NCBI GenBank assembly: GCA_003021745.1
Contig: PXQY01000063.1
Coordinates: forward strand, 17,539-61,966
From: Halobacteriales archaeon QH_7_69_31
GTDB taxonomy: Archaea > Halobacteriota > Halobacteria > Halobacteriales > Haloarculaceae
Direction: 5' to 3'
Length of the DNA stretch: 44,428 nucleotides
Both the position numbers and the translations under genes were made by a program. The notes beneath the pieces were generated by a model that saw only the letters and a program-made list of their open reading frames with translations, made no database searches and was not told the DNA's origin. Of this stretch, positions 1 through 44,428 are shown piece by piece; positions within the stretch are counted from its first letter, which is position 1, and every line of letters begins with the position of its first letter.

Positions 1-420
1 GACTCTGATGGCGATGGTATCCCCGACTCGGAGGAGGGCACCGACGATACCGATGGTGACGGGACGCCGGATTACAAGGACGAAGATTCCGATGGCGACG
101 GGATTCCTGACTCTGAAGAGGGCTCCGATGACACCGATGGTGACGGGACGCCGGACTACAAGGATGAAGATTCCGACGGTGATGGCATCCCCGACTCCGA
201 AGAAGGCGCCGAGGACACCGACGGTGATGGCACGCCGGATTACAAGGACGAGGACTCCGATGGCGATGGGATTCCTGACTCCGAAGAGGGTGCCGGCGAC
301 GCCGACGACGACGGCACGCCGAACTACAAGGACGAAGACTCGGATGGCGACGGCGTTCCTGACTCGGAGGAGGGGACCGGCGACGCCGACGGCGACGGTA
401 CCCCGGATTACCTCGACGAC
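1..420 (+). repeat. 84-bp coding tandem repeat, five copies
   Basis: Five head-to-tail units of 84 bp encode the calcium-binding repeats of the surface protein. Copies at 1, 85, 169 and 253 are very similar at the DNA level and copy 5 has diverged more. Such arrays change copy number by recombination. Confidence 0.85.
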
Positions 421-1236
421 ACGGATGACAGTGCCGACGACGATGACGAGTCATCGGGCGATAATGACGGCTCGCCGGGCGACAATGACGATTCGTCGGA
501 CACCGACGGAACCAGCGACGGCACGCCGGAAGAGAACGGAACCGAAACCGAGGAGGATGAGGAGGACCTCGACGGCGACGGCACGCCGGACGACGAGGAC
601 ACCGATACGGACGGCGACGGCATTCCGGACGCCGAGGAGGGCGATGGCGACGTCGACGGTGACGGCGTCCCGAACTACAGGGACACCGACTCGGACGGTG
701 ACGGGGTCCCCGACGCCGTGGAGGGTACCGACGACACCGACGGTGACGGGACGCCGGACTACAAGGACATCGACTCCGACGGTGACGGCATCCCCGACTC
801 GGAGGACCCCCAGCGGCTCGAGCCGAACGATCGGTACACCGTGGTCGACGCGTCGCTGAGCCAGTACGAGGTGACGCCCGGCGAGGAGATCGAGGTCGTC
901 GTCGAGGTCGAGAACTCGGCCGAGGAGCGCGGCGAGTTCGTCCTCGAGTTGCGGAACGACGGCGCTCTGGAGAAGACGGAGCGGTACACCCTGCCGGCGA
1001 ACGAGACGACGACACTCCGGGTGCCCTACCGCGTGACCGAGCCGGGGAATCACACGATCCAGGTGAACCGGATCGTGGCCGGCACCGTCCAGGCCGAGGC
1101 TGACGAGGAGGAGGATGCCGCTGGGGTGCTGTCCGGCGGCGGCGGCGCACTCCCGGTGTTCGTCCTGCTCCTGCTGGTCGGTATCGTGCTGACGCTCGTC
1201 GGGTTAGCGCGGCACCGCGACCGGGGCGACTCCTGA
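1..1236 (+). CDS. C-terminal part of a calcium-binding-repeat cell-surface protein
   Basis: The gene enters from the left edge, so its N-terminus is not visible. The first ~140 residues are five tandem 28-residue units (84 bp each, starting at 1, 85, 169, 253 and 337) of the thrombospondin-type-3 kind, each with DSDGDGIPD and DTDGDGTPD motifs that typically bind calcium. After an Asp/Ser/Glu-rich linker, two more degenerate units occupy about 541-800. Next comes a ~90-residue CARDB-like beta-sandwich (about 838-1090), then one hydrophobic segment (about 1144-1206) and a short basic tail ending RHRDRGDS. This suggests an exported protein held in the membrane by its C-terminus, with the repeats outside where salt and calcium are high. 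The partner or ligand is unknown. Confidence 0.85.
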
Positions 1237-1444
1237 CCGGCCGGGGACCGCCTCCCGCTCGCAACCCTTTCGGCTGTACGACGGCGGCCGTGTATCGGTA
1301 CGCGAGAGCAGACCGGTCAGTCGGCGTCGGGTGGGAACGTAAACGGTGACGATCGCTCGCGGAGCGAGCCGACGCACGCACAGTTGTCAGTCGCGTACAT
1401 CGAGGCCCAGCCCGCGAGCGGGAGGCGGCATTCGGAGATGCCGT

Positions 1445-1468
1445 GATTAGCGCCGACGGGCGCTAATC
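1445..1468. terminator. Perfect 10-bp inverted repeat, possible terminator
   Basis: Arms GATTAGCGCC (1445-1454) and GGCGCTAATC (1459-1468) flank the loop GACG. It lies in the ~310-bp gap between the surface-protein gene and the next small ORF. The rest of the gap holds further short inverted motifs such as CGCTCGCGGAGCGAG near 1354 but no gene I can support. It could be a transcription terminator or a dispersed palindrome. Confidence 0.4.
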
Positions 1469-1549
1469 TCTCTCAACTCATCAATACGGGCGACGGTCGG
1501 CCAAAGAGTTAACTCGACCGACGGTGAGCTACCGGTGTCGAACGGTACC

Positions 1550-1663
1550 ATGACCAGCCACACCTGTAGCCGCGACCCGGACAGGCTCTCCGAGTGGGCG
1601 GCGCTCACCGGTGACCGCCTCCCCGAGGAGTACGGGGACCGACGCCCGGATCGGGAGGACTAG
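1550..1663 (+). CDS. Possible 37-residue small protein
   Basis: ATG at 1550 opens a 37-codon frame that is rich in Arg, Asp and Glu and ends RRPDRED. It overlaps the stop codon of the convergent mdh gene by four bases. An AT-rich stretch (AGTTAACTC, 1507-1515) lies about 35 bases upstream and could be a promoter. There is no recognisable domain. It may be a genuine small acidic protein or a chance frame. Confidence 0.3.
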
Positions 1664-2574
1664 GCGATCTCGGCGTACTGCTCCGACAGCTTCTCGGCGG
1701 CCTCGTCCATCAGCCCGGACTCGTAACCGTCCAGCTCCCACTCGACGACCGCCTCGACGCCCCCGGACCCGAGCTTGACGGGCACCCCGAACGCCGTATC
1801 CCCGTAGCCGTACTCGCCATCCAGCACGAGCGACCCGGGCAGGACCTCGCCGGTGTCCCGAACGACGGCCTCGACCATGTGACCGACGCCGGTCGCCGGA
1901 CCCCACTCCGTCGCGCCCTTCCGCTCGATGACGTCCATCGCCGACTGCTGTAGGGCCTCGAGGATCTCCTCCCTCTCGTCGGCCGAGAAGTCCGGGTCGG
2001 CGCCCTCGACGCGTACCTTCGAGAAGACGGGCACCTGGGCGTCGCCGTGCTCGCCGAGGATCGTCGCCTCGACGTTCCGTAGCGGGACGTCGAACCGCTC
2101 GGCGAGCACGTACCGGAACCGCGCGGAGTCCAGCCGGCCGCCGAAGCCGATGACACTGTGGCGGTCGCGGTCGCCGGACTCGTAGAGGTGCCGGTTCAAC
2201 AGGTCGACGGGGTTCGAGGTGGTGATGGAGACGTAGTCGTCGTTGTACTCGGCCAGCGACGACCCGATGTCCCCCATGATGGGGGCGTTGTCGCCCGCCA
2301 GGTCGATCCGGGTCTGGCCGGGCTGTCTCGGGATGCCGGCGGTGATGACGACGACGTCCGACCCGGCCGTGTCCTCGTAGTCGCCCTGCCGGACGGTCGT
2401 GTTCGAGTCGTAGGCCACGCCGTGGTTCGTGTCCGCCGCCTGCCCGACGGTGACCTCGTGCTGGTCCGGGATGTCCACGTACACCAGTTCGTCCGCGACG
2501 CCGCGGAGCGCGATGTCGTACCCCGCCGCGGCACCGACGGTCCCGGCCGCGCCGATCACGCTGACCTTGGTCAT
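1660..2574 (-). CDS. mdh: Malate dehydrogenase (LDH-like type)
   Basis: A 304-residue NAD(P)-dependent malate dehydrogenase that interconverts malate and oxaloacetate in the citric acid cycle. The Rossmann glycine motif GAAGTVG is at residues 8-14. The substrate loop IPRQPGQTR (81-89) carries the arginine that selects malate over lactate. Asp149 and Arg152 in LDSARF and the catalytic His176 in GEHGD are all present. Length matches haloarchaeal enzymes of the LDH-like group. The ATG at 2574 gives the expected [11 protein letters not shown]-terminus. It is convergent with the small ORF upstream and divergent from uvrC, with ~90 bp between their starts. Confidence 0.95.
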
Positions 2575-3506
2575 GCCCGACGCTTGGTCGCGGCAGTCGA
2601 TTAACTCTTCCCGTTCGGTGGCGACGCGTCACCCTGATACCGCTCGACCCCGGAGGCGTCGATACGATGGACGCCGAGGCGGTCCGCGAGCGCGCCGAGG
2701 ACCTCCCGCGGGAGCCCGGCGTCTACCAGTTCGAGGCCGACGGCGACGTGGTCTACGTCGGCAAAGCCGTCGACGTCCGGGACCGGGTCCGCAGCTACGC
2801 CGACCCGCGGAGCGAGCGCATCCGGCGGATGGTCCGGGCCGCCGACGACGTCGACGTCGCCGTCACGGACACCGAGACCCAGGCGCTGTTGCTCGAGGCG
2901 AACCTCATCAAGCGCCACCAGCCGACGTACAACGTCCGGCTGAAGGACGACAAGTCCTACCCGCTCGTCCAGCTGACCGACCACGCGTTCCCCCGGATCC
3001 AGGTCACGCGGGATCCCGACGACGGCGCGACGGTGTTCGGGCCGTTCACGAACAAGGGCCGCGTCGACACCGTCGTGAAGGCGCTCCGGTCGGTGTACGG
3101 GCTCCGCGGCTGCTCCGACCACAAGTACGCCGACCGGGACCGGCCGTGTCTCGACCACGAGATGGGGCTGTGTACGGCGCCGTGTACCGACGAAATCGAC
3201 GCCGATAGCTACGCCGACGACGTCGAGTCGGCCGTCCGGTTCCTGGAGGGCGAGACGGGTGTCCTCGCGGGCCCGCTCGGCGAGGCGATGGACGCGGCTG
3301 CAGAGGAGCGGGCGTTCGAGCGCGCCGCGTCCCTCCGGGACCGGCTGGACGCCGTCGAGGCGTTCCACGGGGGCGGCGGCGAGGCGGTCGTCGCCGACCG
3401 GGAGGAGACCGTCGACGTCCTCGGGGTCGCGACGGAGGGCGACGCGGCGACGGTCGCGCGGCTCCACAGCGAGGACGGGAAGCTGGTCGACCGGGACCGT
3501 CATCGG

Positions 3507-3665
3507 GTGGCCAGCGAGGCGCGAGCGAAGCGAGCGCCTCGGACAGGCGAGCGGGAGGAGGGAGCGGAGCGACCGACGACACGCGAGCCGCGAGCGACCC
3601 GCGAGCCGCGATGTTGACCATCGAGAGGCCTCGGACGGAGCGGAGCCAACGCTGCCACCAACCGG
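3507..3665 (+). repeat. GAGCGAAGCGAG-type repetitive insertion inside uvrC
   Basis: This segment has no counterpart in UvrC proteins and is built of GCGAGCGAAGCGAGC-like and ACACGCGAGCCGCG units. Parts of it recur at 9055-9190: GCGAGCGGGAGGA, GACGACACGCGAGCCGCG and a TCGACCATCGAGAG-like end. It looks like a short non-autonomous haloarchaeal repeat. No obvious target-site duplication is visible. Confidence 0.7.
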
Positions 3666-4263
3666 CCATACCGACGTCCCCCGGGTCCTCGCGGCGTTCA
3701 TCCCGCAGTTTTACGCCGACCGCCCGCTGCCGGACGCCCTGTTGCTCTCCGAGCGCCACGGCGACGACGAGGTCGCCGCCTGGCTCGAGGCGGAGGGCGT
3801 CGCCGTCCGCGTCCCCGGCGCCGGTCGCGAGGCGAAGCTGGTGGAGCTGGCGCTGAAGAACGCTCGCCGGCGCGGATACGAGGAGGACGGGGCGGCGACG
3901 CTGGCCCGACGGTTCGGCCTCGACCGCCCGGACCGCATCGAGGGCTTCGACGTCAGCCACGCCCGGGGTCGCGCCGTCGTCGGGAGCAACGTGACCTTCC
4001 TCGACGGCAGCCCCGACAAGTCCGGCTACCGCCGGAAGAAGCTCGACGAGCGGAACGACGACTACGGGAACATGCGCGAACTCGTCCGGTGGCGCGCCGC
4101 GCGGGCGCTGGCGGGCCGCGACGACCGCTCGGACCCGGACCTGCTCTGTATCGACGGCGGCGAGGGCCAGCTGGACGCCGCCCGGGAGGCGCTCGAGGAG
4201 ACGGGGTGGGACGTCCCACTGGTGGCGCTGGCGAAGGAGGAGGAACTCGTCGTCACCGCCGAG

Positions 4264-4320
4264 GACGGTCCCGCGAGCGGAGCGAGCGGGACTTCCTCAC
4301 GAGCGAAGCGTAGTCACAGT
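4264..4320 (+). repeat. Second, in-frame repeat insertion in uvrC
   Basis: Between the motif LAKEEELVV and the conserved HDW segment, UvrC carries about 18 extra residues ([15 protein letters not shown] and flanks). The DNA has 7-bp arms GTCCCGC/GCGGGAC around GAGCGGAGCGA and then ACGAGCGAAGCG, the same motif style as the upstream insertion. It keeps the reading frame. Confidence 0.55.
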
Positions 4321-4703
4321 ATCCACGACTGGGCCGACGACGACCCGGCGCTGCACCTCCTGCAGCGGGTCCGCGACGAGGCTCACCGGTTCGCCGTCCA
4401 GTACCACCAGACGGTCCGGGACGACGTCTCGACGCCGCTCGACGAGGTCCCCGGCGTCGGGCCGGCGCTCCGGAAGCGGCTCCTGCGGCGGTTCGGCAGC
4501 GTCGACGGCGTCCGGGCGGCCACGCCGGCGGAGCTTGCGACCGTGGATGGCGTCGGCGACGCCACGGCCGACGCGATCGACGGCGCGCTCTGAGAGCCCG
4601 GGACGGTCGCCGCCTCCTCCTGCGTGATACCCCCGGAAAACCGGCTGGGCCGTGGTCCGTCTCGGGGGAGAGCTTCAAGTGCCGACCGGCCCAACGCCGG
4701 ACC

Positions 4704-5822
4704 ATGCCGGACGGTCTGGCGCGGGAACTCGGACGCAAGAGCGCCACCACGTCGGCCCGCAACACCGTCGTGACGGTCCTCCTACTTGCCATCGTCGGCG
4801 CCATCCTCCTCGGGATCATCGAGCTCGACCCGCTGCTCGTGGCGGCCGTCGTGCTCCTGGTCGTCGTCATCGCGGCGGTGACGAGCGCCGTCGAGATCGT
4901 CGAGGCCTACGAGCGCCGGGCGCTGACGGTGCTTGGCGACTACCGGCGGCTCCTCGACCCCGGGGTCCACCTCGTCCCGCCGTTCGTTACCCGGACCCAC
5001 CGGTTCGACCTCCGGACCCAGACGTTCGACGTGCCGCGCCAGGAGGCCATCACGCGGGACAACTCCCCGGTCACGGCCGACGCCGTCGTCTACATCAGGG
5101 TCATGGACGCAAAGCGCGCCTTCCTGGAGGTCGAAGACTACCAGCGCGCGGTCTCGAACCTCGCCCAGACGACGCTGCGGGCGGCGATCGGCGACATGGA
5201 GTTGGACGCCACCCTGTCCGACCGCTCCCGTATCAACGAGAAGATCCGGAAGGAACTGGAGGGCCCGACCGACGAGTGGGGTATCCGCGTCGAGGCGGTC
5301 GAGGTCCGGGAGGTCAACCCCTCGACGGCCGTCCAGTCGGCGATGGAGCAGCAGACCGCCGCCGAGCGCCGCCGTCGGGCGATGATCCTCGAGGCCCAGG
5401 GCGAACGCCGCAGCGCCATCGAGCGCGCCCGGGGCGACAAGCAGGCGAACATCCTGGAGTCGCAGGGCGAAAAGCAGAGCCAGATCCTCGAGGCGCAGGG
5501 GGAGGCGATATCCACGGTTCTCCGCGCGAAGTCGGCCGAGTCGATGGGGGAGCGGGCGGTGGTCGAGCGGGGGATGGACGCGCTGGCCGACATCGGGACC
5601 AGCCCATCGACCACCTACGTCCTCCCGCAGGAACTCACGTCGCTCCTCGGCCGCCACGGGCGACAGCTCACCGGGAGCGACGCGGCCGGCGGCGAGGCGA
5701 GCCTGGAGTCGCTGGCGTTCGACGCCGAGACCCGTGAGCTGCTCGGCATCGAACAGATCGAGGAACTGGCGGCGGGCGACGGCGATGCGACCGCCGCGGA
5801 CGGCGCCGAGAGCGATCAGTAA
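4704..5822 (+). CDS. SPFH/Band 7 (stomatin-like) membrane protein
   Basis: A 372-residue protein of the stomatin/prohibitin family, which form oligomers on membranes and often act with proteases. Residues ~20-62 form two adjacent hydrophobic segments. The SPFH domain follows (about 64-225) with the typical opening EAYERRALTVLG and the FDVPRQEAITRDN region. Residues ~230-285 are a charged coiled coil with three EAQGE/ESQGE units, as in flotillins. The C-terminal ~45 residues are acidic and probably disordered. It starts 110 bp after uvrC and no protease partner is adjacent, so the role is not defined here. Confidence 0.9.
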   Translation: MPDGLARELGRKSATTSARNTVVTVLLLAIVGAILLGIIELDPLLVAAVVLLVVVIAAVTSAVEIVEAYERRALTVLGDYRRLLDPGVHLVPPFVTRTHRFDLRTQTFDVPRQEAITRDNSPVTADAVVYIRVMDAKRAFLEVEDYQRAVSNLAQTTLRAAIGDMELDATLSDRSRINEKIRKELEGPTDEWGIRVEAVEVREVNPSTAVQSAMEQQTAAERRRRAMILEAQGERRSAIERARGDKQANILESQGEKQSQILEAQGEAISTVLRAKSAESMGERAVVERGMDALADIGTSPSTTYVLPQELTSLLGRHGRQLTGSDAAGGEASLESLAFDAETRELLGIEQIEELAAGDGDATAADGAESDQ

Positions 5823-5901
5823 GGGTGGTGAGCGAAACCGCGGCCCGGCGAACGATGTCCCGATACACAACGCTTTAGGCTCGCCGGCCGCGCCACGGCG
5901 C

Positions 5902-6195
5902 ATGAGCGTCGAGGTCCGGCTCGTCGGCGACGACGGGACCGAGACCGTCGCCGTCGACGCGGCCGACGCCGACGCCGTCGTCCGTCCCACCACCGTCGAG
6001 CTGCTGGGCGTCGTCGCCCGCGAGGAGCCGGACAGCATCCGCGAGGCCGCGCGGCTGGTCGACCGCGACGTCCGGCAGGTCCACGCCAACCTCTGGGAAC
6101 TCGGCCAACTGGGTCTCGTGGAGTTCGACCGCGGTAGTCGTGCCCACCGGCCGGTCGTCGACTACGACCGGATCGAGGTCGCGGTGGACCTCTGA
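5902..6195 (+). CDS. Winged-helix DNA-binding protein, HVO_A0114-like
   Basis: A 97-residue protein with a short beta-rich N-terminus and a winged helix (about residues 38-80): TTVELLGVVAREEPDSIREA, then the recognition-helix region RDVRQVHANLWELGQLG, then a wing. It resembles the HVO_A0114 family of haloarchaeal MarR/ArsR-type regulators and the regulator at 40745-41110. The ATG at 5902 lies about 28 bases after a TATA-like CTTTAG, which fits a leaderless transcript. Its end overlaps the convergent membrane-protein gene by 34 bp. The target is unknown. Confidence 0.8.
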   Translation: MSVEVRLVGDDGTETVAVDAADADAVVRPTTVELLGVVAREEPDSIREAARLVDRDVRQVHANLWELGQLGLVEFDRGSRAHRPVVDYDRIEVAVDL

Positions 6196-6899
6196 GGCCG
6201 AGGCTGGCCCAGGTCGGTCGCACCGCGGTGAGGAGATGATACCGACCCCCGCCGGGCTGGGCCGGCGAGCGCGGCCAGCGCGAGCAGGCCCCCGGTGACC
6301 CCGGGTAGGACGACGGCGCCGGCGGCGTAGCCACCCCCGGCCGTGGCGAGCGTGGCACCGAGCGAACCCGCCCACAGGCCTTCGCGCCCCGCACGCGGGG
6401 TGACGCGGTTGGCCCGGTCGACCGCCCGCTCGAGCGAGCGCGGGGCGTCCAGCACGACGGCGGGGACGACGAACGGTTCACAGCCGGTCACGACCTCGGT
6501 CGGCGCCACGTCGTCCTCGGTGAGGACGTACTCGCCGAGGCCGGGGACGGCGGTCCGGGTCTTCACCCACCGCAGCAGCGACGGGAAGCCGTCCAGCACG
6601 GCGCCGACCGATTCCCGGACCGACGACGAGGACCCCCGGGTCCGGCGGCCCACGGCGCGGGCGACGCCGGCGCCGAACGGCAGCCAGACGAACGCGGCGA
6701 CCGCGACGAGCAGAAGGACCACGACGAGGGAGAGGAGTTCGCCGACGCCGCCGAGGAACGTCGGTTCGGCTGCGGCGGTCCGCGTCCGCACCTGGCCCGC
6801 GAGGTAGGCACCGGGCCCGGCGACGGCGCCGACGGCGACCGCACCGCACAGGGTCCACGCGAGGGCAACGGGCGACCGGAGAAACGCGCGGACGGCCAT
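6162..6899 (-). CDS. Uncharacterised membrane protein
   Basis: A 245-residue protein. Hydrophobic stretches lie near residues 12-35, 55-78, 140-150 and 185-215, separated by a soluble middle part with LTEDDVAPTEVVTGCEPF. I do not recognise a family. The last ~30 residues are polar and arginine-rich, and this tail lies over the end of the convergent regulator gene. That suggests the original stop codon was lost or the frame extended. It is transcribed away from uvrB's 3' end, with 39 bp between them. Confidence 0.65.
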   Translation of the reverse strand: MAVRAFLRSPVALAWTLCGAVAVGAVAGPGAYLAGQVRTRTAAAEPTFLGGVGELLSLVVVLLLVAVAAFVWLPFGAGVARAVGRRTRGSSSSVRESVGAVLDGFPSLLRWVKTRTAVPGLGEYVLTEDDVAPTEVVTGCEPFVVPAVVLDAPRSLERAVDRANRVTPRAGREGLWAGSLGATLATAGGGYAAGAVVLPGVTGGLLALAALAGPARRGSVSSPHRGATDLGQPRPQRSTATSIRS

Positions 6900-6938
6900 G
6901 CGCGACCGTCGCGCCGCAGGCGACTAAAAAGACCCCGT

Positions 6939-8990
6939 TCAGAGCGCCTCGTCCGGCGAGGGCACACCCTCGTCGGGCTCGGCGAGGGCGTCGAAGGAGC
7001 CCCGGAGTTCGCGGATCCGGTCGCGGATGTCGGCGGCGAGTTCGAACTCCAGGTTGTCGGCGGCCTCCTCCATCCGGCGCTCGAGCCGCTCTATGAGTTC
7101 CTCGGCCTCCTCGACGGTGTCCACGTCGACGCCGGCGACGCCGCCCGTGTCCGTCTTCGAGCCGGGCAGGTTGGTCTCGCCGACCTCCTTGTCGATGGTG
7201 CGGGGTTCGTGGCCGTGGGCGTCGTTGAACTCCCGCTGGATGCGCCGGCGGCGCCGGGTCTCCTCGATGGCGGATTCCATGGCGTCGCTCGGCTCGTCGG
7301 CGTACAGCACGACCCGCCCGTGGACGTTGCGGGCCGCCCGGCCCATGGTCTGGACGAGCGTGGTCTCCGACCGGAGAAAGCCCTCCTGGTCGGCATCGAG
7401 GATGGCGACAAGCGTTACCTCCGGGATGTCGAGGCCCTCCCGGAGGAGGTTGATGCCGACGAGCACCTGGATCTCGCCCAGCCGGAGCGAGCGGACGAGT
7501 TCGTGCCGCTCGAGCGTGTCGGTCTCGTCGTGCATGTAGGCGACGTCGACGCCGGCGCCCTCCAGGTACTCGGTGAGGTCCTCGGCCATCCGCTTTGTCA
7601 GCGTCGTCACGAGCACCCGCTCGCCCTCGTCGGTGGCCTCGATCCGGGCGAGCAGGTCCTCGATCTGGCCTTCGGCGTCGGTGACCTCGATCTCCGGGTC
7701 GACGAGGTACGTGGGCCGGACGATCTGTTCGACGACCTGTTCGCTGTGCTCGCGCTCGTAGTCCCCGGGCGTGGCGGAGACGTACAGCGTCCGGTCGGTC
7801 TTCGCCTCGAACTCCTCGAAGGTGAGCGGGCGGTTGTCGTAGGCGGTCGGCAGCCGGAAGCCGTTGTCGACCAGCGACTCCTTGCGGGACCGGTCGCCCT
7901 CGTACTGGCCCTTGACCTGCGGGATGGACTGGTGGGACTCGTCGACCACGGTGAGAAAGTCCGCGGGGAAGTAATCCAGGAGCGTGTACGGCGGCTCGCC
8001 GGGGTCGCGGTCCGAGAGGTGGACGGAGTAGTTCTCGATGCCCGAGCAGTAGCCCGCCTCCCGGAGCATCTCCAGGTCGAAGGTGGTGCGTTCGTCGATG
8101 CGCTGGGCGGCGACGAGGTCGCCCTGTCGCTCGAAGTACGAGACCCGCTCGGCTTTCAGCTCCTCGATCTCGTCGATTGCGCGGTCGAGTCGCGCCTCCG
8201 GGATCGAGTAGTGCTCCGCCGGGTGGACGAGGGCGGCGGGCTCCTCGGAGACGGCCTCGCCGTTCAGCACGTCGACCTTCGTGAGGCGGTCGATCTCGTC
8301 GCCCCAGAACTCCACGCGGAGCGCGTGGCGGCCGTACATCGGGTAGATCTCCACGGTGTCACCACGCACCCGGAACGTGCCCTGGTGGAAGTCGACGTCG
8401 TTCCGCTCGTAGTTGAGGTCGACGAGTTCCGCCAGGACTCTCTCGCGACCCACCGCCTGGCCCGGCTCGAGCCGGAGGGCCATCCCCTCGTAGTTGCCCG
8501 GGTCGCCGAGCCCGTAGATGGCCGACACGCTGGCGACGACGATGACGTCGTCCCGGGTCAGAAGCGACCGCGTCGCTGAGTGCCGGAGCCGGTCGATCTC
8601 CTCGTTTATCGACATGTCCTTGTCGATGTAGGTGTCGGTCTGCTCGACGTAGGCCTCCGGCTGGTAGTAGTCGTAGTAGGAGACGAAGTACTCGACGGCA
8701 TTGTTCGGAAACAGGTCCCGGAACTCCTCGTACAGCTGTGCCGCGAGCGTCTTGTTGTGCGCCAGCACGAGCGTGGGCTGCTGGAGCTCCTCGAGCACCC
8801 ACGAGACCGTGTTGGTCTTCCCGGAGCCGGTCACGCCGAGCAGGGTCTGCTTGTCGGCGCCACTGTCGAATCCCTCGACCAGCGACCGGATGGCCTCGGG
8901 CTGGTCGCCGGCGGGCTCGAACGGCGCGTCGACCTCGAGCGGCCGGTCGAGGTCTGGCCGGTCCGGCTGCAGCGGTCCGGTATCGCTCAT
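6939..8990 (-). CDS. uvrB: Excinuclease ABC subunit B
   Basis: A 683-residue UvrB, the damage-verifying helicase of nucleotide excision repair that receives DNA from UvrA and recruits UvrC. Walker A GVTGSGKT is at residues 52-59. The beta-hairpin region [10 protein letters not shown], the Walker B VVDESH and motif [11 protein letters not shown] are intact. The C-terminal UVR helix that binds UvrC ([19 protein letters not shown]) is present. This gene is complete although its partner uvrC, 2.3 kb away on the other strand, is split. The ATG at 8990 gives the usual haloarchaeal N-terminus. Confidence 0.97.
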
Positions 8991-9019
8991 CGTTACAGGT
9001 TGGGGAGTCGGTGTACTTG

Positions 9020-9195
9020 AGCCGAGCGGTCTCCCGAAGGGAGACCGCGGACTGTGCGAGCGGGAGGACCGACCGAAGGGAGGGACGACACGCGAGCCGC
9101 GCGGTTAAGAACTGGCGGATCGTGGACGAAGCGAGTGGCCACGCCGCCACCCGCCCGCTCGACCATCGAGAGACCGCGGACGGTGCATCCAACCC
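9020..9195 (+). repeat. Second copy of the uvrC-type repeat, intergenic
   Basis: The 273-bp gap between uvrB and hjc contains GCGAGCGGGAGGA, GACGACACGCGAGCCGCG (9085-9102) and CTCGACCATCGAGAG (about 9157-9171), in the same order and orientation as in the uvrC insertion. A ~55-bp middle part is present only here. A short palindrome GGTCTCCCGAAGGGAGACC is at 9028-9046. No gene is seen in the gap. Confidence 0.65.
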
Positions 9196-9263
9196 CACCG
9201 TCCCCGTTCAGTTTCACCCCGCTCCCCGGTCATTTATCGGGCGCCGCACCCGAGGGTCGCCCG

Positions 9264-9779
9264 ATGCCGCAGTCGAACGCGAAGGGGGACCGGCGCGAGC
9301 GCGAACTCGTCAACGCGCTCGACGACGCCGGGTTCGCGGTCCTCCGGGCGCCCGCCTCCGGAAGCGCCACGGCGCGGGAACTGCCGGACGTGCTCGCCGG
9401 CGACGGCGCCTCCTTTTTCGCCATCGAGGCAAAGTCCTCGGCCGGTGACCCCATCTACCTCACCGGCGAGGAGGTGGCGGCGCTCGTGTACTTCGCGCGG
9501 AACTTCGGCGCCAATCCGCGGATCGCGGCCCGGTTCGACCGGGAGGACTGGTACTTCTTCCACCCCGGCGACCTCCATACCACCGATGGGGGCAACTACC
9601 GCATCAAGAAGGCCGTGGCTCTCGCCGACGGCACGCCGTTCGACGAACTGGTCGCCGGCGCCGAGGAGGTCGCGATAGAGGAGGTGGCGGTCGAAAGCGG
9701 GGACGGCCCCGACCGCGACGTCCTCAGGGCGTTGGCGGGTGGCGACCTTTCGGTGGAGGAGGCCGCGGAGATGCTTTGA
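9264..9779 (+). CDS. hjc: Archaeal Holliday junction resolvase Hjc
   Basis: A 171-residue protein. The first ~115 residues match archaeal Hjc, the structure-specific nuclease that cuts four-way junctions in recombination. The catalytic pattern is visible: Glu near [11 protein letters not shown], Asp in ELPDVLAG and E-x-K in AIEAKSS. The ATG at 9264 places KGDRRERE at the N-terminus as in other Hjc proteins. The C-terminal ~45 acidic residues ([14 protein letters not shown] onward) extend beyond the core, as is common in haloarchaea. It is separated from uvrB by a repeat region. Confidence 0.9.
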
Positions 9780-9888
9780 ACCGCTGCCGCCCGGCGACGC
9801 CTGCCCGCGGGCCCGTTCATCACGGTCGGCCCCCACTGCGACCGGGACACAACCATTAAGATTCATGAATGTCCATGGTGGGTCACCG

Positions 9889-10113
9889 ATGACGCGTGAA
9901 TGCATGGACTGCGGCAACCGGGCGGCGGACAGCGTCGGCCGGCTCTGCCCGGTCTGCGGTGGACCGCTGGCGGACAAACGGCTGTATCGGGTGGTCTGCG
10001 AGGAGTGCAGCAGCGTCGCCGTCCACGAGAAGCGGGAGGGCGCCGAGGGACGCGCCCGGCGCCACATCGAGGAGACCAGCCACGATTGTGAGATCACCGT
10101 CATGGACCCGTGA
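9889..10113 (+). CDS. Small zinc-ribbon protein
   Basis: A 74-residue protein with three CxxC pairs: CMDCGNR near the N-terminus, CPVCGGP and CEECSS. The tail contains RRHIEETSHDCEITVMDP, which suggests a fourth metal-ligand group. It resembles the many small zinc-finger proteins of haloarchaea. The ATG at 9889 is preferred because TRECMDC then sits at the N-terminus, but an in-frame ATG at 9865 would add eight residues. TATA-like ATTAAGATT lies near 9854. The function is unknown. Confidence 0.75.
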   Translation: MTRECMDCGNRAADSVGRLCPVCGGPLADKRLYRVVCEECSSVAVHEKREGAEGRARRHIEETSHDCEITVMDP

Positions 10114-10486
10114 GCCGATACTCACTGAATCGACGTTCGGTCAACCGTCAGGGTCGCACGATACGTGGATTGTTCCCGATCGGGACGTAAGGGAATCACG
10201 CCGGCAGTGGGATGCCAGCTGAGGGCGAGATAGCGGTTCGCTGCGCCGGTGCCGTAGCCGATATAGATGACGACGCGGTGGGCGTCCGACTCTCCAGTCG
10301 AAACGAAGGGGGTCGTAACGAGTGGAATACGTCTCTTTTACGGAAGCTGCAGGGAGTAATCCGGCGTGGCTCCTCCGTTTCGTCTCCACCACATGATGCG
10401 TCCGCGTCCTGGTCCGTGCCGGACGCGTCTCCCCCTTAGTGGTCGGCTTCGAAGCCCTTTTGCCGGCCACCTCCGCACAGGCGGCC
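10114..10486. other. 373-bp intergenic stretch without a supported gene
   Basis: No frame here shows recognisable protein features. A 75-codon plus-strand frame at 10212 has no domain and an unlikely composition. A near-palindrome, GTTCCCGATCGGGAC, lies at about 10170-10184. The AT-rich box TCTTTTACGG near 10334 could be a promoter. Confidence 0.5.
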
Positions 10487-10684
10487 ATGGACCGCGATGC
10501 CGCCGTCGAGGCCGCAGTCGCGTTCGTCGGCGTCGGGAGCCTCGCCGCTATCATCGTCGGCGTCGGCATGATTTACGGCAACAGCGGGCTCTCGGGCGAC
10601 GGCGGCCTCGCCCTGGTCGGCGCCGTCGCCGTCTTCGTCGTCATGATGTCCGGCATCGGCATCGGGCTGTCGCGCCGGCACTGA
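10487..10684 (+). CDS. Small two-helix membrane protein
   Basis: A 65-residue protein with two predicted transmembrane helices (about residues 8-30 and 40-60), joined by a short loop with YGNSGLSGDGG. It ends GLSRRH. The ATG at 10487 follows a short GC-rich leader. It converges with priL, with only four bases between stop codons. It resembles the numerous small haloarchaeal membrane proteins. No function can be given. Confidence 0.65.
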   Translation: MDRDAAVEAAVAFVGVGSLAAIIVGVGMIYGNSGLSGDGGLALVGAVAVFVVMMSGIGIGLSRRH

Positions 10685-10688
10685 CCCT

Positions 10689-11738
10689 TTAGGCGCGGCT
10701 GTCGTCGACGCGGTCGTCCGGCGTGCGCTCGAGGTTCGCCTCGTAGTACGATAACGGGTGGGGGATGGTCTCGCACAGCGCGTCCTTGTTCACGCAGTCG
10801 CCGTACTCGACCATCACGGCACACGACGGCGGCGCGGCGACGCCGCCATCGCCGTCCCGGAGCCGGGCGACCTGGCTCTCGACGTCGTCGGTGGGGGCAC
10901 CGTCACAGAGCGCCGTCACCGCTTCGGCGTCGAGGCCGACGGCGACGAGAAACGACACCAGGGCGAACCGCGAGTGGGACGGCAGCGTCTCGCCCTCCCG
11001 GGCGCGGGTCACCAGCGCCTCGATGCAGGGCGGGAACAGCCCCGGCGCGACCGTCTCGAACTCCATCGGCGGCTCCACGTCGGCGACGCTCCGCCGCACC
11101 GCCGCCAACTCGTCCTCGAGCGGCGCCGCGATGGCCTCCGGGACCGACAGTGGCAACCCGTGCGCGACGCGCAGCCGGACGGCCTCACGGAGCACCGTGT
11201 ACAGCTCCGGACGATCGACGGGCACCGTCCCGTCGGCCAGCGGCCGCGTCACGAGCCGCCACTCCTCGCCCTCGAGCGACCCCGTCAGCCGCAGGTACGC
11301 CGTCACGGCGACGTCGAACCGGCCGTCGCCGACCGGCTCCACCTCGCCGGACAGTCCGAAATCGGCGAGCAGCCGGTCGAGCGCGAGCCGCCGGTCGCCG
11401 ACGCTTTTCAGCTCCATGTCGGACTCGAAGTCGCTGACGAACCGCTCCCGAGCGGTGGCGGCCTCGGCGGCGGCGTACTTCTCGACCGCGCCCGGGATCT
11501 CCAGGAGCGAGACCAGAACCCGCGCCACCGGGTAGGAGAGCAACTCGGTGCGGTCGCTGGAGGCCCGCGGCGCCTCGGTCTCGATGGTGCCCTCCAGTAG
11601 CGCCCGCTGGACGCGCTCGCGGCCCCGCTCGACGGCCGGGCCGCCGTCGACCGCCAGCGCGGCCAGGTCCACGCCGGCCGCCTCGACGGCCTCCCGCGCC
11701 GCCTCCAGGAAGGGATACCGCGCGTGGCGCCGCTCCAT
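10689..11738 (-). CDS. priL: DNA primase large subunit PriL
   Basis: A 349-residue archaeal-eukaryotic primase large subunit, which pairs with PriS to make RNA primers. The C-terminal half holds the Fe-S domain with FPPCIEAL and PPSCAVMVEYGDC, then KDALCETIPHPLSYY, giving the four cysteine ligands. The N-terminal helical part is ordinary. I chose the ATG at 11738 (MERRHARYPF) because the 12 residues upstream in frame look non-conserved. It is divergent from the membrane gene at 11889, with about 150 bp between. An imperfect inverted repeat (TTACCGGC... near 11829-11871) lies in that gap. Confidence 0.93.
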   Translation of the reverse strand: MERRHARYPFLEAAREAVEAAGVDLAALAVDGGPAVERGRERVQRALLEGTIETEAPRASSDRTELLSYPVARVLVSLLEIPGAVEKYAAAEAATARERFVSDFESDMELKSVGDRRLALDRLLADFGLSGEVEPVGDGRFDVAVTAYLRLTGSLEGEEWRLVTRPLADGTVPVDRPELYTVLREAVRLRVAHGLPLSVPEAIAAPLEDELAAVRRSVADVEPPMEFETVAPGLFPPCIEALVTRAREGETLPSHSRFALVSFLVAVGLDAEAVTALCDGAPTDDVESQVARLRDGDGGVAAPPSCAVMVEYGDCVNKDALCETIPHPLSYYEANLERTPDDRVDDSRA

Positions 11739-11888
11739 GGCACTGCGTATTCGGGTCGGCGCCGATAAACGCACCGACCCGGAGGCTACTCGTGGCGTGC
11801 GACGCGTTATACGGATCGTTGTAGACTTTTACCGGCGGGCGCCGACCCGTACCGGGCGCTCTCCGGTAATTCGTGACATCAATCCGTA

Positions 11889-12413
11889 TCAATCCGAGGC
11901 TCCGGCGAGGGACCGCTCCACCGGAGCGAAGCGACGCCGGAACAGCGAGACAGAGACGGACAGCGCCGCGAGGACGCCCAGGCCGACGACGGCGTAGTGA
12001 TAGCGGAACGCGGCCCGCAGCGTCGCCTCTCCGAGCGTGAACCCGCCGAACAGCGCGACCGCCAGCGGCTCGCCGACGAACGGGAACCGGAGGACCAGTT
12101 CGAGTCCCGTCTGCCCGAGGTAGAACGAGAACTGTGTCCACGGGAGCAGGAGGCCGGTGTAGGCGTAGAGGGCCACGAGCGGCATCGAGGCGACGGCACC
12201 GATCGCGTAGCGCCGCGGGCCGACGACGCCGAGAGCCATCCCGACCGCCACCGCCCCGAACGCCCCGACGGCGAGCAGGAGGCGGACCGGCTCCGCCGGC
12301 ACCCCGGAGGGGCGCGCGAGCAGCGCCACGTCGACGAGTGCGAGGCCGGACAGGAGGCCGACGAGGAGGAGTTCGAGGCCCTGGGTGCGAGGGCGGTTCT
12401 CGGAGGGTGCCAT
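11889..12413 (-). CDS. Cytochrome b/b6-like four-helix membrane protein, haem ligands apparently lost
   Basis: A 174-residue protein with four predicted membrane helices (about 13-33, 43-64, 69-90 and 138-158). Residues 86-143 follow the end of a cytochrome b6 N-domain: TGLLLPWTQF, PFVGEPL and GFTLGEATLRAAF, then a helix beginning RYHYAVVG. In cytochrome b the corresponding helix has two histidines 14 residues apart. Here His139 remains but position 153 is Val, and the paired histidines of the earlier helix are missing. It may be a haem-free paralogue or a repurposed subunit. The ATG at 12413 lies ~27 bases after a TATA-like box (12437-12444), consistent with leaderless expression. Confidence 0.55.
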   Translation of the reverse strand: MAPSENRPRTQGLELLLVGLLSGLALVDVALLARPSGVPAEPVRLLLAVGAFGAVAVGMALGVVGPRRYAIGAVASMPLVALYAYTGLLLPWTQFSFYLGQTGLELVLRFPFVGEPLAVALFGGFTLGEATLRAAFRYHYAVVGLGVLAALSVSVSLFRRRFAPVERSLAGASD

Positions 12414-12436
12414 ATAAATCGCTCCCTCGCGGGCGA

Positions 12437-12444
12437 ATATAACT
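12437..12444 (-). promoter_or_regulatory. TATA-like box for the cytochrome-b-like gene
   Basis: AT-rich GAATATAAC on the plus strand (GTTATATTC on the minus strand) sits about 27 bases from the ATG at 12413. This spacing would start transcription at or next to the start codon. Confidence 0.5.
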
Positions 12445-12512
12445 CTGTCGTGCGGCGTCCACGCGACGGATTGATCCCCTCCGGTTCGGCGGCCGCGACG
12501 GCCGTCTGTACA

Positions 12513-12550
12513 TACCGGTTTGAACCGGTAAATCGGCGTATTGACCGGTA
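12513..12550. promoter_or_regulatory. Palindromic operator-like site with a third half-site
   Basis: TACCGGTTTGAACCGGTA (12513-12530) has perfect 8-bp arms around TG. A third ACCGGTA half-site lies at 12544-12550, next to the AT-rich ATACGACTATATTTTTT. It lies between the divergent genes at 11889-12413 and 12640-13227 and could control either or both. Confidence 0.5.
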
Positions 12551-12639
12551 ATACGACTATATTTTTTGACGGGGGCGCCCGGCGGACACGACACCAGTCG
12601 ACACGCCTATACTCGCAGCCGTCCACCCGGCGACCAGCC

Positions 12640-13227
12640 GTGCGACTCAGATACCGGTGTCCGGGCTGCCGGACGACGAGCAACCTCCACGACCCCGGCT
12701 GCGACTTCGAGGGCGTTGACCGGGTCGACGTGGAGAGAGCCTACACCGACCTGCTGGCGGCACTATCGGTCCGGCCCTTCGAGGACGAAGCTGGCCTCCG
12801 GGAGGCCGTGCCGGGTCGGTGGAGCGGCCTCCACGCGGCGGTGTTGTCCCGGCTCCGGGCCGATCAGCGCGTGGTCCGGGAGAACGGCGAACTCCGCCTG
12901 CTCGAGCCCGAGGCGTTCAAGGAGCGGGTCGCCCGGCCGACGTTCGAGCCGCTGCAGACCATCTACGAGAAGGGCAGCGTGCCCGGCGCCCACGACCACT
13001 CGGTCTTCGCGCTGCTCGCGTTCTACGAGATGGTCGGGCTCTCCTGGGAGGAGGCCCACGAGAACACAGTCGAGTGGCTACGGTCCTCGGGAACCTGGGA
13101 CCGCGGCGGCTTCGAGGAGTCGACGCCGGCGGAGCTTGTCGACACGAAGCGGCACGTCTACGAGGAGGGGTACGGCTGGAAGCAGGCCGCCACCGAGGCG
13201 AAGGCGGTCATCGACCGCCGGCTCTGA
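12640..13227 (+). CDS. Uncharacterised haloarchaeal zinc-finger protein
   Basis: A 195-residue protein. The N-terminus has a CPGC then HDPGC pattern (residues 7-21) that could bind one zinc. The rest is helical and acidic: VERAYTDLLAALSVRPFEDE, a winged-helix-like region (about 45-85), and a conserved-looking block HDHSVFALLAFYEMVGLSWE followed by HVYEEGYGWKQAATEAK. The GTG at 12640 puts the zinc motif at the N-terminus. No in-frame ATG lies close. It looks like a conserved haloarchaeal protein of unknown function, possibly DNA-binding. Upstream lies the palindromic site at 12513-12550. Confidence 0.75.
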   Translation: MRLRYRCPGCRTTSNLHDPGCDFEGVDRVDVERAYTDLLAALSVRPFEDEAGLREAVPGRWSGLHAAVLSRLRADQRVVRENGELRLLEPEAFKERVARPTFEPLQTIYEKGSVPGAHDHSVFALLAFYEMVGLSWEEAHENTVEWLRSSGTWDRGGFEESTPAELVDTKRHVYEEGYGWKQAATEAKAVIDRRL

Positions 13228-13264
13228 GCCAGTCGCTTCGACCAGCCAGGTGTACTGCGGCCGG

Positions 13265-13648
13265 TCACTCCGCATCGTCCCACCGGTACCGGATGGTCCG
13301 CGTTCCGTCGAACTGGGGGCCCGGGCCGTACTCGTCGAACTCGCTGTCCTCGATGACCGCCCGGGTGTCGTCGTCCTCCGCGAGCAACAGCTCCACGTTC
13401 ATCCCTTCCAAGGCCGCGAACCGGGTCGGCTCCTCCAGCAGCCGCTCGCAGAGTCCCTGGTCGCCGACGAGCTGGGTGACGTGGACCGTCCGGTCGGTCG
13501 CGTCGTAGCTGACGAACCCCTCGACGCCGCCGTCGTCGGCGACGCGGACGGTCCGGTCGTGGATCAGGTTCCGCATGACGTCCGTCGGGGCACCCGTCAT
13601 CGACGCGAGCCGTTCGGCGTCGGCCTCGACGGCGCCCCGGATCTCCAT
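13265..13648 (-). CDS. GNAT-fold-like protein
   Basis: A protein of about 127 residues resembling a minimal GNAT acetyltransferase fold: MEIRGAVEADAERLASM at the N-terminus, then DRTVRVADDGGVEGFVSYD strands and RTVHVTQLVGDQGLCERLLEE where the acetyl-CoA loop would be. The usual Q/RxxGxG/A loop is not clear, so catalysis is uncertain. The start was chosen at MEIRG. An ATG three codons upstream at 13657 is also possible. It is divergent from the aspartate kinase leader. Confidence 0.65.
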   Translation of the reverse strand: MEIRGAVEADAERLASMTGAPTDVMRNLIHDRTVRVADDGGVEGFVSYDATDRTVHVTQLVGDQGLCERLLEEPTRFAALEGMNVELLLAEDDDTRAVIEDSEFDEYGPGPQFDGTRTIRYRWDDAE

Positions 13649-13688
13649 GCGAGCCACTATCGGGCTCGTCGGGATTAAACTTCACCGT

Positions 13689-13702
13689 GTCAGGCCCCTG
13701 AC
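13689..13702. promoter_or_regulatory. Palindrome upstream of a TATA box before lysC
   Basis: GTCAGGCCCCTGAC has 6-bp arms. It sits just upstream of CTTAAATA (13707-13714), the likely TATA box, and may be a regulator site. The sequence GCCCCTGAC recurs downstream at 13780-13788. Confidence 0.45.
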
Positions 13703-13734
13703 CGTACTTAAATACCAGTGCCAGGGGTGCTGGA

Positions 13735-13860
13735 CCGTGCATATGCCCTCTGTACCGAGGGCCGTCCGACCGTGGGGAAGCCCCTGACAGGTGCGCCCGG
13801 CCGTCCGGCCGGGAGCACACGTCCAACTCGTCGGTGGCAAACGTTCCAGCGATGCAGAGG
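13735..13860 (+). ncRNA. Structured leader or small RNA upstream of aspartate kinase
   Basis: Starting about 25 bases after the TATA box at 13707-13714, this stretch can form GCCCTC/GAGGGC (13745-13762), GGGG/CCCC (13774-13784) and a strong CCCGGCC/GGCCGGG hairpin (13796-13813) whose outer arms GTGC/GCAC also pair. A 14-codon frame, MPSVPRAVRPWGSP, begins at 13743 near the expected transcript start and ends at 13787. A second promoter-like GAGGTTTATC lies at 13857-13866. It may be an attenuator-like leader of lysC or a separate small RNA. It does not match SRP RNA, RNase P RNA or 5S rRNA as far as I can judge. Confidence 0.4.
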
Positions 13861-13922
13861 TTTATCTCCCGGCACCGGCTACCCGCCGGTATGCGATCGG
13901 ACACCGTACAGCAGGTGAACGC

Positions 13923-15107
13923 ATGCGGGTAGTCGCCAAGTTCGGCGGCACCAGCCTCGGCAACGGCGACCGGGTCAACAGGGCGGCCGACTCGGTCGCC
14001 GAGGCCGTCGAGGCGGGCCACGAGGTGGCCGTCGTCGCCTCCGCGATGGGTTCGACCACCGACTTCCTCCTGGACGCGATCGAGTTCGAGGCCGACCAGG
14101 CCGACGAGGCGGAGATCGTCTCCATGGGCGAGCGGACGTCCGTGCGGATGCTGAAGGCCGCGCTGGGCGCCCGCGACGTGAACGCCCGGTTCGTCGAGCC
14201 CGGGATGGACGGGTGGCCGATCATCACCGACGAGCACGGCGAGGTCGACGTCGAGGAGACCCGCCGGCGCACCAAGCAGCTCGCCGCCGACATGACCGCC
14301 ACGGGCTTCGTCCCCGTCATCAGTGGGTTCGTCGCCGAGGACCACGCCGGCAACGTGACGACGCTCGGCCGCGGCGGCTCCGACACCACCGCCGTCATGC
14401 TGGGCAACTACCTGGAGGCCGACGAGGTCGTCATAATCACCGACGTCGAGGGCGTGATGACCGGCGACCCCGGGGTCGTCGAGGGCGCGCGGAACGTCGG
14501 CGAGATCTCCGTCGACGAACTCCGGAACCTCTCGTTCCGGGGCGCCGAAGTGGTCGCCCCGTCGGCGCTCTCCTACAAGACCGGCGGGATGGACGTCCGC
14601 GTCGCCCACTACCAGCACGGCGACCTGCTGGAGGGCGGCACCACGATCGAGGGCAAGTTCGAGAACCTGATCGACCTCCGGGAGACGCCACTGGCGTGTC
14701 TCACCGTCGCCGGCCGCGCCATCCGGAACACCCCGGGCATCCTCTCGGAGCTCTCCGTCGCGCTGTCGGAGTCGGACATCAACGTCGATGCCGTCTCCAG
14801 CGGCATGGACAGCGTGACGTTCTACATCGACGAGGACCTCGCCGAACGCGCCGAGAACGTGCTCCACCAGGCCGTCATAGACGCCGAACCCCTCTCGAGT
14901 GTCACCGTCGACGACGACGTGGCCGTCATCCGCGTCACCGGCAGCCAGCTCCCCAACCAGAGCGGCGTCCTCATCGACGTCCTCCGGCCCATCGCGGACG
15001 CCCACATCACCATCTACGACCTCATCACCAGCGCCACGAGCGTCTCCATCTTCGTCGACTGGAAGGATCGAGAGGAGGCGCTGGAGATCATCCAGGACGC
15101 TATTTAA
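13923..15107 (+). CDS. lysC: Aspartate kinase
   Basis: A 394-residue aspartokinase that phosphorylates aspartate as the first step towards lysine, threonine, methionine and isoleucine. The N-terminal KFGGTSLGNGDRV nucleotide motif, the GRGGSDTTAVML loop and a metal/Asp-binding region are intact. Two ACT domains follow (from about residue 258), including LACLTVAGRAIRNTPGILSEL and VAVIRVTGSQLPNQSGVL, which normally mediate feedback control by amino acids. The ATG at 13923 gives the expected MRVVAKFGGTS. It sits behind an unusual structured leader. Confidence 0.95.
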   Translation: MRVVAKFGGTSLGNGDRVNRAADSVAEAVEAGHEVAVVASAMGSTTDFLLDAIEFEADQADEAEIVSMGERTSVRMLKAALGARDVNARFVEPGMDGWPIITDEHGEVDVEETRRRTKQLAADMTATGFVPVISGFVAEDHAGNVTTLGRGGSDTTAVMLGNYLEADEVVIITDVEGVMTGDPGVVEGARNVGEISVDELRNLSFRGAEVVAPSALSYKTGGMDVRVAHYQHGDLLEGGTTIEGKFENLIDLRETPLACLTVAGRAIRNTPGILSELSVALSESDINVDAVSSGMDSVTFYIDEDLAERAENVLHQAVIDAEPLSSVTVDDDVAVIRVTGSQLPNQSGVLIDVLRPIADAHITIYDLITSATSVSIFVDWKDREEALEIIQDAI

Positions 15108-15380
15108 CGCACCCACTTTTTACTCGCTCGGGTTCCGCGCCTGCGGCGCGGAACCGCTCGCTCGCAAAAACTTGGGGAAAAACTACCGCCCCGACGCCTC
15201 ACTGCTCACGGCTCCCTGCGGTCGCCGTTCGCTCATCCGGCGGCGCTCCCTACGGTCGCGCCGCCCGCCGTTCGGCGCCGGTGAACCGCTCGGCGCGCTT
15301 CGCGCGCCTCGCGGATGCTGGCTACCGCCGCGAGCGCGCCGCAGGCGAACTGCGGGCACCGCGAGCGCCATCGTACTTAA
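15108..15380. repeat. GC-rich haloarchaeal intergenic repeat block
   Basis: About 270 bp with no gene. It has a perfect 11-bp inverted repeat GGTTCCGCGCC/GGCGCGGAACC (15131-15155) flanked by TTTTTA and CAAAAAC tracts, so it may also terminate lysC. Beyond it are many short self-complementary words (CTCCCTGCGGTCGC, CTCCCTACGGTCGC, GCGCTTCGCGCGC). This style of block is typical of dispersed haloarchaeal intergenic repeats. Confidence 0.6.
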
Positions 15381-15425
15381 GATTAAATTTGAATATTTAC
15401 GAAGCGTTACTTCATGTTATGTCGA

Positions 15426-15831
15426 AGGATCGCAATAGCTCATAAATATAATTTGGATGGTACGTTACCCCGAATTCCTCTTCGATGAGGGAATGTACTT
15501 CCTCTATCGTTCACGGTTGATCGGCCTCGAGTTCCTCCCGCAGATGCTGGCGCTCCTCAGCGGTCAGTTTCGAGGGTCGACAGCCGCCGTGATCCGGCGC
15601 GAGTTCGCCGACGCCACCGTCGTTCCACCGCTCCGCCCACCGCGCGCCCATCGGTTGGGACTTCCCCTCCCGGTCTGCGGCTTCGCCGAGTGTATCTCCC
15701 TGGTAGAGATTCTTCACGAACCCGAGCCGCCGAACCATTTCCGGATCCTCCACATCCCGAAGTGTTACATCTAACTCAACGTCACTCAGGTGTCGTTCGA
15801 TCTCCTTCCGCCGACCGGTTCCAATACCCAC
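15426..15831 (-). pseudogene. IS630-type transposase N-terminal remnant
   Basis: The minus-strand frame from 15831 encodes the helix-turn-helix part of an IS630-family transposase: FVKNLYQGDTLGEAADREGK, then RWAERWNDGGVGEL and LTAEERQHLREELEADQP. It stops at 15511-15513 with TGA where the family usually has Trp after DQP. Reading continues in the same frame with TIEEVHSLIEEEFGVTYHPN and ends at a second TGA after SFDIT. The DDE catalytic part is missing. No terminal inverted repeats were found. The surrounding DNA is more AT-rich than the neighbouring genes. A dead insertion-sequence fragment is most likely. Confidence 0.7.
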
Positions 15832-16056
15832 TCTATTAGCAGTAACTATTCAAATCTTTCCTTAATAACTATGCCGCCAGGGCATCCGGTCGTGGATCGA
15901 AGGCCCGCAACCCACTCTCTCCTCACGACGCTGCGAGGCGCCAAAGCCCCTTCAATGGGAGACGGGGTCAGGTCCGGCCACCGCCCGCCAGACCCGTCCG
16001 TTCCTGTACCGACGCCCGCACCGAGGTTTTTGCCGGCGGACGGCGCTATCTCCGAC

Positions 16057-17350
16057 ATGCGTGCCTACAGGGCCAAGGTCGTCGAGCCGATCCACCGTCC
16101 CGACCCCGAGGAGCGACGGGTGGCGCTGGAGGCGGCCGGCTACAACGTGTTCGGCCTGGACGCCGAGGACGTCTACGTTGACTTGCTGACCGACAGCGGC
16201 ACCGGCGCCATGAGCCACGACCAGTGGGCGGCGCTGCACCGCGGCGACGAATCCTACGCCGGCAGCCGGTCGTTCGACCGGTTCCGGGCGGCCGTCGCCG
16301 ACGTGATGGGGTTCGAGCAGGTGGTGCCGACCCACCAGGGCCGCGGTGCCGAGAACGTGCTCTTCGGCGCGCTCCTCGATGAAGGCGATGTGGTCCCGAA
16401 CAACGCCCACTTCGACACGACGCGGGCCCACGTCGCCAACCAGGGCGCCGACCCGGTCGACTGCCCGCTCCCCGTCGGGCTGGACCCCGAGGCGGAGCAT
16501 CCGTTCAAGGGCAACATGGACGTCGACCGGCTCCGGTCCGTCGTCAACGAGGCGGGCGCGGAGCGCGTCCCGGGCGGTGGCCGATGAGGCCGACGCCACG
16601 TTCGTCATAGACGCCTGCCGGTTCGCGGAGAACGCCGCCTTCGTCGGCGCCCGCGAGGCGGAGTTCGCCGACGCCGACGTCGCCGAGATCGCGCGCGAAC
16701 AGCTCTCCTACGCCGACGCGATCACGATGAGCGGGAAGAAGGACGCACTGACGAACGTGGGCGGCTTCGTCGCCTGCCGGGACGACGACCTCTTCGAGCG
16801 CTGCAAGGAGCGGGCCATCCTCTACGAGGGCTTCCCGACCTACGGCGGCCTGGCGGGCCGGGACCTGGAGGCGATGGCCGTCGGCCTCCGGGAGGCCGTC
16901 GAGCGGCGATACGTCACCGACCGCCTCGAGGGCGTGGCCGCGCTCGGCCGTCGGCTCGTCGAGGCCGGCGTCCCCGTCTACCAGCCGTTCGGCGGGCACG
17001 CGGTCTACGTCGACGCCGGACGGTTCCTGCCGCAAGTCGACGCGGAGGCGTTCCCGGGGCAGTCGCTGGTCTGTGAGTGCTACCTCGAGGGCGCAGTGCG
17101 GGCGGTCGAACTCGGGAGTTTCGCGTTCCCGGACACGGATCGCCCAGAACTCGTCCGGCTGGCGCTGCCGCGACGGAGCTACGGCCTCGAGCACATCGAG
17201 CACGTCGCCGACACCGTCGCGGCCGTCCACGAGCGTCGAGCGGACGTGCCGGGAATGGCCGTCGTCAGCGAGCCGCCCACGCCGGAACTCAGGCACTTCC
17301 AGGCGGAGCTTGCGCCATCTGAACCGATGAGTCGGTTCGGCGAGACGTAG
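16057..17350 (+). pseudogene. tnaA: Tryptophanase-family beta-eliminating lyase with internal deletion
   Basis: A PLP enzyme of the tryptophanase/tyrosine phenol-lyase family, which splits tryptophan to indole, pyruvate and ammonia. The N-terminal part is normal (MRAYRAKVVEPIHRPDPEER, then THQGRGAENVLFG). After GAERVP, near 16568-16573, the frame is lost. Reading resumes one frame over at RAVADEADATFVIDACRFAE. Compared with E. coli TnaA, about 21 residues including the SAGGQPVSLAN segment are absent, so roughly 62-65 bp were deleted. The PLP lysine motif MSGKKDA and the C-terminal domain remain. The gene should not yield active enzyme. Tryptophanase versus tyrosine phenol-lyase cannot be decided firmly. 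Confidence 0.82.
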
Positions 17351-17407
17351 CGGCGCGAGTCCCCCCCGAGGGTGCCGGATCGAGGGTACGGCACGGGTGG
17401 TCCGGGG

Positions 17408-17482
17408 ATGCTCGGCGACATCAACATCGACTCGCTCGTCATGGAGTCCATTCAGAAGGAGGAGCCGGCGAGTGCCAGGTAA
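17408..17482 (+). other. 24-codon frame after tnaA, uncertain
   Basis: ATG at 17408 opens a short frame (MLGDINIDSLVMES...) ending with TAA at 17480-17482. Its amino-acid pattern is regular, but there is no domain and no clear promoter. It may be the start of a lost gene or chance. Confidence 0.2.
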
Positions 17483-17529
17483 GACTCACTGGGGCTCGGT
17501 AAAACCTCCGCAGCTTTTACCATCCGGCG

Positions 17530-18945
17530 TTACTCGTTCACTCCACTCTCGAGGACGGCAACGATATCGGACAGGTCGAAGAGACGGAGGTCATCACGTT
17601 CGTCTGCAGCTTCCTCGACGGAGGATTTGAACCCAGAGCGGCTGAACAAGGCGAATTCGTTCGTTGGCTCACTGCCTCCTGTGGGCGTCCAATCGATGTG
17701 CTCTACGTCGTCTTCGAGATCCGCGAGCACGTCATAGCCGAGCGGGGTGTTGGTAAATTTCGCTTCGCCCGCGATCAGCGTCGAGCCGTCGGTGGGGGCG
17801 ACGACGTCTACCTCCCTGCCCTGGTACCACCACTGGCTCGGCACCTGTGTGAGCTGGTAGTCCGTAAAAAGTGCCGGCACCGCGTTGTGACAGAGCGATT
17901 CGAACGTTTCGCTGACGAAGTCCGGCAGTTCCGGTTCGATGAGGTCCTCGTAGGCATCCTCGCCGTAGAGTTCGTACTGCCCCCGGCGGCCGTAGAGGTA
18001 CCGGAAGTAAAACCGGAAGACGGGATCTCGAATCCGGTATCGCGTCCGCTTGCTGCGCGCCGGATCGGCGAGTGCCGGATGGTGTGTCTCGATGATCCGG
18101 AGCGTTTCCAGCCGGTTGAAGTAGTACGATGTATTGGTACTCTCGATGCCGGCCCCCTGGGCAATCTCGTCTCGACTGCGGTTCCCGCTGGCCATCGATT
18201 CCAGCACGGAGTAATACGTGTTCACTTCAGAGAGTTCCATCTGGAGGACGGTTTCGGGCTCGTCGTGGAGTGGGCCATCCGGGTCGTACAACAACTGCGT
18301 GATGTTTTCGCCGAAATCCCGTGATGGATCGAGCGGGCTGAGATATCGCGGTGTGCCGCCGAAGACGCCATAGACGAACACTCGTTGTTCGGGATCGTAC
18401 GTCGGCACGAACGTTTTGATGGAGCGAAACGGCAGCTGGGTGAGTTCGAGGCGGCCATGTGGCGTCTGGGACACCCGGCCGTAGAGTGGCGCGCCGCCAT
18501 CGAGGACGTGGGTATGAATCATGCCGATCGCAGAGCCCGTGAGCACGAGGGTGGCCTGGCTCTCGTCGACGGCCGTATCCCAGAGGTGTTGAATGACCGA
18601 TGGAAGCCCTTCGTTCGGTTCGACGAGGTACGGGAATTCATCGATTACGATGATGGCATCTCTGTCGACGAGGTGTGTCAGGAGAGGTTCCCACTCCACT
18701 TTGACGCCCGTGATGCCCGGAAAGGTCGTCGCTGCGGCCTCGACGAACCGCCTGAGCTGGGTCGTCGCCGTGCCTTGGACTGCCTGATAGTACACGGCAT
18801 CGTGGCGGTCGGCAATCGATCGGCGAACGAGTTCGCTCTTGCCGATCTGGCGGCGCCCGTAGATGATTGCGAGTTCTGCAGCGTCACTCTCGTAGAGAGT
18901 CTGCAACCGATCGAGTTCTTCGAGACGATCGACGAACTGGTCCAT
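17530..18945 (-). CDS. Archaeal AAA ATPase with DUF234 nuclease-like C-terminus
   Basis: A 471-residue protein of the archaeal ATPase family (ATPase_2 plus DUF234). Walker A is YGRRQIGKSELV (about residues 29-40) and Walker B is IIVIDEFPYL. The sensor LVLTGSAIGMI follows. A winged helix (about 255-295) includes RSRDEIAQGAGIESTNTSYY. The C-terminal domain has WYQGREVDVVAP and IAGEAKFTN, which fits the PD-(D/E)xK-like pattern reported for DUF234. The physiological role is not known; such genes are common on mobile or accessory archaeal DNA. Codon use is less GC-rich than in neighbours, suggesting transfer. Three 15-bp repeats lie upstream. Confidence 0.87.
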   Translation of the reverse strand: MDQFVDRLEELDRLQTLYESDAAELAIIYGRRQIGKSELVRRSIADRHDAVYYQAVQGTATTQLRRFVEAAATTFPGITGVKVEWEPLLTHLVDRDAIIVIDEFPYLVEPNEGLPSVIQHLWDTAVDESQATLVLTGSAIGMIHTHVLDGGAPLYGRVSQTPHGRLELTQLPFRSIKTFVPTYDPEQRVFVYGVFGGTPRYLSPLDPSRDFGENITQLLYDPDGPLHDEPETVLQMELSEVNTYYSVLESMASGNRSRDEIAQGAGIESTNTSYYFNRLETLRIIETHHPALADPARSKRTRYRIRDPVFRFYFRYLYGRRGQYELYGEDAYEDLIEPELPDFVSETFESLCHNAVPALFTDYQLTQVPSQWWYQGREVDVVAPTDGSTLIAGEAKFTNTPLGYDVLADLEDDVEHIDWTPTGGSEPTNEFALFSRSGFKSSVEEAADERDDLRLFDLSDIVAVLESGVNE

Positions 18946-18995
18946 ACTCCCCGTCGTGGCGACAGCTACATATACGCATCGAAGTTAGTGGCCAA

Positions 18996-19040
18996 ACTAT
19001 AATAGTCTGAACTATAATAGTCTGAACTATAATACTCTGG
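18996..19040. repeat. Three tandem 15-bp repeats upstream of the ATPase
   Basis: Copies at 18996-19010 and 19011-19025 are identical (ACTATAATAGTCTGA). The third, at 19026-19040, differs at two positions. Each holds a palindrome ACTAT-A-ATAGT. The array lies 51-95 bases before the ATPase start, upstream of a TATA-like GTATATGT, so it is probably an operator array. Confidence 0.7.
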
Positions 19041-19188
19041 TTCATACGTAGGCAGGTCAATAATACCTCGAAGAGACAGCAAGTAGCAGCATCGCCAGTG
19101 TGGATTTGCTGATCTCCGTCCGTGTCACCCGTGCTCCGCCGACGCAGCTATCACTGCCGGGAGATCTAACGTACCGCGTGTCGCCACG

Positions 19189-19848
19189 TTACCGCCCCTT
19201 CCTCAACCGCTGGCCGGTGTCCCGCGGGAGTCCGGCAGCCTCGACGGCGTCGACGACGCGGTCGACGTCGTACTCGACGCGGTGTTCGTCCACGGCGAGT
19301 GTGTCGAGGTCGACGACGGCGTACGCCGCCCGCGGGTCCTGGTCCCGCGGCTGCCCGACCGCCCCCGGGTTCAGCACGACGCCGTCCTCGTAGGTCTCGT
19401 GGGCCTGCACGTGGGTGTGGCCCATCACGAGGACGTCCTCCCCATCGAGCAGCTCCTCGGAGAACAGCTCCGGGTAGGTGTAGCGGTTCGGGTCCTCGGG
19501 GTGGCCGTGGACGACCTTCAGCCGGCCGTCGAAGACCAGCCGCTGGTCGGGAAGGCCGGCCAACCACTCGTGGCGGTCGTCGTCGAGTGCCTCCCGAGCG
19601 TACTCGACGCCGTCGTCGGCCATCCGGTTGCCGGCAAAACCCGTCCCCGTCACGACCGCCCGGTCGTGGTTGCCCATAACCGTCGGCACGTCGCGATCGC
19701 GGAGGGCGTCGACGCACTCGACGGGCCAGGGGTTGTAGCCGACCACGTCGCCGGCACAGACTAGGGCATCCACGTCGGGCATGTCCTCGAGCACCGCGTC
19801 CAGGGCCACGCGGTTGCCGTGGATATCGGAAATGACGCCAGCGAGCAT
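19189..19848 (-). CDS. Metallophosphoesterase (YfcE/MJ0936-like)
   Basis: A 219-residue calcineurin-like phosphoesterase with two metal sites. Motifs in order: SDIHGN at 7-12, GDVVGYNP, MGNHD, VHGHPED and MGHTHVQ. These provide all usual metal ligands. I chose the ATG at 19848 (MLAGVISDIHGN) because the preceding in-frame residues are arginine/serine-rich and unlike the family. Substrates of this family vary (phosphodiesters, nucleotides), so none is assigned. It is preceded 134 bp upstream by the purO 3' end on the same strand. Confidence 0.9.
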   Translation of the reverse strand: MLAGVISDIHGNRVALDAVLEDMPDVDALVCAGDVVGYNPWPVECVDALRDRDVPTVMGNHDRAVVTGTGFAGNRMADDGVEYAREALDDDRHEWLAGLPDQRLVFDGRLKVVHGHPEDPNRYTYPELFSEELLDGEDVLVMGHTHVQAHETYEDGVVLNPGAVGQPRDQDPRAAYAVVDLDTLAVDEHRVEYDVDRVVDAVEAAGLPRDTGQRLRKGR

Positions 19849-19982
19849 ACGCCGGTGTAGGACCGGCGACGGGTAAGAGGTGGCGGTCCCGCCGCGTCCG
19901 ACTCGGGCGCTCACGCAACGGTCGGACCGGGCGCTCACCCAATAGTCGACCCGGTCGCCGCCCCTTCACCGACGGCCCAGCC

Positions 19983-20561
19983 CTACGGGCCGTTGTAGAA
20001 CCCCGTCGCGAACCCGTCCTCGGTCGCCGTGACCGCGGCCGCACACACCGGGTGCTCGAGGTCGAACTCGTAGACCTCCCGCGCCATCGCCTCGGGTTCG
20101 GTCGCCTCTAGGTCGGTGGCCTCCGGGCGGTCCGTCTCGTAGGTCGCGACGAGCGTCGGCGCCTCGACGGCCTCGACGAGCAGGGCGTCCCGGCGGACGA
20201 TGCCGACGTAGCTCTCCGCGCCGACGACGCCGGCGACGCGGGGCGTGTCGTAGTCGTCCTTCTCGTAGTCCAGCGCCAGAAGCGTCGCCGCGAGGGCGTC
20301 CCGGGCGGGGTAGCCCGCCTCGAGTTTCTCGACGATCGGGTCGACCTGCGTCCCGTTGCCGACGACTGCGGCCGCGTCGTCGTCGGTCGTCCGCAGGCAG
20401 TTGTAGGAGATGTAGGGGTTGTCGGTCGCCGGGGCCTCGGCGGTGGGGGCGACGGTCAGCGTGCCGTCGCGGTCGACGATCCGGCGGTGCGGGAACGACC
20501 GCGAGGACACGCGGTAGGCGGCCCGGTCCGGTGCGACGACGACGAAGCGGCCGACGTACAT
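19983..20561 (-). CDS. purO: IMP cyclohydrolase, archaeal PurO type
   Basis: A 192-residue archaeal IMP cyclohydrolase that closes the second ring in the last step of purine synthesis, converting FAICAR to IMP. It starts with the signature [12 protein letters not shown] and continues [22 protein letters not shown] and a C-terminal [15 protein letters not shown]. The length matches the family. The ATG at 20561 is fixed by the conserved N-terminus. It is divergent from the phosphatase-like gene at 20742, with an AT-containing 180-bp gap that includes CGATATACAG and CATATATG, likely TATA elements. Confidence 0.93.
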
Positions 20562-20741
20562 GCGCGGTGGTGCAGACGGCGGGGCCATGTCGGTGTCGGT
20601 TCGCCGATGGCGCTGGCGGCGGCCACACCCCCGAGGAGCATAGACCGAATGTTTCGATATACAGCCGCATATATGTCTCAATAGCCCGATTTCCGGGGTT
20701 TCATCGGTGGCTATTTGGGGTCGTCGGCGGTAGTGGGCGGT

Positions 20742-21170
20742 ATGGACTCGACGGTCCCGCGCGTCGCGTTCGTCTGCGTGCAGAACGCCGGTCGGAGCCA
20801 GATGGCCGCCGCCTTCGCCCGCCGGGAGGCCGGCGTCCGAGGCCTGGACGTCGAGGTGCTGACCGGCGGCACCGACCCGGCCGACGCCGTCCACCCCGAG
20901 GTCGTCGAGGCGATGGCGGGGGTCGGGATCGACCTCTTGGACAGCCAGCCACACGGGATCGACACTGCGGAACTCGAGACCTGCCGCCTCGTGGCGACGA
21001 TGGGCTGTTCGACCCTGGAGTTGGACGCCGATGTCGACGTGCGGGACTGGGCGCTGCCGGATCCGCACGGCGAGGACAGAGAGCGGGTCCGGGAGATCCG
21101 CGACGAGGTCGAATCGCGGGTGGAACGCCTCTTCGACGATCTGGAGCGGGAGATTGGCGTCGAGGGGTAG
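20742..21170 (+). CDS. Low-molecular-weight phosphatase / thioredoxin-type arsenate reductase
   Basis: A 142-residue protein with the LMW-PTPase fold. The P-loop C12-x5-R18 ([12 protein letters not shown]) and the acid motif ALPDPHGED are intact. Cys81 and Cys89 ([12 protein letters not shown]) sit where arsenate reductases of the ArsC/LMW type have their redox pair, which favours arsenate reduction over protein dephosphorylation. No ArsR or arsenite pump is adjacent, so this stays open. The ATG at 20742 follows a GGGCGGT stretch. Confidence 0.8.
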
Positions 21171-21207
21171 CCCTTGGGTCTTTCAAAGAGAAGGAGCCAC
21201 CCGGCGT

Positions 21208-22005
21208 ATGGTGACCGAATGGGAGTGCATCGAGGGGCTCCAGAAAGCGGCCCGACGGTTGGGGGAGTCGCCGACGAAAATGGAGTACGAGGCCCTGGGA
21301 CTGCGACCAGCATCGGCGACGATCATCAGACAACTCGGCGGGTGGAACGCCGCCAAGGAAGCCGCCGGGCTGGAAACGAACCCCTCGACCGGCTCTCGCG
21401 TCGGTAAGAAACCCGACGACATAGCGCTTCCCGAGGGCGTTTCATGGGACGAACTGTCGGTCGATCAGCGGTGGCACTATCGAAACCGTGAGTGGAACAA
21501 AGAACGGACGCGCAGAAGACGGGCGGGACTTCGAGCGTGGCTCAATAACCGGAAGCACGACCGAGGCTGCTTGGACTGCGGTAGAACGGACCCCGCGTAT
21601 CTCGACTTCCACCACCGCGAGGAGGCCGACAAGGAGATGGCAGTCGGTCGGATGGTCACCTTCGGGTACGGGCGGGACGCACTGAATTCGGAGATAGAGC
21701 GGTGTGCGGTTCTCTGCGCGAACTGCCACCGGAAGGAGCATCACACCGAAACGACCGATGAATTACGGGCGTGGCTCCACGAGCGGAAGGCCGAACGGGG
21801 CGGCTGTTCGGAATGCAATGAAGATGACGTGGCGTGTCTCGACTTCCACCATACGACCGACGAGAAGACCGACACGGTCGCGAGGATGGTCACCGATGGC
21901 CGGCCGAAGGAGATCCTGAAGGATGAACTAGAGCGATGTGAAGTCCTCTGCGCGAACTGTCACCGCAAGATACATTTCGAATCGCCGGACTGTTTCGAGG
22001 AGTAG
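21208..22005 (+). CDS. Homing-endonuclease-like protein with two tandem HNH modules
   Basis: A 265-residue protein. Residues ~10-55 match the homing-endonuclease-associated helical repeat (SPTKMEYEALG followed by RQLGGWNAAKEAAGL). Two HNH-like zinc modules 78 residues apart follow. Module one has CLDCG at 121, LDFHH at 132 and CANCHRKEH at 170. Module two has CSEC at 200, LDFHH at 211 and CANCHRKIH at 248. Each is preceded by LRAWLxxRKxxRG, so the modules arose by internal duplication. The central DFHH and CxxCH groups look intact in both. It ends 59 bp before tRNA-Gln. It is probably a free-standing mobile-type endonuclease. Confidence 0.8.
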   Translation: MVTEWECIEGLQKAARRLGESPTKMEYEALGLRPASATIIRQLGGWNAAKEAAGLETNPSTGSRVGKKPDDIALPEGVSWDELSVDQRWHYRNREWNKERTRRRRAGLRAWLNNRKHDRGCLDCGRTDPAYLDFHHREEADKEMAVGRMVTFGYGRDALNSEIERCAVLCANCHRKEHHTETTDELRAWLHERKAERGGCSECNEDDVACLDFHHTTDEKTDTVARMVTDGRPKEILKDELERCEVLCANCHRKIHFESPDCFEE

Positions 22006-22024
22006 ACGAGTCGTCCGAACACGA

Positions 22025-22037
22025 CAATAATAAATAG
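22025..22037 (+). promoter_or_regulatory. TATA box of the tRNA-Gln gene
   Basis: AATAATAAATAGA is the only strongly AT-rich word in the gap and lies 28-40 bases before the tRNA, a usual distance for archaeal tRNA promoters. Confidence 0.55.
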
Positions 22038-22064
22038 AGCCACGGCGTTCGAATCTGTGCAGGC

Positions 22065-22137
22065 AGTCCCGTGGTGTAGTGGCCAATCATGTGAGCTTCT
22101 GGGGCTCACGACGCTGGTTCGAATCCAGCCGGGACTA
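22065..22137 (+). tRNA. tRNA-Gln (anticodon CTG)
   Basis: A full cloverleaf is visible. The acceptor arms AGTCCCG (22065-22071) and CGGGACT (22130-22136) pair, with A as discriminator. The anticodon stem TGAGC/GCTCA encloses the loop TTCTGGG, giving anticodon CTG. The T arm is GCTGG-TTCGAAT-CCAGC. There is no intron and CCA is not encoded. Confidence 0.93.
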
Positions 22138-22230
22138 TACTCTGGATATCCTCACCTTCCAGCAGTATCGTTGGATTCGGTCCGGCCATCGACCCGCACC
22201 GTTTTCATCCGGTCATGCCGGAGACCTCGC

Positions 22231-22689
22231 ATGGAACTCGTCGAAGACACGCTGGACACGGGGCTGGATCCGTTCCTCGCACGGCCGCTTTTCTGTTTCC
22301 TCACACAGCGTTCAGGGAGCGGCCCACGGATCTCGCCCCTGTGGTTCCTATGGGAGTACGGCGCCATCTGGCACGTCGCGCAGTTGGATGACCGCTCGTA
22401 CCCTCGTCGAGTGCGGGAGTACCCGGACTCGGCGGTGGCGGTCGTCGATTTCGACCCCGAGACGGGACGCGTCGAACACGTGGGCATGCGCGGCACCGCG
22501 TCACTTGAGGCGTTCGACCGCTCTACGGCAGGACGGCTATTGGCGAAATACCTCGGCGACGAGCGGCGCGAGTGGCCCGAGCGGTTCGTCGGACTCGAGA
22601 CGGACGACTACCGGCTCATCCGGTTCGTCCCGGAGACGGTCGTGGCGCGCGACCAGTCATACCGGGCTCCGGCCGGCGAGAGCGTCTGA
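22231..22689 (+). CDS. Pyridoxamine 5'-phosphate oxidase-like flavin-fold protein
   Basis: A 152-residue protein with the split beta-barrel of the pyridoxamine-phosphate-oxidase/F420-reductase superfamily. ISPLWFLWEYGAIWH matches the strand pair that contacts FMN or F420, followed by VAVVDFDPETGRVEHVGMRGTA and a C-terminal LIRFVPETVVARD strand. The ATG at 22231 gives MELVEDTLDTGLDPFLARPL. The substrate and cofactor cannot be assigned. It follows tRNA-Gln by 93 bp. Confidence 0.8.
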   Translation: MELVEDTLDTGLDPFLARPLFCFLTQRSGSGPRISPLWFLWEYGAIWHVAQLDDRSYPRRVREYPDSAVAVVDFDPETGRVEHVGMRGTASLEAFDRSTAGRLLAKYLGDERREWPERFVGLETDDYRLIRFVPETVVARDQSYRAPAGESV

Positions 22690-22756
22690 GGAGGGGCTGT
22701 CATCCTTCGCTCGGCGGGCGCCACCGTGCCGTCGCAACCTCCGGAAGCCGCCCCCC

Positions 22757-23892
22757 TCACTCCTCGCCGGACTCGTAATGCTCGCCGGCCGCCGACGGGA
22801 GCCGTGTCCGGCCCACCAGCGCGAGTACGACGACGACCATGACGAACGGTGTGATCCGGATGAGGGGGTCGGGGACGCCGATGTCGGCCAGCTGGAGCGG
22901 GTTCTGGACGGCCTGGAGCCCGGCGAACAGCAGCGTCGAGAGGAAGGCGCGATGGCGATGAAGCCCTTGCCGTTGACCATCGTGGCGCCGTTGCCGGTGA
23001 ACTGGCCGAGACCGAGCGAGAGGGCGGCGCCGCCCAGCCCCGAGAGGACGCCCGACAGCAGGACGGCGGCGTACCGCACCCGGTCGACGCGCACGCCGGC
23101 GGTGTCCAGCGCCTTCGGATTCTCGCCGCTGGCGTGGATCCACCGGCCGAACCGCGTCCGGTAGAGGACGTACCAGGAGAGTACGACCGCGAGCACCATC
23201 AGGTAGACCGACAGCGAGGACGCCAGGAGCACCTCCGCGACGAACAGCACGACCCGGCCGAGCAGGCCGACGACCACGGCGAAGACGGCGTCGAGCACCC
23301 CGACGCCGAGGGTCGGCGGGTCGATCCGGGCGGGCAGACCGCCGGCGCTCGGCAGCGCGCCGACCAGCTCCGGCACCGTCGGCACCGTGCGGACGCTGTC
23401 TGTGTTCGGCGCCTCGTAGATGACCTGCGAGGCGAACGGGGCGAGCCCGAGCGCGATCAGCCAGACGGCGAGCCCGGCGATGATCTGGTCGGCCCGGAAC
23501 TCGATGCAGACCACCGCGAACAGCCCGGCGAGGAGGGTGCTCGCGAGCACGCCGGACAGGAACGCGACCACGAGGCTGTCGGTGACGTCCATGGCGTAGA
23601 CGGTGGCGAACGCGGCGACGATGAGCAGGCCTTCCAGGCCGATGTTGATGACGCCGCTCTTCTCGGCGAAGATGCCGCCCAGCGCGGCGAGGGCGATCGG
23701 GACGGAGAGCCGGAGTGCAGAGGCGACGGTGCCGGCGGCGAAGACGGCCCGGGCGAGGGTGCCGGCCGGCGACGCCGGGAACAGGAGGCCGAGGCCGCCG
23801 AGCGCTACCAGCACGGCCACCGTCGCGCCGGCGATCGTCCCGCGGCGGCCGCCCACCAGCCGCGCTACGGTCGCTCTCGTCGCGTCGATCAC
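22757..23892 (-). pseudogene. BMP-type ABC transporter permease 2, disrupted
   Basis: The second permease of a nucleoside/BMP-family importer. From the GTG at 23892 the protein reads normally through EKSGVINIGLEGLL, a typical core motif, to NGKGFIAIA. Near 22947-22952 the frame breaks. In the next frame it resumes with AFLSTLLFAGLQAVQNPLQL and ends RLPSAAGEHYESGEE. Homologues usually have about a dozen residues (an FGxxxPxGA-like turn) at this point, so a short deletion of roughly 35-40 bp with loss of frame is likely. The start overlaps the stop of permease 1 by four bases (GTGA), as expected for one operon. Function is probably lost. Confidence 0.8.
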
Positions 23893-25178
23893 GGCTCTCC
23901 ACCCCGCCGGTCGGTCCCAGTCGGCTCGGAGCCGCCGTCGGCGGCGACGGCGTCGCCGCCCGCCCGGTCCTGCGGGAGGACACGGCGGCCGAGCAGCCGG
24001 AAGAACTCCGGCATCGCGACGAACAGGATGATGAGCCCGCGGAGGACGCCGACCAGCTGCGGCGGGACGTCGGTCGCGAACTGGACGACGGTGGTGCCGC
24101 TCTTGAGGACGCCGAACAGGAACGCGGCGAGCGCGACGCCGAGGGGGTTGTTGCCGGCGAGGATGGCGACGGTGATGCCGTCGAAGCCGTAGGCCGGCAC
24201 GTTGGTCTGGAACTTGCCCAGGACCATGAGGACGTAGACGGCGCCGCCGATGCCGCCCAGCGCGCCGGAGAGTGTCATGCTCGCGACGACGGTCCGCCGG
24301 GCGTCGACGCCGCCGTACTCGGCGGCGGCCGGTTGCAGTCCGCTGGCCCGGAGGTCGTAGCCGAACACGGTCCGGCGCAGGAGGACGAAGACGCCGCCGG
24401 CCGCGAGGAGGCCGAACAGCAGCGCGAGGATGGAGACGCCGAACTGCGGCGCGAACAGCAGCGGCGGGAACAGGGCGTGGTCGGGGAGCGGGATGGTCTG
24501 GTTGGCGGGACTCGCGGGGTCTTTGAACACAGAGCGGACCAGGTACAGCGCCACGCCGCTGGCGATGAAGTTCAGCATGATGGTCGTGACGACCTCGTTC
24601 GCGTCGGCGTAGGCCTTCAGCGCCCCCGGGATCGCGCCGTAGAGCCCGCCGAAGACGGCGCCGACGAGGACGCCGAACGGGACGAGTACGACCGTCCCGA
24701 CGACGCCGGCGACGAACGTGGCGGCCCACAGGACGGCGACCGCGGTCGCGAGCGCGCCGACGACGAGCTGGCCCTGGGTGCCGATGTTGAACACGCCGGC
24801 CCGGAACGCGAGCGCGACGGACAGGCCGGTGAACACGAGGACGGCGGTCTCCCGGAGCGTCGTCGCCATCCGGCCGTTGAGCGGGTCCCACCCCGGGCTG
24901 GCCGGGTCGCCGAGTGCGCCCAGGAAGAGCCGGTCGAAGACGGCGACCGGGTCGTAACAGAAGCCGACACTGGCCAGTTCCGGGACGCCGAACGGCCGCG
25001 GGGTCGCGAGCACGAACGCGGCCTCCTCGCAGGTGGCGGTGCGGCCGGCGACGAGGACGATGACCGCGCCGACGAGGACCGACGCCGCGAGCGACGCGAG
25101 GCTGATGAGCGCCCGCTCGGTGGCGGAGGCCTCGACGAGACGCCGGAGCGCCCGCCGGGCGCGGTCGCGGACGCTCAA
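23889..25178 (-). CDS. BMP-type ABC transporter permease 1
   Basis: A 429-residue membrane protein of the nucleoside/BMP permease family (NupP/YufP-like). About ten hydrophobic helices are visible. FRAGVFNIGTQGQLVVGAL is the conserved permease core and ANEVVTTIMLNFIA the following conserved stretch. A long external loop with CEEAAFVLATPRPFG and DPASPGWDPLNGRM lies after helix 1. The start is TTG at 25178, overlapping the ATPase stop codon by four bases (TTGA), so translation is probably coupled. Confidence 0.88.
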   Translation of the reverse strand: MSVRDRARRALRRLVEASATERALISLASLAASVLVGAVIVLVAGRTATCEEAAFVLATPRPFGVPELASVGFCYDPVAVFDRLFLGALGDPASPGWDPLNGRMATTLRETAVLVFTGLSVALAFRAGVFNIGTQGQLVVGALATAVAVLWAATFVAGVVGTVVLVPFGVLVGAVFGGLYGAIPGALKAYADANEVVTTIMLNFIASGVALYLVRSVFKDPASPANQTIPLPDHALFPPLLFAPQFGVSILALLFGLLAAGGVFVLLRRTVFGYDLRASGLQPAAAEYGGVDARRTVVASMTLSGALGGIGGAVYVLMVLGKFQTNVPAYGFDGITVAILAGNNPLGVALAAFLFGVLKSGTTVVQFATDVPPQLVGVLRGLIILFVAMPEFFRLLGRRVLPQDRAGGDAVAADGGSEPTGTDRRGGEP

Positions 25179-26766
25179 CGGTCGCCGTCACCCCCGGTAC
25201 GGGTCGCCGTCACGGCGGCGGTCGAGGACACGTCGTCCGGCCGCTCGCCGGCCAGAAGGAGGCCGAGTTGTTCCTCCGTCACCGCGTCGGGGTCGACCGT
25301 GTCGACGAACTCGCCCTCGTGGATGACGGCGAGCCGGTCCGAAAGCGTCCGGACCTCCTCGAGCTTCGAGGAGACGAGCAGCGTACAGACCTGCGCGTCC
25401 CGGAGCGAGAGCAACCGATCGTGGATGAACTCGATGGAGCCGACGTCGACGCCGCGGGTCGGGTGGGCGGCGACCAGAAGCGACGGGTCGCGCTCGAGTT
25501 CGCGGCCGACGACGAACTTCTGCTGGTTGCCACCGGAGAGCGACGCCGCGGTCGCGGTCGGGTCCGGCGGCCGCACGTCGTACTCCGCGACGACCGCCCG
25601 GGCGTGGTCGCCGGCGCGCTCCCAGTCCACCCGGCCCGCGCGGGCGAACGGGGCGCCGTGCTGGCCGCCGAGCACGCCGTTCTCCACGAGGTCGAACGCC
25701 ATCACCAGCCCCCGCTCCTGGCGCTCTGCGGGGACGTACGCCATCCCGGCGTCGATGCGGTCGCGGCGGGATCCGTCGGTCACCTCCCGGCCGTCGACGC
25801 GGATCCGCCCCGATACCGGCGTCCGGAGGCCGGTGATGGTCTCGACCAGTTCGGCCTGCCCGTTGCCGTCGACGCCGGCGATGCCGAAGATCTCGCCGCC
25901 GCGGGCGTCGAAGGACACGCCGTCGACCGCCCGGACCCCGCGGTCGTCGGTCACGGCCAGGTCCGCGACCTCGAGGACCACCTCACCCGGAGTGGCCGGC
26001 CGTCGGTCGACGTCCAGGAGCACCTCGCGGCCGACCATCAACTCGGCCAGGTCCTCGCGCGACGTCTCCGCGGCCGCGACGGTCCCGACGTTCCGCCCGT
26101 CCCGGAGGACCGTGATCGCGTCGGCTGCCGTCATCGCCTCCCCGAGCTTGTGGGTGATGAAGATGACCGTCTTCCCCTGGTCGGTGAGTTCCTCCAGGAC
26201 CGAAAAGAGGTCCGCGACCTCCTGGGGCGTCAGCACGGCCGTCGGTTCATCCAGGACGAGGACGTCGGCGCCCCGGTACAGCGCCTTCAGGATCTCGACG
26301 CGCTGCCGGACGCCGACGGAGACGTCCTCGACGACCGCGTCGGGGTCGACGGACGGCCGAGCGGGCCCGCACCGACGTCGACGCCCGCCCGTGCGGCGAG
26401 CGCTCCGGCGTGGCTGGCAACGTCGTCGAGCAGCGGCCACCGACCCGGTTCGTTGCCGAGCGTGACGTTCTCGACGACGGTCATGTCGTCGACGAGCATG
26501 AAGTGCTGGTGGATCATCCCGACGCCCGCGTCGATCGCGTCCCGGGGCGTGTCGAACGACCGGGGGTCGCCGCGGACGCGGATCGTCCCCTCGTCCGGCT
26601 CGTAGAGCCCGTAGAGGACGTTCATTAGGGTCGTCTTGCCGGCCCCGTTCTCGCCCAACAGCGCGTGGACGGAGCCGGCTTCGACGGCCAGGCTGACGCC
26701 GTCGTTGGCGACGACGCCCGGGAACCGCTTCGTGACGTCGCGGAACTCGACTGCCGGCGTGGTCAT
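25175..26766 (-). pseudogene. BMP-type ABC transporter ATPase (two domains), frameshifted
   Basis: A tandem ATPase of the sugar/nucleoside importer type (RbsA/NupO-like). Domain 1 starts at 26766 with Walker A LGENGAGKTTL and QHFMLVDDMTVVEN. Near 26370-26385, after VDVGAGPLGRP, the frame changes by what looks like one lost base. Then VEDVSVGVRQRVEILKAL and VLVLDEPTAVLTP follow. Domain 2 has the degenerate Walker A GVDGNGQAEL, signature LSGGNQQKFVVG and LLVAAHPTRGVDVG, all usual for this class. A single-base sequencing error would restore the protein, so pseudogene status is less certain than for permease 2. Confidence 0.75.
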
Positions 26767-26802
26767 TGGTTGGTCTCCGGGGTGATGCTATCGGGGCTCG
26801 GG

Positions 26803-27921
26803 TCAGGCGTCGTCGGGGTCGGTCGGGACCGAGATGTCGCCGTCGACGATCGCCCGGCGCGACGTCGCGATGGCGTCTTTCACCTCGGCGCCGACCTCGG
26901 CGCCGAGCTGCTGGCCGTAGATGACGTCGACGCCGTCCTGCTCGAGGCCCAGCGAGACGACGCCCCCTCCTTCGAAGTCCCCCTCCACGGCGGCCTCGAT
27001 GGCGTCGTAGACGGCCGTGTCGACCCGCTTGACCATGCTCGCGAGGATGACGTCGGCGTAGGACTCTTTCGTGAGCGACTGGTCGCGGTCGACGCCGATG
27101 GCGAACCGGCCCCGTTCCTGGGCGGCCTGGAAGACGCCGGTGCCGGTGTTGCCGGCGGCGTGGTAGACGATGTCGGCGCCGCCGTCGATCATCGACAGCG
27201 CCGCCTCCTTCCCCCCGGAGGGCTCGTTGAAGTCCCCGACGTAGTTCGTGACCACGTCGACGTCCTCGTCGGCGTGCTCGACGCCGGCGGTGAAGCCGGC
27301 CTCGAACTTCCGGATCAGGTCGGACTCGACCCCGCCGACGAACCCGACGGTGGTCGACTCCGGGTCGGTGGCGCCCGCCCCGGCGGCGAACTCGCCGGTC
27401 GTGAGCGATCCGGCCAGCTGCCCGACGAGGAACGACCCCTCCTCCTCGGCGAACACGTAGCTGGACACGTTCGGCGCGTCGACGACGCCGTCGACGAGCA
27501 TGAACTGCTGGTCGGGGTAGTTCGACGACGTCGACGTGAGTGCGTCGGTCTGGAGGAAGCCGATACAGCAGACCAGATCGTAGTCCGGGTCCGACGACTC
27601 CGCGAACTGCCGCTGGTAGCTCCCGAACTCCCCGACAGCCTCCGGCTGGGCCTCCTGGTAGGCGATCTCGAATTCCGCCTCGGCTTCGAACAGCCCCTGC
27701 TGGGCCTGATCGTTGAACGATCCGTCGCCGAGACCGCCGGTCGCATACACCATCCCGACTCGTGTCGCCGATGTCCCGTCGTCCGCGTCGCTCGCCGTGT
27801 CGGTGCCGTCGGTCGGCGTCAACTCGCCACCCGTACCGCTCGGTCCCCCGGTACAGCCCGCGACGCCGACGACACCCGCCGCCCCGACCCGCGTCAGGAA
27901 CCATCGTCTCGTTCCATCCAT
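26803..27921 (-). CDS. BMP-family substrate-binding lipoprotein
   Basis: A 372-residue binding protein for a BMP/nucleoside ABC importer. The N-terminus MDGTRRWFLTRVGAAG carries a twin-arginine signal, and VAGC is a lipobox that would anchor it outside the membrane. A Thr/Asp-rich linker follows, then the BMP fold starting RVGMVYATGGLGDGSFNDQA, with FVGGVESDLIRKFEAGF and AGNTGTGVFQAAQERGR. Related proteins bind purine nucleosides. It is first in the operon, 36 bp ahead of the ATPase, and is intact while two later genes are broken. Confidence 0.9.
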   Translation of the reverse strand: MDGTRRWFLTRVGAAGVVGVAGCTGGPSGTGGELTPTDGTDTASDADDGTSATRVGMVYATGGLGDGSFNDQAQQGLFEAEAEFEIAYQEAQPEAVGEFGSYQRQFAESSDPDYDLVCCIGFLQTDALTSTSSNYPDQQFMLVDGVVDAPNVSSYVFAEEEGSFLVGQLAGSLTTGEFAAGAGATDPESTTVGFVGGVESDLIRKFEAGFTAGVEHADEDVDVVTNYVGDFNEPSGGKEAALSMIDGGADIVYHAAGNTGTGVFQAAQERGRFAIGVDRDQSLTKESYADVILASMVKRVDTAVYDAIEAAVEGDFEGGGVVSLGLEQDGVDVIYGQQLGAEVGAEVKDAIATSRRAIVDGDISVPTDPDDA

Positions 27922-27990
27922 GACTGGGTGGAACCACCGATGTTCCGCGCATAAAGCTACCGCACGAGCCCGTGGCGTCGGCCGCCGGGA

Positions 27991-29340
27991 TCACTCGACG
28001 GGACGGACCCGGTGGAGTCCGCCGCCGCCCTCGCCGGTGCCGAGGGCGTACACCTCGCCGTCCGGGCCCCGACCGACCGAGAGGAGTCGCTCGAGCCGGC
28101 CGGCGTCGCCGTCGGCCAGCGGGAGCACGTCTGTGGACCAGGTCCGGCCGTCGGCCGGCGGCGTCGCGACGAACAGGCGGCCGTCGACCCGGAGGTCGCC
28201 GAACACGTACCGGCCCGACAGCGACGGCAGCGCGGAGCCGCGGTACACCTGACCGCCGATGACGGAGATGCCACTGACCGGCGCGTCCGCGCGGGGGTAC
28301 TCGAAGATGGGCTCGCGCAACGGTTCGCCGCCGCGCACGCCGTCGGGCGTCCGGTCGGGGCAGTCCGCGGCCCGGTAGCAGTGGGTGCCCTCCCGGACGT
28401 TCCAGCCGTAGTTGCCGCCCGATTCGACGAGGTCGACCTCCTCGAAGCTGTTCTGGCCGACGTCGGCGACGAACAGCCGCCCGTCGTCGAAGGCCATCCG
28501 GTAGGGGTTCCGGAGGCCCCACGCGTACTGTTCGTCGAGGCCCGGGCGGCCGACGAGCGGGTTGTCCCCGGGGACGGCGTAGCCGCCCTCGCCGCCGCCG
28601 TCGACGTCGATGCGGAGGACGCTGCCCAGGAGGTTCTCCGTGACGTCCTGGCCGTTGCCCCCGGGGACGGCGTCGTACCAGTCGTCGACGTGGCCGGGCC
28701 CCTCGTCGCCGGCGGCGCCGCCGTCGCCGACCGCGACGTGGAGGAATCCGTCGGGACCGAACGCGAGGCCGCCGGCATTGTGGTTGCCCTGCGGCTGCGG
28801 GACGGTGAGGAGTGTGCGCTCGGTGGCCGGGTCGACCCGTCGGCCGGCCGAGCCCGCCCGGAACTCGGCCAGGACGAAGGTGTGGCTGTAGTCGTCGGGG
28901 GTTCCCGACCGGGCGGGGGCGCTGTACCGGACGAACAGTCGCCGGTTCTCGGCGTAGTCGGGGTGGAGCGCGATGCCGAGCAGGCCCTTCTCCCCGCCGG
29001 TGGTGACGGCGTCTCGCAGGTCGAGAAAGGGCGTCCCGCCGAGGCCGCCGTCCTCGAGGACGTGGACGACGCCCTGCTGTTCGGCGAGGTAGCGCCGGTC
29101 GCCGCCGGCCGCGAAGGCGACGTCCAGCGGCGCCCGGAGGCCGTCGACGATCGTTTCGAGCCCGATCGCGGCGGGTAGATCCGTGTCGGCTGCGGTGGCC
29201 GGATCGCTCGCGGTGCCGGCGTCCGTCGCAGTCGACGGCGTCGGGGTCCCGTCGCCGGGGTCGTCCGTGCCGCACCCGGCGAGCCCGCTCGCCGCGCCGG
29301 CGGCGGCGAGCGCGAGCAGGCGGCGTCGGCTGTGAGCCAT
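27991..29340 (-). CDS. PQQ-type soluble sugar dehydrogenase, lipoprotein
   Basis: A 449-residue protein of the aldose sugar dehydrogenase (sGDH-like) family, six-bladed beta-propellers that oxidise sugars with PQQ. The N-terminus SRRRLLALAAAGAASGLAGC has twin arginines and a lipobox. Family motifs: EKGLLGIALHPDY, GNHNAGGLAFGPDGFLHVAVGDGG and EQYAWGLRNPYRMAFD, followed by GGNYGWNVREG with nearby cysteines. The length fits the family. Whether PQQ is made by the host cannot be told from this window. Confidence 0.88.
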   Translation of the reverse strand: MAHSRRRLLALAAAGAASGLAGCGTDDPGDGTPTPSTATDAGTASDPATAADTDLPAAIGLETIVDGLRAPLDVAFAAGGDRRYLAEQQGVVHVLEDGGLGGTPFLDLRDAVTTGGEKGLLGIALHPDYAENRRLFVRYSAPARSGTPDDYSHTFVLAEFRAGSAGRRVDPATERTLLTVPQPQGNHNAGGLAFGPDGFLHVAVGDGGAAGDEGPGHVDDWYDAVPGGNGQDVTENLLGSVLRIDVDGGGEGGYAVPGDNPLVGRPGLDEQYAWGLRNPYRMAFDDGRLFVADVGQNSFEEVDLVESGGNYGWNVREGTHCYRAADCPDRTPDGVRGGEPLREPIFEYPRADAPVSGISVIGGQVYRGSALPSLSGRYVFGDLRVDGRLFVATPPADGRTWSTDVLPLADGDAGRLERLLSVGRGPDGEVYALGTGEGGGGLHRVRPVE

Positions 29341-29387
29341 ACCCCGTCCAGGGACCGGCGACGCATATAGCCCGCCGTCGCGGGACG

Positions 29388-29537
29388 TACCTACTGGAGG
29401 ACCACGGGGTGGTGCTGGCGCCGGGGAGCGGCTTCGGGGCGGCGGGCGAGGACCGGCTCCGGCTGTCGTTCACCACGTCGATGGCCCGGCTGGAGACGGG
29501 CCTCGACCGGCTCGCGGGCGGCATCGCGGCCTACTGA
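29388..29537 (+). pseudogene. C-terminal relic of a PLP aminotransferase
   Basis: About 49 codons read YLLEDHGVVLAPGSGFGAAG, then RLRLSFTTSMARLETGLDRL and end GGIAAY with TGA at 29535-29537. This is the usual C-terminus of class I/II aminotransferases. The rest of the gene is absent: the sugar dehydrogenase start lies 47 bp upstream and the MFS gene's stop codon overlaps the relic's end. A deletion probably removed the front of the gene. Confidence 0.65.
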
Positions 29538-30754
29538 CCGCGCGCCGCGTCCGGCTCCGGCGCGAACCACGCCAACAGCACACCGAGCCCGCCGACCGCG
29601 CCGGCGAGGCCGAACGTCGCCGGGTAGCCGACGGCGTCGATGAGGGCGCCGGCCGCGATGGGCGCGAGGAACGCCCCGGCGAGCCCGACGCTCGTGAGGA
29701 AGGCGACGGCGGTGGCGGCGACCCCGGGCGCGACCAGCTCCCGGACGTAGGCGAACACCAGCCCGATGCACAGCTGGATGAAGAAGCCGGCACACAGCAG
29801 CGCGGCGACGACGACCGGCACCCACCGCAGCAGCGTGAAGCCGCCGACGAGAGGGGCGGCGACGACGAACGACAGGAGCACGACGGGCCGCCGCCGGCCG
29901 TCGAACAGCGTGTCCGAGACGAGGCCGCCGCTCACCCGCGAGACCAGCCCGACTGCCGGGAACGCGGCGACGAGCGTCCCGCTGAGCGCGAGGGCCAGGC
30001 CCAGCTCGTCGGTGAGGTACGACGGCGCCCAGCTGTTGACGAACAGGTACAGCGCGTAGGCGAGAAAGCCGAGGACGCCGACCGTCCAGACGCGGCGGTC
30101 CGTGAGCACCCGGGCGAACTCGGCGGCCGAGGGGACGTCGGTCCCGGTCGCCCGACCGGTGCCGCGGCTGGCCGGCCAGAACGCCGCCAGCCCGACGAGC
30201 GCGATGAGGGTGTACGCCGGGAAGACCGCGGGCCAGCCGGCGACGTCGGCGACCAGCGGCCCGGTGCCCTGGCCGAGGGCGAACCCGACGGGCCCGCTCG
30301 CGGTGAACACCCCCACCGCGGTGCCGCGGCGCCCGGGGCCGAACGAGCGGCCGACGATGTCGATGCCCGCGTTCCAGACGACGACGTAGGCGATCCCGCC
30401 CAGCACGCGCGTCCCGATCAGCAGCCAGAAGGCGCCCACTGCGGCGGCCCGGAAGCCCGCGACCCCGGCGACGACCCCCAGGCCGACGGCCACGGCGACC
30501 GCGGTCCGGGAGTTCGTCCGGTCGAGGACGACGCCGGTCGGGAGGCTCGTGACCGCGGCCGTGCCGAACATCACGCCGACGAGCAGCCCCGCCGCGGCGT
30601 CGCTCACGCCGAGGGAGGCCCTGACGAGCGGCGTGACGCTTGCGGGCACGATCTCGTAGGCGGCCAGGGACATGGAGACCAGGCTCGCGCCGGCCAGCAG
30701 GCTCCAGCGCGCGCGGCGGCGTCCGACCGCCCCGCCCGTCCGGTCGGCGTCCAC
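29531..30754 (-). CDS. MFS transporter
   Basis: A 407-residue major facilitator protein with 12 predicted membrane helices. The loop-2/3 motif LPTGVVLDRTNSRTAVAVA and the GPGRRGTAVGVFTASGPVGFALG segment in helix 5 are typical. The second-half counterpart is RVSGGLVSDTLFDGRRR. It resembles the CynX/NimT and related anion/nitrate-type branches, but the substrate cannot be assigned. The start is GTG at 30754. Its last codons overlap the aminotransferase relic. Confidence 0.85.
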   Translation of the reverse strand: MDADRTGGAVGRRRARWSLLAGASLVSMSLAAYEIVPASVTPLVRASLGVSDAAAGLLVGVMFGTAAVTSLPTGVVLDRTNSRTAVAVAVGLGVVAGVAGFRAAAVGAFWLLIGTRVLGGIAYVVVWNAGIDIVGRSFGPGRRGTAVGVFTASGPVGFALGQGTGPLVADVAGWPAVFPAYTLIALVGLAAFWPASRGTGRATGTDVPSAAEFARVLTDRRVWTVGVLGFLAYALYLFVNSWAPSYLTDELGLALALSGTLVAAFPAVGLVSRVSGGLVSDTLFDGRRRPVVLLSFVVAAPLVGGFTLLRWVPVVVAALLCAGFFIQLCIGLVFAYVRELVAPGVAATAVAFLTSVGLAGAFLAPIAAGALIDAVGYPATFGLAGAVGGLGVLLAWFAPEPDAARGQ

Positions 30755-30861
30755 GCCGGGCGGTGCCGCGCCGGCGCCATCAACCTACCGAGCGCCGCCG
30801 CGACGGTCAGCCGCCGGTCGACCGCGGGGCATATAGCGGGGCCGCACGAACCCCGCCGGCA

Positions 30862-32217
30862 ATGGCCCCCCACCGGCGCGACGTCGACCGCCACCGCGGC
30901 CCCCGACCCGGCCGCCGACGGGTCCTCGCCGCCCTCGCCGGCGGGGTCGCCGGGCTCGCCGGCTGTACCGGCCCCGGAGACGACGGCGTCCGGGGCGACC
31001 AGGCGGCGTTCGACCCCGACCCCCGGCCGTACGACGAGACCTACCCGGCCGACGACGCGGTCTCGATGTTCCGCCGCGGAACGCGTCGGCTCGGCTACTA
31101 CCCCGAGGCGAGCGTGCCCGACGCCGTCGAGGTCGAGTGGACCGAGCCCGTCAACCGCATCGGCCACACCGCGGCGAAGGCCAGCCCGCGACCGACGCCC
31201 GACGGCGACCGGATCGTCGTGCCGGACGACGCCGGCCGCGTCCACGCGTTCACCCCCGACGGCGAGTCGCGCTGGACGGTCCGGACCGGCGCGGCCGAGA
31301 GCCTCGGGTTCCACGGCACGCCGACCGTCGCCGACCGCACCGCCTACCTCGGCGGCTACGACGGCGCGATGTACGCCCTCGACGTCGAGACCGGCGCGAC
31401 CGTCTGGAAGACGTCCCGCTGGCAGCTCGGCGGCGCCCTCGCCATCGGCTCCAGTCCCGCCCTGTGGGACGGGGTGCTGTACGTCCTCGGCGAGTACGAC
31501 CACCCGGGCATGGATCCCTCGGGGACGCTGTGGGCGATCGACGCGGGGACCGGCAAGCCGTTGTGGCATGACGACCGTCCCTGGGGCATGCCGCACCCCT
31601 CGCCGGCCATCGACCCGGCGACGGAGCGACTCGTCACCGCGTCGAACGACGGCGTCGTCTACGCCTGGGCGTTCCCCTCTATGGAGTTCGCCTGGTCGTT
31701 CGAGACCGACGCCCAGGTCAAGGGCACCATCCCGACCTACGAGGGCGGCGCCATCGTCGGCTCCTGGGACGGCCACGTCCGCCGGCTCGACCTCGCGGAC
31801 GGCAGCCTCGAGTGGCGGTTCGAGACCGGCGCGGTCACGATGTCGAACCCCGGCGTCGACCCGGACGCCGGCGTGGTGTACGTCGGCAGCGACGACCACC
31901 ACGTCCACGCGCTCGACGCCGCGACCGGCGAGCGGCGCTGGGCGACCGACGTCGGCGGTCGCGTCATCGGCTCGGTGACCGTCACGCCCGAGTGTGTCCT
32001 CGCCGGCTCCTACGACCGACAGCTCTACTGCCTCGAGAAGGCCACCGGCGACGTCCGGTGGACCGTCGAGGGCGTCGGCCACGCCACCAGCGAGGCCGTC
32101 CCCCACGACGGCCGGATCTTCTACGCCGAGCGCGCCGACCTCTCGGGCCACTGGACGGCCGACGAGGAGACGGTTGTCGAGGCGCCCGGCCGCGTGTACG
32201 CGCTCCGGCCGGCGTGA
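30862..32217 (+). CDS. PQQ-propeller-repeat lipoprotein
   Basis: A 451-residue secreted protein. RPGRRRVLAALAGGVAGLAG then C is a twin-arginine signal with lipobox (Cys near residue 34). The rest is a beta-propeller with repeated motifs such as GGYDGAMYALDVETGATVWK, GSDDHHVHALDAATGERRW and GSYDRQLYCLEKATGDVRW, the PQQ-like/PQQ_2 class. In the family these often act as assembly or binding scaffolds and do not need PQQ. The catalytic residues of quinoprotein alcohol dehydrogenases are not evident. It is divergent from the MFS gene. Confidence 0.8.
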   Translation: MAPHRRDVDRHRGPRPGRRRVLAALAGGVAGLAGCTGPGDDGVRGDQAAFDPDPRPYDETYPADDAVSMFRRGTRRLGYYPEASVPDAVEVEWTEPVNRIGHTAAKASPRPTPDGDRIVVPDDAGRVHAFTPDGESRWTVRTGAAESLGFHGTPTVADRTAYLGGYDGAMYALDVETGATVWKTSRWQLGGALAIGSSPALWDGVLYVLGEYDHPGMDPSGTLWAIDAGTGKPLWHDDRPWGMPHPSPAIDPATERLVTASNDGVVYAWAFPSMEFAWSFETDAQVKGTIPTYEGGAIVGSWDGHVRRLDLADGSLEWRFETGAVTMSNPGVDPDAGVVYVGSDDHHVHALDAATGERRWATDVGGRVIGSVTVTPECVLAGSYDRQLYCLEKATGDVRWTVEGVGHATSEAVPHDGRIFYAERADLSGHWTADEETVVEAPGRVYALRPA

Positions 32218-32272
32218 AACCGGCTGGGATTGACGGTAGGCCGGCGGGAGGACGTGTCCGGGGTGGGGTCGA

Positions 32273-32334
32273 CGTATTCGGCGTGGGACGCGAGAGGGCT
32301 CCTTATACCCGGCATTGTGAGCGTATTCGGCGTG
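32273..32334 (+). promoter_or_regulatory. Direct repeats flanking a TATA-like box
   Basis: CGTATTCGGCGTG occurs at 32273-32285 and again at 32322-32334, with CCTTATACCC (32301-32310) between. It lies in the 251-bp gap before the DnaJ-ferredoxin gene. No gene is seen in the gap. Confidence 0.35.
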
Positions 32335-32468
32335 AAGCCGGCGTCAGGTCTACCACCGCCGTCGCGGGCCGGTCCTCCCGCCAGCCGAGGTGGCCCCACC
32401 GGCGACCGCTTCCCGCCGGCCTCGCCGCCGAACGAAGCTTTTTCCGTCCGATTCGGCTACCTACGGCC

Positions 32469-33110
32469 GTGGCGTCCCCCTACGAGGTCCTGGCGGTCGA
32501 CCCCGACGCCGACGCCGAGACGCTCCGGCGGGCCTACCGCCGCCGCGCGAAGGAGGCCCACCCGGACCAGGGCGGCAGCGTCGAGGAGTTCCAGCGGGTC
32601 AGGGCCGCCTACGAGGCCGTCCGCGCCGGGACCGACGGCCTCGGGGGCGAGGGCCGGGCCGACGACGCGGCCGCCCCGGGGCCGTCGGTCACCACCGACG
32701 TCCGGTATCTCGACTACGCCGTCGTCGACGACCACGGCTGGTCGCTCGAGGACGACGCCCTCTTCGAGCGGGCGGCCGCGGCGGACCTCCCGCCGACCGA
32801 CTACGGTCGGTTCGAGGTCGAACCCCGCGAGACCCTCCTTGAGGCCGCCGAACGCCGGGGATATGCGTGGCCGTTCGCCTGCCGCGGCGGCGCCTGCGCG
32901 AACTGCGCCGTCCTGATCCGCGCCGGGGAGCTGTCGACCCCCGTCGACCACATCCTCCCGCCGTCGATGGTCGACCGCGGCATCCGGCTGTCCTGCGTCG
33001 GCCGACCGCTCACCGACGAGCTGGAGGTCGTCTACAACGTCAAGCACATGCCCGACCTCGAGGAGCTCCGGCTGCCGCCCCGGCCGTTCGAGCGGGCCCA
33101 GGACGACTGA
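32469..33110 (+). CDS. DnaJ-domain ferredoxin (2Fe-2S) fusion
   Basis: A 213-residue protein joining a J domain to a plant-type ferredoxin. Residues ~3-50 give YEVLAVDPDADAETLRRAYR with the HPD motif (AHPDQGGS). An acidic linker follows. The ferredoxin part (about 100-205) contains CRGGACANC and LSCVG, the Cx4Cx2C...C pattern for a [2Fe-2S] cluster. The start is GTG at 32469. This arrangement is known in haloarchaeal ferredoxins. The J domain may link cluster delivery or electron transfer to a chaperone. Confidence 0.88.
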   Translation: MASPYEVLAVDPDADAETLRRAYRRRAKEAHPDQGGSVEEFQRVRAAYEAVRAGTDGLGGEGRADDAAAPGPSVTTDVRYLDYAVVDDHGWSLEDDALFERAAAADLPPTDYGRFEVEPRETLLEAAERRGYAWPFACRGGACANCAVLIRAGELSTPVDHILPPSMVDRGIRLSCVGRPLTDELEVVYNVKHMPDLEELRLPPRPFERAQDD

Positions 33111-33235
33111 GACTGCCGGTCGTCACTGCGGGCCACCGACGGTTTGCTCCACAGCGGGGTGGCTGTCGGCATCGACGCTCACCGGGCCGCCAACGGTCGG
33201 ACGTTTTAAGTCAACGCTCGGTGCATTCCGTCTCG

Positions 33236-33880
33236 ATGGTCCTGGCAATCATCGGTGGGTTCGTGGTACTCGTACTGGCCGCCCTCCTGGTGGGGTACGT
33301 CGTCAGCCTGTACAACCAGCTGGTCCGGCTCCGCAAGCGCGTCGACCAGGCCGCCCGGAACATCGACGTGCTGTTGAAACAGCGCCAGGACGAACTCACG
33401 AAGCTCATCGACGCCGCCCAGGAGATGATGGAGTACGAGGAGGAGGTGCTGACGCAGCTGACTGAGGCCCGCGAACAGGCCGAACGGGCCTCGACGCCGA
33501 CCGAGGAGGCGACGGCCGACAACGCGATCCGGGAGGCGATGGCGTCGTTCCGCGCCCGCGTCGAGGACTACCCCGAGATCCGCTCACAGCAGAACCTGAT
33601 GCAGTTCCAACGGCGCATCAGCGACATCGAGAACCAGATCGCCGACCGGCGGGAGTTCTACAACGAGGCGGTCACGCAGTACAACACGCGGATCAAGCAG
33701 TTCCCGTACGTGATCTTCGCCGGGCAGCTCGGGTTCGAGTCCCGGGAACTGTTCACCGCGACCGAGGAGGAGACCGAAGACGTCGACGTCGGCGCCGCCT
33801 TCTCCGGTTCCGGGTCGGGCGCTGGTTCCGGTTCCGGGTCGGGCGCTGGTTCCGGGCCGGATTCCGCCTCCGACTCGTGA
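33236..33880 (+). CDS. LemA family protein
   Basis: A 214-residue LemA protein. One membrane helix (about 4-24) is followed by long helices: LYNQLVRLRKRVDQAARNID and RQDELTKLIDAAQEMMEYEE. The LemA-typical YNEAVTQYNTRIKQFP and AGQLGFESRELF are present. The C-terminus is a low-complexity GSGSGAGSGSGSGAGSG tail built from a short DNA repeat (33805-33860). TATA-like ACGTTTTAAGTC lies near 33201-33212. Its stop overlaps the start of the next gene by four bases, so the two are probably translated together. Confidence 0.9.
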   Translation: MVLAIIGGFVVLVLAALLVGYVVSLYNQLVRLRKRVDQAARNIDVLLKQRQDELTKLIDAAQEMMEYEEEVLTQLTEAREQAERASTPTEEATADNAIREAMASFRARVEDYPEIRSQQNLMQFQRRISDIENQIADRREFYNEAVTQYNTRIKQFPYVIFAGQLGFESRELFTATEEETEDVDVGAAFSGSGSGAGSGSGSGAGSGPDSASDS

Positions 33881-34692
33881 TACCGACCGGCGGGTCCGTC
33901 GTCCCCGTCGCGCTGCCGTTCGGAGTCGCGTTGCTGCCGCTCCAGGCCGGCCCGATCGAGTTCGGCATCGTCCTCCTGATGTTCCTCCTGGGGCTGTTCG
34001 TGATCTACAAGGGGTTCGACGAGTACCGCGTCAGCCGCCTCATCCGCGACACGGCGACCGAGCGGGTCCGGTCTGTCGCCGTCGGCCGGACCGAACTCGC
34101 CGGCCGCGCCCGCCCGGCCGACAGCGTGTTCCACCAGCCGTTCACCGACGGCGAGTGCCTCTACGCCATGTACCGCGTCGAGGAGTACCGCGACAGCGAC
34201 GACAGCTCCGACTGGCACTCCGTCGCCTTTGACGTGTGGGTGGCGCCGTTCCTGCTGGCGGACGACACGGGCCGCATCCGGGTCGAGCCGACGGCGACGG
34301 CGAAGTTCGAGATATCCGACGAGAACACGACCGAGATCACGGTCCCTGCGGGCCGGTCGCCGCCGGCCGGGGTCGGGGAGTTCCTCGAGTCCGTCGACGG
34401 GGTCGGTCCGGACGTCGACGAGCGGCGGCGGTACACCCAGGAGGTCATCCCGACCGGGTCGTCGGTGTACGTACTCGGCGGCGCCGAGCAGCGCGACGTC
34501 GAGGAGGGCAGTAACGAGGACCGGCTCGTCGTCCGACGGGACGACGGCAGCGACCGGTTCGTGGTCTCCGACATGGCCGAGGACGAACTGGCGTCCGGGC
34601 TCGGCCGCCGCGCCCCGCTTTTGATCCTCTTCGGGCTGGTCTTCAGCACGGTCAGTCTCTACATCATGCTGGACATGCTGGGCGTCGCCTGA
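33877..34692 (+). CDS. GIDE-domain (E3-ligase-like) membrane protein
   Basis: A 271-residue protein with a membrane helix near residues 26-44, a soluble GIDE-type domain (about 60-240) and a C-terminal helix (about 248-267). The domain includes TERVRSVAVGRTELAGRARP, then ECLYAMYRVEEYR and EEVIP-like QEVIPTGSSVYVLGGAE. GIDE is the domain found between the membrane helices of eukaryotic MULAN-type ubiquitin ligases. No RING finger is present here. It overlaps lemA (GTGA), a pairing often seen in prokaryotes. Confidence 0.75.
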   Translation: MIPTGGSVVPVALPFGVALLPLQAGPIEFGIVLLMFLLGLFVIYKGFDEYRVSRLIRDTATERVRSVAVGRTELAGRARPADSVFHQPFTDGECLYAMYRVEEYRDSDDSSDWHSVAFDVWVAPFLLADDTGRIRVEPTATAKFEISDENTTEITVPAGRSPPAGVGEFLESVDGVGPDVDERRRYTQEVIPTGSSVYVLGGAEQRDVEEGSNEDRLVVRRDDGSDRFVVSDMAEDELASGLGRRAPLLILFGLVFSTVSLYIMLDMLGVA

Positions 34693-34759
34693 CCGGCGGC
34701 CAGCGCCGGCGCGACCGGGGCGCCGCATCTTTTTGCTGCCGGCGCCCGACGCCCGACGC

Positions 34760-35578
34760 GTGTCCGACGAGGACGGCGCCGAACGAACCATCAGCCGGCC
34801 CGGCGAGAGCACCGCCGAGGCCGACCGGACCGCGGGGGCCGACCGGACCGCGGACGCCTTCCTGGAGCTCGAGGCGGAACTCGACGCCGACACCGGCCCG
34901 ACGTCGGACCGCGCCGCCGGGCTCGTGGTGGACGCGGCGACGGTGCCCGCCGACCGGGTGCCGGACGGCTACCCGCTGGCGGCCGACGCCGACGAGGTGC
35001 TGTCGCTCACGCTCGCCGTCGACGCCGGCCGCGAGACGACGGCGTACCTGGCCTGGCCGTCGGACGGCACCGTCGACCCGGCCTCGCGGCTCGGTCGCCT
35101 GCTGGCGGCGACCGGCCTTCAGCCCGACGCCTTCGCCGACCTGTACGGGCAGCGGCTCCTGATCGAGCGCGTCGGCGAGTACGACACGGTGTACGTGCCG
35201 TCGGATCGCCCACAGGGCACCGGCGGCTGGTCGCTCGGCGTCGCCGGCGGCCTCGCGTTCAACCTGGCGTTCGTCGGACTGGTCGGACTCGCGGCCGCCG
35301 GGCTCCCCCTGGGGGGTCTCCTGACGCCGTTGACGCTGCTCTTCATTTTCGTCAACCTGGTGGTGCTGCCCTACGCGACCTATCGGGACGCCAGATACCT
35401 CCGCAGCCACAGCGACTGGGAGCAGGGCCCGCCGTTCTGGGCCGCCCTGGCGATGATCCCCGGCCTGAACGTCGCCTCGAGCCTGCTGTACCTCCGGAGC
35501 CGCGCCCGGGCGTGGTTCCTCGGGGCGGAACCCTCGCTCTCCGCGCGGCTCCGGCGCCGGGTCCGGAACCTCGTCTGA
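34760..35578 (+). CDS. Uncharacterised membrane protein after the LemA/GIDE pair
   Basis: A 272-residue protein. The first ~165 residues are acidic and soluble, with VYVPSDRPQGTGGWSLG at their end. Two or three hydrophobic helices follow (about 170-195, 197-225 and 240-262). The tail is arginine-rich. The GTG at 34760 is used because the upstream in-frame codons look non-coding. It lies 67 bp after the GIDE gene in the same direction and may belong to the same functional group. No family was recognised. Confidence 0.7.
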   Translation: MSDEDGAERTISRPGESTAEADRTAGADRTADAFLELEAELDADTGPTSDRAAGLVVDAATVPADRVPDGYPLAADADEVLSLTLAVDAGRETTAYLAWPSDGTVDPASRLGRLLAATGLQPDAFADLYGQRLLIERVGEYDTVYVPSDRPQGTGGWSLGVAGGLAFNLAFVGLVGLAAAGLPLGGLLTPLTLLFIFVNLVVLPYATYRDARYLRSHSDWEQGPPFWAALAMIPGLNVASSLLYLRSRARAWFLGAEPSLSARLRRRVRNLV

Positions 35579-35668
35579 ATCCCTGTCGGAATCTCCAGGT
35601 GAAACGGAGGGGGTGCGGCTTTCGGGTGAGCCGCACGTTTAAAACCGCTCGCCGTTCCAGGGGCGTGT

Positions 35669-37171
35669 ATGTCCGCCTCCGAACTCGCAGCGGAGGTCGC
35701 CGAGGCACTGGCGGTCGACCGGTCGGAGTTCGCGGCGCGGGTCGAGGAGGAACTCGAGGCGCTCCGGGCGGAGATCGCCGACGGGACGTTCGACAACCCC
35801 CAGGCCATCATCGGGCTGGAGTACGAGTTCTACGCGGTCGACGCCGAGACGGACGCCCTGATGCGCGTCCCGCGGCGGCTGCTGGAGTACATCGGCTTCG
35901 AGAAGGAACTCGGCCTCCACAACGCCGAGCTGTCGACGACGCCACAGCCGCTGTCCCCGTACGGGCTGCGCGCCCAGGAGGCGGAGGTCCAGGCGAAGCT
36001 CGACGCCGCCCAGCGGGAGGTCACCCGCGAGGGCATGCTCTTGGTCAGCGACGGCCTCTGGACCGTGCCGCCCATCGGCGAGACGGGGCCGGAGTACCTA
36101 ACCGACAGCGTCGAGGCCGACGGCATCCGGCTGGCGACGAACATGACCAACGCCGTGCGGTATCACGCGATGGCCAACACCGACTACGCACCCGAGCTAC
36201 AGCTCGAGGTGCCCCACGTCTCGCTTTCGGCCGACACCGTGATGCCGGAGTCGCTCACCACGTCGATCCAGCCCCACTACCAGGTCGCCCACGCCCACGA
36301 CCTGCCCGAGAACTTCCGGTACGCGCTCCGGATCGCCGGGCCGCTGCTCGCGGTGGCGGTCAACTCGCCCTTCTTCCCGCCGGATCTGTACGACGCCGAC
36401 GCCGAGACCGTCCTTTCGGACGGCTACATGGAAAACCGGATCCCGGTGTTCGAGACGGTGCTCAACCCCGCCGACTCCGAGAAGGTGACCTTCCCGGAGG
36501 ACGTCCCGGACATCGAGACGGCCACGCGCCGCATCGCCGACGACGAGACCGTCGTCCCGCTGCTCGTAGACGACCAAGGCCGGTTCGACGACCGGTTCGC
36601 ACACTTCCGGCACACCCACGGCAGCTACTGGCGGTGGGTCCGGCCGGTGTTCGACGGCGCGACGCGACAGAGCGCCAACGCCCGCATCGAGTTCCGCCCC
36701 CTGCCGTGCCAGCCGACGGTCCGGGACACCGTCGCGCTGCTTGCGGTCTTTGCCGGCCTGCTGGAGAGCCTCCCGCGGCGGGAACACCCGATCTACGACC
36801 TGGCCTGGCGGGACGCCCGCGAGAACTTCTACGCCGCCGTGCGCGACGGCCTGGCGGCCGACATTCAGTGGATCACGGCCGACGGCACCGAGACGACCGA
36901 CACCGGGCAGCTGTACGCCGAACTGTTCGAACTCGCCCGCGACGGCCTCGAACTCCGCGGCCTCGACGCCGAGGAGGCCCACCGGTACATCCAGCCGCTC
37001 CGCGAGCGGGTCGACCGCGGCGTGACCCCGGCGCGCTGGAAGCACGACCGCGTCGCCGCCCGGGTCGACCACGGCGAGCCGCTGGGAGAGGCCATCTGGG
37101 GGATGCAGGCCGCCTACATCGACCACCAGGAGGGCAGCCTCGTCGAGGACACCTTCGTCGACTGGCTGTAG
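35669..37171 (+). CDS. Glutamate-cysteine ligase-like (GCS2-type) protein
   Basis: A 500-residue protein of the carboxylate-amine ligase/GCS2 superfamily. IGLEYEFYAVD (about 48-58) matches the metal/ATP Glu-x-Glu motif, and NARIEFRPLPCQPTVRDTVA near 332-351 is the second conserved block. HTHGSYWRWVRPVFDG lies before it. Haloarchaea use gamma-glutamylcysteine as a thiol, made by an enzyme of this superfamily, but this protein is longer than typical GshA, so the substrate is uncertain. The ATG at 35669 follows TTTAAAACCG (35638-35647), a good TATA candidate. It is convergent with the Lhr-type helicase. Confidence 0.75.
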   Translation: MSASELAAEVAEALAVDRSEFAARVEEELEALRAEIADGTFDNPQAIIGLEYEFYAVDAETDALMRVPRRLLEYIGFEKELGLHNAELSTTPQPLSPYGLRAQEAEVQAKLDAAQREVTREGMLLVSDGLWTVPPIGETGPEYLTDSVEADGIRLATNMTNAVRYHAMANTDYAPELQLEVPHVSLSADTVMPESLTTSIQPHYQVAHAHDLPENFRYALRIAGPLLAVAVNSPFFPPDLYDADAETVLSDGYMENRIPVFETVLNPADSEKVTFPEDVPDIETATRRIADDETVVPLLVDDQGRFDDRFAHFRHTHGSYWRWVRPVFDGATRQSANARIEFRPLPCQPTVRDTVALLAVFAGLLESLPRREHPIYDLAWRDARENFYAAVRDGLAADIQWITADGTETTDTGQLYAELFELARDGLELRGLDAEEAHRYIQPLRERVDRGVTPARWKHDRVAARVDHGEPLGEAIWGMQAAYIDHQEGSLVEDTFVDWL

Positions 37172-37301
37172 GGCCGGACGGGCCCGCGGTGTGAACGAGT
37201 GCGTCGAGGGCGGTCGAGGTGGGTGTGGAACGTGATCGAGTCGGAGGGCGTTCGATGAGGGTGTGGGGAGAGATGGAGTCGTCGCTTCGAATCCGTCAGC
37301 G

Positions 37302-37320
37302 GGCCGGTTCCATTCCGGCC
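37302..37320. terminator. Hairpin between convergent genes
   Basis: GGCCGG and CCGGCC arms around TTCCATT lie just before the helicase stop codon, in the 154-bp gap. It may terminate one or both convergent transcripts. No gene is seen in the gap. Confidence 0.35.
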
Positions 37321-37325
37321 GGACC

Positions 37326-40160
37326 CTAGTCCCAGAACGCCTTCGTGCGGGCGTACTGCCGCTCCCGGGCAAGGATGTCGCGGTAGAACTCCTCTTCGGT
37401 CTCGCGGTGGTTGTTGATGATGCGGGCGGCGGTCTCCGGCCCGACTCCGCGGCCGGCCAGCGCGACGACGGCCCGCTTGCCGTGGCTCTGGACGAGACTC
37501 GCCGTCCGGTAGGCCTTCCGGGTGGCGGACTCCTCGTCGGCGGACTTCTCGGCCTGCCTGACGGCCGAGACCACGTCGTCGGCCCAGGGGTTCAGGGCGG
37601 CGATCATCGTCGACTCGCAGTGGGGACACGACGGCTGGTCGGCGATCCGCTTGACCGGCTTGCGGCGCTCGTACTCCTGGCAGTGCACACAGAACAACAG
37701 CATCCGGTCGGTCCGGATGCGGTCCCGGACGGTCTGGACGACGCTGGCGTCGGCGTCCTCCGGCGACAGCATCTCGCTTGTACCCGAGCGCCCGCCTCTT
37801 CCGACAGGGGTGCGGGTGCCGACGACCGACACCGCGACGTCGCCGGTCTGGATGGCCTCGAGGACCGCGACGGCCTCCTCGACGGCGAGTTCCTCGTGCA
37901 TGAACGCCCGGACGGCCTCGTCGAACGCGGGGGTGTCCTCGAGGACGTCGAGCAGGCGGCCCTTCCCGAACTCGCGGCCGCCCGAGCCTCGCCACTCCTT
38001 GAGGCGGCCGAACTTCTCGGCGACGTGGCCGAGCTTGAACTTCAGCGCGTCGGACTGCTGGAGGCTCAACTCCAGAAGCGTCGGCACGTGGTCTGGGTCG
38101 GTGTCGGTCAGGACGTCGGCGACGTCGCCGCCGCGGATCCCGCGCGGGACCTCCAGGGAGATGCGGTAGGGGTCGGCCTCCAGGGCGACGCTGGAGCCGG
38201 TCCGCTGGCCGACGAGGGCGCTGATCAGCCGACCCAGCGTCTCGTTGACCTTGTGCCCGAAGCAGGCGTTGACGACCACCTGGCGGCCGTGGAACTCGAC
38301 GACGACGCGGCTATCGGTCGGCATCGCCGCCTCCTGATCCGTCAGCCGGTCCAGCGAGCCGGCGATGGTGTCCGTCGCGGCCGGGAACTCCGACGCCAGG
38401 GAGCCAGCGACCGCCTCGGGGTCCCGGCCGGCCTGGAGGTCGGCGGCGACGTCGGCGCGGGTCTCGCCGACCGCCTGGGCGACGGGGTAGGGGACCGGGA
38501 TCTCCCGGCCGGTCCAGGAGGGTGCCTCGGCGGTGGGGTCCTCGACCGGCGTCACCTGGAGTTCGGTCTCTTCACCGTCGATCTCCGTGATCCGCCACAT
38601 CTCGCCGCGCTGGATGAAGATCTCGCCCGGCGCGGCGAAGTCCACGACGAACCGCTCGTCGAGCGTCCCGATCTCCCGGCCGCTGGCGATGTCTGTCACC
38701 GTGTACTTCGCCTCGTCCGGGATCATCGAGAGGTTCCCGTAGAAGTACTGCCAGGAGCCGTTCGACTTCTTCAGCAGGTCGGCCTCCCGGTCCAGGTACA
38801 GGACGCGGTTGGCCGACAGCTCCTCGCAGATCTCCCGGAACCGGGCCTCATCGATCCCTCCGAACGGGAGCGCGTTCGTCACGAGCGTGTAGGCCCGCAT
38901 CGCGCTGATCTCGCCGTAGCCCATCACGAGCCCGACGATTTGGTTCGCGACGGTGTCGAGGCTGCCGTGGTGGATGTCGGCCGGCTCGACGAGGCCGTGG
39001 GCCGCCCGGCGGGCGATCACCAGCGACTCGAGGGTGTCGTCGGGGTTGCTGGTGATGATGGTGCCGCGGGAGACCTCGTCGCGGCGGTGGCCGGCGCGGC
39101 CGATCCGCTGGAGCAGCCGCCGGACCTGCCGCGGGCTCTGGTACTGGATGACGTGGTCGATGCGGCCGACGTCGATGCCGAGTTCCATCGAGGAGGTACA
39201 CAGAAGCGCGTCCAGGTCGCCGTCCTTGAACCGGTCCTCGACGCGGATGCGGGCCTCCTTTGACAGCGAGCCGTGGTGGACGCCGAGGTTCGTGCCGAGT
39301 TCCTTGAAGCGGGAGCCGAGGCCCTCCGCGGTCGTCCGGGTGTTCACGAAGATCAGCGTCGACTCGTTGGCCGCGACGATCTCGTCCATCGCGCGGACGT
39401 GGCTGGCGACGTCGACGTCGGTCGCCAGTTCGCCGGCGAGTTCCCGGTCCCGGTCGGTGACCTCGGGCGTGCGGACGGTGACGTCGATCCGGCCCTGGCG
39501 GCCGCAGTCGACGACCTCGCAGCCACGGCCGCCGGTGAGGAAGGCCGCGACGTCGTCGGGCGCGCCGACGGTCGCCGACAGCCCGATCCGCTGGGACGGC
39601 CCGGCGAGCGCCCGGAGCCGCTCTCCGGCGACGGTCAACTGGGCGCCGCGTTTCGAGCCGACGAGTTCGTGGATCTCGTCGACGACGACGTGGTCAAGAT
39701 CTTCGAGGGCCACGCGGAGCTTCGAGCCCGTCAGCATCGCCTGGATGGTCTCCGGCGTCGTGATCAGCACGTCCGGCGGGTCCTCGGCCTGCTGGCTCCG
39801 CTGGTACCGCGTCGTGTCGCCGTGCCGGACCTCGACGTCGACGTTGAGTTCCTCGCCCCACCACTGCAACCGGTCGAGCATGTCGCGGTTCAGCGACCGC
39901 AGCGGCGTCACCAAAAGCGCGGAGATGCCGAACCGGTCGTCCCGCTCGACGATCCGGCTCAACACGGGCAGCATCGCCGACTCCGTCTTCCCGGTCCCCG
40001 TGGGCGCGATGACGAGCGTGTCCGCGCCCTCGGCGACCGTCGGGATCGCCGCCCGCTGGGGGGCCGTGGGGCTGGAAAAGCCCCGCGCCGACAGCGCCGA
40101 CCGGAGCGCCGGCTCCAGGTGCGTGAACGCGTCGGCGCCCTGCGGGTCCGTGCCGCTCAT
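37326..40160 (-). CDS. Lhr-type DEAD/DEAH helicase (aLhr2-like)
   Basis: A 944-residue Lhr-family helicase, involved in nucleic-acid remodelling during repair or RNA metabolism. Walker A APTGTGKT is at 52-59, followed by TPLRSLNRDML, VVVDEIHELVGSKRG, LSATVGAP and the motif VI region RRLLQRIGRAGHR. An Lhr winged-helix and beta-barrel region follow. Near the C-terminus a CxxC pair set (CVHCQEYERR and CPHCES) suggests a zinc ribbon, and LAGRGVGPETAARII is a helix-hairpin-helix. The ATG at 40160 (MSGTDPQGAD) is chosen because the upstream in-frame part is arginine-rich and unlike the family. Confidence 0.92.
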   Translation of the reverse strand: MSGTDPQGADAFTHLEPALRSALSARGFSSPTAPQRAAIPTVAEGADTLVIAPTGTGKTESAMLPVLSRIVERDDRFGISALLVTPLRSLNRDMLDRLQWWGEELNVDVEVRHGDTTRYQRSQQAEDPPDVLITTPETIQAMLTGSKLRVALEDLDHVVVDEIHELVGSKRGAQLTVAGERLRALAGPSQRIGLSATVGAPDDVAAFLTGGRGCEVVDCGRQGRIDVTVRTPEVTDRDRELAGELATDVDVASHVRAMDEIVAANESTLIFVNTRTTAEGLGSRFKELGTNLGVHHGSLSKEARIRVEDRFKDGDLDALLCTSSMELGIDVGRIDHVIQYQSPRQVRRLLQRIGRAGHRRDEVSRGTIITSNPDDTLESLVIARRAAHGLVEPADIHHGSLDTVANQIVGLVMGYGEISAMRAYTLVTNALPFGGIDEARFREICEELSANRVLYLDREADLLKKSNGSWQYFYGNLSMIPDEAKYTVTDIASGREIGTLDERFVVDFAAPGEIFIQRGEMWRITEIDGEETELQVTPVEDPTAEAPSWTGREIPVPYPVAQAVGETRADVAADLQAGRDPEAVAGSLASEFPAATDTIAGSLDRLTDQEAAMPTDSRVVVEFHGRQVVVNACFGHKVNETLGRLISALVGQRTGSSVALEADPYRISLEVPRGIRGGDVADVLTDTDPDHVPTLLELSLQQSDALKFKLGHVAEKFGRLKEWRGSGGREFGKGRLLDVLEDTPAFDEAVRAFMHEELAVEEAVAVLEAIQTGDVAVSVVGTRTPVGRGGRSGTSEMLSPEDADASVVQTVRDRIRTDRMLLFCVHCQEYERRKPVKRIADQPSCPHCESTMIAALNPWADDVVSAVRQAEKSADEESATRKAYRTASLVQSHGKRAVVALAGRGVGPETAARIINNHRETEEEFYRDILARERQYARTKAFWD

Positions 40161-40744
40161 CGTCCGTCGGAAGGCGGTGGAGGCTGGTAAGCCCGTTGCT
40201 CGGGGCCGGTTCGCCACGGAGACGCGTCCCGACCCGCCCCCGAGCCTGGCGCCTGCCGAACGACCGGTCCGTACGAATCCGGTGACACGGCCCAAACACG
40301 GACGTCAAGCCACGACCGACCGTTCCGATCGGAGGCTAAGTCACGATCTGGCCATGGTCGTGTAGAAGGTCGGCACAGCGGTCGCGCTCACCGACCCGAC
40401 CGGCGGCGCCGGCGAATGACCCGCCTGCGACCAGGCCGTCACCCCCATCAATCCGACGGTGGATACGACCACCGGTCACGACACCGCCCTGCTGGGAGGG
40501 GATCTGGCCGCTGAACGCGAACGAAATTACCCCATGCGCGGCCAAACCCCTCGACCAAGACTTCCAGGTCGTTTTACTCACCAACCCGACGCCACCGACA
40601 CTCCAATCGTCCGCGACGCGGCCGAACCGCCCCACAGCTACGTCGGGTTCTAAGAACACCAAGCGTTGGGTCACCCCGAGTTCACCGGCGGGAGCACCGT
40701 CGTCGACTCGATCACCGACACTGGGAATAGTCACTGAGCGCAAG
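40161..40744. other. 584-bp region with no supported gene
   Basis: Frames on both strands are short or have poor composition. A minus-strand frame reading into this region from 40905 ends LLHDHGQIVT but matches nothing I know and overlaps the regulator gene. The region may contain decayed genes. A 64-codon plus-strand frame at 40459 is also unsupported. Confidence 0.4.
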
Positions 40745-41110
40745 TTAGTGCTCGAAGACGGCGCCGTCGAACACGACGGGTTCGACGAGCACGGTGTCGT
40801 GGGCCAGAACTGGACGCTTGGCCCGTCCGTTGTCTTCGTAGTCGACCACCCCAGCCTCGAACAGGACGTCCAGATCACGGCTGACGATGCTGACGTCTCG
40901 GTCAAGGCGGCGTGCGAGCTCGCGGACGGACGAGACCTCCGCCGTTGTGAGGTGGTCGATAAGCTCTACGCGTTTCTCGGTGAGCACCTGTTCGGCGGTT
41001 TCTCGGCGGAGCGTGAGAGCGTCCGTGCGTCCGGATTCCGCGAGCCACTGGAGGTACTCGGTGCGAGGGTTGGTTTGGTCGATGTGGGCGGCGTGTTCTA
41101 TTGGTGTCAT
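40745..41110 (-). CDS. Winged-helix regulator/antitoxin, HVO_A0114-like
   Basis: A 121-residue protein. After an N-terminal helical part (TPIEHAAHIDQTNPRTEYLQ), residues ~55-105 form a winged helix: ELIDHLTTAEVSSVRELARR, then DVSIVSRDLDVLFEAGVVDY and a wing DNGRAKRPVLAHD. It is divergent from the small gene at 41235 and a palindrome plus TATA box lies between them. In haloarchaea this family is often paired with small toxin-like proteins, so it may be both antitoxin and repressor. The start was set at MTPIE (41110). Confidence 0.8.
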   Translation of the reverse strand: MTPIEHAAHIDQTNPRTEYLQWLAESGRTDALTLRRETAEQVLTEKRVELIDHLTTAEVSSVRELARRLDRDVSIVSRDLDVLFEAGVVDYEDNGRAKRPVLAHDTVLVEPVVFDGAVFEH

Positions 41111-41140
41111 GGTTGGTCTTTCACTGGCTTCCGCAGGTCC

Positions 41141-41170
41141 ATGTTGACATTGCGGGTCAACATATATAAA
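41141..41170. promoter_or_regulatory. Palindromic operator next to a TATA box
   Basis: ATGTTGAC (41141-41148) and GTCAACAT (41156-41163) are perfect arms separated by seven bases. ATATAAAG (41163-41170) follows directly. The site lies between the divergent genes starting at 41110 and 41235 and is well placed for autoregulation. Confidence 0.6.
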
Positions 41171-41234
41171 GCTGCGGGCACAATCCCCAGCCGATGAGTC
41201 ACCACCGTACCGTACCCTTTTCTCCACCCGGCCA

Positions 41235-41534
41235 ATGCCGGAATTAGAACTCGACCTTGGGACCTATCGAGGACGAGCGTATTTCCTCCGAATCCGCGGC
41301 AACCCCTCTTTCCAAAATCCTGACGAGTTCGCCGTCGTTCTACGCTACAAAACCTCAGCATCAGACGACAGCACCGTCATTGCCCGCGTCGACACCGCCC
41401 ACGGCTACACCCATTTCGATAAACTCTACCGAGAAGACGAACCGAAAGATCCCGTCGACTGGGAACTCTGGGACGCGGTCGAACACCTCACCGACAACTG
41501 GCTCCAATATGCCCGAACCCACGCTCAGAAGTAG
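41235..41534 (+). CDS. Small toxin-like protein paired with the regulator
   Basis: A 99-residue protein with RGRAYFLRIRGNPSFQNPD at the start, VARVDTAHGYTHFDKLYR in the middle and WELWDAVEHLTDNWLQYAR near the end. The pattern of a DTAHGYTHFDxLYR block, then Trp and NWxxYA, resembles small haloarchaeal proteins (DUF7718-like) and the TumE-type toxins found next to HTH antitoxins. The toxin role is inferred from this context and not shown. The ATG at 41235 lies 65 bases after the TATA box shared with the regulator. Confidence 0.6.
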   Translation: MPELELDLGTYRGRAYFLRIRGNPSFQNPDEFAVVLRYKTSASDDSTVIARVDTAHGYTHFDKLYREDEPKDPVDWELWDAVEHLTDNWLQYARTHAQK

Positions 41535-41583
41535 GCTACGCCGCACCCACGGAGGCAGGCTTCCCTTCGCCGTGGCGGGAGCA

Positions 41584-41896
41584 TCACGATCCGAGCTGGT
41601 GGAGTTCCTTCTCGACGCGAACGTGCACCGACAGTCCCCGATTCATCCCGGCATCCACCAGGTTGGAAAACAGGTCGGCCGCCGTCTCGCCGGACAGCAC
41701 CCCGTCTTTCGCACACGACAACAACGTGGTCACCCACAAGCCCCGTAATCGCCTCCGCGTCGCGCGGTGGTGACTTCGACCGAGGCAGCGGACAGGAACG
41801 ACTCGAGCGGTGCCGCCCCAGGCTGCCCCTCGACGACCACCGACGACCGACTCGCCTCATACGCCGCACAGGTGAACGCCAGCGCCGCCTCAACCA
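41584..41896 (-). pseudogene. Degraded PIN-like toxin fragment, uncertain
   Basis: On the minus strand, one frame reads VEAALAFTCAAYEASRSSVV and on to about 41742. A second frame then reads GLWVTTLLSCAKDGVLSGET and LFSNLVDAGMNRGLSVHVRV, ending in TGA at 41584-41586. The second part resembles the C-terminal region of PIN-domain toxins of the DUF3368 type. Two frames and no clear start suggest a relic. The surrounding 476-bp gap (41535-42010) holds nothing else I can support, apart from a CTATC/GATAG hairpin near 41924-41938. Confidence 0.35.
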
Positions 41897-42010
41897 CCGA
41901 CGACTACTGTGACGACGAGTAATCTATCAGAAAGATAGCATCAAGGACGTTTTCGCCTCCCGACCCGATGTGTGTACGTTTCCCGGCCAATCGTTATATT
42001 GTCAACGTAT

Positions 42011-42316
42011 TCACCTCTCCGCGTTGTCACGCCACGACCCCCACACCTCACGATACTTCCCGAGTTCGCGGTACTCCTTTTTCCGCTCGAAGGCGTCGAT
42101 CGCGTAGAGCATCTCGTCGTCCTTATCCCAGTCGATCAGCACGCGAAAATCGCCGACACGAAGCTTGTAGCCGGGATGATTCTTCAGCCGGTCTAAAAAG
42201 TGATCGGGGAAGTCCCCGATCTCCTCCAGCTTTTTGATGATTCGCTCCGCGTCATCGGTTTCGAACTGCTCAAGCGTTTCGAGTACCGTCGCCGTCAGAA
42301 CGACCTCGTGTGCCAC
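42011..42316 (-). CDS. RelE/ParE-type toxin
   Basis: A 101-residue protein with the RelE fold: a helical N-terminal half (TVLETLEQFETDDAERIIKK, then DFPDHFLDRLKNHPGYKLRV) and strands GDFRVLIDWDKDDEMLYAIDAFERKKEYR split across the C-terminus. RelE toxins cut mRNA at the ribosome or, as ParE, act on gyrase. Basic residues and Tyr near the end fit a RelE-like active site. The GTG at 42316 gives VAHEVVLTATVLE. It lies 10 bp after the ribbon-helix-helix gene, a standard operon. Confidence 0.82.
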   Translation of the reverse strand: MAHEVVLTATVLETLEQFETDDAERIIKKLEEIGDFPDHFLDRLKNHPGYKLRVGDFRVLIDWDKDDEMLYAIDAFERKKEYRELGKYREVWGSWRDNAER

Positions 42317-42326
42317 CGTGCAGCCC

Positions 42327-42602
42327 TCAGTCCTGGTCGACGCCGAGTCGTTCGCGGGCATCGTCGGTGGACATCGTCCGACCCGCTGCAACGTCCGCGT
42401 AGCCCTCGGAGACACCCTCCTGCGCTCCGGGGGTCAAAATCGGCTCCGTGGTGTCACGCAGTACCTCACGGATGAACTCCGAGCGATTCGTGTACTCCAG
42501 TTCCGCCGCCAGTTCGTCGATCTCCTCCAGAAGCCGCTTCGGGACCTTCACGTTGAGCTTCACCATCTCCCCGTCGCCGCCGTCGTCCACGCCCGTGCTC
42601 AT
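42327..42602 (-). CDS. Ribbon-helix-helix antitoxin partner of the RelE-type toxin
   Basis: A 91-residue protein. EMVKLNVKVPKRLLEEIDEL followed by ELEYTNRSEFIREVLRD is a ribbon-helix-helix DNA-binding domain of the CopG/RelB kind. The acidic C-terminal part (EGVSEGYADVAAGRTMS) would wrap the toxin. The ATG at 42602 is used, with MVKLNVK at 42566 as an alternative. It precedes the toxin by 10 bp. Such pairs are usually repressed by the antitoxin-toxin complex. Confidence 0.82.
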   Translation of the reverse strand: MSTGVDDGGDGEMVKLNVKVPKRLLEEIDELAAELEYTNRSEFIREVLRDTTEPILTPGAQEGVSEGYADVAAGRTMSTDDARERLGVDQD

Positions 42603-42720
42603 ACGCCGTGGTACGCGGGTGTTACTCAAAGAACTGTCGTTCGGCATTTCCGAAGGATTACGGGCATCCTACCAGGGCACGGTCAAAGCGCCGTACCCCC
42701 GACCTCTCTTGCCCAAAGAC

Positions 42721-42868
42721 GAAGTAGCGTCGACGCCCAATGTCAACGTAGGATGGGCACAGCCAACGAACAGATCCGAGTTAGCGACTTAGTGACCAAG
42801 CGAAGTAGTGTCAACGCCCACGTCAACGTGCGATGGGTGTCGCGGACGAACAGATTCGCGTGAGCGAA
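42721..42868 (+). repeat. Imperfect 67-bp direct duplication at an antitoxin start
   Basis: Copy 1 (42721-42787) and copy 2 (42802-42868) share GAAGTAG, GTCAACG, GATGGG, ACGAACAGAT and the start of a coding frame. Copy 2 contains the ATG (42833) of the gene below. Copy 1's ATG (42753) would read MGTANEQIRVSDLVTKR, a close relative of MGVADEQIRVSETVKR, then runs into copy 2. This is a truncated second antitoxin start. Confidence 0.65.
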
Positions 42869-43087
42869 ACCGTAAAGCGAACGATCGAACGACGCCGGCG
42901 GGAGGGCGAGAGTTACAACGACGCTCTCGAGCGCATCCTCGAGGAGGCGGACGCCGGCGACTTCGACGACGGGTTCGGTCGCTGGTCGGACGAGGAGGCC
43001 GACCGCGTCCGCGAGGGCCGCCGGAAGGCGAAGGAAAAGCGGAAGCGTTCCAGGAACTCGCAGGGCTGTTCGCCGAGGAGCACCTGA
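42833..43087 (+). CDS. VapB-like antitoxin, C-terminus possibly altered
   Basis: An 84-residue protein starting MGVADEQIRVSETVKRTIER, then RREGESYNDALERILEEAD, the pattern of small haloarchaeal VapB-type antitoxins. The acidic middle (DAGDFDDGFGRWSDEEADR) is followed by a lysine/arginine-rich tail ending RNSQGCSPRST. The plus-one frame of the tail reads FQELAGLFAEEH, so a frameshift near the end is possible. No PIN toxin follows; the next gene is on the other strand. It looks like an orphan antitoxin. Confidence 0.55.
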   Translation: MGVADEQIRVSETVKRTIERRRREGESYNDALERILEEADAGDFDDGFGRWSDEEADRVREGRRKAKEKRKRSRNSQGCSPRST

Positions 43088-43095
43088 TACCCCAT

Positions 43096-43284
43096 TCAGG
43101 CGTCCTCGAGCGGGACGTACTCGTCGTCAGCCGTCCGGTCGAGAAGTTCGCGGCGGTTCAGTCGGTGGCTTCGCTCCAGCAGTTCCGTGAGGACGTCGTC
43201 CCAGGTCTCGCCGGCGCCCTTGAACTCGCCGAGCGCCTCGAAGGTGTCTTCGCTCACCGGAATCTGCTTCTCCGACTGTGCCAT
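43096..43284 (-). CDS. Small VapB-like antitoxin
   Basis: A 62-residue protein: MAQSEKQIPVSEDTFEALGE, then GETWDDVLTELLERSHRLNR and an acidic end TADDEYVPLEDA. This is the pattern of short haloarchaeal antitoxins (DUF7557-like) with an N-terminal strand and two helices. The ATG at 43284 fits. It converges with the antitoxin at 42833-43087, nine bases apart. No toxin gene is attached, so it may be an orphan. Confidence 0.6.
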   Translation of the reverse strand: MAQSEKQIPVSEDTFEALGEFKGAGETWDDVLTELLERSHRLNRRELLDRTADDEYVPLEDA

Positions 43285-43596
43285 GGTTACACTATTGCAT
43301 GGATCGCTCTTACCCGTTCCGGCCAGGCGCGACCGAGTCCTCGCCGTCCACCAACGCCACGACGGCGCGGGACCTCGACCTACCACGTCGAGTCGTCACC
43401 GACACCGACCCACGTACGCCCGGACTCCCTTGCCGAAGCATGGTCGAAGGACGACCTCGAAGCGGTGTCGCTTTTGTGCAGCGCCCAGTCGAGGAACGGC
43501 GTCGATGGCGGGCCTCCTGCCGCAGGCGAGCCCCGCCGAGCGACCCATCCGGCCCCCGGCGGAGGGCTTATTCTCGCCGTCACCGATGGCCCGGGT
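43285..43596. other. 312-bp gap before the HMCES-like gene
   Basis: No gene is supported here. GGCTTATTCTCG (43565-43576) is a TATA-like box about 25 bases before the ATG at 43597, which suggests a leaderless transcript for the downstream gene. Confidence 0.45.
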
Positions 43597-44283
43597 ATGT
43601 GTGGCCGGACGTCGCTGTTCGTTCCGCGGAGCGAGCTCGAGGACCGCTTCGAGGCGACGGTCGTCGCCGACGGCGGCTACCGGCCGCGGTACAACATTGC
43701 GCCGGGGTCCGGCCTGGAGGTCGTCACGAATGACGCCCCCGACGAGATCGACCGGTTCCACTGGGGGCTGGTCCCGCCTTGGGCCGAGGCAGTCGACGAC
43801 GGCTACATCAACGCCCGCGCCGAAACCGCCGCCGAGACGCGGCCGTTCGGCGACGCCTGGGCGAACCGGCCCTGTCTCGTGCTCTCGTCGGGTTTCTACG
43901 AGTGGAAGGACGTCGGCGCCGGCCCCAAAGAGCCCCACCGCGTCCACCGCGAGGGCGACCCCGCCTTCGCGATGGCCGGCCTCTGGCAGGAGACGACCGT
44001 CGACGAGGAGCCGGTCCGATCGGTCACCATCCTGACGACCGAGCCGTGTGACGTCCTCGAGCCGATCCATGACCGGATGCCCGTGGTGCTGTGCCGCGAC
44101 GAGGAGTCGGCCTGGCTCGAGCGCGGACCGGCGGAGCGACAGGCGCTGTGCCGGCCGTACCCCGGCGACGACCTGGACGCCTACCCCGTCGGACGGACCG
44201 TCAACGACCCCGGCAACGACGACCCCCGGGTTATCGAGCCGGCCGAAACCGAGCAGCGCGGGCTCGGCGACTTCGGCGGGTGA
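43597..44283 (+). CDS. SOS-response-associated peptidase, HMCES/YedK family
   Basis: A 228-residue protein of the SRAP family, which covalently traps abasic sites in single-stranded DNA through Cys2 and protects them during replication. Cys2 (MCGRTSLF), RPRYNIAP, WGLVPPWA, the NARAET motif, SSGFYEWK with the catalytic Glu, and the C-terminal IHDRMPVVL with the active His are all present. The length is typical. The ATG at 43597 is fixed by Cys2. It adds to the DNA-repair genes of the window. Confidence 0.93.
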   Translation: MCGRTSLFVPRSELEDRFEATVVADGGYRPRYNIAPGSGLEVVTNDAPDEIDRFHWGLVPPWAEAVDDGYINARAETAAETRPFGDAWANRPCLVLSSGFYEWKDVGAGPKEPHRVHREGDPAFAMAGLWQETTVDEEPVRSVTILTTEPCDVLEPIHDRMPVVLCRDEESAWLERGPAERQALCRPYPGDDLDAYPVGRTVNDPGNDDPRVIEPAETEQRGLGDFGG

Positions 44284-44311
44284 GTCATCCGACCGACCCC
44301 TGGCCCGGCCG

Positions 44312-44428
44312 CTACCGGCCGCACCGACCGCCCGCACATCGCGACCGGTAACGGTCCCGGACGGCGGCCGGCACCGCTGGGCAGTCGTCCCTGAGGTGGG
44401 CCACGAGCAAGTCGTACGCCTCCCGGGA
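44312..44428 (-). CDS. Possible C-terminal end of a gene running off the right edge
   Basis: A minus-strand frame enters from the window end and reads SREAYDLLVAHLRDDCPAVP, then an arginine-rich tail to a stop at 44312-44314. The first part looks like normal protein. Only 38 residues are visible, so no family can be named. Confidence 0.35.
   Translation of the reverse strand, partial: SREAYDLLVAHLRDDCPAVPAAVRDRYRSRCAGGRCGR

Follow-up and report, generated by a model that had tools for sequence, protein, structure and literature searches.

Palindromic repeats that code for protein are known mainly from Rickettsia and its relatives. The Rickettsia palindromic elements (RPEs) lie in frame within unrelated core genes (PMC10969869, PMC3733652). 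This report concerns a dispersed repeat of the Halobacteria that came to light through its presence in the excision repair gene uvrC. In UvrC, the 3' incision is made by the N-terminal and the 5' incision by the C-terminal domain (PMC7835731), so that a split between the domains is conceivable. Dark repair in Halobacterium depends on uvrC, but mutants lacking it survive (PMC1590041).

The stretch of DNA analysed, referred to here as the window, comprises 44,428 nucleotides from the Halobacteriales archaeon QH_7_69_31 (contig PXQY01000063.1, positions 17,539 to 61,966). A reading made from the sequence alone had proposed that uvrC is split here by a short repetitive insertion, with canonical UvrC possibly lacking. 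It is the repeat family, rather than the uvrC 'split', that is the finding worth following.

The uvrC locus

The source genome (G000) is a draft of 2.2 Mb in 135 contigs and is 73% complete. On the forward strand of the window, an open reading frame at 2667-3617 (316 aa, ended by TGA at 3615-3617) encodes the GIY-YIG nuclease (about 2718-2933), the UVR motif (about 3282-3359) and the first strands of the RNase H-like domain before it enters the repeat. This N-terminal part has 96% amino acid identity to its counterpart in the metagenome-assembled genome QS_1_69_70 (G013). The +1 frame, mechanically open over 3259-4593, carries the RNase H-like and helix-hairpin-helix domains, with homology from near 3667. 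This C-terminal part (3667-4593, forward strand) consists of UvrC_RNaseH at about 3667-3867, catalytic RNase H at about 3910-4398 and the helix-hairpin-helix at about 4435-4578. Both frames are open over 3259-3617, and a single +1 shift therefore suffices to join them. After 3617 the first ATG of the C-terminal frame is found only at 4072, while TTG at 3742 and GTG at 3841 lie inside the domain.

Alignment with relatives places a repeat array at 3507-3660 on the forward strand, in a loop of the RNase H-like domain. It includes one complete module (3514-3594, forward strand) made up of a first hairpin of a 7-bp stem subtype and a second hairpin with stacked GA/GA mismatches. Another short, repeat-like stretch lies in frame further downstream (4267-4318, forward strand); its covariance-model match at 4267-4303 is weak (E 0.055), and the stretch is absent from QS_4_69_225 (G011) and from a third relative (G016), and partly absent from G013.

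The layout described in the sequence-only reading is borne out by the ORFs and domain searches: the UvrC homology stays in one frame up to about 3512 and is followed by a GAGCGAAGCGAG-type insert and the stop at 3615-3617; the remainder of UvrC lies in the +1 frame and has no start codon. Its statement that uvrB is intact is also correct, the gene occupying 6939-8990 on the reverse strand as a full ORF with its domains, and an intact uvrA is found on another contig. As judged against UvrC of the PRK14668 type (TIGR00194), the GIY-YIG, UVR, RNase H-like and HhH domains are all present across the two frames; a single continuous reading frame is lacking in the window, owing to the +1 offset, and is found in all relatives for which both ends are available.

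A tolerated insertion in a clade of five species

A search of 40 related genomes gave a DNA match to the uvrC locus in 39, and in every fetched locus spanning both gene halves uvrC is one open frame. In G013, the closest relative at 90% DNA identity, UvrC has 650 aa with the array in frame. In-frame inserts are likewise found in three further members of this genus group: in G011 (626 aa), in G016 (627 aa), a near-finished genome of two contigs, and in G007 (593 aa); UvrC is about 576 aa long in most insert-free members of the genus. The covariance model of the repeat described below matches the uvrC arrays of all four relatives (E 5e-17, 5e-9, 6e-9 and 6e-5). In a tree built with the insert left out, the window and the four insert carriers form one clade (SH-aLRT 99). 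Since the arrays occupy the same position in a single clade, the comparison of these sequences indicates that the insertion is ancestral to the five species, with the number of modules variable and the frame kept.

The proposal that the insert splits uvrC is thus not upheld: the same insertion is in frame in G013, G011, G016 and G007, an outcome that the sequence-only reading had itself named as refuting. In this assembly the frame is indeed disrupted, but the insert is not the cause, being in frame in the relatives. Judging from these open frames, the array would be an old, tolerated loop that is normally translated. In a structural model of G013 UvrC, the insert residues 285-353 are predicted to be disordered, as a loop connecting a strand to a helix, with pLDDT below 50, although the model is of modest quality (mean 61.5), making this weak support. 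Compared with other haloarchaeal UvrC proteins, the conserved sequence is common to both, and the array is additional, in the loop between the third strand and the first helix; the broken frame is peculiar to the source-genome record. The same loop holds an unrelated low-complexity expansion (ESAGSAGSTGA...) in another member of the genus (G009), which suggests, on sequence grounds, that it may be generally permissive.

A two-hairpin repeat of the Halobacteria

The uvrC insert is an array of a dispersed structured repeat of ~80 nt. With the insert as query, blast gave 81 matches in G000, 75 in G013 and 37 in G011; other members of the genus had between 1 and 12. The match of the insert itself to the covariance model is far beyond chance (E 1e-14). 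Elsewhere in the window, a complete intergenic module lies upstream of uvrB (9024-9103, forward strand, E 2e-15) and another intergenic copy is found at 15198-15266 on the reverse strand (E 6e-9).

An alignment of 37 copies shows two covarying hairpins, in which 97.9% of cells are paired and 8 of the 14 pairs have compensatory changes. Covariation stood at 0.37; shuffles gave 0.10, and slid alignments did not exceed 0.08. The short stems are set apart by invariant GA/GA mismatches, and among copies from across the class hairpin 2 varies in length by whole steps of one GA/GA plus stem. Folded as RNA, the module is more stable than its shuffles (z -3.9); folded as DNA it is no more stable than they are (z 0). 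Stability alone is therefore no proof of the relevant strand form, and it is the covariation that carries the argument.

At a threshold of E 1e-4, the covariance model finds matches in 182 of 292 Halobacteria genomes, from 50 of 77 genera; as few candidates were scored, the counts per genome are lower bounds. When distant copies were aligned to the model, compensatory changes were again seen in 14 of 20 pairs, although an alignment made in this way is biased in favour of the model. The repeat matched none of the 4227 models of Rfam 15, lax thresholds included. An origin from a plasmid or phage was rejected: the only match was a weak one to a plasmid (Halomicrobium), and phages gave none. Among open-licence papers no description of the family was found, and a search with its core sequence returned unrelated papers only.

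Copies within and between genes

Across about 0.5 Mb of G000 and G013, 66 of 75 arrays fall between genes; the other 9 are inside predicted genes, without exception in the sense orientation. Placement was by a simple codon-usage gene finder, with which out-of-frame insertions would tend to be counted as intergenic. In four further, mostly finished genomes (G284, G002, G003 and G022), predicted genes contain 8 of 28 copies; every one of these is in the sense orientation, and they share one frame, which reads REAERSEASERASG...HASRE. The two sets together give 17 sense copies out of 17, at about 15 independent sites. The exceptions to the first frame in G000 and G013 are the copy in Hef, which uses a second frame, and the frame-broken uvrC of the window; the others are in the first frame. 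The hosts are unrelated conserved genes and include UvrC, NFACT, Hef, SLOG, p27-like, Band 7, ThiC, YcaO and Lhr-like; two of the ten host proteins scanned had no Pfam match.

The Band-7/SPFH gene of the window (4704-5822) provides one clean empty/filled pair. The site in its tail (5780-5787) is empty, and in G013 an in-frame array of about 145 nt fills the C-terminal tail of the gene (L083:10071-11330). Read by eye, the pair shows no clear target duplication. No other gene obviously split by the repeat was seen: nine same-strand gene pairs that flank arrays look, by sequence, like separate and unrelated genes. Many intergenic arrays (L113-L152) start 2-20 nt past the stop codon of a co-oriented gene or lie about 40-50 nt upstream of a divergent gene start, where they just miss the expected archaeal core promoter.

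We think it reasonably likely that these copies represent a class-wide family of two-hairpin repeats of the Halobacteria, apparently undescribed, which spreads through genomes and enters core genes in one orientation and nearly always in one frame. We hold to the same degree that its copies would give rise to loops rich in acidic residues, arginine and serine (REAERSEASERASG...), that it may be an archaeal counterpart of the Rickettsia palindromes, and that the uvrC array has been kept in frame through speciation.

Where and why the uvrC frame breaks

The difference of +1 between the window and G013 is located in the first repeat module, at 3514-3550. In the window this module has a 7-bp stem, GAGGCGC/GCGCCTC, and the spacer GGACAGGCG, while that of G013 has a 6-bp stem, GAGGCC/GGCCTC, and the spacer GGAAGGGGCG. 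The stem is thus 1 bp longer and the spacer one base shorter, with a net gain of one nucleotide. Both the 6-bp and the 7-bp subtype occur elsewhere in these genomes. The remainder of the window's array, in the C-terminal frame, encodes the same type of peptide as in the in-frame relatives. A single-base homopolymer error is too simple to account for the offset, as stem and spacer both differ.

The preferred explanation is the following. In the ancestor of the clade, an array of the dispersed hairpin repeat would have become inserted in UvrC, at a surface loop of the RNase H-like domain; its in-frame translation would normally yield a loop that is hydrophilic and disordered. In the source-genome record the first module is of a different natural subtype, giving rise to the +1 frameshift. 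The cause may lie in the assembly, a scaffolded draft in which near-identical repeat copies may have collapsed or been joined into a mosaic, or in gene conversion that very recently put one module in the place of another. We are confident in this account, that is, in a tolerated in-frame array with a +1 change of module subtype through misassembly or very recent replacement, as opposed to an evolved split enzyme. The 'split' probably has an ordinary basis, a loop insertion that is tolerated together with a +1 that is doubtful or very recent.

Several observations bear on the choice between artefact and mutation. The uvrC module is a patchwork: a copy on contig C93 is identical to it over the first 31 nt, and copies on at least three other contigs are identical to it over the last 48 nt. 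However, 48 nt is also the longest exact match to other copies, a length usually resolved by modern multi-k assemblers, which argues against misassembly. Replacement of a 6-bp stem by a perfectly paired 7-bp stem is, moreover, not a simple one-base error and also counts against an artefact. Repeat clusters lie near contig ends more often than expected, with 6 of about 42 within 400 bp where about 2 would be expected (p about 0.016, on a rough count). The contig that holds the window (C40) contains N gaps. Over about 30 kb compared between G000 and G013, no clear frame break other than that in uvrC is seen on the G000 side, once a gene cut by an N gap and one ORF with a repeat-altered end are set aside. 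Positions 1-1236 of the window, inside a gene with tandem 84-bp repeats, begin right after a run of 68 N (G000:C40 17471-17538); the assembly is scaffolded. On the G013 side, a 115-nt deletion that the window does not have shifts the frame of uvrB (C7, L083:6908-8841) and is probably an assembly fault.

It is quite possible that the +1 is a genuine frameshift allele in the population. Taken further, uvrC would be a recent pseudogene, its product truncated after the UVR motif and dark excision repair just lost or polymorphic, so that the lineage would rely on photoreactivation and polyploidy; this is one branch of the preferred explanation taken alone, and we give it something like one chance in three. 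The +1 variant belongs to a naturally occurring subtype of the module and could come by gene conversion from other copies, and uvr deletion mutants of Halobacterium are viable and rescued by photoreactivation (PMC1590041). On the other hand, uvrA and uvrB are intact and the reading frame is kept in all relatives. Both halves of uvrC are, in addition, under purifying selection relative to G013 (dN/dS of 0.21 for the N-terminal part and 0.11 for the C-terminal nuclease), neither has an excess of non-synonymous change, and the branch leading to the window shows no excess of changes.

The sequence-only reading had also allowed for a cell that lacks canonical UvrC or makes a split enzyme; the frame break behind both readings stands, but neither is the favoured account. 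That two proteins are made, or that the ribosome shifts by +1 or bypasses the hairpins to give full UvrC, is very unlikely in our view. Such recoding could draw on the overlap of the open frames over 3259-3617, joined by one +1 event, on the strong mRNA hairpins predicted at the insert and on the stop context UGA C, and programmed frameshifting is known in archaea and haloviruses (PMC8211752). Yet the break falls not between the two incision domains but inside one folded domain, the RNase H-like fold, with PF22920 (UvrC_RNaseH) matched in the C-terminal half from position 39 on, and no start codon in the C-terminal frame precedes TTG 3742 or GTG 3841, both inside that domain. The frameshift is, furthermore, present in one genome only, the relatives being in frame, and their in-frame insert lengths would be needless if the insert were bypassed or spliced out. 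The +1 is more probably explained by misassembly or very recent mutation than by an evolved split enzyme.

The reading had raised, too, the prospect of a second, intact uvrC that would make the copy in the window dispensable. The incompleteness of the genome (73%) leaves some room for one, but a search of all its contigs matched only the two uvrC pieces and the UVR motif inside uvrB, and we rate a second gene as very unlikely too. A tolerated array with a misassembled or very recently replaced first module remains the preferred account.

Implications

For uvrC, the suspicion that excision repair had been lost gives way to a loop insertion that is tolerated and a one-frame offset that is doubtful. 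If the wider reading is true, the covarying repeats in frame in ThiC, Lhr, Hef, NFACT and UvrC would represent, in archaea, the same route to new protein segments as in Rickettsia. This would be readily testable in cultured species. Such repeats may also corrupt draft genomes of haloarchaea and mimic pseudogenes.

Comparison with known repeat systems

Like REP sequences and REPINs, the haloarchaeal repeat is short, hairpin-forming, present in high copy number, mainly intergenic and clustered. Unlike them, it has a sizeable share of its copies in genes, and no GTAG/CGTC tag was seen. A gene for the Y1_Tnp (RAYT) transposase was found once in G016 and in none of the copy-rich genomes G000, G013 and G011, which are 73-88% complete; identity with the REP/RAYT system, or mobilisation by a Y1/RAYT enzyme, is not supported by these three incomplete genomes. 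Haloarchaeal MITEs share with the repeat a small size, multiple copies and empty and filled sites between sister genomes. In the 37-copy alignment, however, no terminal inverted repeats are seen around the unit, and its modules tile head to tail.

The closest likeness in way of working is to the RPEs. Both are dispersed structured repeats (the RPEs of about 100-150 nt) that lie between genes and, in frame, within core genes, where the RPEs add, and the haloarchaeal repeat would add, an extra peptide at permissive sites. The haloarchaeal repeat differs in being GC-rich and in being built of head-to-tail modules of two hairpins with tandem GA/GA mismatches. No membership of the RPEs is claimed, nor would sequence homology be expected. 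By analogy, it is in its way of working alone that the haloarchaeal repeat resembles them: it is multicopy, has a palindromic structure and lies in frame in unrelated conserved genes.

Follow-up and report, generated by a model that had tools for sequence, protein, structure and literature searches.

A free-standing HNH gene anchored at tRNA-Gln(CTG) in haloarchaea, probably a homing endonuclease with an exchangeable nuclease half

The window, by which we mean the whole analysed stretch of 44,428 nucleotides from Halobacteriales archaeon QH_7_69_31, contains an HNH endonuclease gene at positions 21208..22005 of the plus strand. Its translation is a protein of 265 amino acids with an N-terminal HNH_repeat domain, a linker and two HNH modules. 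The repeat domain (residues 6–56; 21223..21375, plus strand) matches PF18780 with an E-value of 3.1e-10, and the 40.7 bits of this match pass the Pfam gathering score of 26. HNH module 1 (21568..21741, plus strand) has CxxC at residue 121, DFHH at 133 and CxNCH at 170, and HNH module 2 (21805..21975, plus strand) has the same motifs at 200, 212 and 248. The motifs of the two modules are spaced by 78–79 residues, and both DFHH...CxNCH sets, the HNH catalytic motif, are intact. The gene is a free-standing open reading frame, outside any intron or intein, and its stop codon lies 59 bp ahead of a tRNA gene. The initial annotation had described a homing-endonuclease-associated repeat followed by two modules 78 residues apart with intact DFHH and CxxCH groups, standing 59 bp before an intact tRNA-Gln with no intron. 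Our analysis agrees with this description; the anticodon of the tRNA is CTG.

The gene order in the window is phosphoesterase, purO, phosphatase-like gene, HNH gene, tRNA-Gln. The calcineurin-like phosphoesterase (19192..19920, minus strand; PF12850, E 1.8e-25) is the second upstream neighbour and was used in the host tree. The purO-type IMP cyclohydrolase (19986..20588, minus strand; PF07826, E 1.2e-59) is the conserved upstream neighbour. A low-molecular-weight phosphatase-like gene (20742..21170, plus strand; PF01451, E 2.2e-21) lies between purO and the HNH gene. The tRNA-Gln(CTG) gene (22065..22137, plus strand; 55.6 bits) is the proposed anchor of the HNH gene and the likely target region of its product. 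Between the two, the sequence contains a TATA-like element, AATAATAAATAG (22026..22037, plus strand), the presumed tRNA promoter, which suggests that the window tRNA-Gln has a promoter of its own. We also looked for a duplicated attachment site, and the 22-base 3' end of the tRNA occurs only once in the 44,428-base window, allowing up to 3 mismatches. The second copy of the tRNA 3' end that should bound an integrative element with a tRNA attachment site is thus absent from the window.

The AlphaFold2 model of the protein, built from an eight-sequence alignment, has a mean pLDDT of 85.8 and consists of a small helical domain (helices 4–52), a long helix and two like modules. The HNH_repeat domain is probably DNA-binding. 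A Foldseek search of the PDB with the model gave no match at E ≤ 0.001. All VIA-align matches had Z below 5; the N-terminus was matched to helix-turn-helix-type and other structures, and the modules showed weak likeness to the HNH enzymes 4h9d (Z 3.6), TasH 9w04 (Z 2.9) and T5 SciA 9qgx (Z 2.1). The first of these is an HNH nickase of G. metallireducens, which module 1 weakly resembles. Such weak matches are consistent with the fold without proving it. At the level of sequence, the generic HNH model PF01844 gave 16.9 bits, under its cut-off of 21.4, and two PHROG HNH-endonuclease families each matched two stretches of the protein (phrog_3106, E 1.2e-38; phrog_2255, E 5.6e-34). The NCBIfam search returned nothing useful, and the PDB sequence search returned a single weak match, to 5-methylcytosine-specific restriction enzyme A (E 0.0055). 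PADLOC weakly matched the HNH part to mREase_IV, the Type IV methyl-directed restriction enzymes (E 1.7e-6). The match is limited to the HNH part (profile positions 194–266 of 277) and does not extend to the recognition part of a Type IV restriction enzyme. No second copy of the gene was found in the window's genome assembly, which is 73% complete.

We assessed the distribution of the gene in 391 haloarchaeal genomes drawn from across the class, with a match threshold of E ≤ 1e-8. A homologue was detected in 134 genomes and in 47 of 86 genera, and was not found in 257 genomes. Loci were fetched around the best match for 120 of the 134 genomes; the window and the remaining 13 were added separately. 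With ARAGORN at default settings, the next downstream tRNA on the same strand was tRNA-Gln(CTG) in 118 of the 120 loci, in 117 of them within 400 bp. The last two loci, L116 and L133, also have tRNA-Gln(CTG), with an intron in the anticodon loop, which brings the count to 120 of 120. Among the remaining 13 genomes, tRNA-Gln(CTG) follows a gene fragment in L222 (133 bp), L227 (162 bp) and L225 (779 bp), and another tRNA lies within 400 bp in L223 (Lys), L226 and L230 (both Gly). The fetched stretch holds no tRNA in 7 of the 134 genomes, that is, in L221, a fair match (E 2e-24), and in six whose match is confined to the repeat or its vicinity. In total, a downstream tRNA-Gln(CTG) on the same strand is present in 124 of the 134 matching genomes. 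The initial annotation had pointed to tRNA genes as a common target of mobile DNA. The suspicion of mobility is supported by the results below, but the gene does not insert at tRNAs generally: it sits almost always at one tRNA, Gln(CTG). About a third of the sampled haloarchaeal genomes carry this gene, which is probably selfish.

In most genomes of the sample the tRNA-Gln(CTG) gene is single-copy. purO lies upstream, on the opposite strand, in 101 of 121 gene-bearing loci (118 of the 120 fetched loci, together with the remnant L159, L002 and the window) and in 25 of 38 gene-less tRNA-Gln(CTG) loci tested. Since purO is found both with and without the HNH gene, the tRNA address is old, and the association of gene and tRNA is partly due to inheritance.

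Several loci deviate from the common arrangement. In L029 the tRNA-Gln is 1,744 bp from the HNH gene, and an extra 460-residue frame lies between them on the opposite strand (-1740 to 0 from the tRNA); by eye, it looks like an IS200/IS605 TnpB. In L230 (1096-2141) and L226 (1251-1944) an HNH_repeat frame follows tRNA-Gly(CCC). The frame in L230 also precedes a second, partly degenerate tRNA-Gly copy, and the one in L226 ends in an HNH-like stretch by eye. L228 (genome G087) has an open frame of 484 residues with five matches to the HNH_repeat part. In L223 (1287-1878; G294) a one-module relative, in which CxNCH reads CANSH, begins 13 bp downstream of a tRNA-Lys(TTT) that has an intron.

The comparison of tRNA-Gln loci with and without the gene, proposed in the initial annotation, revealed paired loci with alike flanks in which the gene is either present or absent between purO and the tRNA. 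The upstream DNA of the window and of its gene-less sister L144 is 93–94% identical up to the end of the phosphatase-like gene, which in L144 ends just ahead of the tRNA promoter region, and the HNH gene is absent there. Homology touches again at tRNA-Gln(CTG), in which 11 positions differ, and resumes 687 bp (window) and 1,977 bp (L144) from the first base of the tRNA. The difference between the two genomes therefore reaches beyond the gene side, because the DNA just after the tRNA is also non-homologous. In genus g37 the gene-bearing L071 and the gene-less L178 have 89% upstream identity and 19 differences in the tRNA. We read four gene-less sites by eye: L172 and L166 appear to keep remnants of the gene ends, and no gene scraps are visible in L164 and L176. 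Judging from these remnants, L172 and L166 are probably deletions. The reading in which gene-less sites reflect insertion only was rejected for L172 and L166. Because two of the four closely read sites resemble deletion scars, the patchy presence of the gene is partly explained by loss.

A strict motif test for an intact frame was passed by 96 of 118 loci and failed by 22, although L085 and L121 among the latter may be intact with a variant motif. L116 and L133 are outside this count and outside the oriented analyses, since ARAGORN by default missed their intron-bearing tRNAs. The initial annotation had regarded two nuclease modules in one protein as uncommon. It turned out that 49 of the 96 intact-looking homologues have two modules and 47 have one. 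In 19 of the 96 the HNH stop codon is only 23–31 nt ahead of the tRNA, and in the five examples inspected a TATA-like element lies at that position. Intact copies are under purifying selection, with dN/dS of 0.09–0.30 in 15 close homologue pairs, which implies that the activity of the protein is kept. Purifying selection and the homologues in 134 of 391 genomes argue that the window gene is not a chance frame. The mean GC content is 59.2% for the HNH gene and 68.4% for purO, and the HNH gene is lower in 77 of 77 comparisons.

To relate the nuclease to its hosts, we used quick-mode trees of one or two genes. The rows of these trees and of the identity tables were 98 loci in which both motifs are readable in one frame, 78 of these that also have purO, and 69 that have the phosphoesterase as well. 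The gene tree of the 98 rows divides the proteins into type A, with 27 rows, and type B, with 71, each present in several families; membership of a type is taken from this tree. Types A and B are about 50% identical in the nuclease half, and several genera contain both. On the tree of purO and the phosphoesterase (69 rows), 22 genera require 21 changes of the genus label, which is the minimum. On the same tree the nuclease type changes 12 times, all changes being forced by starred branches (shuffled mean 14.5), and the number of modules changes 18 times. With 78 rows, the type changes 15 times on the purO tree (shuffled mean 18.8), 8 times on the tree of the N-terminal domain and once on that of the nuclease modules. 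The initial annotation had named synteny, vertical inheritance and absence of mobility as what would speak against its proposal. Synteny with purO is indeed present, but descent is not purely vertical, as the host tree requires at least 12 switches of the nuclease type.

The switching is visible in close relatives. In seven congeneric pairs with purO proteins 94–99% identical, the HNH proteins are only 51–59% identical, e.g., 99 and 57% in L033/L114, 98 and 54% in L027/L118, 97 and 53% in L034/L130, and 94 and 56% in L042/L109. Among pairs whose purO genes have a nucleotide identity of 85% or more, A–B pairs (n = 250) have a mean identity of 75.4% in the N-terminal domain and 48.9% in module 1, and same-type pairs (n = 369) have 78.9% and 71.0%. 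In the 11 listed sister pairs of type A and type B, the N-terminal domains are 72–91% identical in nucleotides and the first modules 41–53% in amino acids. From these sequences it follows that the N-terminal repeat stays with the host locus, and the nuclease half has repeatedly been exchanged between close relatives.

The limits of the exchanged tract were determined by our own arithmetic from the alignments. In L033/L114, L027/L118, L034/L130, L075/L120, L042/L109, L041/L112 and L030/L114 homology on the left breaks off within the HNH gene at about codons 51–61 (about 92 in L033), close to where the repeat ends. In the same seven pairs the right homology resumes at the first bases of the tRNA (at -78 in L027/L118). 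Two further pairs, L072/L115 and L062/L114, give one continuous alignment with no clean break. Thus, as far as can be read from the alignments, the exchanges recur with limits near the repeat end and the 5' end of the tRNA. In genus g71, two loci (L053 and L065) have a tandem pair of HNH genes separated by a third gene, from about -2900 to 0 relative to the tRNA. The outer copy is common to both loci (76 of 82 module residues identical). The inner copies agree in the N-terminus (79 of 86 residues) and only at 44 of 83 residues in the module, and the tRNA-Gln(CTG) genes of the two loci differ at 16 of 73 bases.

The tRNA itself is unusually variable in one set of genomes. In the 14 genomes of seven A/B pairs, tRNA-Gln(CTG) occurs as 8 alleles that differ on average at 8.3 and at most at 20 of 73 bases, and five other tRNAs of the same genomes have 1–3 alleles differing at no more than 2 of 55 bases; these genomes were chosen as swap pairs and are no random sample, and the isotypes were partly read from the loops. 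By eye, there are paired changes in the stems of tRNA-Gln(CTG). The correlation of nuclease and tRNA distances with purO distance removed is weak (partial Mantel r 0.083; 0.064 of the permutations as high). In genus g3, tRNAs are at least 98.5% identical in 36 of 56 pairs of a gene-bearing and a gene-less locus, and the differences are mainly in the promoter. In the 12 mixed pairs outside g3, tRNA identity is 99% in three and 74–92% in the other nine. The tRNA is less alike than purO in 25% of 28 gene-less, 29% of 68 mixed and 38% of 1142 gene-bearing pairs; L162, in which we found no intact tRNA, is outside the pair tests. Mean tRNA identity in these groups is 92.9%, 91.2% and 89.4%, respectively. 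The 60 bp ahead of the tRNA are 61.0% alike in the 68 mixed pairs and 78.1% in the 28 gene-less pairs. Therefore, the exchange is marked by the promoter region more than by the tRNA.

Relatives were also found beyond haloarchaeal chromosomes. A phylum-level draw gave 4 genomes with a relative among 279, the centre G394 included. Relatives of the one-module kind occupy nine loci in other archaea, including Pacearchaeota and Nanoarchaeota, and six of the nine lie no more than 200 bp from a tRNA (two Gly, one Trp, one Cys and two Arg, of which one is on the opposite strand). The rough chance expectation for a tRNA within 200 bp is about 5%, assuming about 45 tRNA genes per genome. No tRNA lies near the bacterial relative L185. 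In haloviruses, the HNH relative of HCTV-16 overlaps tRNA-Gln(TTG), that of HGTV-1 lies among tRNAs, and that of HCTV-5 has no tRNA nearby. The HCTV-16 and HGTV-1 genes are the best matches among phage records (47–50% identity) and, like the window gene, adjoin tRNA genes. Unlike it, they match only from residue 57–58, so that the N-terminal repeat lies outside the match, and their tRNAs are other ones. It is possible that these haloviruses serve as a vehicle for the gene. A scan of viral contigs with the alignment gave one distant locus, L180, with a tRNA-Ile on the opposite strand 7 bp from the end of the match, and the plasmid search gave one partial match.

Taken as a whole, the locus is probably occupied by a free-standing gene for an HNH homing endonuclease, anchored directly in front of tRNA-Gln(CTG) and spreading by double-strand-break repair. 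We favour this reading because it explains together the anchoring, the patchiness, the decay, the selection on intact copies and the limits of exchange. The HNH protein would bind DNA through its N-terminal repeat and cut a chromosome with no HNH gene, or with one of another type, at its tRNA-Gln(CTG) region. Repair from the gene-bearing chromosome would then transfer the nuclease half together with the tRNA promoter and, in some cases, the tRNA allele. The donor would be spared because its own promoter or tRNA sequence differs. Clean loss may be costly, as the tRNA is single-copy in most genomes and in some species the stop codon is near or inside the tRNA promoter. We infer the DNA cleavage, its target, the role of break repair in the exchange and the immunity by sequence difference from comparison of the loci.

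A bolder version of homing makes the gene a natural cleave-and-rescue element of cellular chromosomes. The HNH protein would cut the tRNA-Gln(CTG) of rivals, and the cassette would carry the promoter and an immune, sequence-changed working tRNA. If this is true, repeated invasion explains the variability of tRNA-Gln(CTG) and the intron in the copy of two hosts. We consider this doubtful and keep it only as a lesser reading, because genus g3 mostly contradicts it. Engineered Cleave-and-Rescue drives, as presented in the available text of PMC7951863, are similar on this boldest reading in that a nuclease travels with a changed needed gene; they differ in being synthetic, and the tRNA carried in haloarchaea is not as a rule a changed one.

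The exchange tracts and the switches, at least 12 in number, fit homing with co-conversion, and ordinary recombination could yield the same. Haloarchaea recombine freely between species, and therefore the exchange need not be nuclease-driven. The nuclease may thus be passive at a recombination hotspot, where inter-species homologous recombination, anchored by the N-terminal coding region and the tRNA, swaps the middle with no cutting by the HNH protein. The exchange limits at conserved stretches, the common decayed copies, the tRNA variation that gene-less pairs also show, and the frequency of haloarchaeal recombination all agree with this. Such passivity is nevertheless unlikely, as the dN/dS values in the 15 pairs imply that activity is kept, and the nuclease half switches at least 12 times on a tree of purO and the phosphoesterase that follows the genera exactly.

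It is rather improbable that the protein is a domesticated or defensive nuclease which cuts incoming viral DNA, e.g., tRNA-Gln genes of viruses, with an arms race driving the diversity of its nuclease half. Purifying selection, the weak likeness that PADLOC found between the HNH part and Type IV restriction enzymes, and the halovirus with a tRNA-Gln beside a related HNH gene would suit such a role, but the gene is missing from the matches in 257 of 391 genomes and is often decayed, and defence leaves its fixed seat at one tRNA unexplained. Plain vertical inheritance of an ancestral gene or of a tandem A and B pair, syntenic and with differential loss in place of mobility, is very improbable: the synteny of purO, the tandem copies in L053 and L065, the probable deletion scars and the clustering of family labels on the gene tree (15 changes, shuffled mean 42) speak for it, but the host tree needs 12 switches and sister A and B copies agree in the N-terminus and differ in the modules. 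Old tandem paralogues were rejected on the latter point, because they would differ along their whole length.

Homing endonucleases of cellular chromosomes are mostly found inside introns and inteins, and free-standing ones are known mainly from phages. Here, such a gene would keep to one tRNA gene throughout an archaeal class, with one domain that is stationary and a nuclease half that can be exchanged. Nearly identical flanks around different types, or around no gene, in sister species make homing outside phages directly testable. The same species make nuclease-driven change of a tRNA gene directly testable.

The closest worked example, by analogy, is SegB of phage T4, a free-standing GIY-YIG homing endonuclease of the T4/T6 tRNA region (PMC2988022, PMC13096335, PMC6409571). 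According to the accessible parts of these papers, SegB likewise stands free among tRNA genes, cuts within them and spreads itself together with neighbouring tRNAs; its cut motif is RAWTSGAAC, in our reading the complement of the tRNA T-loop. Unlike the haloarchaeal gene, it belongs to the GIY-YIG and not the HNH family, resides in a phage and is associated with a tRNA array in place of a single tRNA. The cutting and inheritance of SegB have been measured, and the haloarchaeal gene is known from sequence. The T4 mob proteins are free-standing HNH enzymes, and segG is described as containing promoters that serve the essential gene 32 downstream of it, a feature said to help its retention (PMC2988022, in the text available). 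The 19 of 96 haloarchaeal copies with a stop codon 23–31 nt ahead of the tRNA resemble segG in this respect. Mob and SegG differ in the DNA-binding part, in having protein-coding neighbours and in belonging to a phage. Domain swapping and allele exchange of homing endonuclease genes are described for ICP1-like phages, where these genes also lie beside essential genes and are unstable by frameshift and deletion (PMC10448857, available part). That case concerns phage genomes, unlike the exchange on cellular chromosomes at a single tRNA of an archaeal class. HNH endonucleases near archaeal tRNA clusters are mentioned in general terms in the portion of PMC6333295 at hand. The literature covered by our search, thin on subscription journals, held no account of an HNH gene beside the tRNA-Gln(CTG) of haloarchaeal chromosomes.

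Some further features of tRNA-Gln(CTG) loci were observed. The introns in L116 (3269-3374) and L133 (3417-3532) are 33 and 42 nt long according to ARAGORN; both belong to genomes of family f1 (G199 and G273), in which no uninterrupted tRNA-Gln(CTG) pattern was found genome-wide. In L162 (G295) the tRNA-Gln(CTG) at about 3008-3065 is broken, its 5' half being degenerate, and the CTG pattern matches again 18.5 kb away in the same genome. Extra copies of the 3' part of the tRNA lie about 100–300 bp downstream of tRNA-Gln(CTG) in L080, L164, L146 and L133 and resemble footprints of integrative elements. Many loci (e.g., L022, L025 and L172) have a hairpin leader (CGTCGGT...ACCGACG) followed by AAACATGTC about 35 nt upstream of tRNA-Gln(CTG). 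By eye, this leader lies between the promoter and the mature tRNA in loci both with and without the HNH gene, and the folding of three examples gave z of -1.6 to -2.3.
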